64,000 nucleotides of DNA. Source: Deltaproteobacteria bacterium. Its GTDB lineage: Bacteria; Myxococcota_A; UBA9160; UBA4427. Position numbers and translations under genes: made by a program. This document shows positions 1 through 64,000 of this stretch, one piece after another. Every line of letters starts with the position of its first letter. Position 1 is the first letter of the stretch. The notes under the pieces were generated by a model, which saw only the letters and a program-made list of their open reading frames with translations, had not been told where the DNA came from and ran no database searches. The stretch lies in NCBI GenBank assembly GCA_019310975.1, contig JAFDDH010000014.1:1-64000 (forward strand), given 5' to 3'.

Positions 1-310
1 CCGTGAGTCGAGCGGTGATCCACCACTGGCGAAGCTTGAGGCCGAGCACCTGGATCCCCCGGTTGGGAGCTTCGCGAAAGCATGGGTCGTCGTCCAGCGT
101 GCCAAGGCCAGGGACACCCGCAGAGTCTCAGACGCGAACGGGACACCGAATCGCGTCTCACATCGCTGACACGGAGGGCCGATCCCAAGCCCATGCCTGC
201 TTCATCCGCCTCAAAATCGATCCGAGGGCCAGAAGAGCGCGCCCGGCCGGCTTAACCATCGCGAGAGTAAGGGCGTGAGCCGGAGATGCTCAGTGTCGAT
301 TGCGAGCGTG

Positions 311-1174
311 CTACTCGCGTCGTGCGGCATGCAGTGGGCGAGTCAGCAGTTTGATGATCTTCTGCATGTACTCGATGGAGCCGCGGGACTCGACGTACTC
401 GGGTCCCGGCTTCGGGACGGCTATGCCGCGCTCTGCCCAATAGAGCGCGGCCGGCATATTCTTCTCCTTGATCATCAGGTCGACCATGATCTCGTAATTC
501 AGCGGCTCCTCCGGAGCGATCGAGAGCGCATCCCGAATGTGGCCGAGCGTCTTCTTCTTGCCACCGCCGAACATGCGCGGCAACGCCTGCGCGATCTGTG
601 CCAGAGTCCGATGTGCGGCCGCACCGGCGAAGGTCGGATCGATCTCCGCAGACCGATCGAGGTGCTTCCGCACCTTCGGTAGGCCGACCAGCGAACGGAA
701 GATTCCCACCTGCTCAGCCCACAACGCATGATTGATGCCGCTGAGAAGGTGGCAAGGACCGCAGTTTGGATCCTGGGCAAGGGCCCGATCCGCCGCTGCG
801 CGGCCCTCGGCGTGAATCTGCTTGCGGTCCTCACTTGTCTTGAGAACGCGCATCCCCATGTAGTAGCAGCTCATGGAGAAATGCCAGCCGGCGACGGGGT
901 CGTCGGGATTCTGTTGGTAGTGCTGCTTGAATAGACGATACGCGTCGCGACCGCGTCGACTGTCGGCCCGCTCGCGGTAGGCCTGACGGCCCTCTCCGAG
1001 CAAGCCCTGGTCGAGCTCGGGCTGGACGTCGAATATGGACGGCGGCAGCGCCGAGGCGGGAGGCGCTTGCACGATCGAGAACACCAAGACTGCAGACAAC
1101 GCCCAGCGGGCGCAGAGTCCACGCACGTGCATCGTCCTGCATTTCGGGTGCTTCGGCATCATCCCTCTCTCCAC
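311..1174 (-). CDS. secreted TPR-like protein (TatT/RMDN-like helical repeat), signal peptide
   Basis: 287-aa ORF; N-terminal hydrophobic signal (ALSAVLVFSIVQAPPASA), repeat-like ALAQDPNCGPCHLLSGINHALW; related in layout to 19491..20519. Confidence 0.7.
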   Translation of the reverse strand: MERGMMPKHPKCRTMHVRGLCARWALSAVLVFSIVQAPPASALPPSIFDVQPELDQGLLGEGRQAYRERADSRRGRDAYRLFKQHYQQNPDDPVAGWHFSMSCYYMGMRVLKTSEDRKQIHAEGRAAADRALAQDPNCGPCHLLSGINHALWAEQVGIFRSLVGLPKVRKHLDRSAEIDPTFAGAAAHRTLAQIAQALPRMFGGGKKKTLGHIRDALSIAPEEPLNYEIMVDLMIKEKNMPAALYWAERGIAVPKPGPEYVESRGSIEYMQKIIKLLTRPLHAARRE

Positions 1175-1419
1175 ATCCCTCTCTCCAGGGACTGGACATC
1201 GGCCAGGACCGGGTTGGAGGTTAGCTCAACGTTCTGGAGTCGGGTTCCACCGTGTCGGTGATAAGCGGGTTGCCGCCCGGCGGGGCGCGTTGCCGATGCG
1301 CAACAGTGGCCTGTTGGGAGCGAAATCATTCACGAGCCCACGGGGATGCGAAGCCTGGCTCGGAGTCACATGCAAATGCACCGGAACGGCGCGCGAACCG
1401 GTCGAGGAGGGGCGAGATC

Positions 1420-3660
1420 TCAGCTTCCCACCTGCAGGACCTCACGCTCGTACACATCGAGTGCGTCGTAGATCGCTACGGGCCGACACGCAGCGGCCTC
1501 GGCGCTCGGCAACGCCACCGCACCGCTCACCCCGATGATGCGTGCGACGATCGAGCGAATCGCAGAGAGCGCACCGTCCGCCTCGGGCACCAGTGCACGT
1601 GGATCGAATGTGTTGCTCGCGAGGCGCACCACCTGAAGCTGCTCGGCTTCGAGCGCAGTCCAGTTGAGCAGCAGATCAATCAGCAGTACCGGCTTGGGGC
1701 CGAGTCCGTGCACCGCCACGACCGAGACTGCTTCGATCCTGTGGTACTCGAGCTTGGCCCTGCGGTCGGCGGCCACCGTGAAGCGGACGACATCGTCCTG
1801 CAGACCGGTGAGCGCAGCCTCCACGACCTTGCAGCTACCAAAGCGCGCGCGGTCTTCGATGCCTTCGAGAACACCGAGCGAGACGTCGTCCCCCACACAG
1901 TCCTCGAGAGCATCCGACGAAAGCTCGAGCGGCGGCTCCGAATCGGCCTCCGGCATGGGCGCCTGGGGGACCGGCGGCGGGACGGGCGGCGGCACTGGAG
2001 GCGGCAGGGGCGGTGGGATGGCGGGGCCCGGTTGACCGGCTGCAAGCGGAATCGGCGCCACAACCACTCCGTCTTCCAGCTCGTCGGGTAGCTCGATCTC
2101 GCGGCGCTCGGTCTCGGCGCGGCGCATTTCCTGCTCGGCGACAACGTCCGGCGCCGCCTCGACGCCTGCGGCCTCGAACTCCTGGATCCAGCCCAGAATG
2201 CGCGCCCGCTTGGCCTCGTGGACGTCGCCGGATTGCAGGGCCACCCGCGCGGCGCGCAGCGCACTCGGCGGATCGCTCTCGCGCCCGAGCTCCACGGCGC
2301 GAAACGCAAGGCCGGTGGTGAGCCCGGAATTGCCGGGATCCACCGCGTGTCGAAGCGCACGGAGTGCGAGCTCTTGATCGCCGTCGGCGAGTAGCCCGGG
2401 CACGAACTTGATCAGCGTGCCGGGATCGACCAGCGCAGTGGGCAGGACGCGCAGCAGCTCATTCCAGTGGCGGATCGCCAGCTCGGTCTCGCCAGCGCCC
2501 ATGCAGGTACGCACGAGACTGAGCATTGCCTCGCGCCCGAGCTCGGGCTGCTCGACCGCCAGGGCGGCATCCCAGAGTGCGAGCGCCACGTCACGATCGC
2601 CGGCCTCGGAGCGCCAAGCCTCCTGCAGCATCGCCAGCGCAGCCGCGTGATCGCCCTCTCCCCGTGCCGTCAGCGCCTCCTGGACGATCGGGTTCGTCTC
2701 GGCCAGGGTAACCTTCGCCTCGATCTTGGAGTCGATGTACTTCTCCTCGAGCCCGAAGATGCGCGCAGCGCCGACTGCAGCGGCGCCGAAGAGGAAGCCA
2801 CCCACATGCGCCGAGTTGGCGACGCCGCTCTCTACGCCGCCGCTGTGCACCAGCCAACCCTGGAAGAGCTCGTTGAGCAGCCAGAGCGGCAGCATGACCC
2901 ACGCCTTGGCCTCGAACGTGCCCCAATAGGGACGCAGACCAAACATGAAGAAGTACGCAAAGCGAATGTCCGTCTTCCAGTAGCGAATCAAGAAGGCGCC
3001 CAGAACGCCCGCGATGGCGCCGGATGCGCCGACCAGTGGAATGTCCTTGACCGGCGTGAGCAGCGCCCAGAAGAGCGCCGCGGACATGCCGGCCAGCAGA
3101 TAGAAGCTGGCGAAGATCGGCCTGCCCAGACGGTCTTCGATGGCGGGTCCTGCGAGGAAGAGCATGAAGAGGTTGCCCAGGAGATGCAGCCAGCCGGCGT
3201 GCATGAAGATGCTGGTGATGAGCGTACCCAGGCTCCACTGGCTCGGCGTGAAGCCCCACTCCCGATACGGGTCGTGGGCGCCCTCGATCTGGGGCGGGAG
3301 TGCGCGCCCGAGCGCGATTTCCGTGAGCCGGTCGAGCTCGTCCTGCTGTGCTTTCCATTCATCCGGATCGTCTGGCGAGGTCGCCAGCGACTGGTCCTCG
3401 ATCAACGCGAGGTATTGGGTGCGCTCGTTGGGCATCACGTCGTAGCCCACTTCGCTGAGGATCTCGGGCTGGGCTTCGAGATAGGCGTGATCGCGCCAGT
3501 ACTCCGATGCCTCGTCCATCAGGAGCTGCGGGTCGTAGTCGTACGCGGGTCCGCTGGGATTGGTGGCGAGCAGGGCGAGCACGCAGATCGCCATGATGGC
3601 GAACGTCACCCACGGCAGGCGCCGCGTGGTAGAGTCCGCGTGGCCGATGGGCAGGATCAT
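1420..3660 (-). CDS. rhomboid family intramembrane serine protease with long cytosolic TPR-like region, Pro-rich linker and C-terminal domain
   Basis: HAGWLHLLGNLFMLF, GASGAIAGVLGAF (Ser), AHVGGFLFG (His) rhomboid motifs; likely start MILPIGHADS at 3660 inside ORF 1420..3723. Confidence 0.9.
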   Translation of the reverse strand: MILPIGHADSTTRRLPWVTFAIMAICVLALLATNPSGPAYDYDPQLLMDEASEYWRDHAYLEAQPEILSEVGYDVMPNERTQYLALIEDQSLATSPDDPDEWKAQQDELDRLTEIALGRALPPQIEGAHDPYREWGFTPSQWSLGTLITSIFMHAGWLHLLGNLFMLFLAGPAIEDRLGRPIFASFYLLAGMSAALFWALLTPVKDIPLVGASGAIAGVLGAFLIRYWKTDIRFAYFFMFGLRPYWGTFEAKAWVMLPLWLLNELFQGWLVHSGGVESGVANSAHVGGFLFGAAAVGAARIFGLEEKYIDSKIEAKVTLAETNPIVQEALTARGEGDHAAALAMLQEAWRSEAGDRDVALALWDAALAVEQPELGREAMLSLVRTCMGAGETELAIRHWNELLRVLPTALVDPGTLIKFVPGLLADGDQELALRALRHAVDPGNSGLTTGLAFRAVELGRESDPPSALRAARVALQSGDVHEAKRARILGWIQEFEAAGVEAAPDVVAEQEMRRAETERREIELPDELEDGVVVAPIPLAAGQPGPAIPPPLPPPVPPPVPPPVPQAPMPEADSEPPLELSSDALEDCVGDDVSLGVLEGIEDRARFGSCKVVEAALTGLQDDVVRFTVAADRRAKLEYHRIEAVSVVAVHGLGPKPVLLIDLLLNWTALEAEQLQVVRLASNTFDPRALVPEADGALSAIRSIVARIIGVSGAVALPSAEAAACRPVAIYDALDVYEREVLQVGS
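1967..2026. repeat. degenerate 12-bp tandem repeat, 5 copies
   Basis: encodes PPPV/PPPL repeats in the linker of the rhomboid protein. Confidence 0.8.
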
Positions 3661-3813
3661 CGAAGCTCCCCGGGGCGGCGCCCCTGGGCATGGAATCGAC
3701 CGAACGAAAGCCGCGCATGACACGCCAGAGGCGTGTGCCCGTGACTTTCAGCCTACTTCGACCGGCTCCATGCGGATTGGATCAGGCGGCGTGAGGCGGG
3801 AGCGTCCTCTGGC

Positions 3814-5361
3814 TCAGCTCCACTCTTCCAAGAGCCGGTGCTCGGCCTCGAGCGGTCGATCCGCGATCGAGCACTCGCGGTTGAAGAGCATGGTGGCCCG
3901 CGCATCACCGTCGTAGCGATCCCACTCGGGCAGCCGGTCGTGGCCAGGATTGCCATGCCGGGCAAATTCGATCCAGGCATGTTGCATGCGACCGGAGAGC
4001 CGCCGGACGGCGGTCGCAAAGCCCGTGAACGGGCGCGTGGCCGGGTGCGTGGTCAGCCCGAAAACGAAGGGCAATTCGATCGCATGGAAGGCGCCGAGCG
4101 TCCGCCCCAACGCGGGCGGGTGCCAGGTGAATAGGTAGGAGTAGACGTCGCCGCCGGCTTGCGCCTGGCCGGTGGCGAGCTCGGCCGCGGGGCGGTGGAA
4201 GACGCGGGCCGTCTGGAATGCGCTCCACACTTCGAAGGGTGTCGTGCGACCGCCGCGACTGCGAACGGCCTCGCGGTAGCGGTTCGCGGCGACCTCCGCC
4301 TCGGGGGCGTTCTTCGTGACCAGCGGGAGAAGGTCGTGGAAGCGCGCCACCAGCTGCTCTTCGCTCAGCGTCGGCAGGCCGGCCTCGATGGCGCTGAAGA
4401 GCTTCCACTCCTCGAGCGTGGTGCCGACCATCAGCGGCCGATCGGCCAGCCGCCCGTTCCGGATCGCATCCGCGGGTCTCTCGGTGATGAGCCTTCCGTC
4501 CACAGCGGGAAGCATCACCATCAGATCGGCGAGGCTCATCATCTTGCGGTTCACCACACCCTGAGCGCGAAGAATCTTCTCCACTGGGAGCTCGCCCAAG
4601 ACTCGTGGGGTCCTTCGCGGATCGCCGAGTGCATGGAGGAAGAGCTCTCCGATGTTGTCGGCCTCCTCACGCGAAACCGACATGCGGCCCGCGGCGCTCT
4701 GCAGGATGGCACGATGGAAGAGCGGGCGCGCCTTCGGTGCCGCCAGCAGCGCGGCGATGCTCATTGCGCCAGCGGACTGGCCGAAGACCGTGACGTTTCC
4801 GGGATCACCGCCGAATCGCTCGATATTCTCACGCACCCACTCGAGTGCCGCGATCTGGTCGCGCGTACCCGGATTGCTCGCCTCCTCGAAACCACTTCCA
4901 CAGACGCCATCGAGGTGGACGAAGCCAAGCGCGCCCAACCGGTAGTTGAGCGTCACGACGACGAGGTCGCCGCGTGCCGCCAGCATGCTGCCGTCGTAGA
5001 CCGGTGTCGAGCCCGAACCGATCAAGAAGCCGCCGCCATGGATCCAGACCAGAACCGGACGGCGCGCATCGCCCAGACCAGGCGTCCAGACGTTTAGATA
5101 GAGACAGTCCTCCGACTGTCGCGCCACGCCTGCATTGAGGAAGCGCAGGCCGGGCACGGCGGCCTGAATCGGAACCGGACCGGGCCGCGTTGCCTTGAGG
5201 ACGCCCGTCCAGGGCTCGGCCGGCTCGGGAGGCATGAAGCGGCGGACGCCAACCGGGGGTCGTGCGTAGGGGATGCCCTTGAAGGTCCGAATCCCTCGAA
5301 CCTCGGTCCCCAGAACCCTCCCTCGACTCGTATCCACCGACGGCGCCAACAGCTGCTCCAC
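3814..5361 (-). CDS. type-B carboxylesterase
   Basis: GIPYARPPVGVRRF, SEDCLYLNVWTP, VWIHGGGF, FGQSAGAMS motifs. Confidence 0.93.
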   Translation of the reverse strand: MEQLLAPSVDTSRGRVLGTEVRGIRTFKGIPYARPPVGVRRFMPPEPAEPWTGVLKATRPGPVPIQAAVPGLRFLNAGVARQSEDCLYLNVWTPGLGDARRPVLVWIHGGGFLIGSGSTPVYDGSMLAARGDLVVVTLNYRLGALGFVHLDGVCGSGFEEASNPGTRDQIAALEWVRENIERFGGDPGNVTVFGQSAGAMSIAALLAAPKARPLFHRAILQSAAGRMSVSREEADNIGELFLHALGDPRRTPRVLGELPVEKILRAQGVVNRKMMSLADLMVMLPAVDGRLITERPADAIRNGRLADRPLMVGTTLEEWKLFSAIEAGLPTLSEEQLVARFHDLLPLVTKNAPEAEVAANRYREAVRSRGGRTTPFEVWSAFQTARVFHRPAAELATGQAQAGGDVYSYLFTWHPPALGRTLGAFHAIELPFVFGLTTHPATRPFTGFATAVRRLSGRMQHAWIEFARHGNPGHDRLPEWDRYDGDARATMLFNRECSIADRPLEAEHRLLEEWS

Positions 5362-5442
5362 GACCGTCCGCGCAGCGCGCGGACTTTGGGGGGGCCACCA
5401 GAGGATAGAGCACGGCTGCGAACCGCGCCGCGAGCCCCCTGG

Positions 5443-6528
5443 CTAGCTGCGGATCGCCTCCCAGCCGGCACGCACGCACGACTCCGGCACCTGATCCCGA
5501 ATCACGACGCTTCCGATCCGATCAGGAAGAACGAAGCGCATGCGACCGCCGACCGCCTTCTTGTCCAGCTGCATGGCCTGCATGAGCTCATCGTCCATTG
5601 CGAGCTCGGTCTTGACAGGCAGGCCCGCGGCCTCGATGAGCTCGCGCAGGCGATCGTGGAGCGCGGCGGCGCAGAGACCGAATTCGGCGGCCGTACGCGA
5701 TGCGGCAAGCATGCCGAGGCCTACGGCCTCACCGTGCTGGACGTGTCCGTAGCCCGATGTCACCTCGATGGCATGTGCAAAGGTGTGTCCAAAGTTCAGA
5801 TGCGCGCGAACACCTTTCTCACGCTCGTCCTCCACCACGACGGCCGCCTTGATCTCGACGTTCTGGCGCACCAGCTCGACGAGCACAGCCGGATTCACTT
5901 CGAGGATCGCCTTGAGGTTTTCCCCTATATAGTCGAAGAGCGCGGCGTCGCGGATGACGGCATGCTTGATGCATTCCGCCAAGCCACAGCGGAGCTCGCG
6001 CGCTGGCAGCGTGCCGAGCATCAGCGGGTCGATCAGGACGACGATCGGCTGGTGGAAGGCACCGACGAGATTCTTTCCCTGGGGCAGGTTGACGCCGGTC
6101 TTGCCGCCCACGCTCGCGTCCACCATCGAGAGCAGCGTGGTGGGGCACTGCACGAAGGGCACTCCGCGTAGATACGTGGCCGCCACGAATCCCACAATAT
6201 CTCCCGTGACTCCGCCGCCGAGCGCGATGAGCGGCGAGCCGCGCTCGAGATGGTGGTCGAGCAGCACCTCATAGAGACCGGCCACGGTGGACAGACTCTT
6301 CTCTTCCTCGCCCGGCGGAATCGTCGCCACCACCGGGTCATAGCCGGCGGACTCGAGCGAGGTGCGAAGAGCGTCACCGTGCAGCGGAAGGACACGGCCG
6401 TCGGCCAGGAGCGCACATCGATCATGTGGTGCGAGTGCGTACACGCGCTCGCCGATGTGCTCGAGCAAGCCGGGCTCGATCACGATGTCGTATCGGTGGT
6501 GTGGAAGCTCGACGGGGACGACGACCAT
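5443..6528 (-). CDS. aroB: 3-dehydroquinate synthase
   Basis: GGGVTGDIVGFVAATYLRGVPFVQCPTTLLSMVDASVGGKTGVN, NFGHTFAHAIE. Confidence 0.97.
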   Translation of the reverse strand: MVVVPVELPHHRYDIVIEPGLLEHIGERVYALAPHDRCALLADGRVLPLHGDALRTSLESAGYDPVVATIPPGEEEKSLSTVAGLYEVLLDHHLERGSPLIALGGGVTGDIVGFVAATYLRGVPFVQCPTTLLSMVDASVGGKTGVNLPQGKNLVGAFHQPIVVLIDPLMLGTLPARELRCGLAECIKHAVIRDAALFDYIGENLKAILEVNPAVLVELVRQNVEIKAAVVVEDEREKGVRAHLNFGHTFAHAIEVTSGYGHVQHGEAVGLGMLAASRTAAEFGLCAAALHDRLRELIEAAGLPVKTELAMDDELMQAMQLDKKAVGGRMRFVLPDRIGSVVIRDQVPESCVRAGWEAIRS

Positions 6529-6625
6529 TTGCAGACGTGTCTAGCACGAATGACTTCGATCGGCTCGAAGCGTGGGCACCAGGGCCAGCGCGCTCGAGTG
6601 GCCGGGTCGAGTCCGACGCCATCCG

Positions 6626-7486
6626 TCAGTCGTCGCGATTGATGCGCGCGTCCATCTCGAGTGCGGGTTGGTCCACAGCGGGCGTGCCCACGATCTCCGC
6701 CGGCACGCCCGCCACTGTACAATGGGGCGGAACATCGTCGAGGACGACACTGCCCGCGGCGATCTTTGCGCCCTCCCCCACTTCCACATTACCGAGCACC
6801 TTCGCACCCGCGCAGATCAGAACGCCGCGCCGCACCTTGGGATGGCGATCGCCGGTCTCCTTGCCGGTCCCGCCGAGGGTCACCTCGTGCAGCATCGAGA
6901 CGTCGTCCTCGACGACGCATGTCTCGCCCATCACCACGCCGGTCGCGTGATCGATGAAGATGCCCTGCCCGATGCGAGCTGCCGGATGGATGTCCACGCC
7001 GAAGAGCTCGGAGACGCGATTCTGTAGATGCCGCGCCATGCTGGTGCGTCCCTGTTCCCAGAGCCAGTGCGCGATTCTATGCGTCTCCAGGGCGTGAAAG
7101 CCCTTGAAGTAGAGCAGGGGCACCCAGTACGTCGCACAGGCCGGATCGCGCTCGCGCGCGGCCGCCAGGTCCGCGCGCAGGGCCGCACCAATCGCGGGGC
7201 TCGCGCAGAACGCCTCGTCGATCATCTCGCGAAGGGGCGTCGCGGGCAATCTCGAAGTGGCGAGCTTCTCGGCGAGATGGAAGCTCAGGGCGTCCTCGAG
7301 ACGGCTGTGTCCGAGCACCGTGGCCTGAAGGAAGCTTGCGAGCAGGGGCTCGCGCTCGACCTCGGCGGCCACGTCGCTGCGAATGCTCGACCAGATGGGA
7401 TCGGGACCGCCGGACGCCGGCTCGCCGGGTGCAGGGGGGGGCGCCATCGCGTGGTCTCCTCGTCGCGGGCCGGCGCGCCCATGCAA
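6626..7486 (-). CDS. cysE: serine O-acetyltransferase
   Basis: DIHPAARIGQGIFIDHATGVVMGETCVVEDDVSMLHEVTLGGTGKETGDRHPKVRRGVLICAGAKVLGN left-handed beta-helix. Confidence 0.95.
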   Translation of the reverse strand: MHGRAGPRRGDHAMAPPPAPGEPASGGPDPIWSSIRSDVAAEVEREPLLASFLQATVLGHSRLEDALSFHLAEKLATSRLPATPLREMIDEAFCASPAIGAALRADLAAARERDPACATYWVPLLYFKGFHALETHRIAHWLWEQGRTSMARHLQNRVSELFGVDIHPAARIGQGIFIDHATGVVMGETCVVEDDVSMLHEVTLGGTGKETGDRHPKVRRGVLICAGAKVLGNVEVGEGAKIAAGSVVLDDVPPHCTVAGVPAEIVGTPAVDQPALEMDARINRDD

Positions 7487-7521
7487 GGACTGTGTGGGCG
7501 AGCCGGCCGGGAGTGTACCAG

Positions 7522-8352
7522 TCAGTGCCGGGTCGCTGGCGGGGGCCGGACGGATTCCGGCCGCTGCGCAGAATCACGCGACCAGAGCGCGAAATTCCAC
7601 TGCAGCCCGAGGTAGAAGCGCCAGCGGACGCGACGGCCGCCGGAAGACGCGATCCCGGGGCCCGCGGCGGCGAGCCAGTGCATGCCCATGGGCGTCATCC
7701 AGTCCAGACCGAATGTGAGCCCTACCTCCCTGGCATGGTCGCGTGTCGACTCTCCGCCCCAGATCTCCGCCAGCAACGAGAGCGTGTCCGTGGCTGTCCA
7801 GCCGCCGTAGAGGATCGCAAACCATAGGTCCTCATCGTCGAAGTCCACCACATAGCCCCCGTCGACTCCCAGCGAGAGCCTCTGCCAGGTGTACTCGATC
7901 TGCGCCGGCAGGATCAGCGTGGTCTCACCGAGCAGCGGGAAGTTGATGGCTCCGGTCGGTGTGAAGGCCGCGTTCCAGTGCTGCCCGCGGAGCGGCTGCC
8001 ACTTCAGACCGAGTGAGAGAGCAGCACTGCTCTCCGTGGCGAGATCCGGGGCGAACGTGAAGACCGGAGAGATCACGGCGCTCACGTCGAGGCCCTCGAA
8101 GACGCCCAGCGTCAGATCAGCCGCCGGTACTTGCAGGGCGACCAATTCCCCATACCCGAAGCCGCTGGCCGCGAGGATGACCTCGACCCGACCCGGACCG
8201 ACGGTATGCGGATCATCCGAAATCAGTGGCGGACCGGCTTCTGCGGGCTCCACGATGAAAGTGAGGATGACGAGTAGAAACGAAGACCCATGACGCGTGC
8301 GGCTCGACGATCCCGAGCTTTCCGTCTCGTCAAGCAAGGTGGGTGGCTGCAC
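7522..8352 (-). CDS. outer-membrane beta-barrel-like protein of unknown function
   Basis: signal-like N-terminus followed by alternating amphipathic segments; PPLISDDPHTVGPGRVEV start typical of transporter-like barrels. Confidence 0.6.
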   Translation of the reverse strand: MQPPTLLDETESSGSSSRTRHGSSFLLVILTFIVEPAEAGPPLISDDPHTVGPGRVEVILAASGFGYGELVALQVPAADLTLGVFEGLDVSAVISPVFTFAPDLATESSAALSLGLKWQPLRGQHWNAAFTPTGAINFPLLGETTLILPAQIEYTWQRLSLGVDGGYVVDFDDEDLWFAILYGGWTATDTLSLLAEIWGGESTRDHAREVGLTFGLDWMTPMGMHWLAAAGPGIASSGGRRVRWRFYLGLQWNFALWSRDSAQRPESVRPPPATRH

Positions 8353-9012
8353 TCACGGCTCGCGACGACGCGCGACACGGGAGTTCATTTCTTCGATCAG
8401 GCCATCGAATCCGCGCCGCTCGAGTAGCGTTTGATACTCGGCGCGCCGCATTGCCACCTCGCTGACAGTCGGCGGCTGATGGAGATCGACGATGCGCCAG
8501 CCCAGAGCAGTCGATCGGACCCGGTAGTCGATGTGGATATCCACGGCACGCCCGGGATAGTCGAGGATGCTCTTCACGAGCACGACGTCCTGCATCGGCC
8601 GCTGCCATCCGATCAGGCGGTACTGCTGGCTCCGATAGCGATCGCGGATGTCCGCGATGCTGGAGATGTGAAAGCGCTCGAAGGTCTCGATCCACAGCTG
8701 CTGCTGCTCCGGCGTGAGATCGTGCCAGCCCGGTCCGAAGGTACGCCGCGCCATCAGGGGAAGGTCGAAGGTCTCCCGGGCGACTTTCTCGAGCCGTGCG
8801 AAGCGGCCGAGGTAGCCCAGCTCGGTTGCCTCGCGCATCACGGAGAGGACATCGGCGTGCAGGCGCAGCACCACCGCCTGCGCGGCCAGCACGTCGCTGG
8901 GAACCTCCTCGTCCACCACCGGCATCTCGGTGCCGCCCGTGCCAATCGGCGCACCGTCGCCCATGCAGCCGCTCGTGACGAGCAGACACAGGGCCAGTCG
9001 GCCGAAGGCCAT
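8353..9012 (-). CDS. MlaC/Ttg2D-like ABC-transport auxiliary lipoprotein
   Basis: likely start MAFGRLALCLLVTSGCMGDG (lipobox); RRTFGPGWHDLTPEQQQLWIETFERFHISSIADIRDRYRSQQYRLIG resembles MlaC/HpnM family. Confidence 0.75.
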   Translation of the reverse strand: MAFGRLALCLLVTSGCMGDGAPIGTGGTEMPVVDEEVPSDVLAAQAVVLRLHADVLSVMREATELGYLGRFARLEKVARETFDLPLMARRTFGPGWHDLTPEQQQLWIETFERFHISSIADIRDRYRSQQYRLIGWQRPMQDVVLVKSILDYPGRAVDIHIDYRVRSTALGWRIVDLHQPPTVSEVAMRRAEYQTLLERRGFDGLIEEMNSRVARRREP

Positions 9013-9065
9013 CGCCAACCTGCAACCCGGATTTCGCACAAGATCCTCCTCGCGTCCCGTGACGA

Positions 9066-11456
9066 CTACGGGTCGGCGCCAGAATAGGTCATACGCGCCC
9101 GCTCGCGCTCGAGGGTCGCCAGCAACTGACGCGCTTCCAGCGAATCCGGCGCCAGCTCGACCAGACGCCGCGCGTACACGACGGCCTTCTCGAAGTCCTT
9201 CTGCTGGGAGTAGAGAAGCGCGAGTGCGTGTGGGTAGCCGGGCTCGCGTGGATCGATGCGGGTCGCACTCTTTAGAGCGGTGGCCGCCCGATCGGGATGC
9301 CCGAGGTGCTGCTCGGCGAGACCGAGGTTGTAGTGGACACGCGCGCGGTCGGGCAGACCCCGCGCCGCAGCACGCAACTCGCGCACGGATTCTGACATGC
9401 GGCCGGGCTGCGCGGCCAGCAGGAGCCCGAGCGAGTAATGGAGCTCGGCGGGCTCGGCGCAATGCGCGATGCCCGCGCGCAGCACGGACTCGGCATCCCC
9501 TGCACGACCGATCCGATCGTAGAGCTGTGAGAGGTTCGCGTAGGCGGGGAGAAAAGTCGGATCCAGCTCTGTCGCACGAAGGTACTCGCGCTCCGCGTCG
9601 GTCATCCTACCGAGCGCCGTATAGAGCACGCCCAGGTTGAGGCGGCCACCGGGTAGATCCGATGTCGCGCGCTGCGCGGCCTCGTACTCGTCGAGCGCTC
9701 GGCGCAGCTCGGGTCGCCTGGCGAGCGCGGGATCGGCACCGAGGCTCGCGGCGAGCTGTGCGGCGGCCTCGATTCGGACCGCGCGAATCGGATCGTCGAG
9801 AAGCGGCGCAAGCACGGCCGGGCGCTCGGCGGGAGGCAAGAGAGCGAGGGAGCGGGCGGCCAGCGCGCGCACCAGAGGATCGGGATCACGTGTCGCTTCG
9901 ACCAGCTCCGCGAGCGCCCCTGCTCCATATCGCGGCAGCAACGACACCGAAGTGGCGCGTACGATCCCGGCGTCCAGGTCGGATCCGAGCAGCGAGAGCA
10001 GTGGCTGCAGCGCATGGGAGCCGCCTGCGCGACCATCGTGAATGGCAGTGCCGTAGTCGGCGCCGCGCCGGCGCTCCGGACCGTACCAGGCCTCTACCTG
10101 CGAGACCGCCCACGAGCTCGACTGGTCGCCATGGCAGCCGTTGCACGCATTCGGAACACCGAGCTTCTGTGAGAGATCGGGGCGTGGGACGCGCAGGCTG
10201 TGGTCGCGTCGCGGATCGATCACCATGTAGGTGCGTGCGGGCATGTGGCACGACACGCAGCGTGCGCCCTTCGACTCGACTGGATGGTGGTGGTGAGCCG
10301 CCGTGTCATAGCGACGCGCGATGAGTCCATCGAAACGCGACTGCGGCTCCGGCCGATGGCATTGCGTACAGAGTGCATCGCCCTCGGCGCGAAGCGAGAG
10401 CGAGTGCGGGTCGTGGCAGTCGCTGCAGCGCACGCCGGCCGCATACATGCGGCTCTGCACGAAGGATCCGTAGACGTAGACCTCGTCCAGGATCTGTCCA
10501 TCCGCATAGTAGAGATGCGCATCCAGGGTGGCCGGCATGAAGTCGTCGAGCAGCGGGCGCCCATGGGCATCCTCGCCGCTGACGCGATGCCGGCGGGCGT
10601 GACAGCGCGCGCAAGCATCGACCTCGGTGCGTGAGTCGACCCGTGCCAGACTCGCGACGAGCCCGATACCTTCATGGCCCGGCGTCGAATCGCGGCTCTC
10701 CTCTTCAGCCCCGTCTCGCTTCGCTCTCGCCCAGCTCATGTGCGCGGCACCCGGGCCATGGCAGGCCTGGCAGCCCACATCGATCTCCGCCCAGGTGGTG
10801 CGATAGCTGTCGGTCGCCGGGTCGTAGCGCTTGCGCAGATTGGTGGAGTGGCATTCGGCGCACATTGCGTTCCAGGTCTGGTAGCGGCCGGTCCAATGCA
10901 ATGGGTCGTCGGCCCCGATGCGCTCGTCGGGGTAGAGGTGGAACCAGCGCTCCCGCTCGACATCCCACGCCACCGGCAGGGCCTGCAGGCGCCCGCCCGG
11001 GAAGTGGACCAGGTATTGTTGTAGCGGCTCGACACCGAAGGTGTAAGCGATCACGTACTCCGCCGACTCGCCGCCCGGCCCCTCGGTGCGCGTCATGAAT
11101 TGGCCGTCGCGTCGGAAGAAGCGCGTCTCCACACCGAAATATTCGAAGCGTGTATCGTCGAAATCGCCGAGTACCGTCTCTCTGGTGGCCGGCTGCATGG
11201 CCAGGTCGTGATGGGAGCCGCGGAAGAGATCTGCCTGCCGAGAGTGGCACGGGAGACAGCTTGCATCCGCCACGAAGTCGATACCGCCAGCCGGACTCGA
11301 ACGATCCAGCACTGGAGCGGCGTGCGCGGGTGACGCCTGCGCGCGCACGGCTTCTTGCGCGGCTGTGGGCTCCGCGCCGAAGACCGGGATCCACGAGACG
11401 AGCAGCCACGTCTTCACGCTCCGCGCTCGCGCGCCGATTCGATCATTCTTGAGCAC
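9066..11456 (-). CDS. octaheme c-type cytochrome with HEAT-like and C-terminal TPR region
   Basis: eight CxxCH motifs (CLPCH, CAECH, CQACH, CARCH, CSDCH, CTQCH, CVSCH, CNGCH); TPR repeats at C-terminus. Confidence 0.9.
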   Translation of the reverse strand: MLKNDRIGARARSVKTWLLVSWIPVFGAEPTAAQEAVRAQASPAHAAPVLDRSSPAGGIDFVADASCLPCHSRQADLFRGSHHDLAMQPATRETVLGDFDDTRFEYFGVETRFFRRDGQFMTRTEGPGGESAEYVIAYTFGVEPLQQYLVHFPGGRLQALPVAWDVERERWFHLYPDERIGADDPLHWTGRYQTWNAMCAECHSTNLRKRYDPATDSYRTTWAEIDVGCQACHGPGAAHMSWARAKRDGAEEESRDSTPGHEGIGLVASLARVDSRTEVDACARCHARRHRVSGEDAHGRPLLDDFMPATLDAHLYYADGQILDEVYVYGSFVQSRMYAAGVRCSDCHDPHSLSLRAEGDALCTQCHRPEPQSRFDGLIARRYDTAAHHHHPVESKGARCVSCHMPARTYMVIDPRRDHSLRVPRPDLSQKLGVPNACNGCHGDQSSSWAVSQVEAWYGPERRRGADYGTAIHDGRAGGSHALQPLLSLLGSDLDAGIVRATSVSLLPRYGAGALAELVEATRDPDPLVRALAARSLALLPPAERPAVLAPLLDDPIRAVRIEAAAQLAASLGADPALARRPELRRALDEYEAAQRATSDLPGGRLNLGVLYTALGRMTDAEREYLRATELDPTFLPAYANLSQLYDRIGRAGDAESVLRAGIAHCAEPAELHYSLGLLLAAQPGRMSESVRELRAAARGLPDRARVHYNLGLAEQHLGHPDRAATALKSATRIDPREPGYPHALALLYSQQKDFEKAVVYARRLVELAPDSLEARQLLATLERERARMTYSGADP

Positions 11457-11494
11457 AGGCCCATGATGTCACAAGCGAATCCGTGACACCCGAC

Positions 11495-12079
11495 CTAGGG
11501 TCTGGGCCGCACTCCCAGCCTCGGCTCGTAGTGGGTGATCCAATCGGCGATTCGTGAGCGGATCGGATCTTCGAGATGACCGCCGAAGAACTCGAAGCTC
11601 GCCCACGATTCCTGGCCACTGCGTCCGAGGTACTCGATCTCGTAGACGGCGGTCATCACGCCGGTGCGGAGCACGCCGTACTCGCAGTGGACGAGGATCG
11701 GATGGCCGGCTTCGCTGGCCAGCACGTCGAGCCAGCCCGCGAGCGACGAGTGGTTCGGCGGATGACCCGAATCGATGGGCAGGTCCACCATGCGCACGCT
11801 CTTCTCGTCCAGAAGCTCGGCCTGGGCGTCATGCCACGGCTTCTCGTTCTCGAGCTCGGAGCGTACGTTCACCACCGTGCGGATCCCGTAGCGATCGACC
11901 ACTCTGGCGAGCTGCTCCGGGGACAATGTCGCACTGCGGTAGAGCACGCCGGGCGTGACTGTGAGCAGATGCTTCGGCGCGAGCCGGTGCGCGGCGGCGA
12001 GGGCGAGCGTGATTGCGAGTGACGTGACGAGCAGTGCGGCTGCAATCCGCCGACGCCTCGGCCGCGCCGAATCGCTCAC
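11495..12079 (-). CDS. dual-specificity/tyrosine phosphatase-like protein
   Basis: HCEYGVLRTG (HCx5R) signature, N-terminal TM; GTG start overlaps stop of 12076..13311. Confidence 0.8.
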   Translation of the reverse strand: MSDSARPRRRRIAAALLVTSLAITLALAAAHRLAPKHLLTVTPGVLYRSATLSPEQLARVVDRYGIRTVVNVRSELENEKPWHDAQAELLDEKSVRMVDLPIDSGHPPNHSSLAGWLDVLASEAGHPILVHCEYGVLRTGVMTAVYEIEYLGRSGQESWASFEFFGGHLEDPIRSRIADWITHYEPRLGVRPRP

Positions 12080-13311
12080 CCGAGTGCCCCGGCCTCCTCG
12101 AGCGCCTTGATGCGATCTTTGTCGTAGCCGAGCACCTCGCCGAGCACGTGGTGATTATGCTCACCGACAGTCGGCGCCTTCGAGGGCGCGGGCAGCTCCT
12201 CGCCCACGATCTTCACCGGGAAGGGCAACATGTCGGCACCGTGCTTCTCGTGCGGAAGGAGCTGGAATCGATCCTTGAATTGCGGATCGTCTGCGAGCGT
12301 CTTCGGCGTGTTGACCGGTGCGATCGGAAAGTTCTTCTCGTCACCCAGTCGAATCCACGCTTCGGAGGTCTTCTGCTTGAAGATGTCGCGCAGCTGGACC
12401 TGTAGCTCGCGATTGCCGCGGGCGTGGTCGGCGAATTTCGAGCCGGGCCAGCGCTCGAATAGATCCGGGCGCCCCACGCAATCACAGAAGTTCTTCCAGA
12501 AGGCCTGCTCGGACGCCATCAAGAGCACGTGACCATCCGCAGACTCGTACATCTGGTAGCGAACGCCCTCCTTCATGCCGGCGGTGCCCGGCGCGCGGCG
12601 CACATAGTCGTCCGCCTTGTTGCCCGTCACTTCGTCCTCGGGCCGCTCGTAGGCGATCCAGGACTCGCTGCGGTACCAGTCCATATACGCCGCCGCGTCG
12701 GATTGGCCAATCTCCATCATGGAACCGCGCCCGGTCTCGCGCGCGCGGATCACACCGGCCAGGATCGTCATCGCGCCAAACATCGGCCCGGCATGCATTC
12801 CGATCGAGGCGTGCTCGGGGATGTAACAGAATCCATCCTCGTCGTACGCGGGGTTCACGATGCCCGCCCAGGTGTCGAAAGCAATTCCGTGCGCAGGGAG
12901 GTTCTTGTACGGGCCGGTCATGCCATAGCCCGAGATATTGCAGAAGACGATCTTCGGATTGAGGCTGGCGAGATCCTCGTAGCCGAGCCCGCGCCGCGCA
13001 AGCGAGCCCGGCCGCATCGCCTCTACCACTACGTCGGCACCGCGCACGAGGTCCTTGTAGACCTCGACTCCCTCGGGCGTGCGCAGATCGAGGGTGATGC
13101 TCTTCTTGCCACGGTTGATGTGGTAGTGCAGCAAAGAGACACCGCCGATGATGGGCCACGTCATCTCGCGCACGTAGTCGCCCGATGGGGACTCCACCTT
13201 GATGACGTCCGCACCGAGATCAGCGAGATGCGTCGTGATGGCGGCGGGACCGAGCAGCGAGCTCTCGATTACGCGGAGACCGGCAAGCGGCGTGCGAGCC
13301 TCGTTCGTCAT
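12076..13311 (-). CDS. CaiB/BaiF family CoA transferase (family III)
   Basis: LAGLRVIESSLLGPAAITTHLADLGADVIKVESPSGDYVRE; HINRGKKSITLDLRTPEG. Confidence 0.95.
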   Translation of the reverse strand: MTNEARTPLAGLRVIESSLLGPAAITTHLADLGADVIKVESPSGDYVREMTWPIIGGVSLLHYHINRGKKSITLDLRTPEGVEVYKDLVRGADVVVEAMRPGSLARRGLGYEDLASLNPKIVFCNISGYGMTGPYKNLPAHGIAFDTWAGIVNPAYDEDGFCYIPEHASIGMHAGPMFGAMTILAGVIRARETGRGSMMEIGQSDAAAYMDWYRSESWIAYERPEDEVTGNKADDYVRRAPGTAGMKEGVRYQMYESADGHVLLMASEQAFWKNFCDCVGRPDLFERWPGSKFADHARGNRELQVQLRDIFKQKTSEAWIRLGDEKNFPIAPVNTPKTLADDPQFKDRFQLLPHEKHGADMLPFPVKIVGEELPAPSKAPTVGEHNHHVLGEVLGYDKDRIKALEEAGALG

Positions 13312-13656
13312 GCGGGCGTCCTCTCTGGTGTGCGTGGTCGCGGCCAGTTCAAAGGCGGTGCGGGCGCCCGGCCTCTGCTGCTCGGGTTGAACGCCCTACG
13401 CGCAGGCCGGCGCAGCCGCGCCCCCGGGGCCCGAATCACCCCGTCCTGGGGGCCGCAAAGTACTATGCGCGCCGGCGAGCCACAACCCGAACGAGCCCCT
13501 CTTCCATGGGGTCCGACCGCAGCGACGAGATAAGAAGATCGCTCGATCCGCTACGCTCGAATCCCCATTTCGTCGCTCGCGCGTCCACCGCCGTGCAGCG
13601 CGCTCCGCGCATCCGGAGATCACGGGCGGTGACAGAAGGAGTGGGCATGATGAGGC

Positions 13657-15207
13657 ATGATGAAAGGAGAATGCGTGCGTGGAATTCGCACTCTGACTGA
13701 GACGGCCTGGTGCGGGACGCTCGCACTGACGGTTCTGGCGCTCGCTTTCACGGGCTGCGCACGCAATCCGGTCACGGGCCGGCCCGACGCCGTGCTGACC
13801 ACCGAGAAGGGCGAGATCAGGCAGGGCAACGAAGCCGCCAAGATCGTCGAGCAGGAGATCGGCCTACTCGCCGACGCGGACCTCGAGAACTACATCGACC
13901 AGCTCGGGCAGCGGCTCGCCCTTCAGTCCCCGCGCACGAATCTCGTACACACTTTTCACGTGGTGGAGATGAAGGAACCCAACGCCTTTGCGCTTCCGGG
14001 CGGTCACGTCTACGTTTCGCGCGGGCTGCTCGCGCTCTGCAACTCCGAAGATGAGCTGGCCACGGTGATCGGCCACGAGATCGGGCATGTCGCCGCTCGG
14101 CACTCGGTGCAGCGACAGGCGGCCAGCGTACCTCTGGCGCCCGTGCGGCTCGCCGCCGGGATCGGGGGGGCAATTGCAGGCATCGTCTCGCCGGGCCTCG
14201 GAAAGTTGGTCGCCGGCGTCGGACAGCTGCCGGGCGCACTCGCCTTGGCGAACTACAGCCGAGACCAGGAGCGCGAGGCCGACCGCCTCGGCCAAGAGTT
14301 TGCGGCGGCGTCTGGATTCGATCCCATCGCACTCTCTACCTTCATGCACTCACTGGCTCGCGAAGAGGAGCTGGCCGGAAACGATCCCAACCGGCGCTCC
14401 TTCTTCCAATCGCATCCGCCGAGCCCCGACCGGTCCAGGGATGCCGTCGCGTTCGCTGCGGAACTGACCATCTCGACCGACCAGCCGCCGCCGCTTACCC
14501 AGCGGCGCTTCTTCTTCGAGGTGCTCGACGGCATACCGGTGGGCGACAACGCGGCAGAGGGTGTCTTCATCGAAGACCGCTTCCTCCACCCCGGTCTGCG
14601 CGTCGGCATGCGGCTTCCGAAGGATTGGAAGTACCAGAACACCCGCCGTGCACTCGTCGCGCAGCAGAAGGACCAGCTCGCCTACTTGATTCTGGAGATT
14701 GCCGACAAGGGCAGCGACCCGATGGAGGCTGCGCTGGTATTCGACAAGGAGGTGCAGCTCGAATCCTCGCCACGGCGCCTCGAGATCCACGGTCTGCAGG
14801 CGGTGGATGCCGTCACCACGGTGGGCCGCGGTCGGGACTCGGTCCGCCTGCAGCTCACGTGGATCTCCCACGACGGGCTCGTCTACCGCATCATGGGTGC
14901 TGCCTCCCCGCGTGACTTCGACTCCATGCTCTCCACGTTCAACGAGTCAATGGGCAGCTTTCACGTGCTGAGTGCGTCCGAGCTGAATGAGATCCACCAG
15001 AACACACTGCGCATCACCACGACAAAGAAGAGGGAAGACCTCGAGCAGCTCGGCAAGCGCACTCGGAACCAATGGCCGGTCGACCAGACCGAGGTGGCGA
15101 ACGCACTCGAGAATGGCATCGCGCCGGCCTCGGGATCGCTCATCAAGATCGCGAAGTCGGAGCGATACGTGCCGCCGCCCGAGGAGAAAGGGGTGGCGAC
15201 CAAATAG
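13657..15207 (+). CDS. M48 family metallopeptidase, lipoprotein
   Basis: ALAFTGCARNP lipobox; NAFALPGGHVYVSRGLL; VIGHEIGHVAARHS. Confidence 0.93.
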   Translation: MMKGECVRGIRTLTETAWCGTLALTVLALAFTGCARNPVTGRPDAVLTTEKGEIRQGNEAAKIVEQEIGLLADADLENYIDQLGQRLALQSPRTNLVHTFHVVEMKEPNAFALPGGHVYVSRGLLALCNSEDELATVIGHEIGHVAARHSVQRQAASVPLAPVRLAAGIGGAIAGIVSPGLGKLVAGVGQLPGALALANYSRDQEREADRLGQEFAAASGFDPIALSTFMHSLAREEELAGNDPNRRSFFQSHPPSPDRSRDAVAFAAELTISTDQPPPLTQRRFFFEVLDGIPVGDNAAEGVFIEDRFLHPGLRVGMRLPKDWKYQNTRRALVAQQKDQLAYLILEIADKGSDPMEAALVFDKEVQLESSPRRLEIHGLQAVDAVTTVGRGRDSVRLQLTWISHDGLVYRIMGAASPRDFDSMLSTFNESMGSFHVLSASELNEIHQNTLRITTTKKREDLEQLGKRTRNQWPVDQTEVANALENGIAPASGSLIKIAKSERYVPPPEEKGVATK

Positions 15208-15269
15208 CCCTTGGGAGAGTGGTCGCAGCCAAGACCGCGCCCTCTGGAGCAGAGGCAGGAGGACGGGAC

Positions 15270-16922
15270 GTGCACCAACCGCAGGGACGGATCCAGAAGG
15301 GGCTCCATGCCTTCGAGGTGCTGCGTGGAGCGGGTCTGCTTTCCCCCGCATTCCTCTACTCGGTCGCTCGCGCGACTCGCCGCCACGGCGCCTCCACCGC
15401 GATGGGGACCGCGGCCGCCGCCCTCGCCCGCCCGGGCGAGCTGGCGGTTCTGGATGAGACTGGATCCACCACCTTCGAGGGCCTCTATCACCGCATGCTC
15501 TCGATCGCGCACGGGCTCCGGGACCTGGGCGTGGGCGAGGCAAGCAAGATTGGTCTGCTCGCGCGCAACCATCGCGGCTTCATCGAGGCACTCGGCGGGG
15601 CCACGCTGCTCGGCGCCGACACCTGTTTCCTGAACACGGGCTTCGCCGGACCCCAGCTGCGCGATGTACTGCAACGCGAGGGTATCGAGCTCGTCCTCTA
15701 CGACGATGAATTTGCAGGGATCGTGTCGGCGGCCGGCGAGGACATCGTCCGCGTCCGGGTCTGGCGCGAGCACGACACACCTGATACGCCCGCCTCGCAC
15801 CACATGGCGGGCGAGACGGTGACCTCGATCGACGAGCTGGTCGAGCGCTACCCGGCAACGCCGGTCAGGCGGCCGAGCCGGCCCGGCCGTGGCACTCTCC
15901 TCACGTCGGGCACCACGGGTACGCCCAAGGGTGCGCAGCGATCCGCCACGAGCACCGACGCAGACTCGGCGATTGGGATGCTCGACGCGCTCCCGATCCG
16001 GGTCGGACGACGCACGCTCGTGAGCGCGCCACTCTTCCATGCGTGGGGACTCGCACATATGCTCATGGGCACCCTTCTGCGCTCGACGTTCGTCCTGCAG
16101 CGGCGCTTCGATCCCGAGCGGATCCTGGAGGCAATCCAGCGGCATCGAGTCGAAGCCCTGATCGTGGTGCCCGTGATGCTGCAGCGCATTCTCGCACTGG
16201 GCGAAGATGTCTGCGGCAAGTACGACACCCGCTCGCTGCAGGTCACACTCTCGAGTGGATCGGCGCTGCCGGGCGAGCTGGCTCTGCATTGGATGGACAC
16301 CTTTGGCGACAATCTCTACAACTTCTACGGCTCTACTGAGGTCGCACAGGCGACGATCGCCGGGCCCGCGGACCTGCGCGCAGCACCGGGCACGGCGGGA
16401 CGCGTGCCAGTCGGCACGACGGTCAGGATTCTCGATCACGAGGGGCGCCCGCTGCAGACCGGCAAGACCGGGCGGATCTTCGTCGGCAACAAGGGCCAGT
16501 TCGAGGGCTACACGGGTGGCGGCCACAAAGAGATGGTCGACGGCCTGATGTCAATCGGCGACATGGGACACTTCGACGAGGAGGGACGCCTCTTCGTCGA
16601 AGGACGCGATGATGACATGATCGTGTCGGGTGGAGAAAACGTCTTCCCAAGTGAAGTCGAAGACCTGCTCTCCGATCACCCGGACATCCTCGAGGTCAGC
16701 GTGATCGGCGTGCCCGACGACGAGTTCGGTCAGCGGCTACGCGCCTTCGTGGTGGCGCGCGAGGGGGTCACGCTGGATCCAGATGCGCTTCGGACGCTTG
16801 TCCGGCAGGAGCTGGCCCGCCACAAGGTGCCGCGCGACGTCATCGCCCTCGACGAGATCCCGCGCAATCCGGCCGGCAAGGTGCTCAAGCGGGTGCTGCG
16901 CGAGCATCCGGGCGACGCATAG
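15270..16922 (+). CDS. AMP-dependent acyl-CoA synthetase/ligase
   Basis: GTLLTSGTTGTPKGAQRS, YNFYGSTEVAQAT, SGGENVFPSEVEDLL; GTG start proposed at 15270 within ORF 15072..16922. Confidence 0.9.
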   Translation: MHQPQGRIQKGLHAFEVLRGAGLLSPAFLYSVARATRRHGASTAMGTAAAALARPGELAVLDETGSTTFEGLYHRMLSIAHGLRDLGVGEASKIGLLARNHRGFIEALGGATLLGADTCFLNTGFAGPQLRDVLQREGIELVLYDDEFAGIVSAAGEDIVRVRVWREHDTPDTPASHHMAGETVTSIDELVERYPATPVRRPSRPGRGTLLTSGTTGTPKGAQRSATSTDADSAIGMLDALPIRVGRRTLVSAPLFHAWGLAHMLMGTLLRSTFVLQRRFDPERILEAIQRHRVEALIVVPVMLQRILALGEDVCGKYDTRSLQVTLSSGSALPGELALHWMDTFGDNLYNFYGSTEVAQATIAGPADLRAAPGTAGRVPVGTTVRILDHEGRPLQTGKTGRIFVGNKGQFEGYTGGGHKEMVDGLMSIGDMGHFDEEGRLFVEGRDDDMIVSGGENVFPSEVEDLLSDHPDILEVSVIGVPDDEFGQRLRAFVVAREGVTLDPDALRTLVRQELARHKVPRDVIALDEIPRNPAGKVLKRVLREHPGDA

Positions 16923-18471
16923 CCGAGAGCCTCCGCCAGAGCGCGCGAATGTCTTCCTCCAGAGCCGGGCGGCGCGGATGGCTCGGGTCGCCAGCGCCAG
17001 CGAAGACATGCGCCTCTCCGCGACCCGGATCGAAGGCCGGCCACTCGGAGAGCGCGGCGTGACACGGATCGCCGCTGCGCGCAAAGGCCAGCCACGTAGC
17101 CTGCATCGTGTCGGAGAGGCGGAGCGAGCTCGGCCGCATGCCGATCCACGGTCTCAGCGTCGGCTCTCGCAGCGTCCCGAAGACGAAGGGGATCTCGATT
17201 GCGTGACAGGCCCCGATGCGACGGGGCGCGATGCGTGGTGCCCAGTCGAAGCGGTAGAGCCATCCGGCACCGCCCGAGCGCGCGTGGCGCTCCACCAGAT
17301 CCACGGCCGGCAGCCGGAAGACCCGATCGGTCTGCAGCGCGACCCAGACATCGGCAGGTGAGCGGCGCCCGCCCGACTCCGGACAGCGCCCGTAGACCTC
17401 GAGCAGCTCGTCGACGACACCCGGCGACGCCACGCCATCGCGTGCGAGCGTCCGCTCCACGTAGCCGCGCAGTGTGACCCCATCGAGGCTGCGACGCTTG
17501 GCGTCGGTGGCGGTGAAGAGCTTCCACTCCTCCAGGTTGGTCCCCACCAGGATCGGAAGCGTCGACGGTGTATCCGCATTCGTGGGCAGGACCGGCACCA
17601 CGTCATCGTCCACCACGGGTTGCCAAGCCAGCATGCCGAGGGGGAGACGATGGCGTGCGCTCACCCGAGCTTGGGCGCGCAGGATCTCCCCCGGGTCGAG
17701 GCCGCGCAGTCGATCGATCACATGCGGACTCTCCGGATCGATGCAGAGCGCATCGAGCAGCGCCGCGGTCACGCCGCGCGCCTCTTCGGCGCCGAGCACG
17801 TTGCGCATTGCGCCGCTCTCCAGGATGGCGCGCGCGAAGAGCCCGCGCGCCAGCGGCGAGGTGAGCAGCACCCCGATGCTCATCGCGCCGGCCGACTGAC
17901 CGAAGACGGTGACGTTCTCGGGATCCCCGCCGAAGCTCTCGATATTCTCACGCACCCACGAAAGGGCTGCGATCTGGTCGCGCAGCCCTACGTTGGTATC
18001 GGTCGCCGCACCGCCGAAGGCGCGAAGATCCAGCGCACCCAACGCGCCGAGCCGGTAGTTGATCGTCACCACCACCACATCGCCGCGCCGCACCAGCCGA
18101 TGGCCTCCGTATACGTACCAGCTCCCCGAGCCGTGGTTGTAGCCGCCGCCGTGAATCCAGACCATGACGGGTCGCCGGGTGGCGCGGCCGGTCGGTGCAA
18201 AGACGTTCAGGTGCAGGCAGTCCTCGCTGGCACCGGCCGCCGGCACAGCGCTCCAACGCCTGATCCGGAGGCCGGCCGCGGTGCGCTGGTGGGCGGCCGC
18301 ACCGGGTCGCCGCGCGTCTCGCACGCCGCTCCAATGCGGGGCCGGCCCGGGGGCACGAAATCTGCGCTCGCCCACGGCACCCGGCGCATAGGGGATCCCG
18401 CGGAAGACCTGCACGCCGAATTCGTGCGTACCCTCCAAGGCGCCGACGGGTAGCTTCAGCCGAACGCTCAC
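16885..18471 (-). CDS. type-B carboxylesterase
   Basis: GIPYAPGAVGERRFRAPGPAP, SEDCLHLNVFAPTG, VWIHGGGYN, FGQSAGAMSIG; GTG start at 18471 overlaps the upstream TGA (18468-18470). Confidence 0.9.
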   Translation of the reverse strand: MSVRLKLPVGALEGTHEFGVQVFRGIPYAPGAVGERRFRAPGPAPHWSGVRDARRPGAAAHQRTAAGLRIRRWSAVPAAGASEDCLHLNVFAPTGRATRRPVMVWIHGGGYNHGSGSWYVYGGHRLVRRGDVVVVTINYRLGALGALDLRAFGGAATDTNVGLRDQIAALSWVRENIESFGGDPENVTVFGQSAGAMSIGVLLTSPLARGLFARAILESGAMRNVLGAEEARGVTAALLDALCIDPESPHVIDRLRGLDPGEILRAQARVSARHRLPLGMLAWQPVVDDDVVPVLPTNADTPSTLPILVGTNLEEWKLFTATDAKRRSLDGVTLRGYVERTLARDGVASPGVVDELLEVYGRCPESGGRRSPADVWVALQTDRVFRLPAVDLVERHARSGGAGWLYRFDWAPRIAPRRIGACHAIEIPFVFGTLREPTLRPWIGMRPSSLRLSDTMQATWLAFARSGDPCHAALSEWPAFDPGRGEAHVFAGAGDPSHPRRPALEEDIRALWRRLSAMRRPDARAAPA

Positions 18472-19346
18472 GCGTTCGCTTGCAAGAAGCCCCGCAGCAG
18501 CGCATTCACCCGCTCCGGATTCTCCTGGTGGACGAAGTGCCCGGCCGCTTCGATTCGCTCCACACGCAGACCGGCCGGGAAGAGGCGTTCGGGAATGTGA
18601 TCGAATAGGCGAGTGTCGAGGCAGCCGTCGGTGGCCCCGGTGATGGCCAGAGTCGGGACTTCGATGGGGTGATTGGTCAGCTCGTTCATACGCCTGGATT
18701 CGTCGAGCCACGGATTCAACATGGCGCGGTAGTAGGAGAGCGCCGCACGCTTTACACCCGGCTGACGGAAGGTCCGCTTGAGCACCTCCATGGCCTCGGG
18801 CTCCCACTCGAACCCGGGCGACCAATCGCGCCACAGCCGCTCGATGAACGCGTAGTCGTTGCGTTCGACCACGAAATCGGAGAGCCCGCGCAGCTGAAAG
18901 AAGAGCGCATACCAGCTCTTGCGCAGCTGCGCCGGGAGCAGGCTCAGCGCACTGCGCTCGCGCATGGCGGCAAAATGCGGCACCGCGATGGTGGTGAGCG
19001 AGCGCAGCAGATCCGGGCGCTGCGCGGCCACCAGGTAGGCGACGATGCCCCCCCAATCATGCCCCACCAGATGCAGTGGCCCCAGCGTCTTCGCCCATTC
19101 GATCACATCCATGGCAACTCGCATCGGGTGATAGTGCACGCTTTCGGGACCTGGCTGGGTGGCGGTCTCGTAGCCGCGCAACGCAGGCGCGTAGGCGCGG
19201 AATCCGCCGGCCGCCAGCACCGGCAGCTGGTGCCGGAAGGAGTGCAGATCATCGGGGAAGCCGTGCAGGCAGAGCACGGGTGGGCCGTCGCCCGCGACCC
19301 GTGCGCTGAAGGTCATCCCATTCGCCCGAAGTGCGGCTGTCTCCAC
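18468..19346 (-). CDS. alpha/beta hydrolase (epoxide hydrolase-like)
   Basis: PPVLCLHGFPDDLHSFRHQLP, LVGHDWGGIVAYLVA, AAGHFVHQENPERVN. Confidence 0.93.
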   Translation of the reverse strand: METAALRANGMTFSARVAGDGPPVLCLHGFPDDLHSFRHQLPVLAAGGFRAYAPALRGYETATQPGPESVHYHPMRVAMDVIEWAKTLGPLHLVGHDWGGIVAYLVAAQRPDLLRSLTTIAVPHFAAMRERSALSLLPAQLRKSWYALFFQLRGLSDFVVERNDYAFIERLWRDWSPGFEWEPEAMEVLKRTFRQPGVKRAALSYYRAMLNPWLDESRRMNELTNHPIEVPTLAITGATDGCLDTRLFDHIPERLFPAGLRVERIEAAGHFVHQENPERVNALLRGFLQANA

Positions 19347-19490
19347 GGGACCTCCTGTTCACCGCCTCCACCGCCTGCACTTCTCGTCGCGTGCGATCTG
19401 CACGCGGACACGATCAGCGAACGGGGCTGCGATCGCAGAGTGTATACTGGCCCTGGCCGAGCGGTGTAGGCCACTCGCGGAGTTCGATTC

Positions 19491-20519
19491 GTGCGCAAGC
19501 TGTTGGCTCTCGCCATTCTCATTGCCTGCTTCATTCCCGGCATCGGGGCCGGGGAGGAGTCGACGACGTCCGGGCCGGCTGCGGTTTCCGCGCGCGGGCC
19601 CTCGACCCAGCTGGGAATCGGCGGACATCCGCAGACCCTGGACCGACGCAGGCTCGCGGCCACGCAGAGGACGTCCCGCCTCGCAATGGATCCACGCATG
19701 AACGCGCTGCCCGGCGCGCAGGACCCCGACATCCGCCAGCTCTGGGAGCTGGCGCTATCGCTCGAGGACCGCGGCGAGAGAAAGAAGGCCGCGAGCGTCT
19801 ACGAGAGCATCGCGCCGCACATCCAATTCTCGGCGGCCGCGCACTGGCGGATTGCCCGTATGCACTGGCGGATCGGTGATCTCATGCCCAACAACGAGAT
19901 CAAGGGCTCGGGCGCCTATGCGCAGTACAGAATCGCCGAGAGCTGGGCGCGGCGTGGGCTCGAGATCGATGAGAAGTGTGCGGAGTGCATGCTCTGGCTC
20001 TACGCCGCTCTCGGACGCATCACGGTCTCAGAGGGACTGCTTTCGGGCGTGAAGTATGCGCGCACCATGTCGACCCTACTCGACGACGGCATCGCACTGC
20101 AGCCCAGCTATCGCGACAGTGACATCAACTCGACGCTGGGCAACCTCTACTACGCGCGCGCGATCTTCAACCGGATGGTGCCGGACTGGTGGTGGTTGGG
20201 CATCCTGGTGGGCGTGCGCGGCGACAGGGAGCAGGCGCTTCGGGACATCGACCAAGCGCTCGCCCTGAATGGCAACCGGATCGACTATCAGGTCGAGAAG
20301 GGGGCCGTGTTGATGTGTCTCGGGTCGACGAGGAGCCGCGAGCAGCGCATCGAAGAGGGGCGCGTCGTACTGCGCGAGGCGATGACCTTCGAGCGAAGAT
20401 TCGAGACCGACGAGCTCGATCTGCAGCTGGCCCAGCAGATGATCGAGACGCCCGAGAAGGCCTGCGGATTCACCCGCGAAGGCTTCGTCGACGTCGCGGG
20501 CGAGGCCAAGAAGCTCTAG
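19491..20519 (+). CDS. secreted TPR-like protein (RMDN/TatT-like)
   Basis: signal peptide MRKLLALAILIACFIPGIGAG; repeat-like helices; GLEIDEKCAECMLWLYAALG. Confidence 0.75.
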   Translation: MRKLLALAILIACFIPGIGAGEESTTSGPAAVSARGPSTQLGIGGHPQTLDRRRLAATQRTSRLAMDPRMNALPGAQDPDIRQLWELALSLEDRGERKKAASVYESIAPHIQFSAAAHWRIARMHWRIGDLMPNNEIKGSGAYAQYRIAESWARRGLEIDEKCAECMLWLYAALGRITVSEGLLSGVKYARTMSTLLDDGIALQPSYRDSDINSTLGNLYYARAIFNRMVPDWWWLGILVGVRGDREQALRDIDQALALNGNRIDYQVEKGAVLMCLGSTRSREQRIEEGRVVLREAMTFERRFETDELDLQLAQQMIETPEKACGFTREGFVDVAGEAKKL

Positions 20520-20529
20520 CCCGGCTAGA

Positions 20530-21561
20530 TCAGAGCTCGCCGAGCAGATCGAGGGCCGCCGACGCCAGGCCGTCCACCTGATCGCGGAAGAGGTCGGTGT
20601 CGGCCTGATTGCCCATCACGCCCTTGAGATAGCGCGCCAGCACGCCCTCCACGATGGCGGCCAGGCGCCAATACTGAAACGCCCGGTAGTACGCGATGCC
20701 ACCGGCGTCGCGCCCGGTCAGCGCCTCGTAGCGTGCCACGACCTCTTCACGCGCCGCGAAGCCCTCCGCCGAGGTGGGTGACATGGCGGCCCCGCGACCG
20801 GTTGGGCCGGCCTCGCCGGGATGCGACCAGTTGTTGAGCAGATAGCCGAGATCCGCGAGCGGATCTCCGAGGGTGCAGAGCTCCCAGTCGAGTACGGCCG
20901 CGATGTGCCCCTTATCAGTGGTCAGCATATTGCCAATCCGATAGTCGCCGTGCACGATGCCACTGCCCAGCTGCTCCGGCTTCTTCGCCTCGAGGCCCGC
21001 GAAGACCTCCTCCATGGCCGGCAGCTCGCGGGTCTTCGTCTTCTCCCACTGCGTACGCCAGCGCTTGAGCTGACGCGAGAGGTAGGCCTCCTTGCGGCCG
21101 AGATCGCCGAGCCCGACGTCCTCGGGTACCACGCTGTGCAACGCGACCAGCACCTCGATGACTTCATCGCCGAGGCGCCCACGCGCGCTCTCGTCGAGCC
21201 TCTTGGCCGTCTGTATCTGATCCCCGAGCACGTAGCCGTCCACGTAGGCCATCACGTAGAAGGGCGCGTCGTTGATGCTCTCGTCCTCGCACAGGCCGAG
21301 TGCGAGCGGGACCGGCACAGCGGTGTTCGCCAGGGCTGAGATGATGCGATGCTCGCGCGCCATGTCGTGTGCGGTGGCGATCACGGCGCCAGTCGGCGGA
21401 CGGCGCAGCACGAACCGATGGCCCGCCGCGTCATCGACCTTGTAGGTGAGATTCGAGTGCCCACCCTTGATCAGCGAGAACTCGAGTGGCGGCACGGCAT
21501 CCTCGACGTGCTTGGCGAACCACTCGTTCAGCCCCTCGGCCCGGATCCCCTTGATCGTCAT
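20530..21561 (-). CDS. phosphotransferase family protein (APH/ACAD10-like kinase fold)
   Basis: IVHGDYRIGNML, VLDWELCTLGDPLADLGYLLNNW; start MTIKGIRAEG at 21561. Confidence 0.92.
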   Translation of the reverse strand: MTIKGIRAEGLNEWFAKHVEDAVPPLEFSLIKGGHSNLTYKVDDAAGHRFVLRRPPTGAVIATAHDMAREHRIISALANTAVPVPLALGLCEDESINDAPFYVMAYVDGYVLGDQIQTAKRLDESARGRLGDEVIEVLVALHSVVPEDVGLGDLGRKEAYLSRQLKRWRTQWEKTKTRELPAMEEVFAGLEAKKPEQLGSGIVHGDYRIGNMLTTDKGHIAAVLDWELCTLGDPLADLGYLLNNWSHPGEAGPTGRGAAMSPTSAEGFAAREEVVARYEALTGRDAGGIAYYRAFQYWRLAAIVEGVLARYLKGVMGNQADTDLFRDQVDGLASAALDLLGEL

Positions 21562-21769
21562 CGATGCCACCCCTTCGTGTGCCCGCCCGGCGCCCCGGTC
21601 GAGTATACAGGCGCGAAAGCCCGATCCGGCAGCGAGGCACGAGGCTATCATGTCGGGAGCATGTCAGGCGCATTTCAGGAGCATGTCAGGACAAGGTCGA
21701 ATCCGATGAATTTCAGCCGCGAGACGGGGAAGGGGCGCAGCACCCTGGACCTTGCGAAGGGGATACGCG

Positions 21770-22579
21770 ATGGACGCAGACCGCATCCGCCCGCCCGCCG
21801 TGGCGGGCCGCTTCTATCCGGGTGATCCCGCCGAACTCGACGCATCGGTGCGGAGCCATCTCGCGCTCGCGCGCAGCGCGGCGGAGGATGAGCCACCCGA
21901 TACGCATCTGAAAGCCGTGATCGTCCCGCACGCCGGGTTTGTGTACTCGGGCTCGGTAGCGGCCAGCGCCTATCTGCGGGTGGCCGCCGTGGCGTCGCGA
22001 GTGCGGCGCGTGGTCCTGCTCGGCCCCTCGCACCGGGTCTTCGTCCAGGGGCTGGCCAGCAGCAGCGCGGATGCCTTCGCGACGCCGCTTGGCAGGGTCC
22101 CACTCGACCGCGATGCGATCGCGCGCGCGGAGACCCTGCCCGCGGTGGTCGCCGACGACACCGCTCACGCAGACGAGCACAGCCTCGAGGTGCAGCTGCC
22201 CTTCCTGCAGTCGGTGCTCGGCGATTTCCTGCTGGTGCCCTTCGCGGTGGGAGAAGCCAGTACCGAGGAAGTGGACGAGCTGCTCGAGCTGCTCTGGGGC
22301 GGCGACGAGACGCTGATCGTGATCAGCTCCGACCTCAGCCACTACTACGAGTACGACACGGCTCGCCGCCTCGACCGGGCGACGATGCGCGCCATCGAAG
22401 CCCTGGATCCGGAGGATCTCGACGCCGAGTCCGCTTGTGGTCGGATTCCGGTGTGCGGTCTGCTCGCCGCGGCCCGCCGATACGGTCTCACCGCGCGCAC
22501 ATTGGATCTGCGCAACTCTGGCGACACCGCCGGATCGCACGACCAGGTGGTCGGCTACGGGGCGTGGGCATTCGCCTGA
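21770..22579 (+). CDS. amrB: AmmeMemoRadiSam system protein B (MEMO1 family)
   Basis: RPPAVAGRFYPGDPAEL, VPHAGFVYSGSVAASAY, SSDLSHYYEYDTA; ATG at 21770. Confidence 0.9.
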   Translation: MDADRIRPPAVAGRFYPGDPAELDASVRSHLALARSAAEDEPPDTHLKAVIVPHAGFVYSGSVAASAYLRVAAVASRVRRVVLLGPSHRVFVQGLASSSADAFATPLGRVPLDRDAIARAETLPAVVADDTAHADEHSLEVQLPFLQSVLGDFLLVPFAVGEASTEEVDELLELLWGGDETLIVISSDLSHYYEYDTARRLDRATMRAIEALDPEDLDAESACGRIPVCGLLAAARRYGLTARTLDLRNSGDTAGSHDQVVGYGAWAFA

Positions 22580-22691
22580 ACCGAGCGGTCGTGTCGGTCG
22601 CCTTTGCCCCGGCTCGCCCGGGGTGCTTCAATCGGCCTGGGGCGGGCTCGATCGATCCGGCCCTCGTCCCCTGCACGGACCGGAGTCTCGA

Positions 22692-24239
22692 GTGAGCCAA
22701 GCAAAGCCCCAGGTCGAGGCGCGCCGCGGCGCCCTCTTCACCCTTGTCACCTGCGTCACCCGCGTCACCTGCGTCACCGGCGTCACCGGTCTGCTCCTCG
22801 CACTCTCGTTGGTCGCCGCGGGCTGCGGGGGCGGCGGCCAGCCGCAGCGCAAGCAGACCGTCCTCGCCACCGACTTCGACGACGCCAAGGTGGGCGAGGA
22901 GTCGGCGCGCGGGATGGCGGCCGAGATGGGCATCGTCGACGACCCGGTGCTGACGAGATACGTCGAGAAGATTGGCATGCGAATGGTCCCCTTCGCACCG
23001 ATCCGGCCCTTCGTCTACAAATTTCACGTCGTCGATCAATCCGCCCCCAACGCCTTCGCGCTACCCGGCGGCTACATCTACATTTCGCGCGGCCTGCTCA
23101 CACTGGTGAACTCCGAGGACGAGCTGGCCTGCGTGGTGGGGCATGAGATCACCCACGCCGCCGAGCGACACGCAGCGGGACGCCAGGAATACATGCGGCG
23201 CATGAACCCGCTCGCGATGGGCTACCTGCGCTACGGACAGATCCAGGCCTACGGCCGCGAGCACGAGCGCGACGCGGACCGCGGCGGGCAGATCATCGCC
23301 TCGCGGGCCGGCTACGACCCGATGGGCATGGCGAAGTTCATGCAGGACCTCGATGCGATGACGCGCCTCGAGCTGGGCTGGTCGCGGCTGCCGAGCTTCT
23401 TCGACAGTCACCCCTCCTCGCCCGAGCGCGCAGCCACGGCGGCACAGCGCGCGCAGAGCCTCTCGTGGATCCCACAGCCCCACGTCGCCAGGACCCAGGA
23501 GGACTTCCTGCACAAGCTCGAGGGCCTCGTGCTCGGCAACGACCCCAAGGAGGGCGTGTTTCGCGGCGAGACCTTCCTGCACCCGGACATGAACTTCGCG
23601 CTGCGCTTCCCGGACGGCTGGCAGCTGGTGAACTCGCGCCGGGCGGTGGGCGCCATCGAGCCGCACGGGGACGCCATGATCTCGATGACGGTGGCGGGCC
23701 CCGGCGACGATCCCGAGGCCGCCGCGCAGCTCTTCATCCACGGCGAGCTCAGGCAGGCGCGCGGCCAGGTCACGCGCGCCCAGTCGATCAGGGTCGGCGA
23801 CTACGAGGCGTACCGAATCGAGATCGAGGTGGGAGCCGTGAAGACCGGCGGGCACCTCACCTTCCTCGCCCACGAGGGCATGATCTACCGCATCGACACC
23901 ATCTCCAGGGCCGGCAAGGTGAGCCAATTCGAAGGACGTGGCCGGGCCGTGGTCCGCAGCTTCCGCGGACTCACGCCCGAGGAGCGCGAATCATTCAAGA
24001 TCGTCACCCTCGGGCTCGCCAAGGCGATGGAGGGAGAGCCGCTCGCGGCGCTGAGCGCCCGCTCGGGCAACGCCCTCGATCTGGGCACCACCGCGGTCCT
24101 GAACGACATGCACATCGATACGCGGCTCCGTGAAGGTCAGCTCGTGAAGATCGGTGTCGCGACCCCCTACGTGCCCGAGGCCGCGACGCCGCCCGAGCCG
24201 CACGATGTCGACAAGCGGAGCTCGCAGGGCGGGGTGTGA
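22692..24239 (+). CDS. M48 family metallopeptidase, lipoprotein
   Basis: SLVAAGCGGGG lipobox; NAFALPGGYIYISRGLL; VVGHEITHAAERHA; GTG start 22692. Confidence 0.92.
   Translation: MSQAKPQVEARRGALFTLVTCVTRVTCVTGVTGLLLALSLVAAGCGGGGQPQRKQTVLATDFDDAKVGEESARGMAAEMGIVDDPVLTRYVEKIGMRMVPFAPIRPFVYKFHVVDQSAPNAFALPGGYIYISRGLLTLVNSEDELACVVGHEITHAAERHAAGRQEYMRRMNPLAMGYLRYGQIQAYGREHERDADRGGQIIASRAGYDPMGMAKFMQDLDAMTRLELGWSRLPSFFDSHPSSPERAATAAQRAQSLSWIPQPHVARTQEDFLHKLEGLVLGNDPKEGVFRGETFLHPDMNFALRFPDGWQLVNSRRAVGAIEPHGDAMISMTVAGPGDDPEAAAQLFIHGELRQARGQVTRAQSIRVGDYEAYRIEIEVGAVKTGGHLTFLAHEGMIYRIDTISRAGKVSQFEGRGRAVVRSFRGLTPEERESFKIVTLGLAKAMEGEPLAALSARSGNALDLGTTAVLNDMHIDTRLREGQLVKIGVATPYVPEAATPPEPHDVDKRSSQGGV
22746..22790. 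repeat. 9-bp tandem repeat gtcacc(tgc/cgc/ggc/ggt), 5 copies
   Basis: read directly; encodes (V-T-C/R/G) repeats in the M48 signal peptide. Confidence 0.95.
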
Positions 24240-24516
24240 TTCGGCTCACCGCGACGCAGAGTCCCGTGTCGCATCGGACGGACCGTTCGCCCGCGTCCGA
24301 TCGCGGTCGAGCATTCCGACAGAATCATTTTCGCCCGGCATGGATCCGTGCGACCCTCGGCCAGGCATTGGCATCGCGGAGACAGGCGATAGGTGCCGGC
24401 CTCGGGGGTGAGGGGTGATCGACGTACATCCTCGGCCGTGTGTATCAAGCGGCTGCGATGTCGGGTCGATGTACTCGGCAGCGCGACATCCGCACGCGAA
24501 TCCTGGGGAACCCGTC

Positions 24517-26082
24517 ATGAAGACTCGATCCATCCAACGCTCGATCCTCTGTGGGCTGATCTGCACCCTGCTGCTTGCACCCGCCGTGGCGATCGCCGAC
24601 TCCTGGAGCTTCGTCGGATCGCGCCACCAGGCGATGGGCGGCACGGGCGTCGCCTTCTCGGACGACAGCACGAGCGCCTACTGGAACCCGGCGAATTTCG
24701 CGTGGCAGAAGGGCTGGGACGTTCAGATCCCGATCACGTTGGACGCCAACGTCGAGAATCAGGCGATCCAAGGGATCAGCAACCTGATCGTGACGGCGGC
24801 AGATCTCGAGCAGGACATCGAAGACTTCCTCAACTGCCCGCTGGGCTGCTCCGGCACCCCCCCCAGCGGACAGGCGCGGGAAGAGCTGATGGGCTTCCTG
24901 CTCCAGCTCGCCACCTACGGCCAGAACGGAGAGGCCGTGCACGCCAACTTGTCGATCGGACTGTCCGGGCGGTACAACAGCATGGGCTTTTCCGCTCTCT
25001 CGCTGACGACCGCTACGGTCTTTCCGAACGTCGACCTCGAGAACGTGGGCCTCAGCTCGGTCGATTTCGACGTGATCATCGGAACCGGCCAGGTCCCGGT
25101 CGACTCCGGTCTTGCCGCCCAGATTTCAGCTCGCGCCGATGTGACGCTCTTGCCCCAACAAGTCCAGCAGCTCGTGTGGCTGGCTGAGCTGGCCGGTGGC
25201 AATACGAGCGATCCCCGGATTCGAAGCTTTCTCGGCACCCTGGCCGCCAACACCTCCCAGGACACCAACCCCTTCGCGTCCAACGACACCGGTGCCCTCA
25301 CAGCGGGCGTCTCGACCCAGGAGTTCGGCTTCAGCTACGCGCACAAGATCCCCCTCCCCTTCCACTCCAGGACGGGGCGAGCCGGCCGATCCATCCTGCG
25401 TTACCTCGACAACCGCACGTCGCTCGGCGTAACCCTCAAGTACATGCTGGGCATCACCTTCCTGAAGACGTTCCAGTACGCGGACACCGACAGCACGGGC
25501 GACATCTTCGGCGAGTGGATCGACTCGGGAGACAGCGAGTTCAGCCACAACTTCGGCCTCGACCTGGGCTTCTCGTGGCGGCCGCTCGACTTCGTGAACG
25601 TCGGGCTGGTGGCGCGCAACGTGAACAGTCCGGCCTTCGACATCGCGCCCTTCATCAGCCCGACGACGGGCCAGTACGTCACCGAGGTCGAGCTCGACGC
25701 CCAGGTCCGGATGGGCGTCGCACTGATTCCGATCCGCCACCTCACGCTGGCGATGGACATCGACCTCACCGAGAACCAGATCAAGACACTGCCGGGCTTC
25801 AGGTCGCGAATCCTCTCACTCGGGGCCGAGTACGACCTGCCGATCGGAAAGAACTTCGGCCTGGCGTTGCGCGTGGGCGGCTACAACAATCTCTCGGGCA
25901 GCGTCAATCAGGACTGGGCGATCACCGCCGGCCTGGGCCTGCGCGTGGGCCTCTTCCAGCTCGACGCCTCGCTGGGCAGTTCCTTCGACGACGAGATCAT
26001 TCGAACCGATACCTATACCTATACGACGCTACCGACCCGATTCAATGTCGGCCTGGGCCTCAAGTTCGAGAAGAGCTTCTAG
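24517..26082 (+). CDS. TraF-like (PF13729-type) outer-membrane beta-barrel protein
   Basis: signal peptide; SRHQAMGGTGVAFSDDSTSAYWNPANFA; barrel-like C-terminus ending KFEKSF. Confidence 0.75.
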   Translation: MKTRSIQRSILCGLICTLLLAPAVAIADSWSFVGSRHQAMGGTGVAFSDDSTSAYWNPANFAWQKGWDVQIPITLDANVENQAIQGISNLIVTAADLEQDIEDFLNCPLGCSGTPPSGQAREELMGFLLQLATYGQNGEAVHANLSIGLSGRYNSMGFSALSLTTATVFPNVDLENVGLSSVDFDVIIGTGQVPVDSGLAAQISARADVTLLPQQVQQLVWLAELAGGNTSDPRIRSFLGTLAANTSQDTNPFASNDTGALTAGVSTQEFGFSYAHKIPLPFHSRTGRAGRSILRYLDNRTSLGVTLKYMLGITFLKTFQYADTDSTGDIFGEWIDSGDSEFSHNFGLDLGFSWRPLDFVNVGLVARNVNSPAFDIAPFISPTTGQYVTEVELDAQVRMGVALIPIRHLTLAMDIDLTENQIKTLPGFRSRILSLGAEYDLPIGKNFGLALRVGGYNNLSGSVNQDWAITAGLGLRVGLFQLDASLGSSFDDEIIRTDTYTYTTLPTRFNVGLGLKFEKSF

Positions 26083-26101
26083 GCCGCCGTCGCAACGGGG
26101 C

Positions 26102-27541
26102 TCAGAGACCGAAGGGGCCCAGCTCGCCGTCGTCGATCAGGCTCTTGAGGTGTCGGTCGAGACGCGGGTTGGCGCCGAGGATGCGGCGCAGGCGGGCCTT
26201 CTCGAGCACCAGCACCCAACACTTGCCGTCCGCCACGACGCTGGCGCGCGCGAACTCGTCGCGGGCCGCCGAGCGCGCGCCGAAGACGTCGCCGGGTGCC
26301 AGACTGCCGAGGAGCTTGTCGGTCTCGTCGTCCTCGACGTCCATCGTGCCCGCCAGGAGCACGAAGAGCCCTTCCCCGGGCACTCCCTGCTCGAGAACCG
26401 GGACCGCGTCCTGGACCTCGAGGAAGCGGAACTGGCGCGCCACGCTGGGTCGATCCGCGCGGCTGAACGCCGCAAAGAAGGGATGCGTGCTGATCTGCCG
26501 GTCGATCAGCCGCTGGCGCAGGAAGCGCAGCAGCACCTTGGACATCTCGGGCCGACCGCGGATCAGCGACCACATCAACTCGCGATCCATCCCGATCAGT
26601 CGCGAGTCGACCAGCGCCTCGATGGTTGCGTTGCGCGGCTGGTTGGTGACGAGTCCGGCCTCACCGAAGAACTCGCCCTTCTCGAGCACCGCCATGCGCG
26701 TGCGCGGCGGCCCTTCGGCGATCGGAATCACGGCGCCCTCAACCACGACGTAGAGACAATCCGCCGCTTCGCCCTCACGAAAGAGCGTCTCGCCCTCGTC
26801 GATGCGCACCACGCTCACCAGAGCCATCAGCCTATGCAGCGTCGCCGCATCCAGAGACCCGAAGAGCGGTATGTCCGCGAGCTCGCGACTGGCCACCGGC
26901 GACTCGACCAGATCGTCCGTTGCACTCGGGAGAGCGGTGACCCCGGTGCCGCCGGCATGCAGCGGCTCGCTCGCGTGCACGGCGTCGACGAGGTCGACGT
27001 CCAGCTCGCCGAGCGGGTCCAGACCGCTGCCCGTCTCGTCGAGCGGAATCTCGGCCACGCGCCTGGGATCCCCGTCGCCGAGCTGGACGCCGCGCGATCC
27101 CGGAATCACCTCGGTGAGCTCGAGCTCCTCGAAGGGGGCGCGCGGATTCTGCGGCATCGAGAAATCGTCCGCCCCCGTCTCGATCGCGGGCGCCGTGCGC
27201 GGAGCAGTCTCGGGCCCACCGGGCTCCGTGTAGAGCAGATGCAGACAATCGAGGGTGGCGGGGTGATCGGGCTCGATCTCCAGGATCTGCTGGCAGGTCG
27301 CGATGGCGGCCAATACCTCGCCCGCGTCGATCTGGAGCTCGAGCGCGCGCGTGAAACGCGTGAGCGCCTGATCGCCATCGCCGAGCTCGAGAAGCGAGCG
27401 GCCCGCGCGCTCCAGCCAGGTCGGGTCGTCGGGCTCCAATGCCTCGAGCTGCAGGTAGACTTCCAGCGCGGACGCGTGATCACCCGAGCGCAGGGCGAGG
27501 GAAGCCTTGCGGCGCAGCTCCTGGTGATGGGGAAGGGCCAT
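26102..27541 (-). CDS. TPR protein with two cyclic nucleotide-binding-like domains
   Basis: N-terminal TPR; FREGEAADCLYVVVEGAV, GEFFGEAGLVTNQPRNATIEA; second CNB-like VPVLEQGVPGEGLFVLLAGTMDV. Confidence 0.85.
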   Translation of the reverse strand: MALPHHQELRRKASLALRSGDHASALEVYLQLEALEPDDPTWLERAGRSLLELGDGDQALTRFTRALELQIDAGEVLAAIATCQQILEIEPDHPATLDCLHLLYTEPGGPETAPRTAPAIETGADDFSMPQNPRAPFEELELTEVIPGSRGVQLGDGDPRRVAEIPLDETGSGLDPLGELDVDLVDAVHASEPLHAGGTGVTALPSATDDLVESPVASRELADIPLFGSLDAATLHRLMALVSVVRIDEGETLFREGEAADCLYVVVEGAVIPIAEGPPRTRMAVLEKGEFFGEAGLVTNQPRNATIEALVDSRLIGMDRELMWSLIRGRPEMSKVLLRFLRQRLIDRQISTHPFFAAFSRADRPSVARQFRFLEVQDAVPVLEQGVPGEGLFVLLAGTMDVEDDETDKLLGSLAPGDVFGARSAARDEFARASVVADGKCWVLVLEKARLRRILGANPRLDRHLKSLIDDGELGPFGL

Positions 27542-27826
27542 TCTCTCCTTATCGCTCCATCGGTCCTCGCGCTTGACCGGCGGGCAGCGGGCTCTCGGGG
27601 GGGCGTGGACGCATCGAGGAGCGGGACGCCGACGTGAGCCCCGTCACCGGCGGCGTCCGCTTCGGGGTGCGCGATTCTTCGCTTCACCCGCTCTGGTGAA
27701 CGACCGAAGCGGGGAGACCCCCCCGTGGCGCGGAGACGTCATGGCGATCAACCCCTCCGAAGCCCGAGTCCTGCTCGGCACCCTGCTGCAGCCCTATCGC
27801 GAGGTGGGCTATCGCCAGTGAGGCGT

Positions 27827-28027
27827 ATGGTGGGGCATAGTGAGGTGGTGATCACCAGCGGGCCCACCGGCGCCCGCTACCGCCTCGAGTGCTTCGTGAG
27901 CCGCGTGGACTCGCGCGAGCAGACCGTCAGCGTCTCCGCCATCGCCAGCGAGATCGGTGCCCGTCGCTGGCATCCCACTCAGATCGCCGTGGGCTTCAAC
28001 GTCCTATCCGACGGATCGATCCGCTAG
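27827..28027 (+). CDS. small protein of unknown function
   Basis: 66-aa ORF MVGHSEVVITSGPTGARYRLECFVSRVDSREQTVSVSAIASEIG...; possibly frameshifted relative to the upstream peptide at 27741. Confidence 0.35.
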   Translation: MVGHSEVVITSGPTGARYRLECFVSRVDSREQTVSVSAIASEIGARRWHPTQIAVGFNVLSDGSIR

Positions 28028-28113
28028 AGCCCGCCGGCCCCTCATGTCTGGCGAACCTACCATGACATCGCGTCGCCACAACACGCGCCGGTCGGGAGGA
28101 ACGGACGTCGGAT

Positions 28114-28797
28114 ATGGAGATCTTCTGGGAGCTGCACGCTGACTTGCCCCAACAGGCGCCTGGCTCGGATGCGCTGACCGCTGAGGTGGGGCCGGGACGA
28201 CAGACACTGGTTCTCGCCCGCGAGACCGAGGCACAGGTCTTCGCCATCGATCTGCTGCCGCCCTTCCTCGAGGTGCTGCGCGAGCGGGCCGAGTCCGCGG
28301 GACTCTCGGGTCGCATCCGGGCCCAGCGGATGTCGATGAGCGATATTTCGTTCGCCGACGCGTCCTTCGACCTGATCTGGAGCGAAGGGGCCATCTACAA
28401 CATGGGCTTCCTCCGCGGGCTGCGAGCGTGGCGACGCCTGCTTCGGCCCGGCGGGCACATCGCCCTGACCGAGGCGTGCTTTCTGGTACCCGACCCGCCG
28501 GACGAGGTCACCGAGTTCTGGGCCGAGAGCTACGCCGGCATGCAGGACATCGATGGCTGTCTCGCTTCTGCACGTGTCGCGGGCTATCGCGTGGTCGACC
28601 ACCGGGTCCTGCCCGAGAGCGCGTGGTGGGACGGCTACTACGGCCCGCTGCTGGCACGCAGCCAAGCACTTCTGGGCAAGTACGCGGGCGATCGCGACGC
28701 CATCGCCCAGATCGAGCAGGGTATTCTCGAGTGCGAGCTCTACCGCAATCACTCGGCGAGCTACGGCTACGTATTCTACGTGCTCGCCGCCGACTGA
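28114..28797 (+). CDS. class I SAM-dependent methyltransferase
   Basis: VFAIDLLPPFLEVLRERAESAGLSGRIRAQRMSMSDISFADASFDLIWSEGAIYNMGF. Confidence 0.9.
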   Translation: MEIFWELHADLPQQAPGSDALTAEVGPGRQTLVLARETEAQVFAIDLLPPFLEVLRERAESAGLSGRIRAQRMSMSDISFADASFDLIWSEGAIYNMGFLRGLRAWRRLLRPGGHIALTEACFLVPDPPDEVTEFWAESYAGMQDIDGCLASARVAGYRVVDHRVLPESAWWDGYYGPLLARSQALLGKYAGDRDAIAQIEQGILECELYRNHSASYGYVFYVLAAD

Positions 28798-29414
28798 TGG
28801 CTCTTGCGCGCCCCGCCGGGTGTCACAGCGCGTAGATGAGCGCGCTCGTTCAAGCTGCCGACGCTGCGCACACCACTCCCCCCTGCCGCCAGGAAGCGGT
28901 TCACACTCGTATAGTCGGGATTGAAGAAGAGCTTGAAGCCGAGGCCGATCACGTGGGACGCCCAGGTATTGATCACGCCACCGTGACAGAAGACCACCAC
29001 GCGCCCGCCCGGATTGGCAGCGATGATGTCTTCCATTCCGGCGAGCACGTCGCGCCGGAAGTCATCGAGATCCATGCCGTCGGGATAACCGCGTGACATG
29101 AAGTCGAGCCAGGCCTGGTAGTCGCGCTCGCGTAGCTCTTCGAGTGGCACATAGACCTGGCTGTCACGATCGTACTCTGCGACGCGCGACTCGAGCTCCA
29201 CCTCGAGCCCCAACGTCTCGGCCAGGGGCAGTGCGGTCTGATGGGCGCGCTGCAGATGACTCGAATAGATGCGATCGATGCTTTCACTGCCGAGATGGGC
29301 GGCCACGGCCAGCGCCTGCGCGTGCCCCAACTCGGAGAGCGCAGGATTGGCCGGAGCACCGTCCACTCGCTCGACAGTGAGGGGCAGCCCGTGGCGGACC
29401 AGGATCAGCTCCAT
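28776..29414 (-). CDS. histidine phosphatase family protein
   Basis: ILVRHGLP N-terminal RHG motif; IYSSHLQRAHQTALPLAE; VVVFCHGGVINTW. Confidence 0.93.
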   Translation of the reverse strand: MELILVRHGLPLTVERVDGAPANPALSELGHAQALAVAAHLGSESIDRIYSSHLQRAHQTALPLAETLGLEVELESRVAEYDRDSQVYVPLEELRERDYQAWLDFMSRGYPDGMDLDDFRRDVLAGMEDIIAANPGGRVVVFCHGGVINTWASHVIGLGFKLFFNPDYTSVNRFLAAGGSGVRSVGSLNERAHLRAVTPGGARKSHQSAAST

Positions 29415-29561
29415 GGCCGCGCATTGTAGCCAGCTCTACGAATGCCGGGCTCGCGCCTCCTGCGGCGGAGCGACCGGGCGGCTAGTGCTGCCGCCACGTT
29501 CTATTGCATAATCCCGGAAACGGCGTCCGGCGCCACGAGGACGCGCAGAGGGAGGGACTCC

Positions 29562-30170
29562 ATGGTGCAATCCAGCAGACTGCTCCTGATCGTGGCCACC
29601 GCGACGATGCTTGCGCAGAGCCCGAACGCGTGGGCGAGTGGCGAAGAGATCGGAGGCGAAGAGGCGGCCGCGCAGCCGGCGAGCGAGACGCCGACGACCG
29701 GGACCGCGCCCGCCGCCGAGTCGGACGTCACGCCGCAGCCCACCGAGAGTGCGGCCGAGACCGATCCATCCGCCCAGGTGCCGGTGGCGGAACCCGAAGC
29801 CACGCCCGCGATCCAGGCGGGCGCCGAGGGCCACGTCGCGCTGGCTCGCTTCACCACGGCGGTCGAGAATCGCGAGCCAGTCGACGCGGTGACATTCCTC
29901 GAGAACGACGCCGCCCTGATCTACTTCTACACCGACCTGCGCAACCTCTCGGGACAGACCGTCACACACCGTTGGGAGCTCGGCGGCGAGGTCATGGCCG
30001 AGGTGCCCTTCTCGGTGGGATCGGACCGCTGGCGAATCTGGTCCAGCAAGCGGCTGCGGCCCGACTGGGCGGGCGACTGGACGGTGGCGGTGGTGCAGGG
30101 CGATGGCGAGGTGATCGCCAGCGAAACCTTCACCCTGCAGCCCAAGCTGCAGCCCAAGCCACAGCCCTAG
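29562..30170 (+). CDS. DUF2914 domain-containing exported protein
   Basis: signal peptide; FYTDLRNLSGQTVTHRWELGGEVMAEVPFSVGSDRWRIWSSKRL typical of DUF2914. Confidence 0.82.
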   Translation: MVQSSRLLLIVATATMLAQSPNAWASGEEIGGEEAAAQPASETPTTGTAPAAESDVTPQPTESAAETDPSAQVPVAEPEATPAIQAGAEGHVALARFTTAVENREPVDAVTFLENDAALIYFYTDLRNLSGQTVTHRWELGGEVMAEVPFSVGSDRWRIWSSKRLRPDWAGDWTVAVVQGDGEVIASETFTLQPKLQPKPQP

Positions 30171-30215
30171 CCCGACCCAGACCTGGGAGCCGAAGCGGCG
30201 GATGGCCGCCAGCGC

Positions 30216-30560
30216 TCAGGAGAGCAGTACGCGCGAGTAGGCTTCGTCGTCGAAGCCCACGAGCACGGTCTTGCCACGCCGGATCGTCGGTGCGCGCAGA
30301 TTGCCCGTCGGCCCCAACATGCTGTCTACGACCTCGTCGTCGGCGCGCTTTCCGGGCTTGAACTCGCGCACCTTCTTGCCCTTGGCGACGACCACCTTGC
30401 TGGCCGCATCCGCGAGCGACTGGGCGTCGTCGCGTCCGAGCTTGCGGCTGGCGGGGATGGTCTGCTTCGCCTCGATGCCATGTGCGTCCAGGAACTTGGA
30501 CGCTCGCGTGCAGGACGTTCAACCCTTGCGGTGGTAGTACCAGTCGATCTTCGCTGCCAT
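30216..30560 (-). CDS. ArsC-family thioredoxin-fold selenoprotein (UxxC), in-frame UGA = Sec at 30519-30521
   Basis: Manual translation: MAAKIDWYYHRKG-U-TSCTRASKFLDAHGIEAKQTIPASRKLGRDDAQSLADAASKVVVAKGKKVREFKPGKRADDEVVDSMLGPTGNLRAPTIRRGKTVLVGFDDEAYSRVLLS*; UGA at the redox-active Cys position; hairpin 22 nt downstream. Confidence 0.9.
30484..30503 (-). promoter_or_regulatory. bacterial SECIS-like hairpin
   Basis: RNA GCGUCCA-AGUUCC-UGGACGC: 7-bp perfect stem, 6-nt loop with G in second position, loop starts 22 nt after the UGA. Confidence 0.8.
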
Positions 30561-30646
30561 CTCGCTTTCCTCCATCGCCGAGCCGCCGCGGTGCCCGGGC
30601 ACGGGAGGAAGTGATAGCGCGCCTGCGAGGCGGGGACCGGTAGGCG

Positions 30647-31345
30647 TCAGGACTGCGCTGATGCAATCGGCGTGGCGGTCGCACGCACGCGCTGATTGCG
30701 CTTGCGGAAGCCGTCGAGCAGGACATCGGTCGCCCGAACCAGACACGCCTCGAGGGATGTGCTGGCCGATCGCTCGGGATCCGCGAGCCAACGCCCCAGC
30801 GCGCCCTGCAGCCCCGCGAGCAACAGCTCGGCGAGCTCTTCGGGCTCCACATCGCCCCGCACCTCGCCCCGCTCGCGTGCGCGCTCGATCAGGGCGCGAG
30901 CTCCGGACCCCGCCGGACCGGGGGCTCGGCCCCTCTTTCGAGCGCGGTCGCGTCCACCGATGGGCGGCCCTGCAGCGCGAACACGCGACCAGGCCGCGCG
31001 CATCAGCTCGGCGTCGTCCTCGACCCGGCTCGCCAGGTCGCGGACCGCATCGCGCACCTGCCTGCGCAGTGCCCGATCGGTTGGCGAGGCCGCGACCGTC
31101 TCGAAGCAGTCGTCGACCACGGCCTCGGCCCACTCGGCCAGGACCGCATCCTTGCTCGGGAAATAGTTGAAGAAGGTGGCTTCGCTGATCTCGCAGCGGG
31201 CCGCGATGGAGCGCACCGGCACACAACCGATACTCGATTGGCGAAACAACGCGATCGCGTTCTCAATGATTGCTGCACGCTGACGCCGCTGCTTTCGAGC
31301 TCGAAGGCCCATCGTCTCTTTGTTGCTCGGATTTATCATTATCAT
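30647..31345 (-). CDS. TetR family transcriptional regulator
   Basis: AAIIENAIALFRQSSIGCVPVRSIAARCEISEATFFNYFPSKDAVLAEWAEAV HTH; alternative start MGLRARKQRR at 31309. Confidence 0.92.
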   Translation of the reverse strand: MIMINPSNKETMGLRARKQRRQRAAIIENAIALFRQSSIGCVPVRSIAARCEISEATFFNYFPSKDAVLAEWAEAVVDDCFETVAASPTDRALRRQVRDAVRDLASRVEDDAELMRAAWSRVRAAGPPIGGRDRARKRGRAPGPAGSGARALIERARERGEVRGDVEPEELAELLLAGLQGALGRWLADPERSASTSLEACLVRATDVLLDGFRKRNQRVRATATPIASAQS

Positions 31346-31773
31346 TTATTATTAAAGTATCTACAATTTTAGTGCAAGCTTTTATTTTTTCCCGAACTAG
31401 AATCCGTCTCGTCACACGGCCGCGCTCGGGCGGGCCGCCAAGGTCGGGCGCCTGCTCTCGACCGCCTCGATCGCGACCTCTTCCTGGGCGATCCAGACCC
31501 GGGCGAGGGGCGACTCTTCGGCGGCCGGGTGGCGGCTCGGTCCGTGCTGGCGGCCTACTCGACGGGGCCGTCGCCGGAGCAGAGCCAGCTCCACTCCCTG
31601 CATGCCTACTTCCTGCGTCCCGGCCGTTATGGTACGCGTCTGCGACCCGGGCGAGTTCGAGCCGGGCGGCGTGCAGGTTGCGTCTGTGGTCCGGGAAGGT
31701 CTGATCCGCACGCCACGCCCGGGGACCACGAGCGACGGACGCACCGAGGAGCCACACCCGAGGAGCCACGACC

Positions 31774-33015
31774 ATGCAGAGCCCGCAGCTTCCCCTCATC
31801 CCGCGTGCACTCAACTTTGCCGGACGTCAGCTCGAACGCGTCGGCCTGCAGCCGATTCGACTGGACAGGGACGCAATCCTCGCCGGGGCCCGCCGCGCCA
31901 CCGAGCTCGATGACTTCGGCGACGACTCGTTTCGCGAGGGACTCGACCGACTCCTGCTCTCGCTGGACGAGGACGCCCAACTCAGCGTGCTCGGACGCTA
32001 TATCGCGCGCACCGACATCGGGCATTGCCTGGAGAATCGGCTCCAATTGGTGGATTGGCATAAGCGGCATCCCGAGATCGGCCGCGGCGAGATCCGGCGC
32101 CCGATCTTCATCTGCGGTCAGGGCCGTACCGGCACCACGATCCTGCACGAATTGCTCGCCCTCGATCCGGCCAATCGCGTACCGCTCAGCTGGGAGGTGG
32201 AATTCCCCTTTCCGCCGCCGGAGCGCGACACCTACACGACCGATCCGCGCATCGAAGCTTGCCAGAAGGAGCTCGACGGCTCCGAGCGACTGGTTCCCGA
32301 CTTCAAGCGCATGCACCGAATGGGCGCCCGCCTTCCTCAGGAGTGCGTCCGCATCACGGCGAGCGACTTCCGCAGCCTGATCTTTACCGCTCAGTGGCGC
32401 GTCATTGGCTACACGCAGTGGCTCACGCACGAAGCCGACATGAGCTCGGCCTACGCGTTCCACAAGCAGATGCTGCAGCTTCTGCAGTGGCGCTGCCCGG
32501 CGGAGCGCTGGATCGTGAAGTCACCCGGTCACCTCTGGTGCCTCGAAGACGTGCTCGGCACATATCCCGACGCGCTCTTCATCCAGACGCACCGCGACCC
32601 GCTGCATGTGCTTTCGTCCTTGTCGAGTCTGGAGGTCGTGCTGCGCAAGATGTCGAGCGATCGGATTCTGCTGAGCGAAATCGCGCAGGAGTGGTCACGC
32701 TGGTGCAGTGATAGCTACGACCGCTCCGTCGACTTCCGCCAGAAGGGGATGATCGATTCGTCGCGCATCGTCGATCTGCAGTTCCGCGATTTCATATCGG
32801 ACCCGATCAGGAATGTGCAAAGCATCTACGACCAATTCGGCTTGGAGCTCCGGCCCGACGTCGAGAAGAATATGCGCGACTACGTGGCTTCGAACCCCAG
32901 CGATCGCGACGGCAAGCACGTCCACCGCATCGAGGACACGGGCCTCGACTTCGCCGAAGAGCGCGCGAAGGTCAAGCGCTACCAGGAGTACTTCGACGTT
33001 CCGTCGGAGACCTAG
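31774..33015 (+). CDS. sulfotransferase family protein
   Basis: FICGQGRTGTTILHELLALDP PAPS-binding loop; WIVKSPGHLWCLEDVLGTYPDALFIQTHRDPLHV. Confidence 0.9.
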   Translation: MQSPQLPLIPRALNFAGRQLERVGLQPIRLDRDAILAGARRATELDDFGDDSFREGLDRLLLSLDEDAQLSVLGRYIARTDIGHCLENRLQLVDWHKRHPEIGRGEIRRPIFICGQGRTGTTILHELLALDPANRVPLSWEVEFPFPPPERDTYTTDPRIEACQKELDGSERLVPDFKRMHRMGARLPQECVRITASDFRSLIFTAQWRVIGYTQWLTHEADMSSAYAFHKQMLQLLQWRCPAERWIVKSPGHLWCLEDVLGTYPDALFIQTHRDPLHVLSSLSSLEVVLRKMSSDRILLSEIAQEWSRWCSDSYDRSVDFRQKGMIDSSRIVDLQFRDFISDPIRNVQSIYDQFGLELRPDVEKNMRDYVASNPSDRDGKHVHRIEDTGLDFAEERAKVKRYQEYFDVPSET

Positions 33016-35717
33016 CCCGGCTTCGGCGCGAACGTACACTCCACCCCTTCGAAGAGACCATCCTCGAGGTCGGCCTTCTCGACCAGCTCGTGCGAGAGTG
33101 TGCGCGTTGCGTCGAGCACATCCGGCAGTACCGGCGCGAGACGGGCGAGCGTCGCCGCGTTGGCACGCAGCACCAGGCTCTCCACCTCACGCCCCATCGA
33201 GACCTCGGCGTCCGCCTTGGCCTTGTTGACCGCTGCCTGCGCGGCCACCGCCAGATCGAAGCTGTCGGCGTCATCCGGAGCAGCGACGCCGGCGAAGTCC
33301 ACATCCGCGGGCCAGCTTGCAATATGGATGCTCTGGTGGCCCGTCTCCTCGGCGAACGCCCACGACCAGACCTCTTCAGTGATGTACGGCAGGATCGGCG
33401 CGAAGAGCCGCAGCAATACGGAGAGACCCAGCCGCAACGAGGCCACCGCAGATCCGCTCGCCAGCGCCGCATCGCCGGAGGCGCCATCTGCGAAGCCCCG
33501 CGCCCGGACCTTCGCAAGCTCGAGATAGGTGTCCGTGAAGTGGGTCCAGAAGAAGCTCTCGGTCTCCTGGAGCGAGTGAGCGTAGTTGTAATCCTCGAAG
33601 TTGGCGGTGCTCGCCTCGACGAGCGCGCGCAGCTTGGCCACGAAGGCCCGGTCGAGCTCGCTTGAGATCGGGTGCACCTCGGCGGTCTGCGAGAGCACGA
33701 ATTTCGCGGCATTGAAGATCTTCGTGACCAGCCGCTTCCCGATCTTCCAGACCTTCTCGTCGAAGGCGGTATCCGCGCCGAGGCGCGCGCTCGCCGCCCA
33801 ATAGCGGCCCGCGTCGGCCGTGTATTGCTCGAGTAGGGGCATCGGCGTCATGACATTGCCCTTGCTCTTCGACATCTTCTTGCGGTCCGGGTCGAGGATC
33901 CAGCCCGAGATCATCGCGTTGTGCCAGGGCACGCTCTCCTCGTGCAGCATCGCCTTGGCGATCGTGTAGAACGCCCATGTGCGGATGATGTCGTGGCCCT
34001 GGGGCCGCACGTCCGCCGGAAAGAGCTTCGCGTGGCGTTCGTCGTCGATTCCCCAGCACGAGCTGATCTGCGGCGTCATCGAGCTGGTGAACCAGGTATC
34101 GAAGATGTCGGGATCACCCGTGAAGCCGCCCGGATGATCGCGATTCGATTCGTCGTACCCCTTCGGCGCATCCACGCTCGGATCGACGGGCATGTCGGCG
34201 CACTCCGCGACGATCGCGGCGTCGTAGTTCGGCTCGCCCGCATCGTCCAGTGGATACCAGACCGGGATCGGTACTCCGAAATAGCGCTGGCGCGAGAGAC
34301 ACCAATCCAGGCTCAGCTTCTCGGTCCAGTCCCGGAAGCGGGCGTGCATGAAGGCGGGATGCCAATCGACCTCGGCGCCCTTGGCGAGCAACTCATCCTT
34401 GTGATCGAGCAATCGCGCAAACCATTGGCGTGTGGGCAGGTACTCGAGCGGCCGGTCGCCCTTCTCGAAGAACTTCACCGGGTGCTGGATGGTCTCGGGC
34501 TCGCCCTGCAGTGGAGCGCCGCGGCCCGTCGCGCTGCCCTCCGGCTCGCGCAGCAGCTCGGTGATGCGCGACTGTGCCTGCTTGACATTCTTACCCGCCA
34601 GCTCGGCGTAGTAGCCGTTGGCCGCATCCGCATCCAGACTCTCGAAACCCTCACTACCGAAGCTCACGTCCAGTAGCCGTCCGTTGCGTCCCACCAATTG
34701 GCGCAACATCAGCCCCTCGTCTCGCCACCACACGACATCCGTCGCATCGCCGAACGTACACACCATCAGCACGCCCGTGCCCTTCTCGGGGTCGGCGAGC
34801 TCGCTCGGAAAGATCGGCACGGGTACGCGAAAGAGCGGTGTGAGGGCACGCTTGCCGAAGAAGGATTTGTAGCGATCGTCGTCCGGATGCGCGGTGACAC
34901 CCACGCAGGCGGGTAGCAGCTCCGGCCGGGTCGTCGCGATCACGAACGAATCATCCGTTCCCTCCACCCCGAACTCGATATGGTGGAAGGCACCTCGTAT
35001 CTGCTTGTCCTCGACCTCGGCCTGGGCGACCGCGCATTGGAAGTCGACGTCCCACATCGTGGGCGCCTCACTCGTATAGACGTGCCCCTTGTCGTAGAGA
35101 TCTCGGAACGAACGCTGCGCGATGCGACGGCAGTGGTCGTCGATGGTCTGATACTCCTGGCTCCAGTCCACCGAAAGGCCGAGTCTGCGCCAGAGCGCAC
35201 GGAAGTACTCCTCGTCCTGGTTGATCAGGCCGTAGCAAGCCTCGATGAAGTTCGGGCGCGAGATCAGGCGCGGCGGCTTCTTGCGCAGCTTGGCGCTGGC
35301 CTCCTCGAGCACCAGCCCCTCGACGTAGGGCGTGCTCGGATCACAGCGCACGTGGTAGTAGTTCTGCACGCGGCGCTCGGTGGGCAGGCCGTTGTCGTCC
35401 CATCCCATCGGGTAGAAGATGTTCTGCCCGCGCATGCGTTCGAAGCGCACCATCACGTCGGCCTGGGTGTAGGAGAAGACGTGACCCACGTGCAGCGAGC
35501 CCGATGCGGTGGGCGGCGGTGTGTCGACCACATAGGTCTCATCGCGCGGGCGATCCGGATCCCAGCGATAGATGCCGGACTTCTGCCACGCCTCGTCCCA
35601 GCGGACCTCGGCCCCGGCCGCATCGAAATGCTTTGCGAGGCTCGCGGGATCGATGGCGCGGACGCCGCCGGTCGGGGCGCTCGATGAGGCGGCCTGGGCG
35701 GGGTTCTCGTCGCTCAT
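33012..35717 (-). CDS. valS: valine--tRNA ligase
   Basis: PPPTASGSLHVGHVFSYTQADVMVRFERMRGQNIFYPMGWDDNGLPTERRVQ; KKMSKSKGNVMTP; start MSDENP at 35717. Confidence 0.96.
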   Translation of the reverse strand: MSDENPAQAASSSAPTGGVRAIDPASLAKHFDAAGAEVRWDEAWQKSGIYRWDPDRPRDETYVVDTPPPTASGSLHVGHVFSYTQADVMVRFERMRGQNIFYPMGWDDNGLPTERRVQNYYHVRCDPSTPYVEGLVLEEASAKLRKKPPRLISRPNFIEACYGLINQDEEYFRALWRRLGLSVDWSQEYQTIDDHCRRIAQRSFRDLYDKGHVYTSEAPTMWDVDFQCAVAQAEVEDKQIRGAFHHIEFGVEGTDDSFVIATTRPELLPACVGVTAHPDDDRYKSFFGKRALTPLFRVPVPIFPSELADPEKGTGVLMVCTFGDATDVVWWRDEGLMLRQLVGRNGRLLDVSFGSEGFESLDADAANGYYAELAGKNVKQAQSRITELLREPEGSATGRGAPLQGEPETIQHPVKFFEKGDRPLEYLPTRQWFARLLDHKDELLAKGAEVDWHPAFMHARFRDWTEKLSLDWCLSRQRYFGVPIPVWYPLDDAGEPNYDAAIVAECADMPVDPSVDAPKGYDESNRDHPGGFTGDPDIFDTWFTSSMTPQISSCWGIDDERHAKLFPADVRPQGHDIIRTWAFYTIAKAMLHEESVPWHNAMISGWILDPDRKKMSKSKGNVMTPMPLLEQYTADAGRYWAASARLGADTAFDEKVWKIGKRLVTKIFNAAKFVLSQTAEVHPISSELDRAFVAKLRALVEASTANFEDYNYAHSLQETESFFWTHFTDTYLELAKVRARGFADGASGDAALASGSAVASLRLGLSVLLRLFAPILPYITEEVWSWAFAEETGHQSIHIASWPADVDFAGVAAPDDADSFDLAVAAQAAVNKAKADAEVSMGREVESLVLRANAATLARLAPVLPDVLDATRTLSHELVEKADLEDGLFEGVECTFAPKPG

Positions 35718-35878
35718 GGGGCGGCTAACATAGACCAGCACACTGCTTCGGGACGCCGGAAGCGGTGTCGATCCCCACGGGGTAAAGCTTGCAACCCCCG
35801 GGCAGTGCGTCTAATCTCCGCGCTCCGCTCGCCCCGCGAGCCGTCCCGCTCGAAATGGGCGGCACACCCGGAGTCCCC

Positions 35879-36184
35879 ATGGCGAAGAAGTCGCAGATCA
35901 ATCGAGACAATCGGCGCAAGGTGCTGATCACGAAGCACGCCGAGCGGCGCGCCGAGCTGCGCAAGCGGCTGAACGATCCGAACGTCTCGATCGAAGACAA
36001 GATCAAGATTCAGGAGGCGTTCGCCAAGCTGCCGCGCAACTCCTGCCCGACCCGTTGGAACAATCGCTGCACCGTCTCCGGCCGCTCCAGGGCCTACTAC
36101 CGCAAGTTCGGCATCAGCCGCATCGCGCTGCGCGAGCTGGCCCTGACCGGCCAGCTGCCGGGTATGCGGAAGTCGAGCTGGTAG
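35879..36184 (+). CDS. rpsN: 30S ribosomal protein S14 (Cys-pair-less, C- type)
   Basis: [14 protein letters not shown]...[41 protein letters not shown]. Confidence 0.97.
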
Positions 36185-36189
36185 CGCGA

Positions 36190-36234
36190 CTGGCGGGCTG
36201 GCGGGCTGGCGGGCTGGCGGGCTGGCGGGCTGGC
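36190..36234. repeat. tandem repeat, 8-bp unit ctggcggg, about 5.6 copies
   Basis: perfect repetition read directly in the rpsN-rpmE spacer. Confidence 0.97.
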
Positions 36235-36259
36235 AAAGAGGAGAGGCGGGGAGAACGAA

Positions 36260-36508
36260 GTGAAGCCCGACATACATCCCAAATACCACGACGTGATCTT
36301 CGTCGACTCGGCGACCGGAACCGAGTGGACGACACGCTCCACCTTGACGTCCAAGGAGACCCGCGAGATCGATGGCAGCGAGGTCCCGGTGGTGCGGCTC
36401 GAGATCTCGTCCGTGAGCCACCCCTTCTGGACAGGCAAGATGCGCGAGCTCGACACGGACGGGAAGATCGAGCGATTCCGCAAGCGCTACGGGTCAAAGA
36501 AGAAGTAG
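36260..36508 (+). CDS. rpmE2: 50S ribosomal protein L31 type B
   Basis: MKPDIHPKYHDVIFVDSATGTEWTTRSTL...SHPFWTGKMRELDTDGKIERFRKRYG; no Cys; GTG start. Confidence 0.96.
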   Translation: MKPDIHPKYHDVIFVDSATGTEWTTRSTLTSKETREIDGSEVPVVRLEISSVSHPFWTGKMRELDTDGKIERFRKRYGSKKK

Positions 36509-36578
36509 CGCGGCGACGAGCCGACCCAACCTCTGACCACGCTCGATCGAACACCAAGCCCCGCCAAGCGTCCGCTAC

Positions 36579-36630
36579 AGAATCCAGAAGGGCCCGCACC
36601 GTCTCCGGTGCGGGCCCTTCTGGATTCTGG
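36579..36630. terminator. bidirectional terminator-like inverted repeat, 24-bp perfect stem, 4-nt loop
   Basis: cagaatccagaagggcccgcaccg-tctc-cggtgcgggcccttctggattctg between convergent rpmE2 and rpmB. Confidence 0.85.
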
Positions 36631-36650
36631 CGCCGCGGATCGCCGGCCGC

Positions 36651-36956
36651 CTAGGGGGTGGTCGCCTTTCGACCGCCGGAGAGCTTCTTCTTGATCGCCC
36701 GCTTCAGGCGCAGCGCCTCGGGCATGAGCTTCTGGTCGGCGGTGCCGAGCAGGAATCCGTCGAGGCCGCCCTTCTTTTGCACGGTGCGCAGGGTACGCGT
36801 GGCCACTCTCAATCGGATCGAACGACCGAGCGTCTCGGAGGAGAGCGTCACCTTCTGGATATTCGGGTCGAAGCGGCGATTCGTGTGCCGCATCGAGTGG
36901 GATACGTTGTGCCCGAATTGAACTTCCTTGCCCGTCAGTGCGCAGCGGCGTGCCAT
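36651..36956 (-). CDS. rpmB: 50S ribosomal protein L28
   Basis: MARRCALTGKEVQFGHNVSHSMRHTNRRFDPNIQKVTLSSETLGRSIRLRVATRTLRTVQKKGG. Confidence 0.96.
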   Translation of the reverse strand: MARRCALTGKEVQFGHNVSHSMRHTNRRFDPNIQKVTLSSETLGRSIRLRVATRTLRTVQKKGGLDGFLLGTADQKLMPEALRLKRAIKKKLSGGRKATTP

Positions 36957-37185
36957 GGCACCAGCCCTTCTCGAGATCGCTTCGCCTGGCCAAGCAGGCC
37001 AAGTGCGTGGAATTGGAGTCGCCCCGGCGGCGGCGCGAATGCGCAGCGGTCCCGCTGGGAGGCGGGATAGGTAGCGAGGGCGCCGGAGCGGGTCAACCGC
37101 CCAATCGGGCCTTCCCCGCGGGTCCTGCCGTCGTGGGGGGCTGTGTCGTAGACTCGCACGACTCCAAACGAAGAGCGAGGTGGCA

Positions 37186-37950
37186 ATGGCGTTCCGGGGC
37201 GAAGTCGTACTCATCACGGGCGGCGGCAGCGGCATGGGCCGATTGGCGGCGCGGCGCCTCGCAGCCGGCGGCACCCGTGTGGCGGCACTCGACGTAAACG
37301 AGGAGGGGCTGCGAGAGACCGCGCGAGACCACGACGGCATCCACACTTACGCGCTCGACGTCACCGACGAGCGCGCCGTTCCCGAGACGGTTCAGCAGAT
37401 CGAGAGCGGGCTCGGGCCGATCGACCGCGTGATGAACGCGGCCGCGATCATGCCCACCGGCCTGCTCCTCGATCAGGACGCACGGCTCATCAATCGCATC
37501 ATGGAGATCAACTACGCGGGCACGGTGAACGTCACCATGGCGACCCTGCCCGGCATGGTGGAGCGCGGGCGCGGCGACCTGGTGAACTTCGCCTCCATCG
37601 CGGGCTGGCTGCCCAGCATGCACTTTGGCGCCTACAACGCCTCGAAGTTCGCCGTGGTCGCGTTCACCGAGGTGCTCTACCACGAGAATCGCGGCAAGGG
37701 GGTGCGATTCGCCTGTGTGTGTCCGCCGCCCGTGGCCACGCCGCTGCTCGATCAGGCGAAGAGCCAGCCGAAGGTGCTCGACGAGCTGGCGCCGATTCCT
37801 CCCGAGAAGGTGCTCGACGCCATCGAGCGCTGTCTCGAGAAGGGCAAGCTGATGGTCTACCCGGACCGTGTCTCGGCCCTGAGCCAGCGCCTGCGTCGCT
37901 TCTTCCCCAACTTGCTGTGGCGTGCCTCGCATCGCACCGAGGGGATCTAG
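37186..37950 (+). CDS. SDR family NAD(P)-dependent oxidoreductase
   Basis: VVLITGGGSGMGRLAARRLA; NAAAIMP; YNASKFAVVAFTE. Confidence 0.95.
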   Translation: MAFRGEVVLITGGGSGMGRLAARRLAAGGTRVAALDVNEEGLRETARDHDGIHTYALDVTDERAVPETVQQIESGLGPIDRVMNAAAIMPTGLLLDQDARLINRIMEINYAGTVNVTMATLPGMVERGRGDLVNFASIAGWLPSMHFGAYNASKFAVVAFTEVLYHENRGKGVRFACVCPPPVATPLLDQAKSQPKVLDELAPIPPEKVLDAIERCLEKGKLMVYPDRVSALSQRLRRFFPNLLWRASHRTEGI

Positions 37951-37959
37951 ACAGCCTGG

Positions 37960-39981
37960 CTACTGGCCGCGATCGGCCGCGAGGCGGGCGGCCTCCCAGC
38001 GCCAGATCAGCTCGTCCAGCTCTGGGTCCGGTCCGGCCGAGACCGCGGGCCGCAGCGCAGCGGCCGGGTCCTGCTCGTCGGCCATGCGGCCGCTTGTGAA
38101 GTCGTAGCTGACCACACGATCGAGACCGCGTAGGGCGATCACCTCGGGGCGCTCGAGGCTCGGGGCGTACTGCAGGATCCGCCGCGACGGATCCGGGACG
38201 AAGCGCGGAATCGGTGGGCCGTCACCACGCTCGAGCGGCAGGTTGCGTCGCAGCAACCCACGCACGTCCGTCACAGCGAGCGGAACGGTCCACTCCCCCC
38301 CAATCCCCCACACGATGAAGGGAACGCGTGTCTCCAACCCGTCGACGGTCTGGCCATGCCCGAGGCGCCCCCGTTCGTAGAGACCCTCGCCGTGATCGGC
38401 CAGGACGAGCACGGCATGATCGGCTCCACCAATCGCCTCGCGAAACGCCACAGTGGTGCGCTCACAGGCGCGGTCCACGTTCGCCGCCGCGTTCGCGTAA
38501 CCCTCCCGCACGCGCTCGGCCCGGCGCATGCGAATCTCCCCGCGTTCGAGCGGCGGCGCACCGAGGATGTCGTCGAGCTCGTCGTGCACATAGGGGAAGT
38601 GGGTATCGACGATGTTGACGTAGAGGAAGAGCGGCGCCCCAGCGTCGTATTCGTCCAGATACGCCTCCACCCGCTCGAGCAGGACCTTCCACGATACCTG
38701 TAGGCTCACGGGCGTTGTGGAGCGGGACGAACGGCGATCCATGTCGAAGCGCGCGTGGTAGAAGTGATCGGCCCGCTCGACCCCAAGCACGGCCTGACTC
38801 TTCCCATAGGACTCGTCCTGCCCCGAGAAGTGGGCGACGCGGTAGCCCTTGGCCTTGAAGTCGTCGATCAGCGACGAGTCGCCCGCGCGCTGTTCCACGC
38901 GCCCACCGAAGAGCTGTGAACGCGACTGCAGGGTCCAGGCGGCATGCGCGTAGGCGTGAGACGTGGAGCCGCCCGCGTCGGCAAGCCGGTTGAGAAAGGG
39001 CGTGATCTCGCGCCCCTCCAGCTCTTGACCGATCAGATCCTCACGAAAGCTCTCGAGATAGAGGAGCAGCACGTGTGGCCGGGGTCCGTGCAGGTCCAGG
39101 GGTGCACGAACCCGATCGAAGATCGCGTGCGCGGAACTGAGATCGCCGCCGAGACCATTCTCGTCCACCCCGTTGTCGACGATCTCACGCGCGTAGGGGT
39201 GACGGCTGCCATCGAAGGGAGCCGGATCCCGGACGGACGAAAGGGGACCGAAGCCGTCGCCATCCACATCCGCTGCGAACGCGAGTACCCAGGTGGTGAC
39301 GATGTCGGCGCTCTTGCGCTCGAGCCCGTAGCGCAGCTGCGCAGCCGTCGGGCCCGGCAGGCGCGTGAGAAGCGCGACCATCAGCAGAATCGAGCCCCCC
39401 GCCGCGACGGAAAGCCAGGGGCGCGGCAGGTCGAGCAGTCGGCTCCACCGCGGGTACCGGGCCTCGAGCCGAGCTGGAAGCGCCGTGCCGACGAGAATCG
39501 CGACCAACGCCAACGCGGCCATCGAGATCCACAGCAGCGAGGTCCCGCTCACGAGCTCGCCCACCATCGACGAGCTGCTGCTGACCGAAATGTGACTCAG
39601 CAAGGCGATGTTGAACATATCTCCGGCCACCGCGTAGACGTTGTAGCGGTAGGCGGCCAGCAGAGCGGGAAGCCAGGCGCCGACCATCAGCAGCACCCAC
39701 CAGGCCCGTGACCCGCGCATGCCGGAGGTGCGAACCAGCGGAGCCAGCAGCCCCCAGAGCAGCAGCAGCAGTGCTGCATCGACCGTGAGGGACAGACCCA
39801 CGAAGACCGGAAGCAGCCAGAGGGACTCCAGCACGACGGAATTGAAACCGTCGGTAAAGAAGCCGGTGCCCAAGGAGAGCAGCGCCATCTCCACCGCGGT
39901 CGGTACGCAGGCGGCGAGCCCCAGCCCCAGCAGCCAACGCGGCACACTTCCGGCTCGCTGCGTCGCGCTCAAGGGCTGCAC
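37960..39981 (-). CDS. membrane-anchored sulfatase (LTA synthase-like)
   Basis: N-terminal multi-TM; LLLYLESFREDLIGQELEGREITPFLNRLAD; ADHGEGLYERGRLGHGQTV; proposed GTG start 39981. Confidence 0.85.
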   Translation of the reverse strand: MQPLSATQRAGSVPRWLLGLGLAACVPTAVEMALLSLGTGFFTDGFNSVVLESLWLLPVFVGLSLTVDAALLLLLWGLLAPLVRTSGMRGSRAWWVLLMVGAWLPALLAAYRYNVYAVAGDMFNIALLSHISVSSSSSMVGELVSGTSLLWISMAALALVAILVGTALPARLEARYPRWSRLLDLPRPWLSVAAGGSILLMVALLTRLPGPTAAQLRYGLERKSADIVTTWVLAFAADVDGDGFGPLSSVRDPAPFDGSRHPYAREIVDNGVDENGLGGDLSSAHAIFDRVRAPLDLHGPRPHVLLLYLESFREDLIGQELEGREITPFLNRLADAGGSTSHAYAHAAWTLQSRSQLFGGRVEQRAGDSSLIDDFKAKGYRVAHFSGQDESYGKSQAVLGVERADHFYHARFDMDRRSSRSTTPVSLQVSWKVLLERVEAYLDEYDAGAPLFLYVNIVDTHFPYVHDELDDILGAPPLERGEIRMRRAERVREGYANAAANVDRACERTTVAFREAIGGADHAVLVLADHGEGLYERGRLGHGQTVDGLETRVPFIVWGIGGEWTVPLAVTDVRGLLRRNLPLERGDGPPIPRFVPDPSRRILQYAPSLERPEVIALRGLDRVVSYDFTSGRMADEQDPAAALRPAVSAGPDPELDELIWRWEAARLAADRGQ

Positions 39982-40610
39982 ACCTGCTCCAGCTCGAGGA
40001 AGACCTGCGCCAGCCAGTCGGTGCTGATCGCTTGCCTTGCTTGCACCCACTTCGGTAGCACGAAGCTCTCGGCCACCACGAGCGTGACCGGCTCGGGCGC
40101 CGAGAAGGGATGGGCGATCGCCCGCGCCAACGCACTTCGCCACGGGCTCTTTACTGGATCGCCGCCCAGTAGGTAGACCCACGCGACGATATAGGGATCG
40201 AATTGGCTCTCGCGGGAGCGCACATGAATTGGGATCTCAGTGTCGCCGGCTGGCTGCGTGATCAGCTTGGCCGAGTCGTCCACGAGCTCGTAGACGCGCG
40301 TGAACTGATGGGGCTCGGTGATGAAGGGGGCGAGGTCATGCGTCCTCATCAGCCGCGCGAGCATCGGCTGGTCGCTGGCACCCGGCGTCTCGAATGTGGC
40401 GCTCATCCAGTCGAAAACACCGCGGTCCTCGGCTGTGTCTCCGTACTTGAGCTTGTCAGCGCGCGCGAAGGCCGGGATCGTCCGAACGTCGGCCGGCCGC
40501 ACACAGGGATCCCGCTCCCACTCTGCGAGCCGGAGATAGAGGACGGGCACGGCCGCACACGCGATCAGCACGCATGCAACACGGAGCACGAGGCGATCCC
40601 GGCCCGTCAT
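39969..40610 (-). CDS. exosortase-adjacent single-TM protein of unknown function
   Basis: ATG at 40610 overlaps the exosortase stop (ATGA); MTGRDRLVLRVACVLIACAAVPVLYLRLAEWERDP. Confidence 0.75.
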   Translation of the reverse strand: MTGRDRLVLRVACVLIACAAVPVLYLRLAEWERDPCVRPADVRTIPAFARADKLKYGDTAEDRGVFDWMSATFETPGASDQPMLARLMRTHDLAPFITEPHQFTRVYELVDDSAKLITQPAGDTEIPIHVRSRESQFDPYIVAWVYLLGGDPVKSPWRSALARAIAHPFSAPEPVTLVVAESFVLPKWVQARQAISTDWLAQVFLELEQVCSP

Positions 40611-41716
40611 GCGAGCGCTGCTTCCGGATGTCGGCCGTCCAGCCACCACCGGGTTCCGGCGACGATCGCCATCACGGCCCAGAAGACGGCGATCCCCGAG
40701 ATGCCGTGGATCGGCGAGTGCATCCATGGAATGCCCCAGAACTGTGTCCCGCCGAGGATGAACGCCACGCGCAGGCTGTTGAGGACAACGGTCAGCGGCC
40801 AAGTGGCCAGGGTGAGGAGTGCAATCATTCGCCACGCCCCAGCGCCGGCTCGCCAGCCCACGATCAGCACCAGGAGCAGCGCGGAGTAAAGGGTCGAGAG
40901 GCCACTGCAGTTGAGCGAGACACCGAAAGTCGAACCCGACAAGGCGAAGAGCGTCTGGTGGCGGAAGACGTCCATGCCCAGGAGATCCACGATGCGCTCG
41001 GCCAGGAGCGACGAGGTCGACGCCAGCGCGAGCGCGTCCGTCCAACCCTCGGCGATCGGCAGCAGGAAGACGAGCAGGCTGAGCGGATAGGCGATGCGAC
41101 GCGTCGCCGGCAGGCCCAGGACGAGCAGGCAGAGTCCCGGAACCAAGAGCATGAGTCCGAGTGCGCCCACGTAGCCAGTGCGCGCGCTCGCATCGATCCA
41201 GGAGAGAAGCACGCCGGGGAAGAGAAAGAGCAGCGCCCAGCCTGGGCTCGGATGGCAATCGATCCCGGCGTGGCGCAGCTCCGAACGCGCCATTGTGAAG
41301 ATGATCAGAGGCAGGAAGAGCCCGTGACCGTTGCGCCAGATCGAGATCGTGTACTCGCTCCACAGCCACTCGAGCGTGGGCAGGGTCAGCAGCACGCCGA
41401 ACGCCGCGCAGAGCCAGCCCGCCAGGGGTACGCCGAGCTGCAGCGGGATCGGTGCGCGCCCGGCGGCGCGCGCTCGCAGCCTGCGGCGCACGAAGACCAC
41501 GCCAATCGCGACCAGCACCCCTCCGACCAGGGACGGAATCAGCCTGGATCCGCTGGTATGTGGACTCGCCGCAGCCAGCGCTCCAATGACGAGTGCCCAG
41601 CGCGTGTCGGGCGCTCGCACGATCTCGCTTGCGGACATCAACTTCCCGCTCACCACCCCACCCCAAAGGCTCGACAATATCAGGACCGGGTCTCCCCAGT
41701 CCAGCAAATTCCACAT
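40607..41716 (-). CDS. exosortase/archaeosortase family transmembrane protease-transpeptidase
   Basis: SLNCSGLSTLYSALLL (Cys), VVLNSLRVAFIL (Arg), MHSPIHGISG (His) on consecutive TM segments. Confidence 0.88.
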   Translation of the reverse strand: MWNLLDWGDPVLILSSLWGGVVSGKLMSASEIVRAPDTRWALVIGALAAASPHTSGSRLIPSLVGGVLVAIGVVFVRRRLRARAAGRAPIPLQLGVPLAGWLCAAFGVLLTLPTLEWLWSEYTISIWRNGHGLFLPLIIFTMARSELRHAGIDCHPSPGWALLFLFPGVLLSWIDASARTGYVGALGLMLLVPGLCLLVLGLPATRRIAYPLSLLVFLLPIAEGWTDALALASTSSLLAERIVDLLGMDVFRHQTLFALSGSTFGVSLNCSGLSTLYSALLLVLIVGWRAGAGAWRMIALLTLATWPLTVVLNSLRVAFILGGTQFWGIPWMHSPIHGISGIAVFWAVMAIVAGTRWWLDGRHPEAALA

Positions 41717-41910
41717 TCCGCACGGCTAGTTGCAGGCTCGTGAAGAGTCTCTTGCCCCGCCGGGAATCAAGCGACGAATCGGCCGGCGCGGAGTGAAATG
41801 GCTGCCACCGCCGGGGGGGGCGACGTGCCTCGAAGTGGCCCGCTGCAGACACAGCGGACCGGTATTCTCAACCGGACTCACATCCAAGCCACGCACGACG
41901 AGGAGAGCTC

Positions 41911-42732
41911 GTGTCCTACGAAACGCTCGACCTGAAGATCGAGGGCCAGCTCGCCTGGCTGACGCTGAACCGACCCGACGCCCTCAACAGCATGAGCCGA
42001 AAGCTCGTGGACGAGCTGCGCGACTTCTTCGGCGAGCTGCCGCAGCGGCGCGACATCCGGGTCGTGGTGTTGCGCGGTGCGGGACGTGCGTTCTGCGCCG
42101 GACTCGATTTGAAGGAGACCGCGCAGCCGCACGACGCGGCGAAGCAGGGCGGCGGCGCGCTCGGCCGACCATCCGACGGCCTGCGGCTGCAGCGACGCAT
42201 CAGCGAGCTGCCAATCATGATGCGCCGTGCCCCGCAGCCCATCATCGCCTGCGTGCAGGGGGCCGCGTGCGGGGGCGGCTTCGCGCTGGCCCTCGCATCG
42301 GACGTTCGCCTGGCGGGCGAGTCGGCGCGCATGAACGCCGCCTTCATCAAGATCGGCCTCTCGGCCTGCGATATCGGTGTCAGCTACTTCCTGCCACGGC
42401 TCGTGGGCGCGTCGCTGGCGTCCGAGCTGCTGCTCACGGGGCGCTTCATCGAGGCCGAGCGCGCGCTGGCCACCGGGCTGGTCTCGAAGGTCGTGCCCGA
42501 TGACCGACTCGAGGAGGAGGCTCGCGCGCTCGCAAACGAGATGCTCCAGACCTCGCCGCTGGGCCTGCGTCTCACCAAGGAGTGTCTCGATATGAGCCTC
42601 GACGCGGGCAGCCTCGAAGCTGTGATCGCGATGGAGGATCGCAACCAGATCCTCTGCACACAGACACAGGACATGATGGAGGGCGTGATGGCCTTCCTGA
42701 GCAAGCGCGAGCCGAAGTACACCGACAGCTGA
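41911..42732 (+). CDS. enoyl-CoA hydratase/isomerase family protein
   Basis: LAWLTLNRPDALNSMS; RVVVLRGAGRAFCAGLDLKE; VQGAACGGGFALALASDVRLA. Confidence 0.95.
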   Translation: MSYETLDLKIEGQLAWLTLNRPDALNSMSRKLVDELRDFFGELPQRRDIRVVVLRGAGRAFCAGLDLKETAQPHDAAKQGGGALGRPSDGLRLQRRISELPIMMRRAPQPIIACVQGAACGGGFALALASDVRLAGESARMNAAFIKIGLSACDIGVSYFLPRLVGASLASELLLTGRFIEAERALATGLVSKVVPDDRLEEEARALANEMLQTSPLGLRLTKECLDMSLDAGSLEAVIAMEDRNQILCTQTQDMMEGVMAFLSKREPKYTDS

Positions 42733-42758
42733 GCGAGACCGGCCTCGGTCGAGACGTC

Positions 42759-42784
42759 GGAGGGCGGGCGATCGCCCCCCCTCC
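42759..42784. terminator. terminator-like hairpin between convergent genes
   Basis: ggagggcgggcgatcgccccccctcc, imperfect GC-rich palindrome followed by C/T-rich tract. Confidence 0.55.
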
Positions 42785-42807
42785 CTCCCTCCCCCCCCCG
42801 ACGAGGC

Positions 42808-44346
42808 TCAATCCTCGAAATCGACCTCGTCCGCTTCAATCAGGACGTCGAGGCGTAGCGGGTCCGCGTCCTTGTCGACTGCCTTCACGATGCGGTCGGT
42901 CCGAATCGCGGAAAAGAACTCATCCTCGGTCATCGGGCCGTCGAGCGAGTCGCGGTACGCGGTGCCCGAGTGGATCGGGATGGGCTGATCCAGGATGTCG
43001 AACGCCCTGGGATTCGGATCGGTGGCGAAGAATGTCACGGGACCGCGGAGCACGACATCGTCTTCCGGCTCATCGCGCCTGATCCGGCTCGCGAGAACGG
43101 CGCCGGGCCCCGCCTCGCCGCCTTCGACCCTGAGCCAATCACCCGCCTCGATGTCCTCGAAGCGGAAGTTCGGAAGCTCGTCGTCACGCTCGTCCCTCAG
43201 CTCCGTGTGGCCATCGGCGCGCACAAGGATCTCCAAGATCACGAGCGTGCGCGCCGCGCCGTCGACCGACGTCACGGCGGCCCGGATGCGCACGGAGTCC
43301 TCGTCGTCCTCGTCCTCGCGCTCGATCTCATCGGCCAAGAGCACGCCGCCCGAGAGCGATCCCTCCACCTCCAGCTGAAGACCCTCGACGATGACCAGTC
43401 CCGGCGGATCGAGGGTGGGATTCGAGGAGGCGTCCACGCGCACACCCGCAACGTCGAAGTCGATCTGACTCCTCACGCGGGTCACGATGCCCTCGAGCTC
43501 GACGTCGTCGGAGTCCTCGGCGCCGAGCCCGCCGTCCTCGCGCTCGATCCGGCTGGCGTCGAGCTCGTCGGACCGGCGCAAGGTTCCCTTCACCTCCACG
43601 AAGAGACCATCCGAGAGCTCGCTCTCGTCGGCAAGGTCTTCGAACTCGGTGTCGCCCTCCGCGGGAGGGTCGCTCACGACGTAGCGGACAAAGATGGGGC
43701 CCAGCGAGAAGCTTTTGTTGGCGAGATCGAGGTTGGTGATCGTCCCCTTGAGCTCCGCCTCCGTGGCGCCCGGAAGGAACGTGCCCTTCAGCTCCACGCG
43801 CGTGGCACGAATTCCGCCGGACTCGTCCACGAAGCCACTCACCTCGACGACATCGTCGTCGGCCAGGCCCTCGTAGGTCGCGCCGTCGTCGAAGTGCGTG
43901 AAGCCCAGCTCGATCGTCACAGGGACGCCCAGGATCTCGAACTCGCGGATGCCAGGCATCCCGTCCTGGATGTTCTCGATCGGCCCCTCGATGCTGTCGT
44001 CAAAGCTCACCGTCGTGGCGTTGCCGCTCAGCCCGTCCGACGAACGCCTGCCCTCGATGCGCACCACCATGCCCAGGCTCAGATCGGTCTCGCTCGCCGA
44101 CGTGTCGCCGTCGATCTCGATGCTCGCGCCGCCGAGCTCCCACTCGACACCGTTCACGAAGATGCTGCCGAACGCCGTGATCGAGCCCTGGCTGATACCC
44201 GTCCCGCTCATCCCGCCGGTGGCCGCAAAGTCGCCGCCCTCCACGCACGAGAGCGAGAGGGCGAGCGCCAGCGCGAGCCCGGTCGCGCTCAGGCGGGAGC
44301 AGATCGGCCTCGATCGCACTCGGTCGATTCCGTATTCGTCAGTCAT
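42808..44346 (-). CDS. DUF5666 repeat lipoprotein
   Basis: ALALSLSCVEGGDF lipobox; SQGSITAFGSIFVNGVEWELGGASIEIDGD and several OB-like repeats. Confidence 0.8.
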   Translation of the reverse strand: MTDEYGIDRVRSRPICSRLSATGLALALALSLSCVEGGDFAATGGMSGTGISQGSITAFGSIFVNGVEWELGGASIEIDGDTSASETDLSLGMVVRIEGRRSSDGLSGNATTVSFDDSIEGPIENIQDGMPGIREFEILGVPVTIELGFTHFDDGATYEGLADDDVVEVSGFVDESGGIRATRVELKGTFLPGATEAELKGTITNLDLANKSFSLGPIFVRYVVSDPPAEGDTEFEDLADESELSDGLFVEVKGTLRRSDELDASRIEREDGGLGAEDSDDVELEGIVTRVRSQIDFDVAGVRVDASSNPTLDPPGLVIVEGLQLEVEGSLSGGVLLADEIEREDEDDEDSVRIRAAVTSVDGAARTLVILEILVRADGHTELRDERDDELPNFRFEDIEAGDWLRVEGGEAGPGAVLASRIRRDEPEDDVVLRGPVTFFATDPNPRAFDILDQPIPIHSGTAYRDSLDGPMTEDEFFSAIRTDRIVKAVDKDADPLRLDVLIEADEVDFED

Positions 44347-45181
44347 TGTCTTGGTCATCCTCATCACGATCATCCTCGAAGTAGTAGATGCCGATCATTG
44401 CGCGCTTTGCGCCCGGCGACTCGGCGTCCGGCGCCACGTCGCGGTCGTGCCTGGCCATCTCGGTGTCGAACCGCTCCAGCAGCTTCTGCGCATCCCTGCG
44501 AACCAGTGCGCGGAGCTTGGGCAGGTAGTCGGCGGGAAGATTGTCGTAGGCGACCTTCCGCTGATAGAAGGGCTCCTGGTCGGGCCGCATGATGTTGTGG
44601 TCGATCGCCGCAATCAGGTCGGCCACATCGGTGCCCAGAATCGCGAGCTTCTCGCTCTCGTCCGAGTGCGGCACGTAGGCACGATCCAGTGGACGGATGC
44701 GACCGTCCTTGAGGCGCCCGACCGCGCCGACGCGGACCAGCTCGTCCAGCACGGCGCGCGCCGTCACGTCGGCGCCGTGCCGGCGCACCAGCCCGGTGAA
44801 GCTCGGACCCTTCTCCGCCTCGAAGGGAAGCGAGGCCGGCGCCCCGCGACCGTCGAGGAAGTCGGGGTCCCGCGCCCATGCGCTCAGCACCCGCGCCGCC
44901 CGATTGACGCGGGAGCGATCCCGCCAGGCGTTCTCGGGATCCTGCACCGAGAGCATGCGGCCGACCTCCTTGCGGGTCAGGCCCGTGAGCAGCGAGATGC
45001 GGGAGGCCGTTTGCTTGCGACCCTCCACGATGAAGTCGCGCTGCGCCACGTCCACGTAGGCCCGCTTGAGCACCGCCACCATCTCGCCACAGGCCAGTCC
45101 CCGCTCGAGCGCCAGCCGCACCAGCGGCCGCAGCAGCGTGAAGAGGGCCCCCTCGAGAGGATTGCGTGATCGATTCGGCAT
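44339..45181 (-). CDS. DUF6502 family protein
   Basis: NPLEGALFTLLRPLVRLALERGLACGEMVAVLKRAYVDVAQRDF...RISLLTGLTRKEVGRML; 8-nt overlap with start of DUF5666 gene. Confidence 0.82.
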   Translation of the reverse strand: MPNRSRNPLEGALFTLLRPLVRLALERGLACGEMVAVLKRAYVDVAQRDFIVEGRKQTASRISLLTGLTRKEVGRMLSVQDPENAWRDRSRVNRAARVLSAWARDPDFLDGRGAPASLPFEAEKGPSFTGLVRRHGADVTARAVLDELVRVGAVGRLKDGRIRPLDRAYVPHSDESEKLAILGTDVADLIAAIDHNIMRPDQEPFYQRKVAYDNLPADYLPKLRALVRRDAQKLLERFDTEMARHDRDVAPDAESPGAKRAMIGIYYFEDDRDEDDQDND

Positions 45182-45182
45182 T

Positions 45183-45218
45183 CTTGGGAATTCTGTCCCA
45201 AGTTTATCCAGAAGTCAA
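45183..45218 (-). promoter_or_regulatory. candidate sigma-70 promoter with palindromic operator over the -10
   Basis: minus strand TTGACT-N17-CAGAAT (45218..45190); perfect 7-bp inverted repeat CTTGGGA-N6-TCCCAAG at 45183-45202. Confidence 0.6.
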
Positions 45219-45451
45219 CCCCGGGCCCAGACCGCCGATCGAACGCCGCAGCAGCGGCAGCCCGGCCGGAAGTGCCATGCCGAGAGCGACGCGCACAAGG
45301 AGGCGGACTCACCCAAGACCTTCACCACGATCGGGAAGATGCGGTCGCCAAGCATCGCGTCCGCGACGGTGAGTGGTGAGCCGAGGACCTGAGCCTCGCC
45401 GCCGAGCCGGCGGCGGCGGCGGACTCTGCGAGAGCTTCGGCTCGAGACAGG

Positions 45452-45808
45452 CTAGAAAGGCGGATCCTCGTCGAAGGGCGGTGGTCCATCCGGCGGCGGC
45501 GGATCATCGCCTGGCGGCCCCGCCTCGGCTTGCTGAATCGTCCACACGTCGAGGCTGGTGAAGTAGCGGACCTCGCCCGACGGGCTCGTCCACTCGCGGC
45601 CGCGCAAGCTGAACTCCACCTTGACGGCATCACCGACCGAGAAGCCGTCGAGGGCCTCGCAGCGGTCCCCCGTCAGCTGGAACTGCACGTACTGCGGGTA
45701 GCGCGGGTTGTCAGCGAGCTCGACGACGAAGTCGCGCTTGCGGAAGCGCTCCGTCTTCTGCTCGGTGTCCATGATCGCGTGGAGCCGTCCCGTGGTATCG
45801 AAGCCCAT
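45452..45808 (-). CDS. DUF3127 domain-containing protein (OB-fold, SSB-like)
   Basis: KRDFVVELADNPRYPQYVQFQLTGDRCEALDGFSVGDAVKVEFSLRGREW, Pro/Asp-rich acidic tail ending PPFDEDPPF. Confidence 0.78.
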   Translation of the reverse strand: MGFDTTGRLHAIMDTEQKTERFRKRDFVVELADNPRYPQYVQFQLTGDRCEALDGFSVGDAVKVEFSLRGREWTSPSGEVRYFTSLDVWTIQQAEAGPPGDDPPPPDGPPPFDEDPPF

Positions 45809-45847
45809 GCCGGAAGGATATCCCGATCAGAGCAGACTGACCAAGGC

Positions 45848-45870
45848 GCCCGGGCCACGTGGACCCGGGC
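45848..45870. terminator. terminator-like hairpin downstream of PspA-like gene
   Basis: gcccgggccacgtggacccgggc GC-rich inverted repeat. Confidence 0.45.
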
Positions 45871-45899
45871 ACCGATTCTCCGATTCGAGGCGGCTGGCC

Positions 45900-46655
45900 T
45901 CAGACTGCGGTCGCAGGCTCTGGCTCGATGTGGCTGATCGTATCGGCGGGCAGAGTATGGGCCAACAGCTCCTGCTTGAGCTGGTCGAGCTCGGAGCGAG
46001 CTGCCTCGCGACGGGCGTCGTCGCGAAACTCGCGCAGCTTATCCCGCATCGCCAGACCGTCTTCGCCAATCTCCTTGCTGAGCTCGCCCTGCATCGCGAT
46101 GCGCGAAATGTGCTCGCGAACGCTCTCGAGCGCGTCCATCTCGGCGTCGACGGAAAGCCCCTCGATCGCCACCTGCAGGCGCCGGCGCGCCTGCGCGTTG
46201 GCCAGCGTGGCCAGCATGCGACCCTTCTCGCGCACCAGTGAGCGAATCTCTTCGCGGAAGCGGACGAGGTTGCCCTTGGCCTCCTCGGCCTGCTCGCGCA
46301 CGTCGCCAAGCTCGTGCTCGGCGCGCTCGAGATCCTCGAAGAGCGCCTGCTTCTGGCTGATCAGGGTAATCGAGATCTCGTCCCGCCCGCGGCGGACCGC
46401 CTGGCGGACGTCGTCGTGCAGGCGCGCGATCTCGGCACGCCGCTCGTTGATCTCGGTCTCAAGCTTGTTCCGCATGTAGAGGATGCCGGCGACGGCTTCC
46501 TTCAGATCGCGGTACTGGCGCACCCGCTCGGCGATCGCCTGCTCGTAGACGACCTCGGGGCTCCGATGCTCCTTGTCGCGCACCCATCTGCCGAAGAGCC
46601 CACCGAGTAGGCTTCGAAGTCGGGTGAGCATGCCCGGACGGTTGTGGTAGCTCAT
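45900..46655 (-). CDS. PspA/IM30-like coiled-coil protein
   Basis: SPEVVYEQAIAERVRQYRDLKEAVAGILYMRNKLETEINERRAEIARLHDDVRQAVRRGRDE, fully helical. Confidence 0.72.
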   Translation of the reverse strand: MSYHNRPGMLTRLRSLLGGLFGRWVRDKEHRSPEVVYEQAIAERVRQYRDLKEAVAGILYMRNKLETEINERRAEIARLHDDVRQAVRRGRDEISITLISQKQALFEDLERAEHELGDVREQAEEAKGNLVRFREEIRSLVREKGRMLATLANAQARRRLQVAIEGLSVDAEMDALESVREHISRIAMQGELSKEIGEDGLAMRDKLREFRDDARREAARSELDQLKQELLAHTLPADTISHIEPEPATAV

Positions 46656-48070
46656 TGCGTTCCTCCTCTCGTCGGTTGACTGTCCCGACTCCAGTCCTCC
46701 GAGCGAAGATCCAGCTCGCGGATCTTCTGCTGGAGGCTCTGTCTCACCATTCCGATCGCCTGCGCGGTCCGCGACACATTGCCGTCGTGCTCGCGCAAGG
46801 CGCGCAGCAGGTAGTCCCGCTCGAAGCTTTCGACCGTGCGCCGCTTGGCCTCGCCGAAGGGCAGATCGCCCGAGACCTCGAGCGCCAGGCCCTGTGGCTG
46901 AGCCATTCCGAGCTGCAGATCGGACTCCTCGATCTCGTCACCGGGGGCGAGCACGGCCGCCTGCTCGAGCACGTTGCGCAGCTCGCGGACGTTGCCCGGC
47001 CAGGCATGCGTGGTCAGCCGAGCCAGTGCGTCCGCCGAGAGGCGCTTGCGCTCACGGCCAAGACGCTCGGCGACCTGGTCGAGGAAACGCTCGGCCAACG
47101 CCGGCGTGTCCTCGGGGCGCTCGCGCAGCGGCGGCAGCTCGAGGGCGACGACCTTGAGGCGATAGTAGAGATCCTCACGGAAGTTCCCCTTCGCCACTTC
47201 CTCCTCGAGGTCACGGTGCGTGGCGGAAATGACGCGAACATCCACGTCGATCGAGCGCGTGCTGCCCACCCGCTCGAGCTTCCGCTCCTCGAGGACACGC
47301 AGCACCTTGGCCTGGGTCTCGGGCGCCATGTCGCCGATCTCGTCCAGGAAGATCGTGCCACCATCGGCGGCCTCGAAGCGGCCCGTACGGCGACTGTCTG
47401 CGCCCGTGAAGGCGCCCTTCTCGTGACCGAAGAGCTCGCTCTCCACCAGCTCGCGGTTGATCGCCGCGCAATTCACCGCCACGAAGGGCTTGTGCTTGCG
47501 CGTGCTGGTATTGTGAATCGCCTGGGCGACGAGCTCCTTCCCGGTGCCGCTCTCGCCCCGAATCATCACCGAGAGATCCGTCTCGGCGACCTTCTGCATG
47601 ATGGAGAAGATGCGCTGCATCGCCTTGCCAGCCCCCACCAGCTTCTCGAAGCCGTACTCGCGCTGGATCTGCTCGAGCAGCAGCCGGTTCTCGCGCTCGA
47701 GGCGGTGACGATCCAGCGCGCGCCTCACGACGACGCGCAGCTCGTCGTTGTCGAAGGGCTTGGGGACATAGTCTTCGGCGCCCGCCTTCATGGCCTCGAC
47801 GGCGATCTTCTCCGAGCCGTGTGCGGTGATCATGACCACCGCGGTCTCGGGCCGGAGCTCCTTCGCGGCCTTCAACACGTCCATACCGCTTGCGCCGCGC
47901 CCCAGCGCGAGATCCGTCAGCACGAGGTCGAAGACCTCCCGCTTCTGGATCTCGATGGCGCTCTCGCCGTCCTCGGCCAGCACGACCTCATAGCCTTCTC
48001 GGGTGAGCAGGCCCTTGAGTGCCAGACGGATCGCATTTTCGTCCTCGACCACCAGGATTCGTGCGGTCAT
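46652..48070 (-). CDS. NtrC-family sigma-54-dependent response regulator (REC-AAA+-HTH)
   Basis: RILVVEDENAIRLALKGLL; GESGTGKELVAQAIH; GAFTGA; DGGTIFLDEIGDM; C-terminal Fis-type HTH. Confidence 0.97.
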   Translation of the reverse strand: MTARILVVEDENAIRLALKGLLTREGYEVVLAEDGESAIEIQKREVFDLVLTDLALGRGASGMDVLKAAKELRPETAVVMITAHGSEKIAVEAMKAGAEDYVPKPFDNDELRVVVRRALDRHRLERENRLLLEQIQREYGFEKLVGAGKAMQRIFSIMQKVAETDLSVMIRGESGTGKELVAQAIHNTSTRKHKPFVAVNCAAINRELVESELFGHEKGAFTGADSRRTGRFEAADGGTIFLDEIGDMAPETQAKVLRVLEERKLERVGSTRSIDVDVRVISATHRDLEEEVAKGNFREDLYYRLKVVALELPPLRERPEDTPALAERFLDQVAERLGRERKRLSADALARLTTHAWPGNVRELRNVLEQAAVLAPGDEIEESDLQLGMAQPQGLALEVSGDLPFGEAKRRTVESFERDYLLRALREHDGNVSRTAQAIGMVRQSLQQKIRELDLRSEDWSRDSQPTRGGTQ

Positions 48071-49257
48071 GATCGACCTCCCTCTGCGCCGGGCTCGCGG
48101 GCGTTGCGGGCTTTACGAAACGTGAGCAGGAACTCGGCCCCCCCATCCGCGGGGGATTCCACTTCGATCTCACCGCCGTGTGCCTCGACCAGCTTCCTCG
48201 TGATCGGCAGACCCAATCCGGTGCCGTGCTCCTTCGACGTATAGAAGGGGTTGAAGATCTTCTCGTAGAGCTCCTCGTCGATCCCGACACCGTTGTCGGC
48301 GATGCGCACCCACACCTCGCTGCCCGCCAGGTTTTCGCCCATGGCGACCTGGATGCGCGGATTCTGGACGCTGGCATCCAGCAGCGAGTCCACGGCATTG
48401 CCGACGAGATTGATCACCACGCGACGCAGCTGCTCGGCGTCGCCGAGCAGCCTGCCCTCGCAGTCGAACTGGCACTCGATCTCGATGCCCTCGCGCTGCG
48501 CCCGCTCGCGGAAGGTCTCGAGCGCCGAATCGAGCACCTCGCTCATTCGCACCTCGACGTGCCGCATCTCCTCCTCGCGCGCGAAGCGGAGCAGATGCGA
48601 GATCGAGCGCTCGACGCGCTCGAGCTCCTCGAGTGCGACCTTCGCGTACTCGACGTTGTCCATCCCGGCGGGATCCTCGCCCATCTGCTGAACCAGACTC
48701 TTGGCGGCCGTAATCGGGTTGCGAATCTCATGAGCGATGGAGGCCGATAGCTTCTCGAGCGAGCGCGAGTGCTCGTCTTCGAGACTGCGCCGCTCCTGGT
48801 GGACGGTCCGGGAGATGCGCTTGGAGACCTCGTCGTCGACGAACTTCTCGCGCAGCCTGGGCTCGTAGAGGACCTTGTAGGCGCGTTTGGCAAGATCTAT
48901 GCCACCAAAGAAGAGCACGATGAAGCCGACGAGCGGGATGAAGATCATCAGGGGTACGACTACGATGGCGAGCCGCCAAGCCTTCCCCCAGAGCCGCACT
49001 TTCTCCTCGGCGACGCGGCGCGCCTCCAGGTAGGCGCGCTCCTCGGGATCCAGCAGCGATTCATCGAGGTCTTCGAGCAGCGACGGATCGCGCACACCGC
49101 GAGCCTCGAGCGAGTCATCTCGGTGTCGGCGATGCCGGTGCCGCCGTCGCCAGGGGGCTGCGCCCCGCTTGCGGGATCTCGCCATCGAGCTGTCCTCCAG
49201 GACGTTCTGCGAGAGCGTACCAGTCGGGGCACACGGAATCGCGACACGGGGATTCAT
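48067..49257 (-). CDS. sensor histidine kinase with N-terminal 2TM segment
   Basis: SASIAHEIRNPITAAKSLVQQMGEDP H-box; NLVGNAVDSLL; WVRIADNGVGID; GTGLGLPITRKLVEAHGG. Confidence 0.95.
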   Translation of the reverse strand: MNPRVAIPCAPTGTLSQNVLEDSSMARSRKRGAAPWRRRHRHRRHRDDSLEARGVRDPSLLEDLDESLLDPEERAYLEARRVAEEKVRLWGKAWRLAIVVVPLMIFIPLVGFIVLFFGGIDLAKRAYKVLYEPRLREKFVDDEVSKRISRTVHQERRSLEDEHSRSLEKLSASIAHEIRNPITAAKSLVQQMGEDPAGMDNVEYAKVALEELERVERSISHLLRFAREEEMRHVEVRMSEVLDSALETFRERAQREGIEIECQFDCEGRLLGDAEQLRRVVINLVGNAVDSLLDASVQNPRIQVAMGENLAGSEVWVRIADNGVGIDEELYEKIFNPFYTSKEHGTGLGLPITRKLVEAHGGEIEVESPADGGAEFLLTFRKARNAREPGAEGGRS

Positions 49258-50657
49258 GCTGAACCCCTCGCGGACGGGGCGCGGCGCGGCGCCTCCTTGG
49301 GGAAGGAGAGGACGAACTCGGTGCCGTTCCCAGGCGAGGACTGCACCTCCATCGTACCTCCGTGCGCCTCCACGACCTTCTTCGAGAGGGCGAGGCCGAG
49401 CCCAGTCCCGCTCTCCTTCGTGGTGTAGAAGGGATCGAAGATCTTGGACTGGGTCTCCGGATCCATGCCGGGCCCGTTGTCCTGCACGCGCAGCCAGACC
49501 TCGCTCCCCGCCAGGTTGTCACCGGACATGATCGTGAGCCGCGGCGACTCCGTGTGCACGGATTCGAGTGCGTCGAGCGCATTGCCGACCAGGTTGATGA
49601 CCACGCGCCGCAGCTTGTCCGGGTCTCCCCGCATGGCGCCACGCGTGTCCATCTGCTGATCGACTTCTACACCCGCACGTGCGATCCGCTCGCGGAAGGT
49701 CTCGATTGCCGAGGCCACGACGTCGGCCATCTCAACGTTGCCGAAGTTCAGCTCCTCGTCGCGTGCGAAACGGAGCAGATGCGAGATGGAGCGCTCCACC
49801 CGGTCGAGCTCCTCGAGGGCGACGCTCGCGTACTCGATGTTGTCATCGCGGCCGGGGTCCTCACCCATCTGCTGCACCAGGCTCTTCGCGGCCGTGATCG
49901 GGTTGCGGATCTCATGCGCGATCGAGGCCGACAGGTCTTCGAGATTGCGGACATGGCCCTGCTCGACGCGCTCGCGCTCGCTCGACACATCCTTGTGGAC
50001 GCGCTCACCGACCTCCTTCTGGATCCAGTTCTCGCGCAGGCTGGGGGCGAGCAGCGTCCAGAAGTAGTGAAGGAATAGGAAGATCCCCCACGAAAAGGCG
50101 ACGATCATCGAAACCCGGATCGAGCGTGTCGCGGCCATGATGATCAGCAGCACCGAACCATAGACGGCAGAGTGCGTGTAGAAGACGAGCTTCAGATTGG
50201 CGCGCCGACGTGCGGCCCGGTAGGCGCGCTCCTCGGGCGTGGCTGCGCGCTTGCGCCTGCGAGTCCGAGACACGCCCGGCACCGGCGGGACGGAGGGCAG
50301 GGGCGGCACCATGCGGGACTGGCGCCGCTCGCGGCGGTCCGCATGCCGGTGGCGACGACGCCCACGCTGGTCCTCGCGCCGCTCCTCGTCGCGCAGCCGC
50401 TTCTCCAGCTTCCGCATCTTCTGCTGATGCTTGCGGCCGGCCTTCTCGTACTCACGCCGCCCCTTGCGTTCGGCCTGCTCCAGCTTCTGAAGACCGACCC
50501 GCTCGGCTTGCTCGATGCGCCGCTGGACGACGCCCAGAACCCGCTCGATGAAATCTCGGTGGTCCGCCACCTGGGGTCCCCCGCCGCGAGTTCGCGTCTC
50601 GGAGCAATTATGGGCTGCGTGCATCGGATTCCCCAGCCGGGTGATGGCCGGCTGCAT
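49254..50657 (-). CDS. sensor histidine kinase with coiled-coil N-terminus and 2TM segment
   Basis: SASIAHEIRNPITAAKSLVQQMGEDP; NLVGNALDALE; GTGLGLALSKKVVEAHGG; paralog of 48067..49257. Confidence 0.95.
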   Translation of the reverse strand: MQPAITRLGNPMHAAHNCSETRTRGGGPQVADHRDFIERVLGVVQRRIEQAERVGLQKLEQAERKGRREYEKAGRKHQQKMRKLEKRLRDEERREDQRGRRRHRHADRRERRQSRMVPPLPSVPPVPGVSRTRRRKRAATPEERAYRAARRRANLKLVFYTHSAVYGSVLLIIMAATRSIRVSMIVAFSWGIFLFLHYFWTLLAPSLRENWIQKEVGERVHKDVSSERERVEQGHVRNLEDLSASIAHEIRNPITAAKSLVQQMGEDPGRDDNIEYASVALEELDRVERSISHLLRFARDEELNFGNVEMADVVASAIETFRERIARAGVEVDQQMDTRGAMRGDPDKLRRVVINLVGNALDALESVHTESPRLTIMSGDNLAGSEVWLRVQDNGPGMDPETQSKIFDPFYTTKESGTGLGLALSKKVVEAHGGTMEVQSSPGNGTEFVLSFPKEAPRRAPSARGSA

Positions 50658-50733
50658 TCATGACCGGCTCTCATGACCGGCTCTTACGACGGGCTCTTAT
50701 ACGACGGGCTCTTATACGACGGGCTCTTAGAGC
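50658..50733. repeat. tandem repeat: three 13-bp units then two 15-bp units
   Basis: tcatgaccggctc x2, ttacgacgggctc, ttatacgacgggctc x2, then ttagagc. Confidence 0.95.
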
Positions 50734-50746
50734 AAGTCGTGTGCCG
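50731..50746 (-). promoter_or_regulatory. candidate sigma-54 promoter of the HK-HK-RR-PspA operon
   Basis: minus strand CGGCAC-ACGAC-TTGCT, matches TGGCAC-N5-TTGCW apart from the first base. Confidence 0.6.
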
Positions 50747-51000
50747 AACCCCAAACCGTTTTATTTCAGCTAGTTGGCGAGTCACTGCAGCGCCCCGCAT
50801 GCAGCGACAAGGCGTCACCTGCAGGAATATAGCTGCACCGTATCCGTGCCGGCGGCGAGCCTGAATGTTCCGCCGGGTGTTCGGATCGGGTCGCGACGAG
50901 GCCTCACAGCACCGCTGGAGCTGGAGGATGTCGGCACGCCTCGCTTTCGGACCCCGGGGGAATGCCGGAGCCCGTGCTGTGGGTGCGGATCGACTTCGCG

Positions 51001-53136
51001 TCAGCGCTGGACCTGAAGGACCTGCTGCTCGTAGGCGTCGAGAGAGTCGAAGCTCGGCACGATCAGCCCCAGGGCCGCCTCGGGATCCGGTAGCGGGATT
51101 GCGTGGGTGCGCTCCATCAGGGTCGTCAGCAAGGAGCGCAGCGCCTCACCGGCATCCGTCTCGGCGGGCACCAGCTCGAGCGGATCGAATTCGTCGCTGC
51201 GCAGGCGCACCAGGCGCCTCGGCGCACCGCCATTGTCGCCCGCATCCATCAACAGGTCGATGATCACCACCGGCTCGGCAGCCAGCCCGCTCACCTCGCC
51301 CACTGCGATCGCCTGCACGAGCGCGAATTCAATGCGCGCCCTGCGCTGCCCCGCCACCTCGATCAGCAGCGCATCGGTCTGCAGGGCCGTGGGCCGCGCG
51401 GGCATCCGCTTCAGATCGGGAAAGAGCGGCGCCTCGACGCTTGGATCGATGGGAATCTCGGCGGCGACCCTTGTCTCGGGCGTGGCGACGGCGACGGCGA
51501 CATCCTCGGGTTCGCCGAGCGGCTCGGGCTGCGGGTCGAGTGCCGCCAGGGCTTCATCCGTCTCGCTCACGTCCGCACCGTGCACGACCGCCGGCGGCGA
51601 CTGCGACACGGCGCTCGCAGCGCTGTGATCTGGCTCCCCGATCTCGACGTCCAGGTCGGGCCCCGCCGCAGCGACTTCGGGCTCGGGCTCCGAGGCCGGC
51701 GCCTCGGGCAGCTCTTCGATGTTGAGCTCTGGGAATGACTGGGCGAGCAGGTCGACGTCCACCTCGAGATCCGGCTGCGAGACCTCGAGATCGTCCACCT
51801 CCAGATCCGGCGCAGAGTCGGCCAGGATGTCGAGGTCGAACTCGCCGTCCGGACCGGGCTCGAGCTCCACTGCCCGATCGTCGGCGACCGACTCCGGCTC
51901 GCCGAGAGGCGACGGCGCGGCTTCGAGCGGCACTTCGCTCCCCTGCACGTGCGCTGCCTCCACGGCTGGCTGCTGCTCACTCTCGTCCTCTACGGCGTCT
52001 GCTCCGCCTCTTTCGACGGAGCCCGGACGCGAGGGAGGCAGGCGCTTTTGCATCGCCTGCACCTCGCGATCGGAGAGCCCGGCGTGCGGCGGGCTCTCGG
52101 TTCGCATCGGGTGGTTGCGCGCGTGGATCTCGGTCACGGATGACTCGCTGTCGGACTCGTCCGAGCCGCAATCGGATGGCGCCGCCGCACTCTCGGGCTC
52201 GTCGGGCTCGTCGGGCTCGGCGGGCTCGACGGGCTCGGCGGGCTCGGCGGCAGCAGCGGGGGGGGCGCCCTCTGATGGCGGCGCAGGATCGCACTCGGAC
52301 TCCTGCGGCGTCGCGCCGGGGTCGAGCTCGGAGATCAGCGCCCGCATGCGGTCGCGCTTGGTCTCGTGGATGTCGTCGCAGCCCAGAGCGTGACGGGCCG
52401 CGGCCACTGCGCACTCGGGATCGAGCTCCTTCGCCAGCTCGGCCACGTGCATCGCCACGCCGGCTGTGAGCGATTCGCGGTTGCGCTCGTCCACGATACC
52501 GCGCACGGCCGAGCGCAGAGCCGAGGTCCGCGCGGCCCGCGCCTCGCGGGCCAGGACCATCTCGGGATCCGCCTCGGCGTCTCCTCCCTCACGCCCCTCA
52601 CGCCCCTCGGGCCCCTCGGGTCCCTCGGGCCCCGATCGCTCCTCGGCCTCGGCCTCGGCGTCCGCCTTCACCTGCTCGGCAAGATGGGGGATGAGACGCA
52701 CCAGCGTAGAGGGATCGATCACCGAGCCCGGCACCAAGCCATCGAGCTCGATCCAGTACTGGGTCGCGAGCTCGTGCGCGCCGATCGCGTTCTTGCGGAT
52801 CAGACTCGCGACGGCTGCAACAGCCTCAGACGGCCGCTCATAGGCGACGGCGACGTCCCAGTAGAAGCTCGCCACCTCGGGCTCATCCGCCTGATCATCG
52901 TGGGCCTCCTTCGCGAGGTGGAAGGCGGCCGCCAGATTTCCGCGCTCGCGCGCTTCGATGGCCTGCTTGAGCAGACTGCTGCGGGCCGCTTCCTTGACGC
53001 TGCCCGCGACGCGGTCCATCAGGCCGCCGCCACGCTTCTTCAGCGAGTCGAGCAGACCTCGGCCCGCTTCGGCCTCGGTCTCGCCGTTGGCAGCGGTCCC
53101 CTCCTCGCGGTCCGGCTTGCGCTGGAATACGCCCAT
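51001..53136 (-). CDS. large soluble protein: TPR-like region + acidic/low-complexity linker + C-terminal domain shared with rhomboid 1420..3660
   Basis: start MGVFQRKPD at 53136; C-terminus VVIIDLLMDAGDNGGAPRRLVRLRSDEFDPLELVPAETDAGEALRSLL...SFDSLDAYEQQVLQVQR aligns with the rhomboid C-terminus. Confidence 0.85.
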   Translation of the reverse strand: MGVFQRKPDREEGTAANGETEAEAGRGLLDSLKKRGGGLMDRVAGSVKEAARSSLLKQAIEARERGNLAAAFHLAKEAHDDQADEPEVASFYWDVAVAYERPSEAVAAVASLIRKNAIGAHELATQYWIELDGLVPGSVIDPSTLVRLIPHLAEQVKADAEAEAEERSGPEGPEGPEGREGREGGDAEADPEMVLAREARAARTSALRSAVRGIVDERNRESLTAGVAMHVAELAKELDPECAVAAARHALGCDDIHETKRDRMRALISELDPGATPQESECDPAPPSEGAPPAAAAEPAEPVEPAEPDEPDEPESAAAPSDCGSDESDSESSVTEIHARNHPMRTESPPHAGLSDREVQAMQKRLPPSRPGSVERGGADAVEDESEQQPAVEAAHVQGSEVPLEAAPSPLGEPESVADDRAVELEPGPDGEFDLDILADSAPDLEVDDLEVSQPDLEVDVDLLAQSFPELNIEELPEAPASEPEPEVAAAGPDLDVEIGEPDHSAASAVSQSPPAVVHGADVSETDEALAALDPQPEPLGEPEDVAVAVATPETRVAAEIPIDPSVEAPLFPDLKRMPARPTALQTDALLIEVAGQRRARIEFALVQAIAVGEVSGLAAEPVVIIDLLMDAGDNGGAPRRLVRLRSDEFDPLELVPAETDAGEALRSLLTTLMERTHAIPLPDPEAALGLIVPSFDSLDAYEQQVLQVQR
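52195..52248. repeat. in-frame 9-bp tandem repeat gggctcgNc, 6 copies (encodes EP(A/D/V) repeats)
   Basis: read directly in sequence. Confidence 0.93.
52586..52630. repeat. in-frame 9-bp tandem repeat ccctc(ac/gg)g(c/t), 5 copies (encodes GPE/GRE collagen-like triplets)
   Basis: read directly in sequence. Confidence 0.9.
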
Positions 53137-53351
53137 TCGCGACTGGCGGCTCCCCATGAATGGAGCCCGGACGTACTGCGTACGCCGGCAGCTCCGATCC
53201 ACGCATCATCGACCGAGCGACGGCGACGCTGAACGGCTTTTCGACATCCGAGCGGAAGCAGCGCGGGTCGTTCACGAGCTGCGCTCAGCACACTGCAGCA
53301 TGACCCCAGGAACCGGCAACTCGGCTTCACAGACGCGCAGACCACATCCTC

Positions 53352-53606
53352 CTATCCCCCAGACCCCCCCGACACGCGGGGCAGGAAGTGGACCTCGCAG
53401 CCCGGCGGCGTGGGTTCGAGCATCGGGTCGCCGTAGATCTCGCCGTCGATCGCCACGGCCATCTTGCCGTCCACGAGCTGCGCGAAGCCGGGCAGGCGCT
53501 CGTCGAGGCGGGCAATCAGCTCGCGGATGTTGCGCGCATCCAATTCGATCTCGAGCTCGCCGCCCGCCATTCGAGCCAGCGAACGCGGCAGCACCACACG
53601 AGCCAT
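53352..53606 (-). CDS. MoaD/ThiS-family sulfur carrier-like protein
   Basis: 84 aa; NIRELIARLDERLPGFAQLVDGKMAVAIDGEIYGDPMLEPTPPGCEVHFLPRVSGGSGG, beta-grasp pattern with C-terminal GG. Confidence 0.82.
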   Translation of the reverse strand: MARVVLPRSLARMAGGELEIELDARNIRELIARLDERLPGFAQLVDGKMAVAIDGEIYGDPMLEPTPPGCEVHFLPRVSGGSGG

Positions 53607-53612
53607 CCTGGA

Positions 53613-55883
53613 TCAGGCTCCGCGGTCGGCGGCCGCCTCGATGCCGGCCAGCACGCGTGGTGGCGAGAGCGGCAGATCGAAGTAGCGCACACCGGTGGCG
53701 GCGTGCACGGCATTCACGACCGCGGGGATCGGCGGCACGATGGGCACCTCGCCGACGCCGCGCACCCCGTAGGGGTGGCGCGGGTTTGGAACCTCGACGA
53801 TTACGGTGTCGATCATTGGAAGGTCGGACGCCACGGGCATGCGATAGTCGAGGAAGCTCGGGTTGCACATCTTGCCGTCCTCGTCGTAGACATACTCCTC
53901 GTTGAGCGCCCAGCCGATGCCCTGCGCGGCGCCGCCCTGCATCTGCCCCTCGACGTAGCTCGGGTGAATCGCGCGCCCAGCGTCCTGCACCGCCGTATAG
54001 CGAATGACCTCGACGCGGCCGGTCTCGGGATCGACCTCGACATCGCAGATATGAGCGCCGAACGCCATGCCGACGCCGCGCGCGGTGAGCGATGCGCGAC
54101 CCGAGATCGGGCCACCCGTCCTGGCGGCCCGCTGCGCCAGGTCGACCAGGCCGAGCGGCTCGCGGTCCGGCTCACCCTCGAGACGCGCCTCACCCTCCAC
54201 CCACTTGACGCGCTCGGGCTCCACCTCCCAGATCGCCGCCGCACGCTCGCAGAGCTGCCGCTTCACGTCGCGAGCGGCCTCCACCACCGCCATGCCGGTC
54301 GCGAAGGTCACGCGACTGCCGCCGGTAATATCGCTAAAGCCGATGCTGGCGGTATCAGCGATCCACGCGCCGACCTTCTCGTAGTCGATCCCCATCTCCT
54401 CAGCGGCCATCAGCGCGAGCGACGCCCGCGAGCCTCCGATGTCGGGGTTGCCCGATATCACCGAGACGCTGCCGTCCTCGTTCACGTTGAGCCCCGCACT
54501 CGACTGCATTCCAGCATTGAACCAGAACCCCAATGCAACCCCGCGTCCCTGATTCGGACCCAGAGGCGCCGTATAATGGGGATGCGAGCGCAGCGCCTCC
54601 AGAGTCTCGACGCAGCCGATTTCGCGATAGCGCGGGCCAAAGGGCGCTTGCGTCCCCTTGCGAGCCGCATTGCGGAGGCGCAGCTCGATCGGATCGATCT
54701 CGAGCTTTTCGGCGAGCTCGTCGATGACGGTCTCCACCGCAAACGCCCCCATTGGCGCGCCCGGTGCGCGGTAGGCTGCGGTCTTGGGCTTGTTGACGAG
54801 CACGTCGTAGCCCGTGACGCGGACGTGCTCGAGCTCGTAGGGAGCGAACATCGTCATCGCACCGGCCTGGACCGGTGAGCCTGGGAATGCGCCCGCCTCG
54901 TAGTGGAGCACCGCCTCGGCGCCCGTGAGCCTTCCGTCCTGCTTGCAGCCCATCTTCACGCGAATTCGCGTCCCCAACGCCGGACCGGTGGCTCGGAAGA
55001 CCTCCTCGCGCGACATCACCATCTTGACTGGACGACCCGAGATGCGCGAAAGCTGCGCGGCCAGCGGCTCGAGGTAGACAGTGGTCTTGCCCCCGAAGCC
55101 ACCGCCGATCTCGGCGGGGATGGCGCGCACCTTCGAGAGCTCGATACCGAGAAGCTTGGCCGTGTAGGCGCGCACCATGAAGTGGCCCTGCGAGCTGGAC
55201 CAGATCGTGATGTCGTCGTCGGGATTGGCCTGCACCAGGCATGCGTGCGGCTCGATATAGCCCTGGTGGACCGGCTTGGTAGTGAACTCACGCTCGACCA
55301 CTACGTCGGCGGCCGCGAAACCCTGATCGGGCTCGCCGTGCCCGAGCTCGATTCGCCGCGACACATTGGGCGGCACCGTCGCCCCGGCGGCGAAGCCCGC
55401 GGGCTCGAGGTCGCGGTGCAGGCTGGGCGCGGACGCCGCCATCGCCGCGGGCATATCCAACACGTGCGGCAACACCTCGTAGTCGACCTCGATCAGATCG
55501 AGGGCGCTCGCGGCAATCTCGGGTGTGGTCGCGGCGACGGCCGCAAGCGCGTGGCCGTGGTAGAGGACCTTGCCGCGCGCCATCACGTTGTGGGAGAGCT
55601 CACGAAAATTGGTGGGCTGCTCGCCCACGAAGGCCTCTTCGGACGGGATGTCGGGTAAATCCTGTGACGTGATCACGGCTTCCACGCCATCGTGTGCAAG
55701 CGCGCGGCTGGTGTCGACGGAGAGGATGCGGGCGTGGGCGTGGGGGCTTCGCAGGACGCGACCCCAGAGCATGTCGGGCAGGGCGAAGTCGGCCCCGTAG
55801 GTGGCGCGTCCCGTTACTTTGTCGACGCCATCCGGACGCACGACTCGCGTACCGATCCAGCGGAACTTGGCTTCCTCGCTCAT
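53613..55883 (-). CDS. xanthine dehydrogenase family protein, molybdopterin-binding subunit
   Basis: GADFALPDMLWGRVLRSPHAHARILSVDTSRA; GGGFGGKTTVYLEPLAAQLS; AAYRAPGAPMGAFAVETVIDELAEKL. Confidence 0.95.
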   Translation of the reverse strand: MSEEAKFRWIGTRVVRPDGVDKVTGRATYGADFALPDMLWGRVLRSPHAHARILSVDTSRALAHDGVEAVITSQDLPDIPSEEAFVGEQPTNFRELSHNVMARGKVLYHGHALAAVAATTPEIAASALDLIEVDYEVLPHVLDMPAAMAASAPSLHRDLEPAGFAAGATVPPNVSRRIELGHGEPDQGFAAADVVVEREFTTKPVHQGYIEPHACLVQANPDDDITIWSSSQGHFMVRAYTAKLLGIELSKVRAIPAEIGGGFGGKTTVYLEPLAAQLSRISGRPVKMVMSREEVFRATGPALGTRIRVKMGCKQDGRLTGAEAVLHYEAGAFPGSPVQAGAMTMFAPYELEHVRVTGYDVLVNKPKTAAYRAPGAPMGAFAVETVIDELAEKLEIDPIELRLRNAARKGTQAPFGPRYREIGCVETLEALRSHPHYTAPLGPNQGRGVALGFWFNAGMQSSAGLNVNEDGSVSVISGNPDIGGSRASLALMAAEEMGIDYEKVGAWIADTASIGFSDITGGSRVTFATGMAVVEAARDVKRQLCERAAAIWEVEPERVKWVEGEARLEGEPDREPLGLVDLAQRAARTGGPISGRASLTARGVGMAFGAHICDVEVDPETGRVEVIRYTAVQDAGRAIHPSYVEGQMQGGAAQGIGWALNEEYVYDEDGKMCNPSFLDYRMPVASDLPMIDTVIVEVPNPRHPYGVRGVGEVPIVPPIPAVVNAVHAATGVRYFDLPLSPPRVLAGIEAAADRGA

Positions 55884-56359
55884 CCCGTCCCTCCCCGCAG
55901 CTCGGCGGCGGTCTCGAGCACCGAGCGCACGATCTTGTCATAGCCCGTGCAGCGGCAGAGGTTGCCGGCCAGCCAGAAGCGCACCTCGCTCTCGCTCGGA
56001 TCGAGGTTGCGATCCAGCAGGGCTTTGGCGGCCACCAGGAAGCCCGGCGTGCACACGCCGCACTGCAGCGCGGCATCCTCGAGAAAGCGGCGCTGTAGCG
56101 GATGCAGGGTATCGCCGTTGGAAATGCTGATGGCGGTCTCGACCTCGCGCCCCTCCACCTCGGCGGCGAGCATCAGGCAGGAGCAGACAAGGCGACCATC
56201 CACGATGACACTGCACGCGCCACAGTCGCCCGTCCCGCAGCCCTCCTTGGTGCCCGTCCTGTGGAGAACGTCGCGAAGTACGTCGAGCAGCGTCTGCCCA
56301 TCGTCGCAGAGGAACTCAGCATGCTCGCCGTCGATCGTGGCCACGACGTGTCTCTTCAT
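55880..56359 (-). CDS. xanthine dehydrogenase family (2Fe-2S)-binding subunit
   Basis: GCGTGDCGACSVIVDGRLVCSCLMLA; QCGVCTPGFLVAAKALL; LAGNLCRCTGYDKIV. Confidence 0.97.
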   Translation of the reverse strand: MKRHVVATIDGEHAEFLCDDGQTLLDVLRDVLHRTGTKEGCGTGDCGACSVIVDGRLVCSCLMLAAEVEGREVETAISISNGDTLHPLQRRFLEDAALQCGVCTPGFLVAAKALLDRNLDPSESEVRFWLAGNLCRCTGYDKIVRSVLETAAELRGGTG

Positions 56360-56377
56360 CTCGCTCTTCGCCTCATT

Positions 56378-57253
56378 CTAGACCCTGCTCGCCGCGCGCT
56401 CCGCTGCGATGACGGCGGCCCGGCGAGCCATTACGCCGGCGACTCGAATCCGGTAGTCGCGCGTACCACGCATATCGTCGATTGGATCGGTGGCCGCGCT
56501 CGCGGCCGCACTCAGTGCGGCCAGTGCGTCGCCCTCGACTGCGTGGCCAACCAGCGCCTCGCCCGCACCCGCTACGAGGATCGGCCGTGGCGCCACCGCA
56601 CCGAGCGCCACGCGGCAGGCCGTACAGTGACCATCCCGGTCGAGGGACAGGCAGACGCCCGCGCCCACCACGGCGATGTCCATCTCACTGCGCGGAATCA
56701 GGCGGAGATAGGCGTCGCCCGTCCTGTACTGCGGTCTGGGCAGACGGAAGTCCACCACGATCTCGCCGAGCGCGAGAGACGTCTGGCCGGGCCCCAACAC
56801 CACATCCTCGACTCGCACTTCGCGGCGGCCGTCCGGACCGGCCAGGGTGCACGTCGCGCCGGCCGCGATCAGCGCCGGCACCGAATCCGCCGCCGGCGAT
56901 GCATTGCAGAGGTTCCCGCCCAGGGATGCACGTCCCTGGATCTGCGTCGACCCGATCAGCTCGGCGGCCTCGACGACGCCCGGCCAGGCGGCGCGCAGCT
57001 CCTCGTGCTCGCCGATCTCGGCGCTGCATACCGCGGCGCCGATGCGAAAGCCCTGCGCGTCCACGTCGATGCGTCCCAGCTCCGGAATGCGTTTCAGGTC
57101 GATGACGCGCTCGGGTGCCTGTCCGCCGATGCGAATCTGAGCCAGCAGATCGGTTCCGCCTGCGAGTGCGCGGGTCGTCGCACCGGTCTCGGAGAGCAGC
57201 CCCACGGCCTCCTCGATGGAGCCCGGACTCCAATACTGCATCGGCCGCTCCAC
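56378..57253 (-). CDS. xanthine dehydrogenase family FAD-binding subunit
   Basis: ALAGGTDLLAQIRIGG; GSTQIQGRASLGGNLCNASPAADSVPALIAAGA. Confidence 0.95.
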   Translation of the reverse strand: MERPMQYWSPGSIEEAVGLLSETGATTRALAGGTDLLAQIRIGGQAPERVIDLKRIPELGRIDVDAQGFRIGAAVCSAEIGEHEELRAAWPGVVEAAELIGSTQIQGRASLGGNLCNASPAADSVPALIAAGATCTLAGPDGRREVRVEDVVLGPGQTSLALGEIVVDFRLPRPQYRTGDAYLRLIPRSEMDIAVVGAGVCLSLDRDGHCTACRVALGAVAPRPILVAGAGEALVGHAVEGDALAALSAAASAATDPIDDMRGTRDYRIRVAGVMARRAAVIAAERAASRV

Positions 57254-57414
57254 CCTCCTGTCAGACCGCGTGTCCCGGCCTGGATCGCAGAGGGTACGGA
57301 TTCAGGCAGCGGGAGTCAGGCCCCTGCGATGGGCGGCCGCAGAGATCGTCTCGTCAACCTCGAGCGAGGCTTCGCGGAGCACACCCCCGATCTCGAACGA
57401 GATGGATGGCTCGC

Positions 57415-58596
57415 TCATCCCGCCTCGGCCAGCGCTTCGAAGATCGCCTTCGTGAAGGGCTCCATGTGAGCCGGAAAGAAGTCGGCCATGTTGGCTTCGA
57501 GGATGATCACATCGGCCTGGAAGATGTCACCCTGCCAATCGATCGCATCCGTGTCCACGGCCCTGCGCACCGTGTGATACGTCCCCTTCAGATAGTCGAC
57601 GAATGCCTGGTAGTAGTAGAAGTAGTAGTCGATCTGTTCGAAGTTGCGGGTCTTGGCGATGATTTCGAGGGGCAGCATCATGAAGCTGCCCCCGACGGCC
57701 ACCACCCGCAGCGGTCTCTCGATCTCACCCATGCTGGAGATCTTGGGCTCGGCGGTGACGTAATCGTCTTCGATCCACAGGAGGTTCATATTGCGAGCGA
57801 GGTCGAGATCGTCGCCCTCGGGCCGATTGTGGACCTCGTAGCTGTCGAGACGGATTCCCGGCACGTCCTGCTCGACGAGCTCGTCGATCTTCTCGAGGAT
57901 CGCCTCGGCTCCGTAGAAGGCGGCCAGACGATTCCAGTGACTCGCTCCGCGCGGGAAGAGACCCGCCTCGGGATGCAGGCCGAGCGCGCGTCGAGCGGCC
58001 ACGAAGTTGTCGACATGGTGGATGCCGGCCTCTCGAATGATGGGCATCGCCAAAGCGTACTCGGGGCCGTGGAGCGCATGCGGGGGGCAACCATCATCCG
58101 GCATCGACTCGGGCAAGACGGAGACTTTGTTTGGTGAGATGACGAATATGAATGCGATGCCCCGAGCCGCCAGGGCATCCTGAAGCCGACGCAGATCCGT
58201 CGCCAGCTCGCTGAGGCGCTCGGCATCCGCGGTCTCGATCAGGCCGCAGTACCGATCGATGTAGAGCCATTGAATGAGATGACCATCCTGGCCCATGACC
58301 AACTCGACCAAGCCCTCACCGCGCATCTCGGAGAAGAAGCTCCACCTCAGCTGGTTGTCGAGCCGAACGAAGAGGAAACGCAGGCCGAAACGCTCGCGGA
58401 ACCAGGCGTCCGCATCCATCTGGAAGTCGCCGCCAAACCAGTCCGCGAGCTCAAGACGCGGTGCCGGGGAGGTCGGATCCCAATTCCCGACGCCATCACC
58501 GAATACATTGGTGAGCAGGCCGGGCACGAAGAGCGCGATGGCACCCAGCCCGATCAGGGCAGACTGGATCCGTGAACGCCTGCGGGATCTCTTCAT
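57415..58596 (-). CDS. AlgX/AlgJ-like SGNH hydrolase-domain (O-acetyltransferase-like) protein
   Basis: N-terminal TM; FRERFGLRFLFVRLDNQLRW; QDALAARGIAFIFVISPNKVSVLPESMP; GASHWNRLAAFYGAEAIL. Confidence 0.75.
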   Translation of the reverse strand: MKRSRRRSRIQSALIGLGAIALFVPGLLTNVFGDGVGNWDPTSPAPRLELADWFGGDFQMDADAWFRERFGLRFLFVRLDNQLRWSFFSEMRGEGLVELVMGQDGHLIQWLYIDRYCGLIETADAERLSELATDLRRLQDALAARGIAFIFVISPNKVSVLPESMPDDGCPPHALHGPEYALAMPIIREAGIHHVDNFVAARRALGLHPEAGLFPRGASHWNRLAAFYGAEAILEKIDELVEQDVPGIRLDSYEVHNRPEGDDLDLARNMNLLWIEDDYVTAEPKISSMGEIERPLRVVAVGGSFMMLPLEIIAKTRNFEQIDYYFYYYQAFVDYLKGTYHTVRRAVDTDAIDWQGDIFQADVIILEANMADFFPAHMEPFTKAIFEALAEAG

Positions 58597-58818
58597 GGTG
58601 CCCTACCAAGCTCTCCTGCGGCTGAGATCGATGCCGCCTTGTAGGTTTTGGCACACGTCGGTCGATACGATGGCAAAGGGTTGCTGCATCGTCACGTCCC
58701 GTCTCGCCCAGCGCGTATAATCCCGCGCGATAGCGACTCGGGGGACACGGGTGGCGGATCGGCTGTCAGATCCGATGTCCAGGGCTGAGTCCGGGCGTGA
58801 GGGGAGGACGAGGGTCCG

Positions 58819-59526
58819 ATGGAAATCATCTCGACACTGGCCGGATGGGAGTTCCTGCTTCGCTTTGTGCACTTCCTCGCCGGCGTGTGCTGGATCGGCG
58901 TGCTCTGGTACTTCAATCTGATTCAGACACCCTTCTTCGGTACAGAGCTCGGCGGGCAGGCCAAGAGCGCAATCACCCGAGGGCTGGTCCCAAACGCGTT
59001 GTGGTGGTTCCGCTGGGGCGCCATGTTCACCTTCCTGTCGGGCTGGTTCATCGTCCTGATGAAGCTGCACTCCGGCATCGGCCTGGGGGACGGCTACATG
59101 ACGCGAGTTCTGACCGGCGGCCTGATGGGCACTCTGATGTGGGCCAACGTCTGGTTCGTGATCTGGCCGGCCCAGAAGATCGTGATCGCCAACGCGGAGA
59201 ACGTGGCCGCGGGCGGCGAGGCCAACCCGGAGGCGGCCGCCAGGGCTGGCCGGGCCGGTATGGCATCACGCACCAACACCCTCTTCTCGATCCCGATGCT
59301 CTTCTTCATGGGCAGCGCCAGCCACCTGCCCTGGTTCAACGCGGGAAGCAGCGACATGGCCTACTGGCTGATCGCCGGTCTGATCATCCTCTTCGCCGAA
59401 GCACAGGCCCTGATCGGCCCCGGCAGCGCGACCCAGAAGCCGCTCACGAGCGTCTCCGGCACGATTCACGCCGGGCTCGGACTGACCCTGATCCTCTTCC
59501 TGGTGGGCGCGATCGTCAACAGCTGA
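58819..59526 (+). CDS. urate oxidase N-terminal (PuuD-type) membrane protein
   Basis: FLLRFVHFLAGVCWIGVLWYFNLIQTPFF; PNALWWFRWGAMFTFLSGWFIVL; VWFVIWPAQKIVIANAENVA; MASRTNTLFSIPMLFFMGSASHLPW. Confidence 0.85.
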   Translation: MEIISTLAGWEFLLRFVHFLAGVCWIGVLWYFNLIQTPFFGTELGGQAKSAITRGLVPNALWWFRWGAMFTFLSGWFIVLMKLHSGIGLGDGYMTRVLTGGLMGTLMWANVWFVIWPAQKIVIANAENVAAGGEANPEAAARAGRAGMASRTNTLFSIPMLFFMGSASHLPWFNAGSSDMAYWLIAGLIILFAEAQALIGPGSATQKPLTSVSGTIHAGLGLTLILFLVGAIVNS

Positions 59527-59552
59527 GCGCCAAGAGCCAGCCGTGAACGAGG

Positions 59553-59584
59553 GCGGGGCGGGCATCTCGCGATGCCCGCCCCGC
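59553..59584. terminator. bidirectional terminator-like hairpin, 14-bp perfect stem
   Basis: gcggggcgggcatc-tcgc-gatgcccgccccgc between convergent genes. Confidence 0.8.
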
Positions 59585-59602
59585 TGGCCTTCGGGCCCGA
59601 GC

Positions 59603-60016
59603 CTACTCGGCCAGGAAGGCGGTCAGCGCATCGATGTCATTCTCGAGGTAGGGAAGCGCGACCATCAGGGTCGTCGTCCGCTTGGGCGTGTAGCCGTCCG
59701 GGTATGCGTTGCGCAGCACGCGCGCCTCGACGAGTTCGCGCGAGGCGCCGGTGATGGCCGGCCCCAGGCTGCCGTCCTGGTTGGGGTTGATGTTGTGGCA
59801 GGCCGTACAGCTGCCCATATACACGCTGCGGCCGCGCGCGATCAGCTCCTCCGGGCTCGGGGGCGCGGACTCGGCCGGCGCCTCCGAGGTGGTCGCCCTC
59901 GCAGAGCCGCTCGGAGCGGCGGGGCGAGCACCCGCCTCGTCTCCGGATTCCGAGGGCGAGCAAGCCAGCAGTAGGGCCAGCGGCCAGAGAGCGGAGAGAC
60001 GACGGGGATCGCGCAT
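59603..60016 (-). CDS. monoheme c-type cytochrome, lipoprotein
   Basis: ALLLACSPSES lipobox; MGSCTACHNINPNQDGSLGPAITG. Confidence 0.88.
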   Translation of the reverse strand: MRDPRRLSALWPLALLLACSPSESGDEAGARPAAPSGSARATTSEAPAESAPPSPEELIARGRSVYMGSCTACHNINPNQDGSLGPAITGASRELVEARVLRNAYPDGYTPKRTTTLMVALPYLENDIDALTAFLAE

Positions 60017-60272
60017 GCTTCTCCTCCATTCGACCCGTTCGGATCAGGGCGCGAATCTTACCCGGCAGGGAATCGCCAGCCACACCTGTGTCCGCCACCC
60101 CGCCCGGGTGTCATTTCCTCGACGCTCTTTCCTCGACCCAAAGAACTTCCGCGATCGCGCCGAGTCCGCAGTCAGACGTCTGCCCCAGTCTCGCCGCCCG
60201 ACACCGCAGAGCTCCGCCGAGCGCTGCAGAGCTATATTCGCCGGCCAGCGCAACACGAATGGAGACCGTCCC

Positions 60273-61442
60273 GTGTTGGACGCCATCCGCAGCATATCGA
60301 GGGTCGGCACAGCCCTCGCCGCAGTCGCCGCCGACCAGACGCGCGCGCGCATCGGCCATTTCCCGACACGTGCAACGGACATCGATCCACGTTGGCTCGA
60401 GAAGGGGCTCGCGGCGCGTTTTCCGGGCGTGCGCATCCGCGACCACCAGCTGCTCGACGATCACTCGGGCACGACATCGCGTGCACGGATCGGCCTCGAG
60501 TACGACTGCCCCGGCGAAGCGGACACCCCCCCGGAGACGGTCTTCCTCAAGATCACCCCGCACGCGCCCATCCAGCGGCTCTTTCTGGCCACCTTCGGAA
60601 TCGGCCGCAACGAAGTGCGCTTCTACCGCGACATCCGGCCCGGCCTCCCGGTGCGTGCGCCGGACGTCTACGGAATCTGCGCGCTACCGGGCGACCGCCA
60701 GTTCGTGCTGCTGCTCGAGGATCTCACCCGCACGGGCGTGCTGCTTGCCAGCCTGGGCGATCGGGCGACCCTCGAGCAAGCAGAGGCGGTGATCGATGCC
60801 CTGGCCTCGTTGCATGCGGCCTACTGGGAGTGCGACCGCTTTCATGCAGACCTCGCCTGGGTGCCGAGCTACGAGAAGCGCCGGCACAGGGATCTGCCTT
60901 GGGAGCGCTTCATCACCGGTCAGATGTGTGAGCGCGCCCTGCGGCGCCACGGCGCCGACTTTCCACCCGAGTTCGAGCAGATCGCGCGCACGTGCATCGA
61001 CCGGAGAGACCACTTGGAGCGGCTCTGGGCCGAGGGAAGTCGCACATTGGTGCACGGCGACTGCCATCTCGGCAACCTCTTCTTCGAGGACGCGCGCACC
61101 GGGTTCTTCGACTGGCAGATCTGTGCCCGCGCGCCGGGAATGCGTGACGTCAGCTACTTCATGTGCAACTCGCTTCCCGAGAAGCTGCGCCAGCAGCACG
61201 AGCGTGCGCTGATCGAGCGATACCTGGAGGCGCTGCGCGGGCGCGACGTGCCGGCGCCGGATATGCAAGGGGCGTGGCGTCAGCACCGGCTCTTTGCACT
61301 CTACACCTGGATCTCCGCCGCCTTTACGATCGCGGGCGGAGAGGGCATGCAGCCGCTGGAGATCGGCCTGGCCGGCGTTCGCCGCGCGACCAGGGCCGCC
61401 ATAGATCTCGAGAGCGTGGCGTGCGCACAGGAAAGTCGATGA
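60273..61442 (+). CDS. phosphotransferase family protein (APH/ecdysteroid-kinase-like)
   Basis: LVHGDCHLGNLFFEDARTGFFDWQICARAPGMRDVSYFM; GTG start 60273 within ORF 59709..61442. Confidence 0.85.
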   Translation: MLDAIRSISRVGTALAAVAADQTRARIGHFPTRATDIDPRWLEKGLAARFPGVRIRDHQLLDDHSGTTSRARIGLEYDCPGEADTPPETVFLKITPHAPIQRLFLATFGIGRNEVRFYRDIRPGLPVRAPDVYGICALPGDRQFVLLLEDLTRTGVLLASLGDRATLEQAEAVIDALASLHAAYWECDRFHADLAWVPSYEKRRHRDLPWERFITGQMCERALRRHGADFPPEFEQIARTCIDRRDHLERLWAEGSRTLVHGDCHLGNLFFEDARTGFFDWQICARAPGMRDVSYFMCNSLPEKLRQQHERALIERYLEALRGRDVPAPDMQGAWRQHRLFALYTWISAAFTIAGGEGMQPLEIGLAGVRRATRAAIDLESVACAQESR

Positions 61443-61500
61443 GGGCGTATACTTTGAATGACCGCACGGCGGATCCCAGGTGAATCGGAGGAGGCAGAGC

Positions 61501-62199
61501 ATGAGCAGGGCGCTCGACGTCAGCACGTCCTATCTCGTCAGCGTGGGCCGTCTCGGCGCCGGCATGCGCGTGGCGCCGCTCGGCGAGCGCCCCAGTCAGA
61601 CATTGATCCTCTACGACTTCGAGGCCTGTCCCTTCTGCCGCAAGGTGCGCGAGGCACTCTCCAGCCTCGATCTCGAGGCCGAGATCAGGCCCTGTCCGAA
61701 GGGCGGCCGGCGCTATCGCGACGAGCTCGTGGCACGAGGTGGCAAAGCGCAGTTCCCCTATCTCGTGGATCCCGGCATCGGCATCGAGATGTACGAGTCC
61801 GACGACATCGTCCGCCACCTCTTCGATCGCTACGGCGACGGCAGCGTACCGCTCTCGCTGGGGCTCGGGCTGCTCACGGATCTGAATTCTATGCTCGCAG
61901 GGATGGCGCGACTCGGCGCCGGCTCGCGCGTGAAGCCATCCCGGGCACCCGAGCAAGCGCTCGAGCTCTACAGCATGGAGGCTTCGCCCTATTGCCGACT
62001 GGTGCGCGAGACGCTCTGTGAGCTCGAGCTTCCATATCGTCTGCACAACGTCGGCAAGGGGAGCCCGTCGCGCGAGGCCTTCGTCAAGCGCTCTGGTCTG
62101 ATGCGGGTGCCCTGGCTCTCGGATTCGAACACGGGCACCGAGCTCTTCGAGTCCGCGGACATTGTGCGATACCTGACGGAGACCTACGCGGCCGACTAG
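61501..62199 (+). CDS. tandem GST_N/glutaredoxin-like thioredoxin-fold protein
   Basis: two repeats: RLGAGMRVAP...LYDFEACPFCRKVREAL and RLGAGSRVKP...LYSMEASPYCRLVRETL. Confidence 0.9.
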   Translation: MSRALDVSTSYLVSVGRLGAGMRVAPLGERPSQTLILYDFEACPFCRKVREALSSLDLEAEIRPCPKGGRRYRDELVARGGKAQFPYLVDPGIGIEMYESDDIVRHLFDRYGDGSVPLSLGLGLLTDLNSMLAGMARLGAGSRVKPSRAPEQALELYSMEASPYCRLVRETLCELELPYRLHNVGKGSPSREAFVKRSGLMRVPWLSDSNTGTELFESADIVRYLTETYAAD

Positions 62200-62229
62200 G
62201 AACATCGATCCGGATGGGAGGCGAAGACC

Positions 62230-62817
62230 TCAGTTCTCTGCCTTGCCCGGCGACGATCGACCGCGTCCTCCCCGCATCCCGCGCTGCCGAGAACGCCGCA
62301 CGGCCAGAATCACGCGACGCGCGGCGCGTTCGATCCATGACAGCCTGCGTCGCTGGGTGATGCGACCACTGTGCACGACTTCGGTCCACTCGCCGCGCAC
62401 GCGGTGCTCCTCGCCACCCGGCAGCAGCACCCGATAGGGTCGGTCGGGGTCGAGCACATCGCCCACGTCGCTGATGCGTACGGGCATCGAGACGCGGTAG
62501 CGCTCGCCAATCGCCTGCAGACGTTCCGAATCGTCGAAGCTGCCCGGAACGGCCTCGCGAATCTCCAGCCGCACAGTGGCACCATCGCTGACGACGTCGA
62601 GCACGGCCCCGAGAAGATCAGGCCGCTCGGCCTCCTCGAGCCCACCGCCGAGCCACAAGCAACGGTAGGCGCGACAAATCTGCGGCCGTGTCGCATGGAT
62701 CGCGCAACCCGGCCCCCTTACGTCCTGATGGAGACAGTTCACGCCGCCCAGCTTGTTTAGCGCGTCGACGCGCAATACCGTGCAGCAGAGCGAGCAGTCA
62801 CCGCAGCGCCGCTCCAT
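62230..62817 (-). CDS. YkgJ family cysteine cluster protein
   Basis: MERRCGDCSLCCTVLRVDALNKLGGVNCLHQDVRGPGCAIHATRPQICRAYRCLWL. Confidence 0.9.
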   Translation of the reverse strand: MERRCGDCSLCCTVLRVDALNKLGGVNCLHQDVRGPGCAIHATRPQICRAYRCLWLGGGLEEAERPDLLGAVLDVVSDGATVRLEIREAVPGSFDDSERLQAIGERYRVSMPVRISDVGDVLDPDRPYRVLLPGGEEHRVRGEWTEVVHSGRITQRRRLSWIERAARRVILAVRRSRQRGMRGGRGRSSPGKAEN

Positions 62818-62833
62818 GCCGGGCTCCATCACA

Positions 62834-64000
62834 CTAGTCAGCCCGGTCGAAGAAGCGCTTGCGGTAGCGTGCAAAGTCCGACCGCAGACCCTCCTCGGTG
62901 AAGCCGAACTGCTCGAGCGTATAGCTGTGAACCGGCCGTCGATCGCGCGTGTTCTCCACCGCCCACTCGCGCATGCAGGTCTCGGCCTCGGCGGTGAGTG
63001 GCATGCCGATGAAGTCGTAGATGCGGCGCACCTGGGCCATCGGATCGGCGACCAGATCCTCGTAGTGCAGGTCGAGGAAACGCTCGGGATACTTCTCGTG
63101 CACGTCCATGCAGCGATCCATCATGCGCACCAGGCGCCCGCTCCACTGGCGCCCGATCTCCACTGGATCGACGTCGTCGCTATTCAACACCCGAATGGCG
63201 TGGATGAGGCTCGCCATCGAGGGGATCGTCTGGACGGGGTCACGATGGGTCAGCACGACCCTGGCGTCCGGGAAGATCTCGAAGAAGACATCGAGGAAGC
63301 CGAGGTGGTGTGGAGTCTTCAATACCCAGCGTTCGCCGGACTCGCCGCGGCACCGCTTCTGCCATTGCACGAGCTTGAGCAGACGCTTCAGGTACGCGTA
63401 GCCGGGACGTGCATCGTAGTCCTCGAGCCAGCGCGCAAATACGGGCAGATTGCAGAAGGCTTCCGGATTGCCGCTCACAAAGGCGTGCTCGAGCAGCATG
63501 ATCTCCTCGTCCGGCGCATGGGCGTCCATCGGATGCGCGGCAATCAGCTCCGGCGAGGCATCGAGCATCATCTGGACCTCGGCCTCCGCATCAGCGATAC
63601 GCGGGTCGGGGCCATCGCCCGCCCCGGGGCCCGCGACCGGGAAGGCCGCGGGGTTGCGCGACTCGTACCAGAGCAGCGCGAACATCCTCGGATCGCTGGC
63701 AATCGTGCGGTGCAGCATGGTGGTCCCGGTGCGTCCAAGGCCCACCACTGCGAGCGGCCGCTCGATGCTCGCCGCGAGGATCTCGGGATGGCGACGAATC
63801 TCCTCCTCGGTCCGCAGCCGATTGACGAGCAGGCCGATCATGCGCTCGTATTGAATGACGCGACCCATCTCCGAGAGTCGCGCCTCTTCCTCCAGTGCGG
63901 CCAGCAGACGGCGCATGGGCTCGAGGAAGTCGTCGTCACCGAAATCCTCGAGGCCAGTGCGGCCACGCGCATCGGCGAGCAGGACACTCGCTTCGAAAAT
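62834..64000 (-). CDS. sulfotransferase family protein, 5' end truncated by window edge
   Basis: VVGLGRTGTTMLHRTIASDP; frame stays open upstream of the listed ATG (63916) to 64000 (FEASVLLADARGRTGLEDFGDDDFLEP), matching the N-terminus of 31774..33015. Confidence 0.9.
   Translation of the reverse strand: MFEASVLLADARGRTGLEDFGDDDFLEPMRRLLAALEEEARLSEMGRVIQYERMIGLLVNRLRTEEEIRRHPEILAASIERPLAVVGLGRTGTTMLHRTIASDPRMFALLWYESRNPAAFPVAGPGAGDGPDPRIADAEAEVQMMLDASPELIAAHPMDAHAPDEEIMLLEHAFVSGNPEAFCNLPVFARWLEDYDARPGYAYLKRLLKLVQWQKRCRGESGERWVLKTPHHLGFLDVFFEIFPDARVVLTHRDPVQTIPSMASLIHAIRVLNSDDVDPVEIGRQWSGRLVRMMDRCMDVHEKYPERFLDLHYEDLVADPMAQVRRIYDFIGMPLTAEAETCMREWAVENTRDRRPVHSYTLEQFGFTEEGLRSDFARYRKRFFDRAD

Follow-up and report, generated by a model that had tools for sequence, protein, structure and literature searches.

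The window analysed here is a 64,000-nucleotide stretch of the deltaproteobacterial contig JAFDDH010000014.1, and it carries a soluble protein (P0002) and a membrane paralog (P0001) of the same protein family. The probable start of P0002 is the in-frame ATG at 53136, which opens MGVFQRKP and is also the end assigned to the gene in the original prediction; ATG 53157 and GTG 53202 are alternative starts. The protein is composed of a short N-terminus, a TPR-like region, an acidic linker with low-complexity tandem repeats at 52194-52260, and a C-terminal domain, in that order. Seven more genomes in the order have soluble homologues of P0002.

51001..53202 (-), soluble family member P0002, open frame of 733 codons
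52306..53013 (-), TPR-like alpha-helical repeat region of P0002, with a Gly/Pro/Glu-rich insertion (HMM bounds)
51415..52305 (-), acidic Ala/Pro/Glu-rich linker of P0002, about 297 residues, net charge -68, probably disordered
51016..51414 (-), C-terminal domain of P0002, 133 aa, apparently a diverged PH-like fold of a beta barrel and a helix
45900-50657 (-), genes arranged like an operon, for two paralogous histidine kinases (a 2TM domain in one of them), a sigma-54 response regulator and PspA
1420..3723 (-), membrane paralog P0001, 767 aa, canonical rhomboid with TPR-like region and C-terminal domain
2740..3654 (-), rhomboid domain of P0001 (HMM bounds; Pfam Rhomboid, 8.8e-27)
2158..2727 (-), TPR-like region of P0001 (HMM bounds, profile comparison)
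1435..1833 (-), C-terminal domain of P0001 (HMM bounds, profile comparison)
L089:4602-7316 (-), pseudo-rhomboid paralog on contig C13, intact 905-codon frame

Rhomboid proteases (PF01694) are built on a six-helix domain that carries a catalytic dyad of a GxSG serine and a TM6 histidine. The Pfam search returned no rhomboid match in P0002, hydropathy gave no membrane helix outside the beta-rich C-terminal domain, and the serine/histidine dyad is absent. A conserved basic amphipathic helix in place of the membrane part was considered and rejected, since hydrophobic moments were mostly no better than those of shuffled sequence and P0002 is not basic at that position. The PADLOC models for anti-phage defence did not match the protein.

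P0001, with its probable start at ATG 3660, has both catalytic residues, the serine in a GASG motif and the histidine in an AH motif. Its hydropathy profile shows five clear helices, and we infer the fifth of six. The TPR-like region and C-terminal domain come after the last membrane helix, and six helices together with a basic N-terminal side would place this module in the cytosol, a location predicted from the hydropathy profile and the positive-inside rule. At least four family members are encoded in the genome: two canonical rhomboids, one pseudo-rhomboid and the soluble protein. The second canonical rhomboid (C73) has the Ser/His dyad and is cut by a contig end. In the pseudo-rhomboid L089 the catalytic serine is replaced by threonine and the histidine by isoleucine, and the domain still scores above the Pfam Rhomboid cut-off (23.2 bits vs 22.6). 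L089 is predicted to be a rhomboid pseudoprotease of the iRhom/Derlin kind, the fold being retained without its catalytic residues and, by the dN/dS of 0.19-0.30 in comparable dead pairs, maintained by selection. Another rhomboid is found at C13:3726-4142, about 9 kb from L089, and other rhomboids are also present in 12 of 12 genomes checked.

The shared module and its fold

P0002 had been described as a soluble paralog of the extension of the rhomboid, lacking the protease and aligning with it in three blocks, and both sequence and profile matches bear this out. Blocks 1 and 2 correspond to the TPR-like repeat and block 3 to the C-terminal domain (about 133 residues). BLASTP of P0002 against P0001 found block 3 alone (39% over 138 aa, E=2e-22), and a whole-genome search with P0002 as the query recovered blocks 1 and 2 in P0001 at E=9.5e-14 and 5.1e-7. 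A profile-profile comparison, of the kind that the original prediction had proposed for the two proteins, was made with disjoint sets of 8 soluble and 12 canonical rhomboid forms, and gave E=2.3e-44 for the TPR region and E=3.6e-45 for the C-terminal domain at a probability of 100%, the two profiles aligning over almost their whole length. By these comparisons the homology of P0002 with the module of P0001 is beyond doubt, and not a chance resemblance.

TPR domains consist of tandem 34-residue helix-turn-helix repeats. The TPR-like region of P0002 was modelled by AF2 as all-helical (pLDDT 88, pTM 0.79) and the C-terminal domain as six strands followed by a helix of 16 residues and a short tail (pLDDT 88, pTM 0.83), both from input alignments of only 9-10 rows taken from the window and related loci. 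Pfam assigns the TPR-like region weakly to TPR_19, with the TPR matches of the window proteins below the cut-off and those of the relatives L009 and L013 above it. Foldseek returned mostly TPR proteins for this region at a probability of 0.9-1.0, but with E-values of at least 2.8e-3 and low TM-scores. The region resembles TPR adaptor proteins in its modelled helical hairpin repeats, its weak Pfam matches and its Foldseek probabilities, and differs from them in being diverged, with weak E-values and low global TM-scores.

The C-terminal domain is not named by any Pfam model, and by sequence it matched no solved structure. The PH superfold is a seven-stranded barrel capped by a C-terminal helix, and the bacterial PH domains (bPH_5, bPH_6, bPH_11 and YcxB-like) share with the modelled domain a beta barrel plus helix. 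Single members of the present family give weak profile matches to them, one reaching bPH_6 at 2.8e-4; no member passes convincingly. Foldseek gave weak PTB/PH-type matches (best E 0.13, PH-type TM-scores below 0.45). At the level of the modelled fold the domain looks like a diverged PH-like domain, and we do not call it a PH domain.

Gene neighbourhood of the soluble form

P0002 is preceded by ThiS-like and molybdenum hydroxylase genes and followed, on the same strand, by the genes for the two histidine kinases, the sigma-54 response regulator and PspA, the ends of which overlap. This histidine kinase-NtrC-PspA run is likely an envelope-stress module. A sigma-54-type site at 50731-50745 (-) precedes the kinase operon; the window has this single match, where 0.19 would be expected. 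Between this site and the start of the first kinase, at 50685-50729, lie three perfect copies of the 15-bp unit TACGACGGGCTCTTA.

The position of the kinases, response regulator and PspA downstream of P0002 and on its strand would suit a protein that had gone its own way, for example as an input to this operon, and was no longer related in function to rhomboids. We consider this improbable: the operon has a sigma-54-type site of its own and lies 343 bp from the soluble gene, and the other soluble copies are found without kinase-NtrC-PspA neighbours. Across the soluble copies no conserved neighbours were seen, in no genome was a family rhomboid gene seen beside the soluble gene, and genes for FtsH, a chaperone or a client do not share a conserved operon with the soluble form. 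The other soluble copies have different neighbours, and we draw no functional link from the neighbourhood.

Distribution, partners and selection

The C-terminal domain is carried by 57 of the 80 genomes of the window's order, which takes in MAGs placed by NCBI in Myxococcota. In a phylum-wide sample it was otherwise found in one more taxonomic family of the class and, marginally, in one further family, and the full-length form also occurs in Acidobacteriota (L012-L015). The rhomboid, TPR-like and PH-like protein family is thus found mainly in one order of Myxococcota. Two pairs of loci, L009/L184 and L010/L183, each lie on the same contig. Canonical rhomboid forms occur in the taxonomic families f3, f4 (with one exception), f5, f10 and f11, in Acidobacteriota and in a few f1 and f7 genomes, and degenerate rhomboids throughout most of f1 and f7. 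Eight complete soluble forms were found in two families of the order (the window, L121, L127, L133, L140, L188, L213 and L215), a count that leaves out the contig-end or frame-split copies L119, L129, L179, L180, L192, L202 and L214. At L129:2157-4980 (-) the rhomboid part is read in one frame and the module in another that overlaps it, owing to a frameshift that is either real or a sequencing error. At L142:6385-8295 (+) two hydrophobic N-terminal segments replace the rhomboid, and L142 may represent a stage between the membrane forms and the soluble ones.

From the occurrence of both forms in one genome, the original prediction proposed a regulatory pair in which P0002 would be a soluble decoy, adaptor or substrate-like regulator of the active rhomboid P0001. 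The two do share the whole cytosolic module, and shared modules can compete for one partner. However, of the eight genomes that have a complete soluble form, a canonical family rhomboid (Ser/His, HxxxN) was found in just one, the source genome itself, and 17 genomes have canonical members without a soluble form, counts that are limited by fragmented assemblies with missing genes. The soluble form is thus not bound to a canonical protease from its family, and pairing of the two is not the general rule. The two genes are also unlinked, and in the module tree the nearest relatives of P0002 are other soluble proteins rather than P0001. We regard pairing with P0001 as distinctly improbable; of the earlier interpretation, what stands is a soluble paralog of the rhomboid extension that lacks the protease. 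An adaptor that works by itself, or a soluble partner for the pseudo-rhomboids, is a better fit than a protease decoy.

The soluble form does co-occur with a rhomboid form if degenerate members are counted, and on that count neither outcome named by the original prediction as refuting it, absent profile homology or absent co-occurrence, was seen. These were found in seven of the eight soluble-form genomes, the eighth (G039) having an unclassifiable contig-end copy, with the term degenerate pooling members that have lost Ser or His and members that keep the dyad without the TM2 HxxxN context and might still be active. Such co-occurrence would be expected if the soluble form were a partner of the pseudo-rhomboids without proteolysis, for example in a hetero-oligomer or through a shared client. 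We hold this to be unlikely, as degenerate members are so common in the two taxonomic families that the co-occurrence is close to expectation, and 21 genomes (some of them incomplete assemblies) have a degenerate member with neither a soluble nor a canonical form.

The shared-module tree (77 rows) places the soluble forms in a nine-row group that includes one long-branched rhomboid. A single soluble clade was not rejected (p-AU 0.42), with a fewest-change count of two, and the tree is compatible with the eight soluble forms being one clade nested among rhomboid forms. The Ser/His dyad, scored as intact or lost, requires at least eight state changes on the tree. Rhomboid forms are widespread, also outside the order, from which we infer that change ran from rhomboid to soluble. 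At L141:1700-3676 and L199:4654-6750, in genomes of two taxonomic families, the proteins are near-identical (tree distance about 0.01), which suggests cross-contamination of one assembly.

Dead and soluble pairs had dN/dS values (NG86) of 0.17-0.25 over the module; dead rhomboid domains gave 0.19-0.30 and canonical pairs 0.11-0.32, with the caution that some dS values are near saturation. The resemblance of the dead and soluble values to those of canonical pairs argues that these members are not decaying pseudogenes, and purifying selection on the dead rhomboid domains that they are kept as folds. For P0002 itself, the long low-complexity linker, the repeat-rich insertion and a fairly long branch in the tree might be read as signs of a decaying duplicate without function. 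An open 733-codon frame, the conservation of both domains and a dN/dS of 0.21 for the soluble orthologue pair L133/L140 make this highly improbable, and for the soluble clade it is largely refuted.

As a pattern across this family, then, the shared cytosolic module is what selection preserves and the protease domain can be dispensed with. That domain is canonical in some lineages, repeatedly disabled yet maintained as a membrane fold in others, and absent from the soluble clade. That the cutting part has been disabled many times and dropped in the soluble branch suggests that what has been kept is the shared tail, not cutting. The series of active, inactive and protease-free members is a more interesting result than a pair with a protease.

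A candidate adaptor module and comparison with known systems

The reading we favour, with a confidence that falls just short of even, is that the TPR plus PH-like module is a non-proteolytic, adaptor-like unit, borne by active rhomboids and maintained pseudo-rhomboids and also existing by itself. The TPR region would bind a client protein or other protein partner, and the PH-like domain either the surface of the membrane or another protein; with a long acidic linker between them, the two could engage separate partners. Where the module is attached to a rhomboid or pseudo-rhomboid, it would connect membrane clients with a machine in the cytosol, in the manner in which YqgP couples MgtE to FtsH; alone, it would be a mobile adaptor that shares the partners of the membrane forms or competes for them. 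The wider proposal, which we put forward as possible though on balance doubtful, is a bacterial counterpart of the iRhoms and Derlins, in which module-bearing rhomboids would have given rise to many maintained pseudoproteases and one soluble-adaptor clade, together forming a non-proteolytic system for handling membrane proteins.

The reason for the existence of rhomboid pseudoproteases, and their possible origin as adaptors, have been discussed mainly from eukaryotes and one bacterial protein, YqgP. In the open-access literature searched, rhomboid pseudoproteases are treated as eukaryotic apart from the dual role of YqgP, though earlier notes on inactive bacterial rhomboids may be missed. The present family offers, in a single bacterial order, a natural series of active members, members that are degenerate yet maintained, and members free of the protease. 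Comparing these would allow the role of the non-cutting remainder to be tested, and the family also brings in a C-terminal domain without a Pfam name.

YqgP (GluP), the TPR-bearing rhomboid of B. subtilis, presents MgtE to FtsH independently of catalysis, so that protease and pseudoprotease are combined in one protein, and in the sections of that study drawn on here its authors see such adaptor roles as the origin of rhomboid pseudoproteases (PMC7231995). The likeness to YqgP, a rhomboid with an added TPR domain, holds for the membrane members of the family and not for P0002. As described in those sections, YqgP has its TPR domain at the C-terminus, outside the cell, and its cytosolic domain at the N-terminus (PMC7231995), whereas the TPR plus PH-like module of the family follows the last helix and is predicted to be cytosolic, on the opposite side of the membrane from the TPRs of YqgP. 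The same sections describe no soluble form (PMC7231995). The iRhoms and Derlins are eukaryotic rhomboid pseudoproteases with non-proteolytic roles (PMC12615303), and they resemble the degenerate members in keeping the rhomboid fold after loss of the catalytic residues. They differ in being eukaryotic and in their other extra domains, and the comparison is made on the rhomboid fold; the present family, in addition, includes a form that lacks the rhomboid domain altogether.
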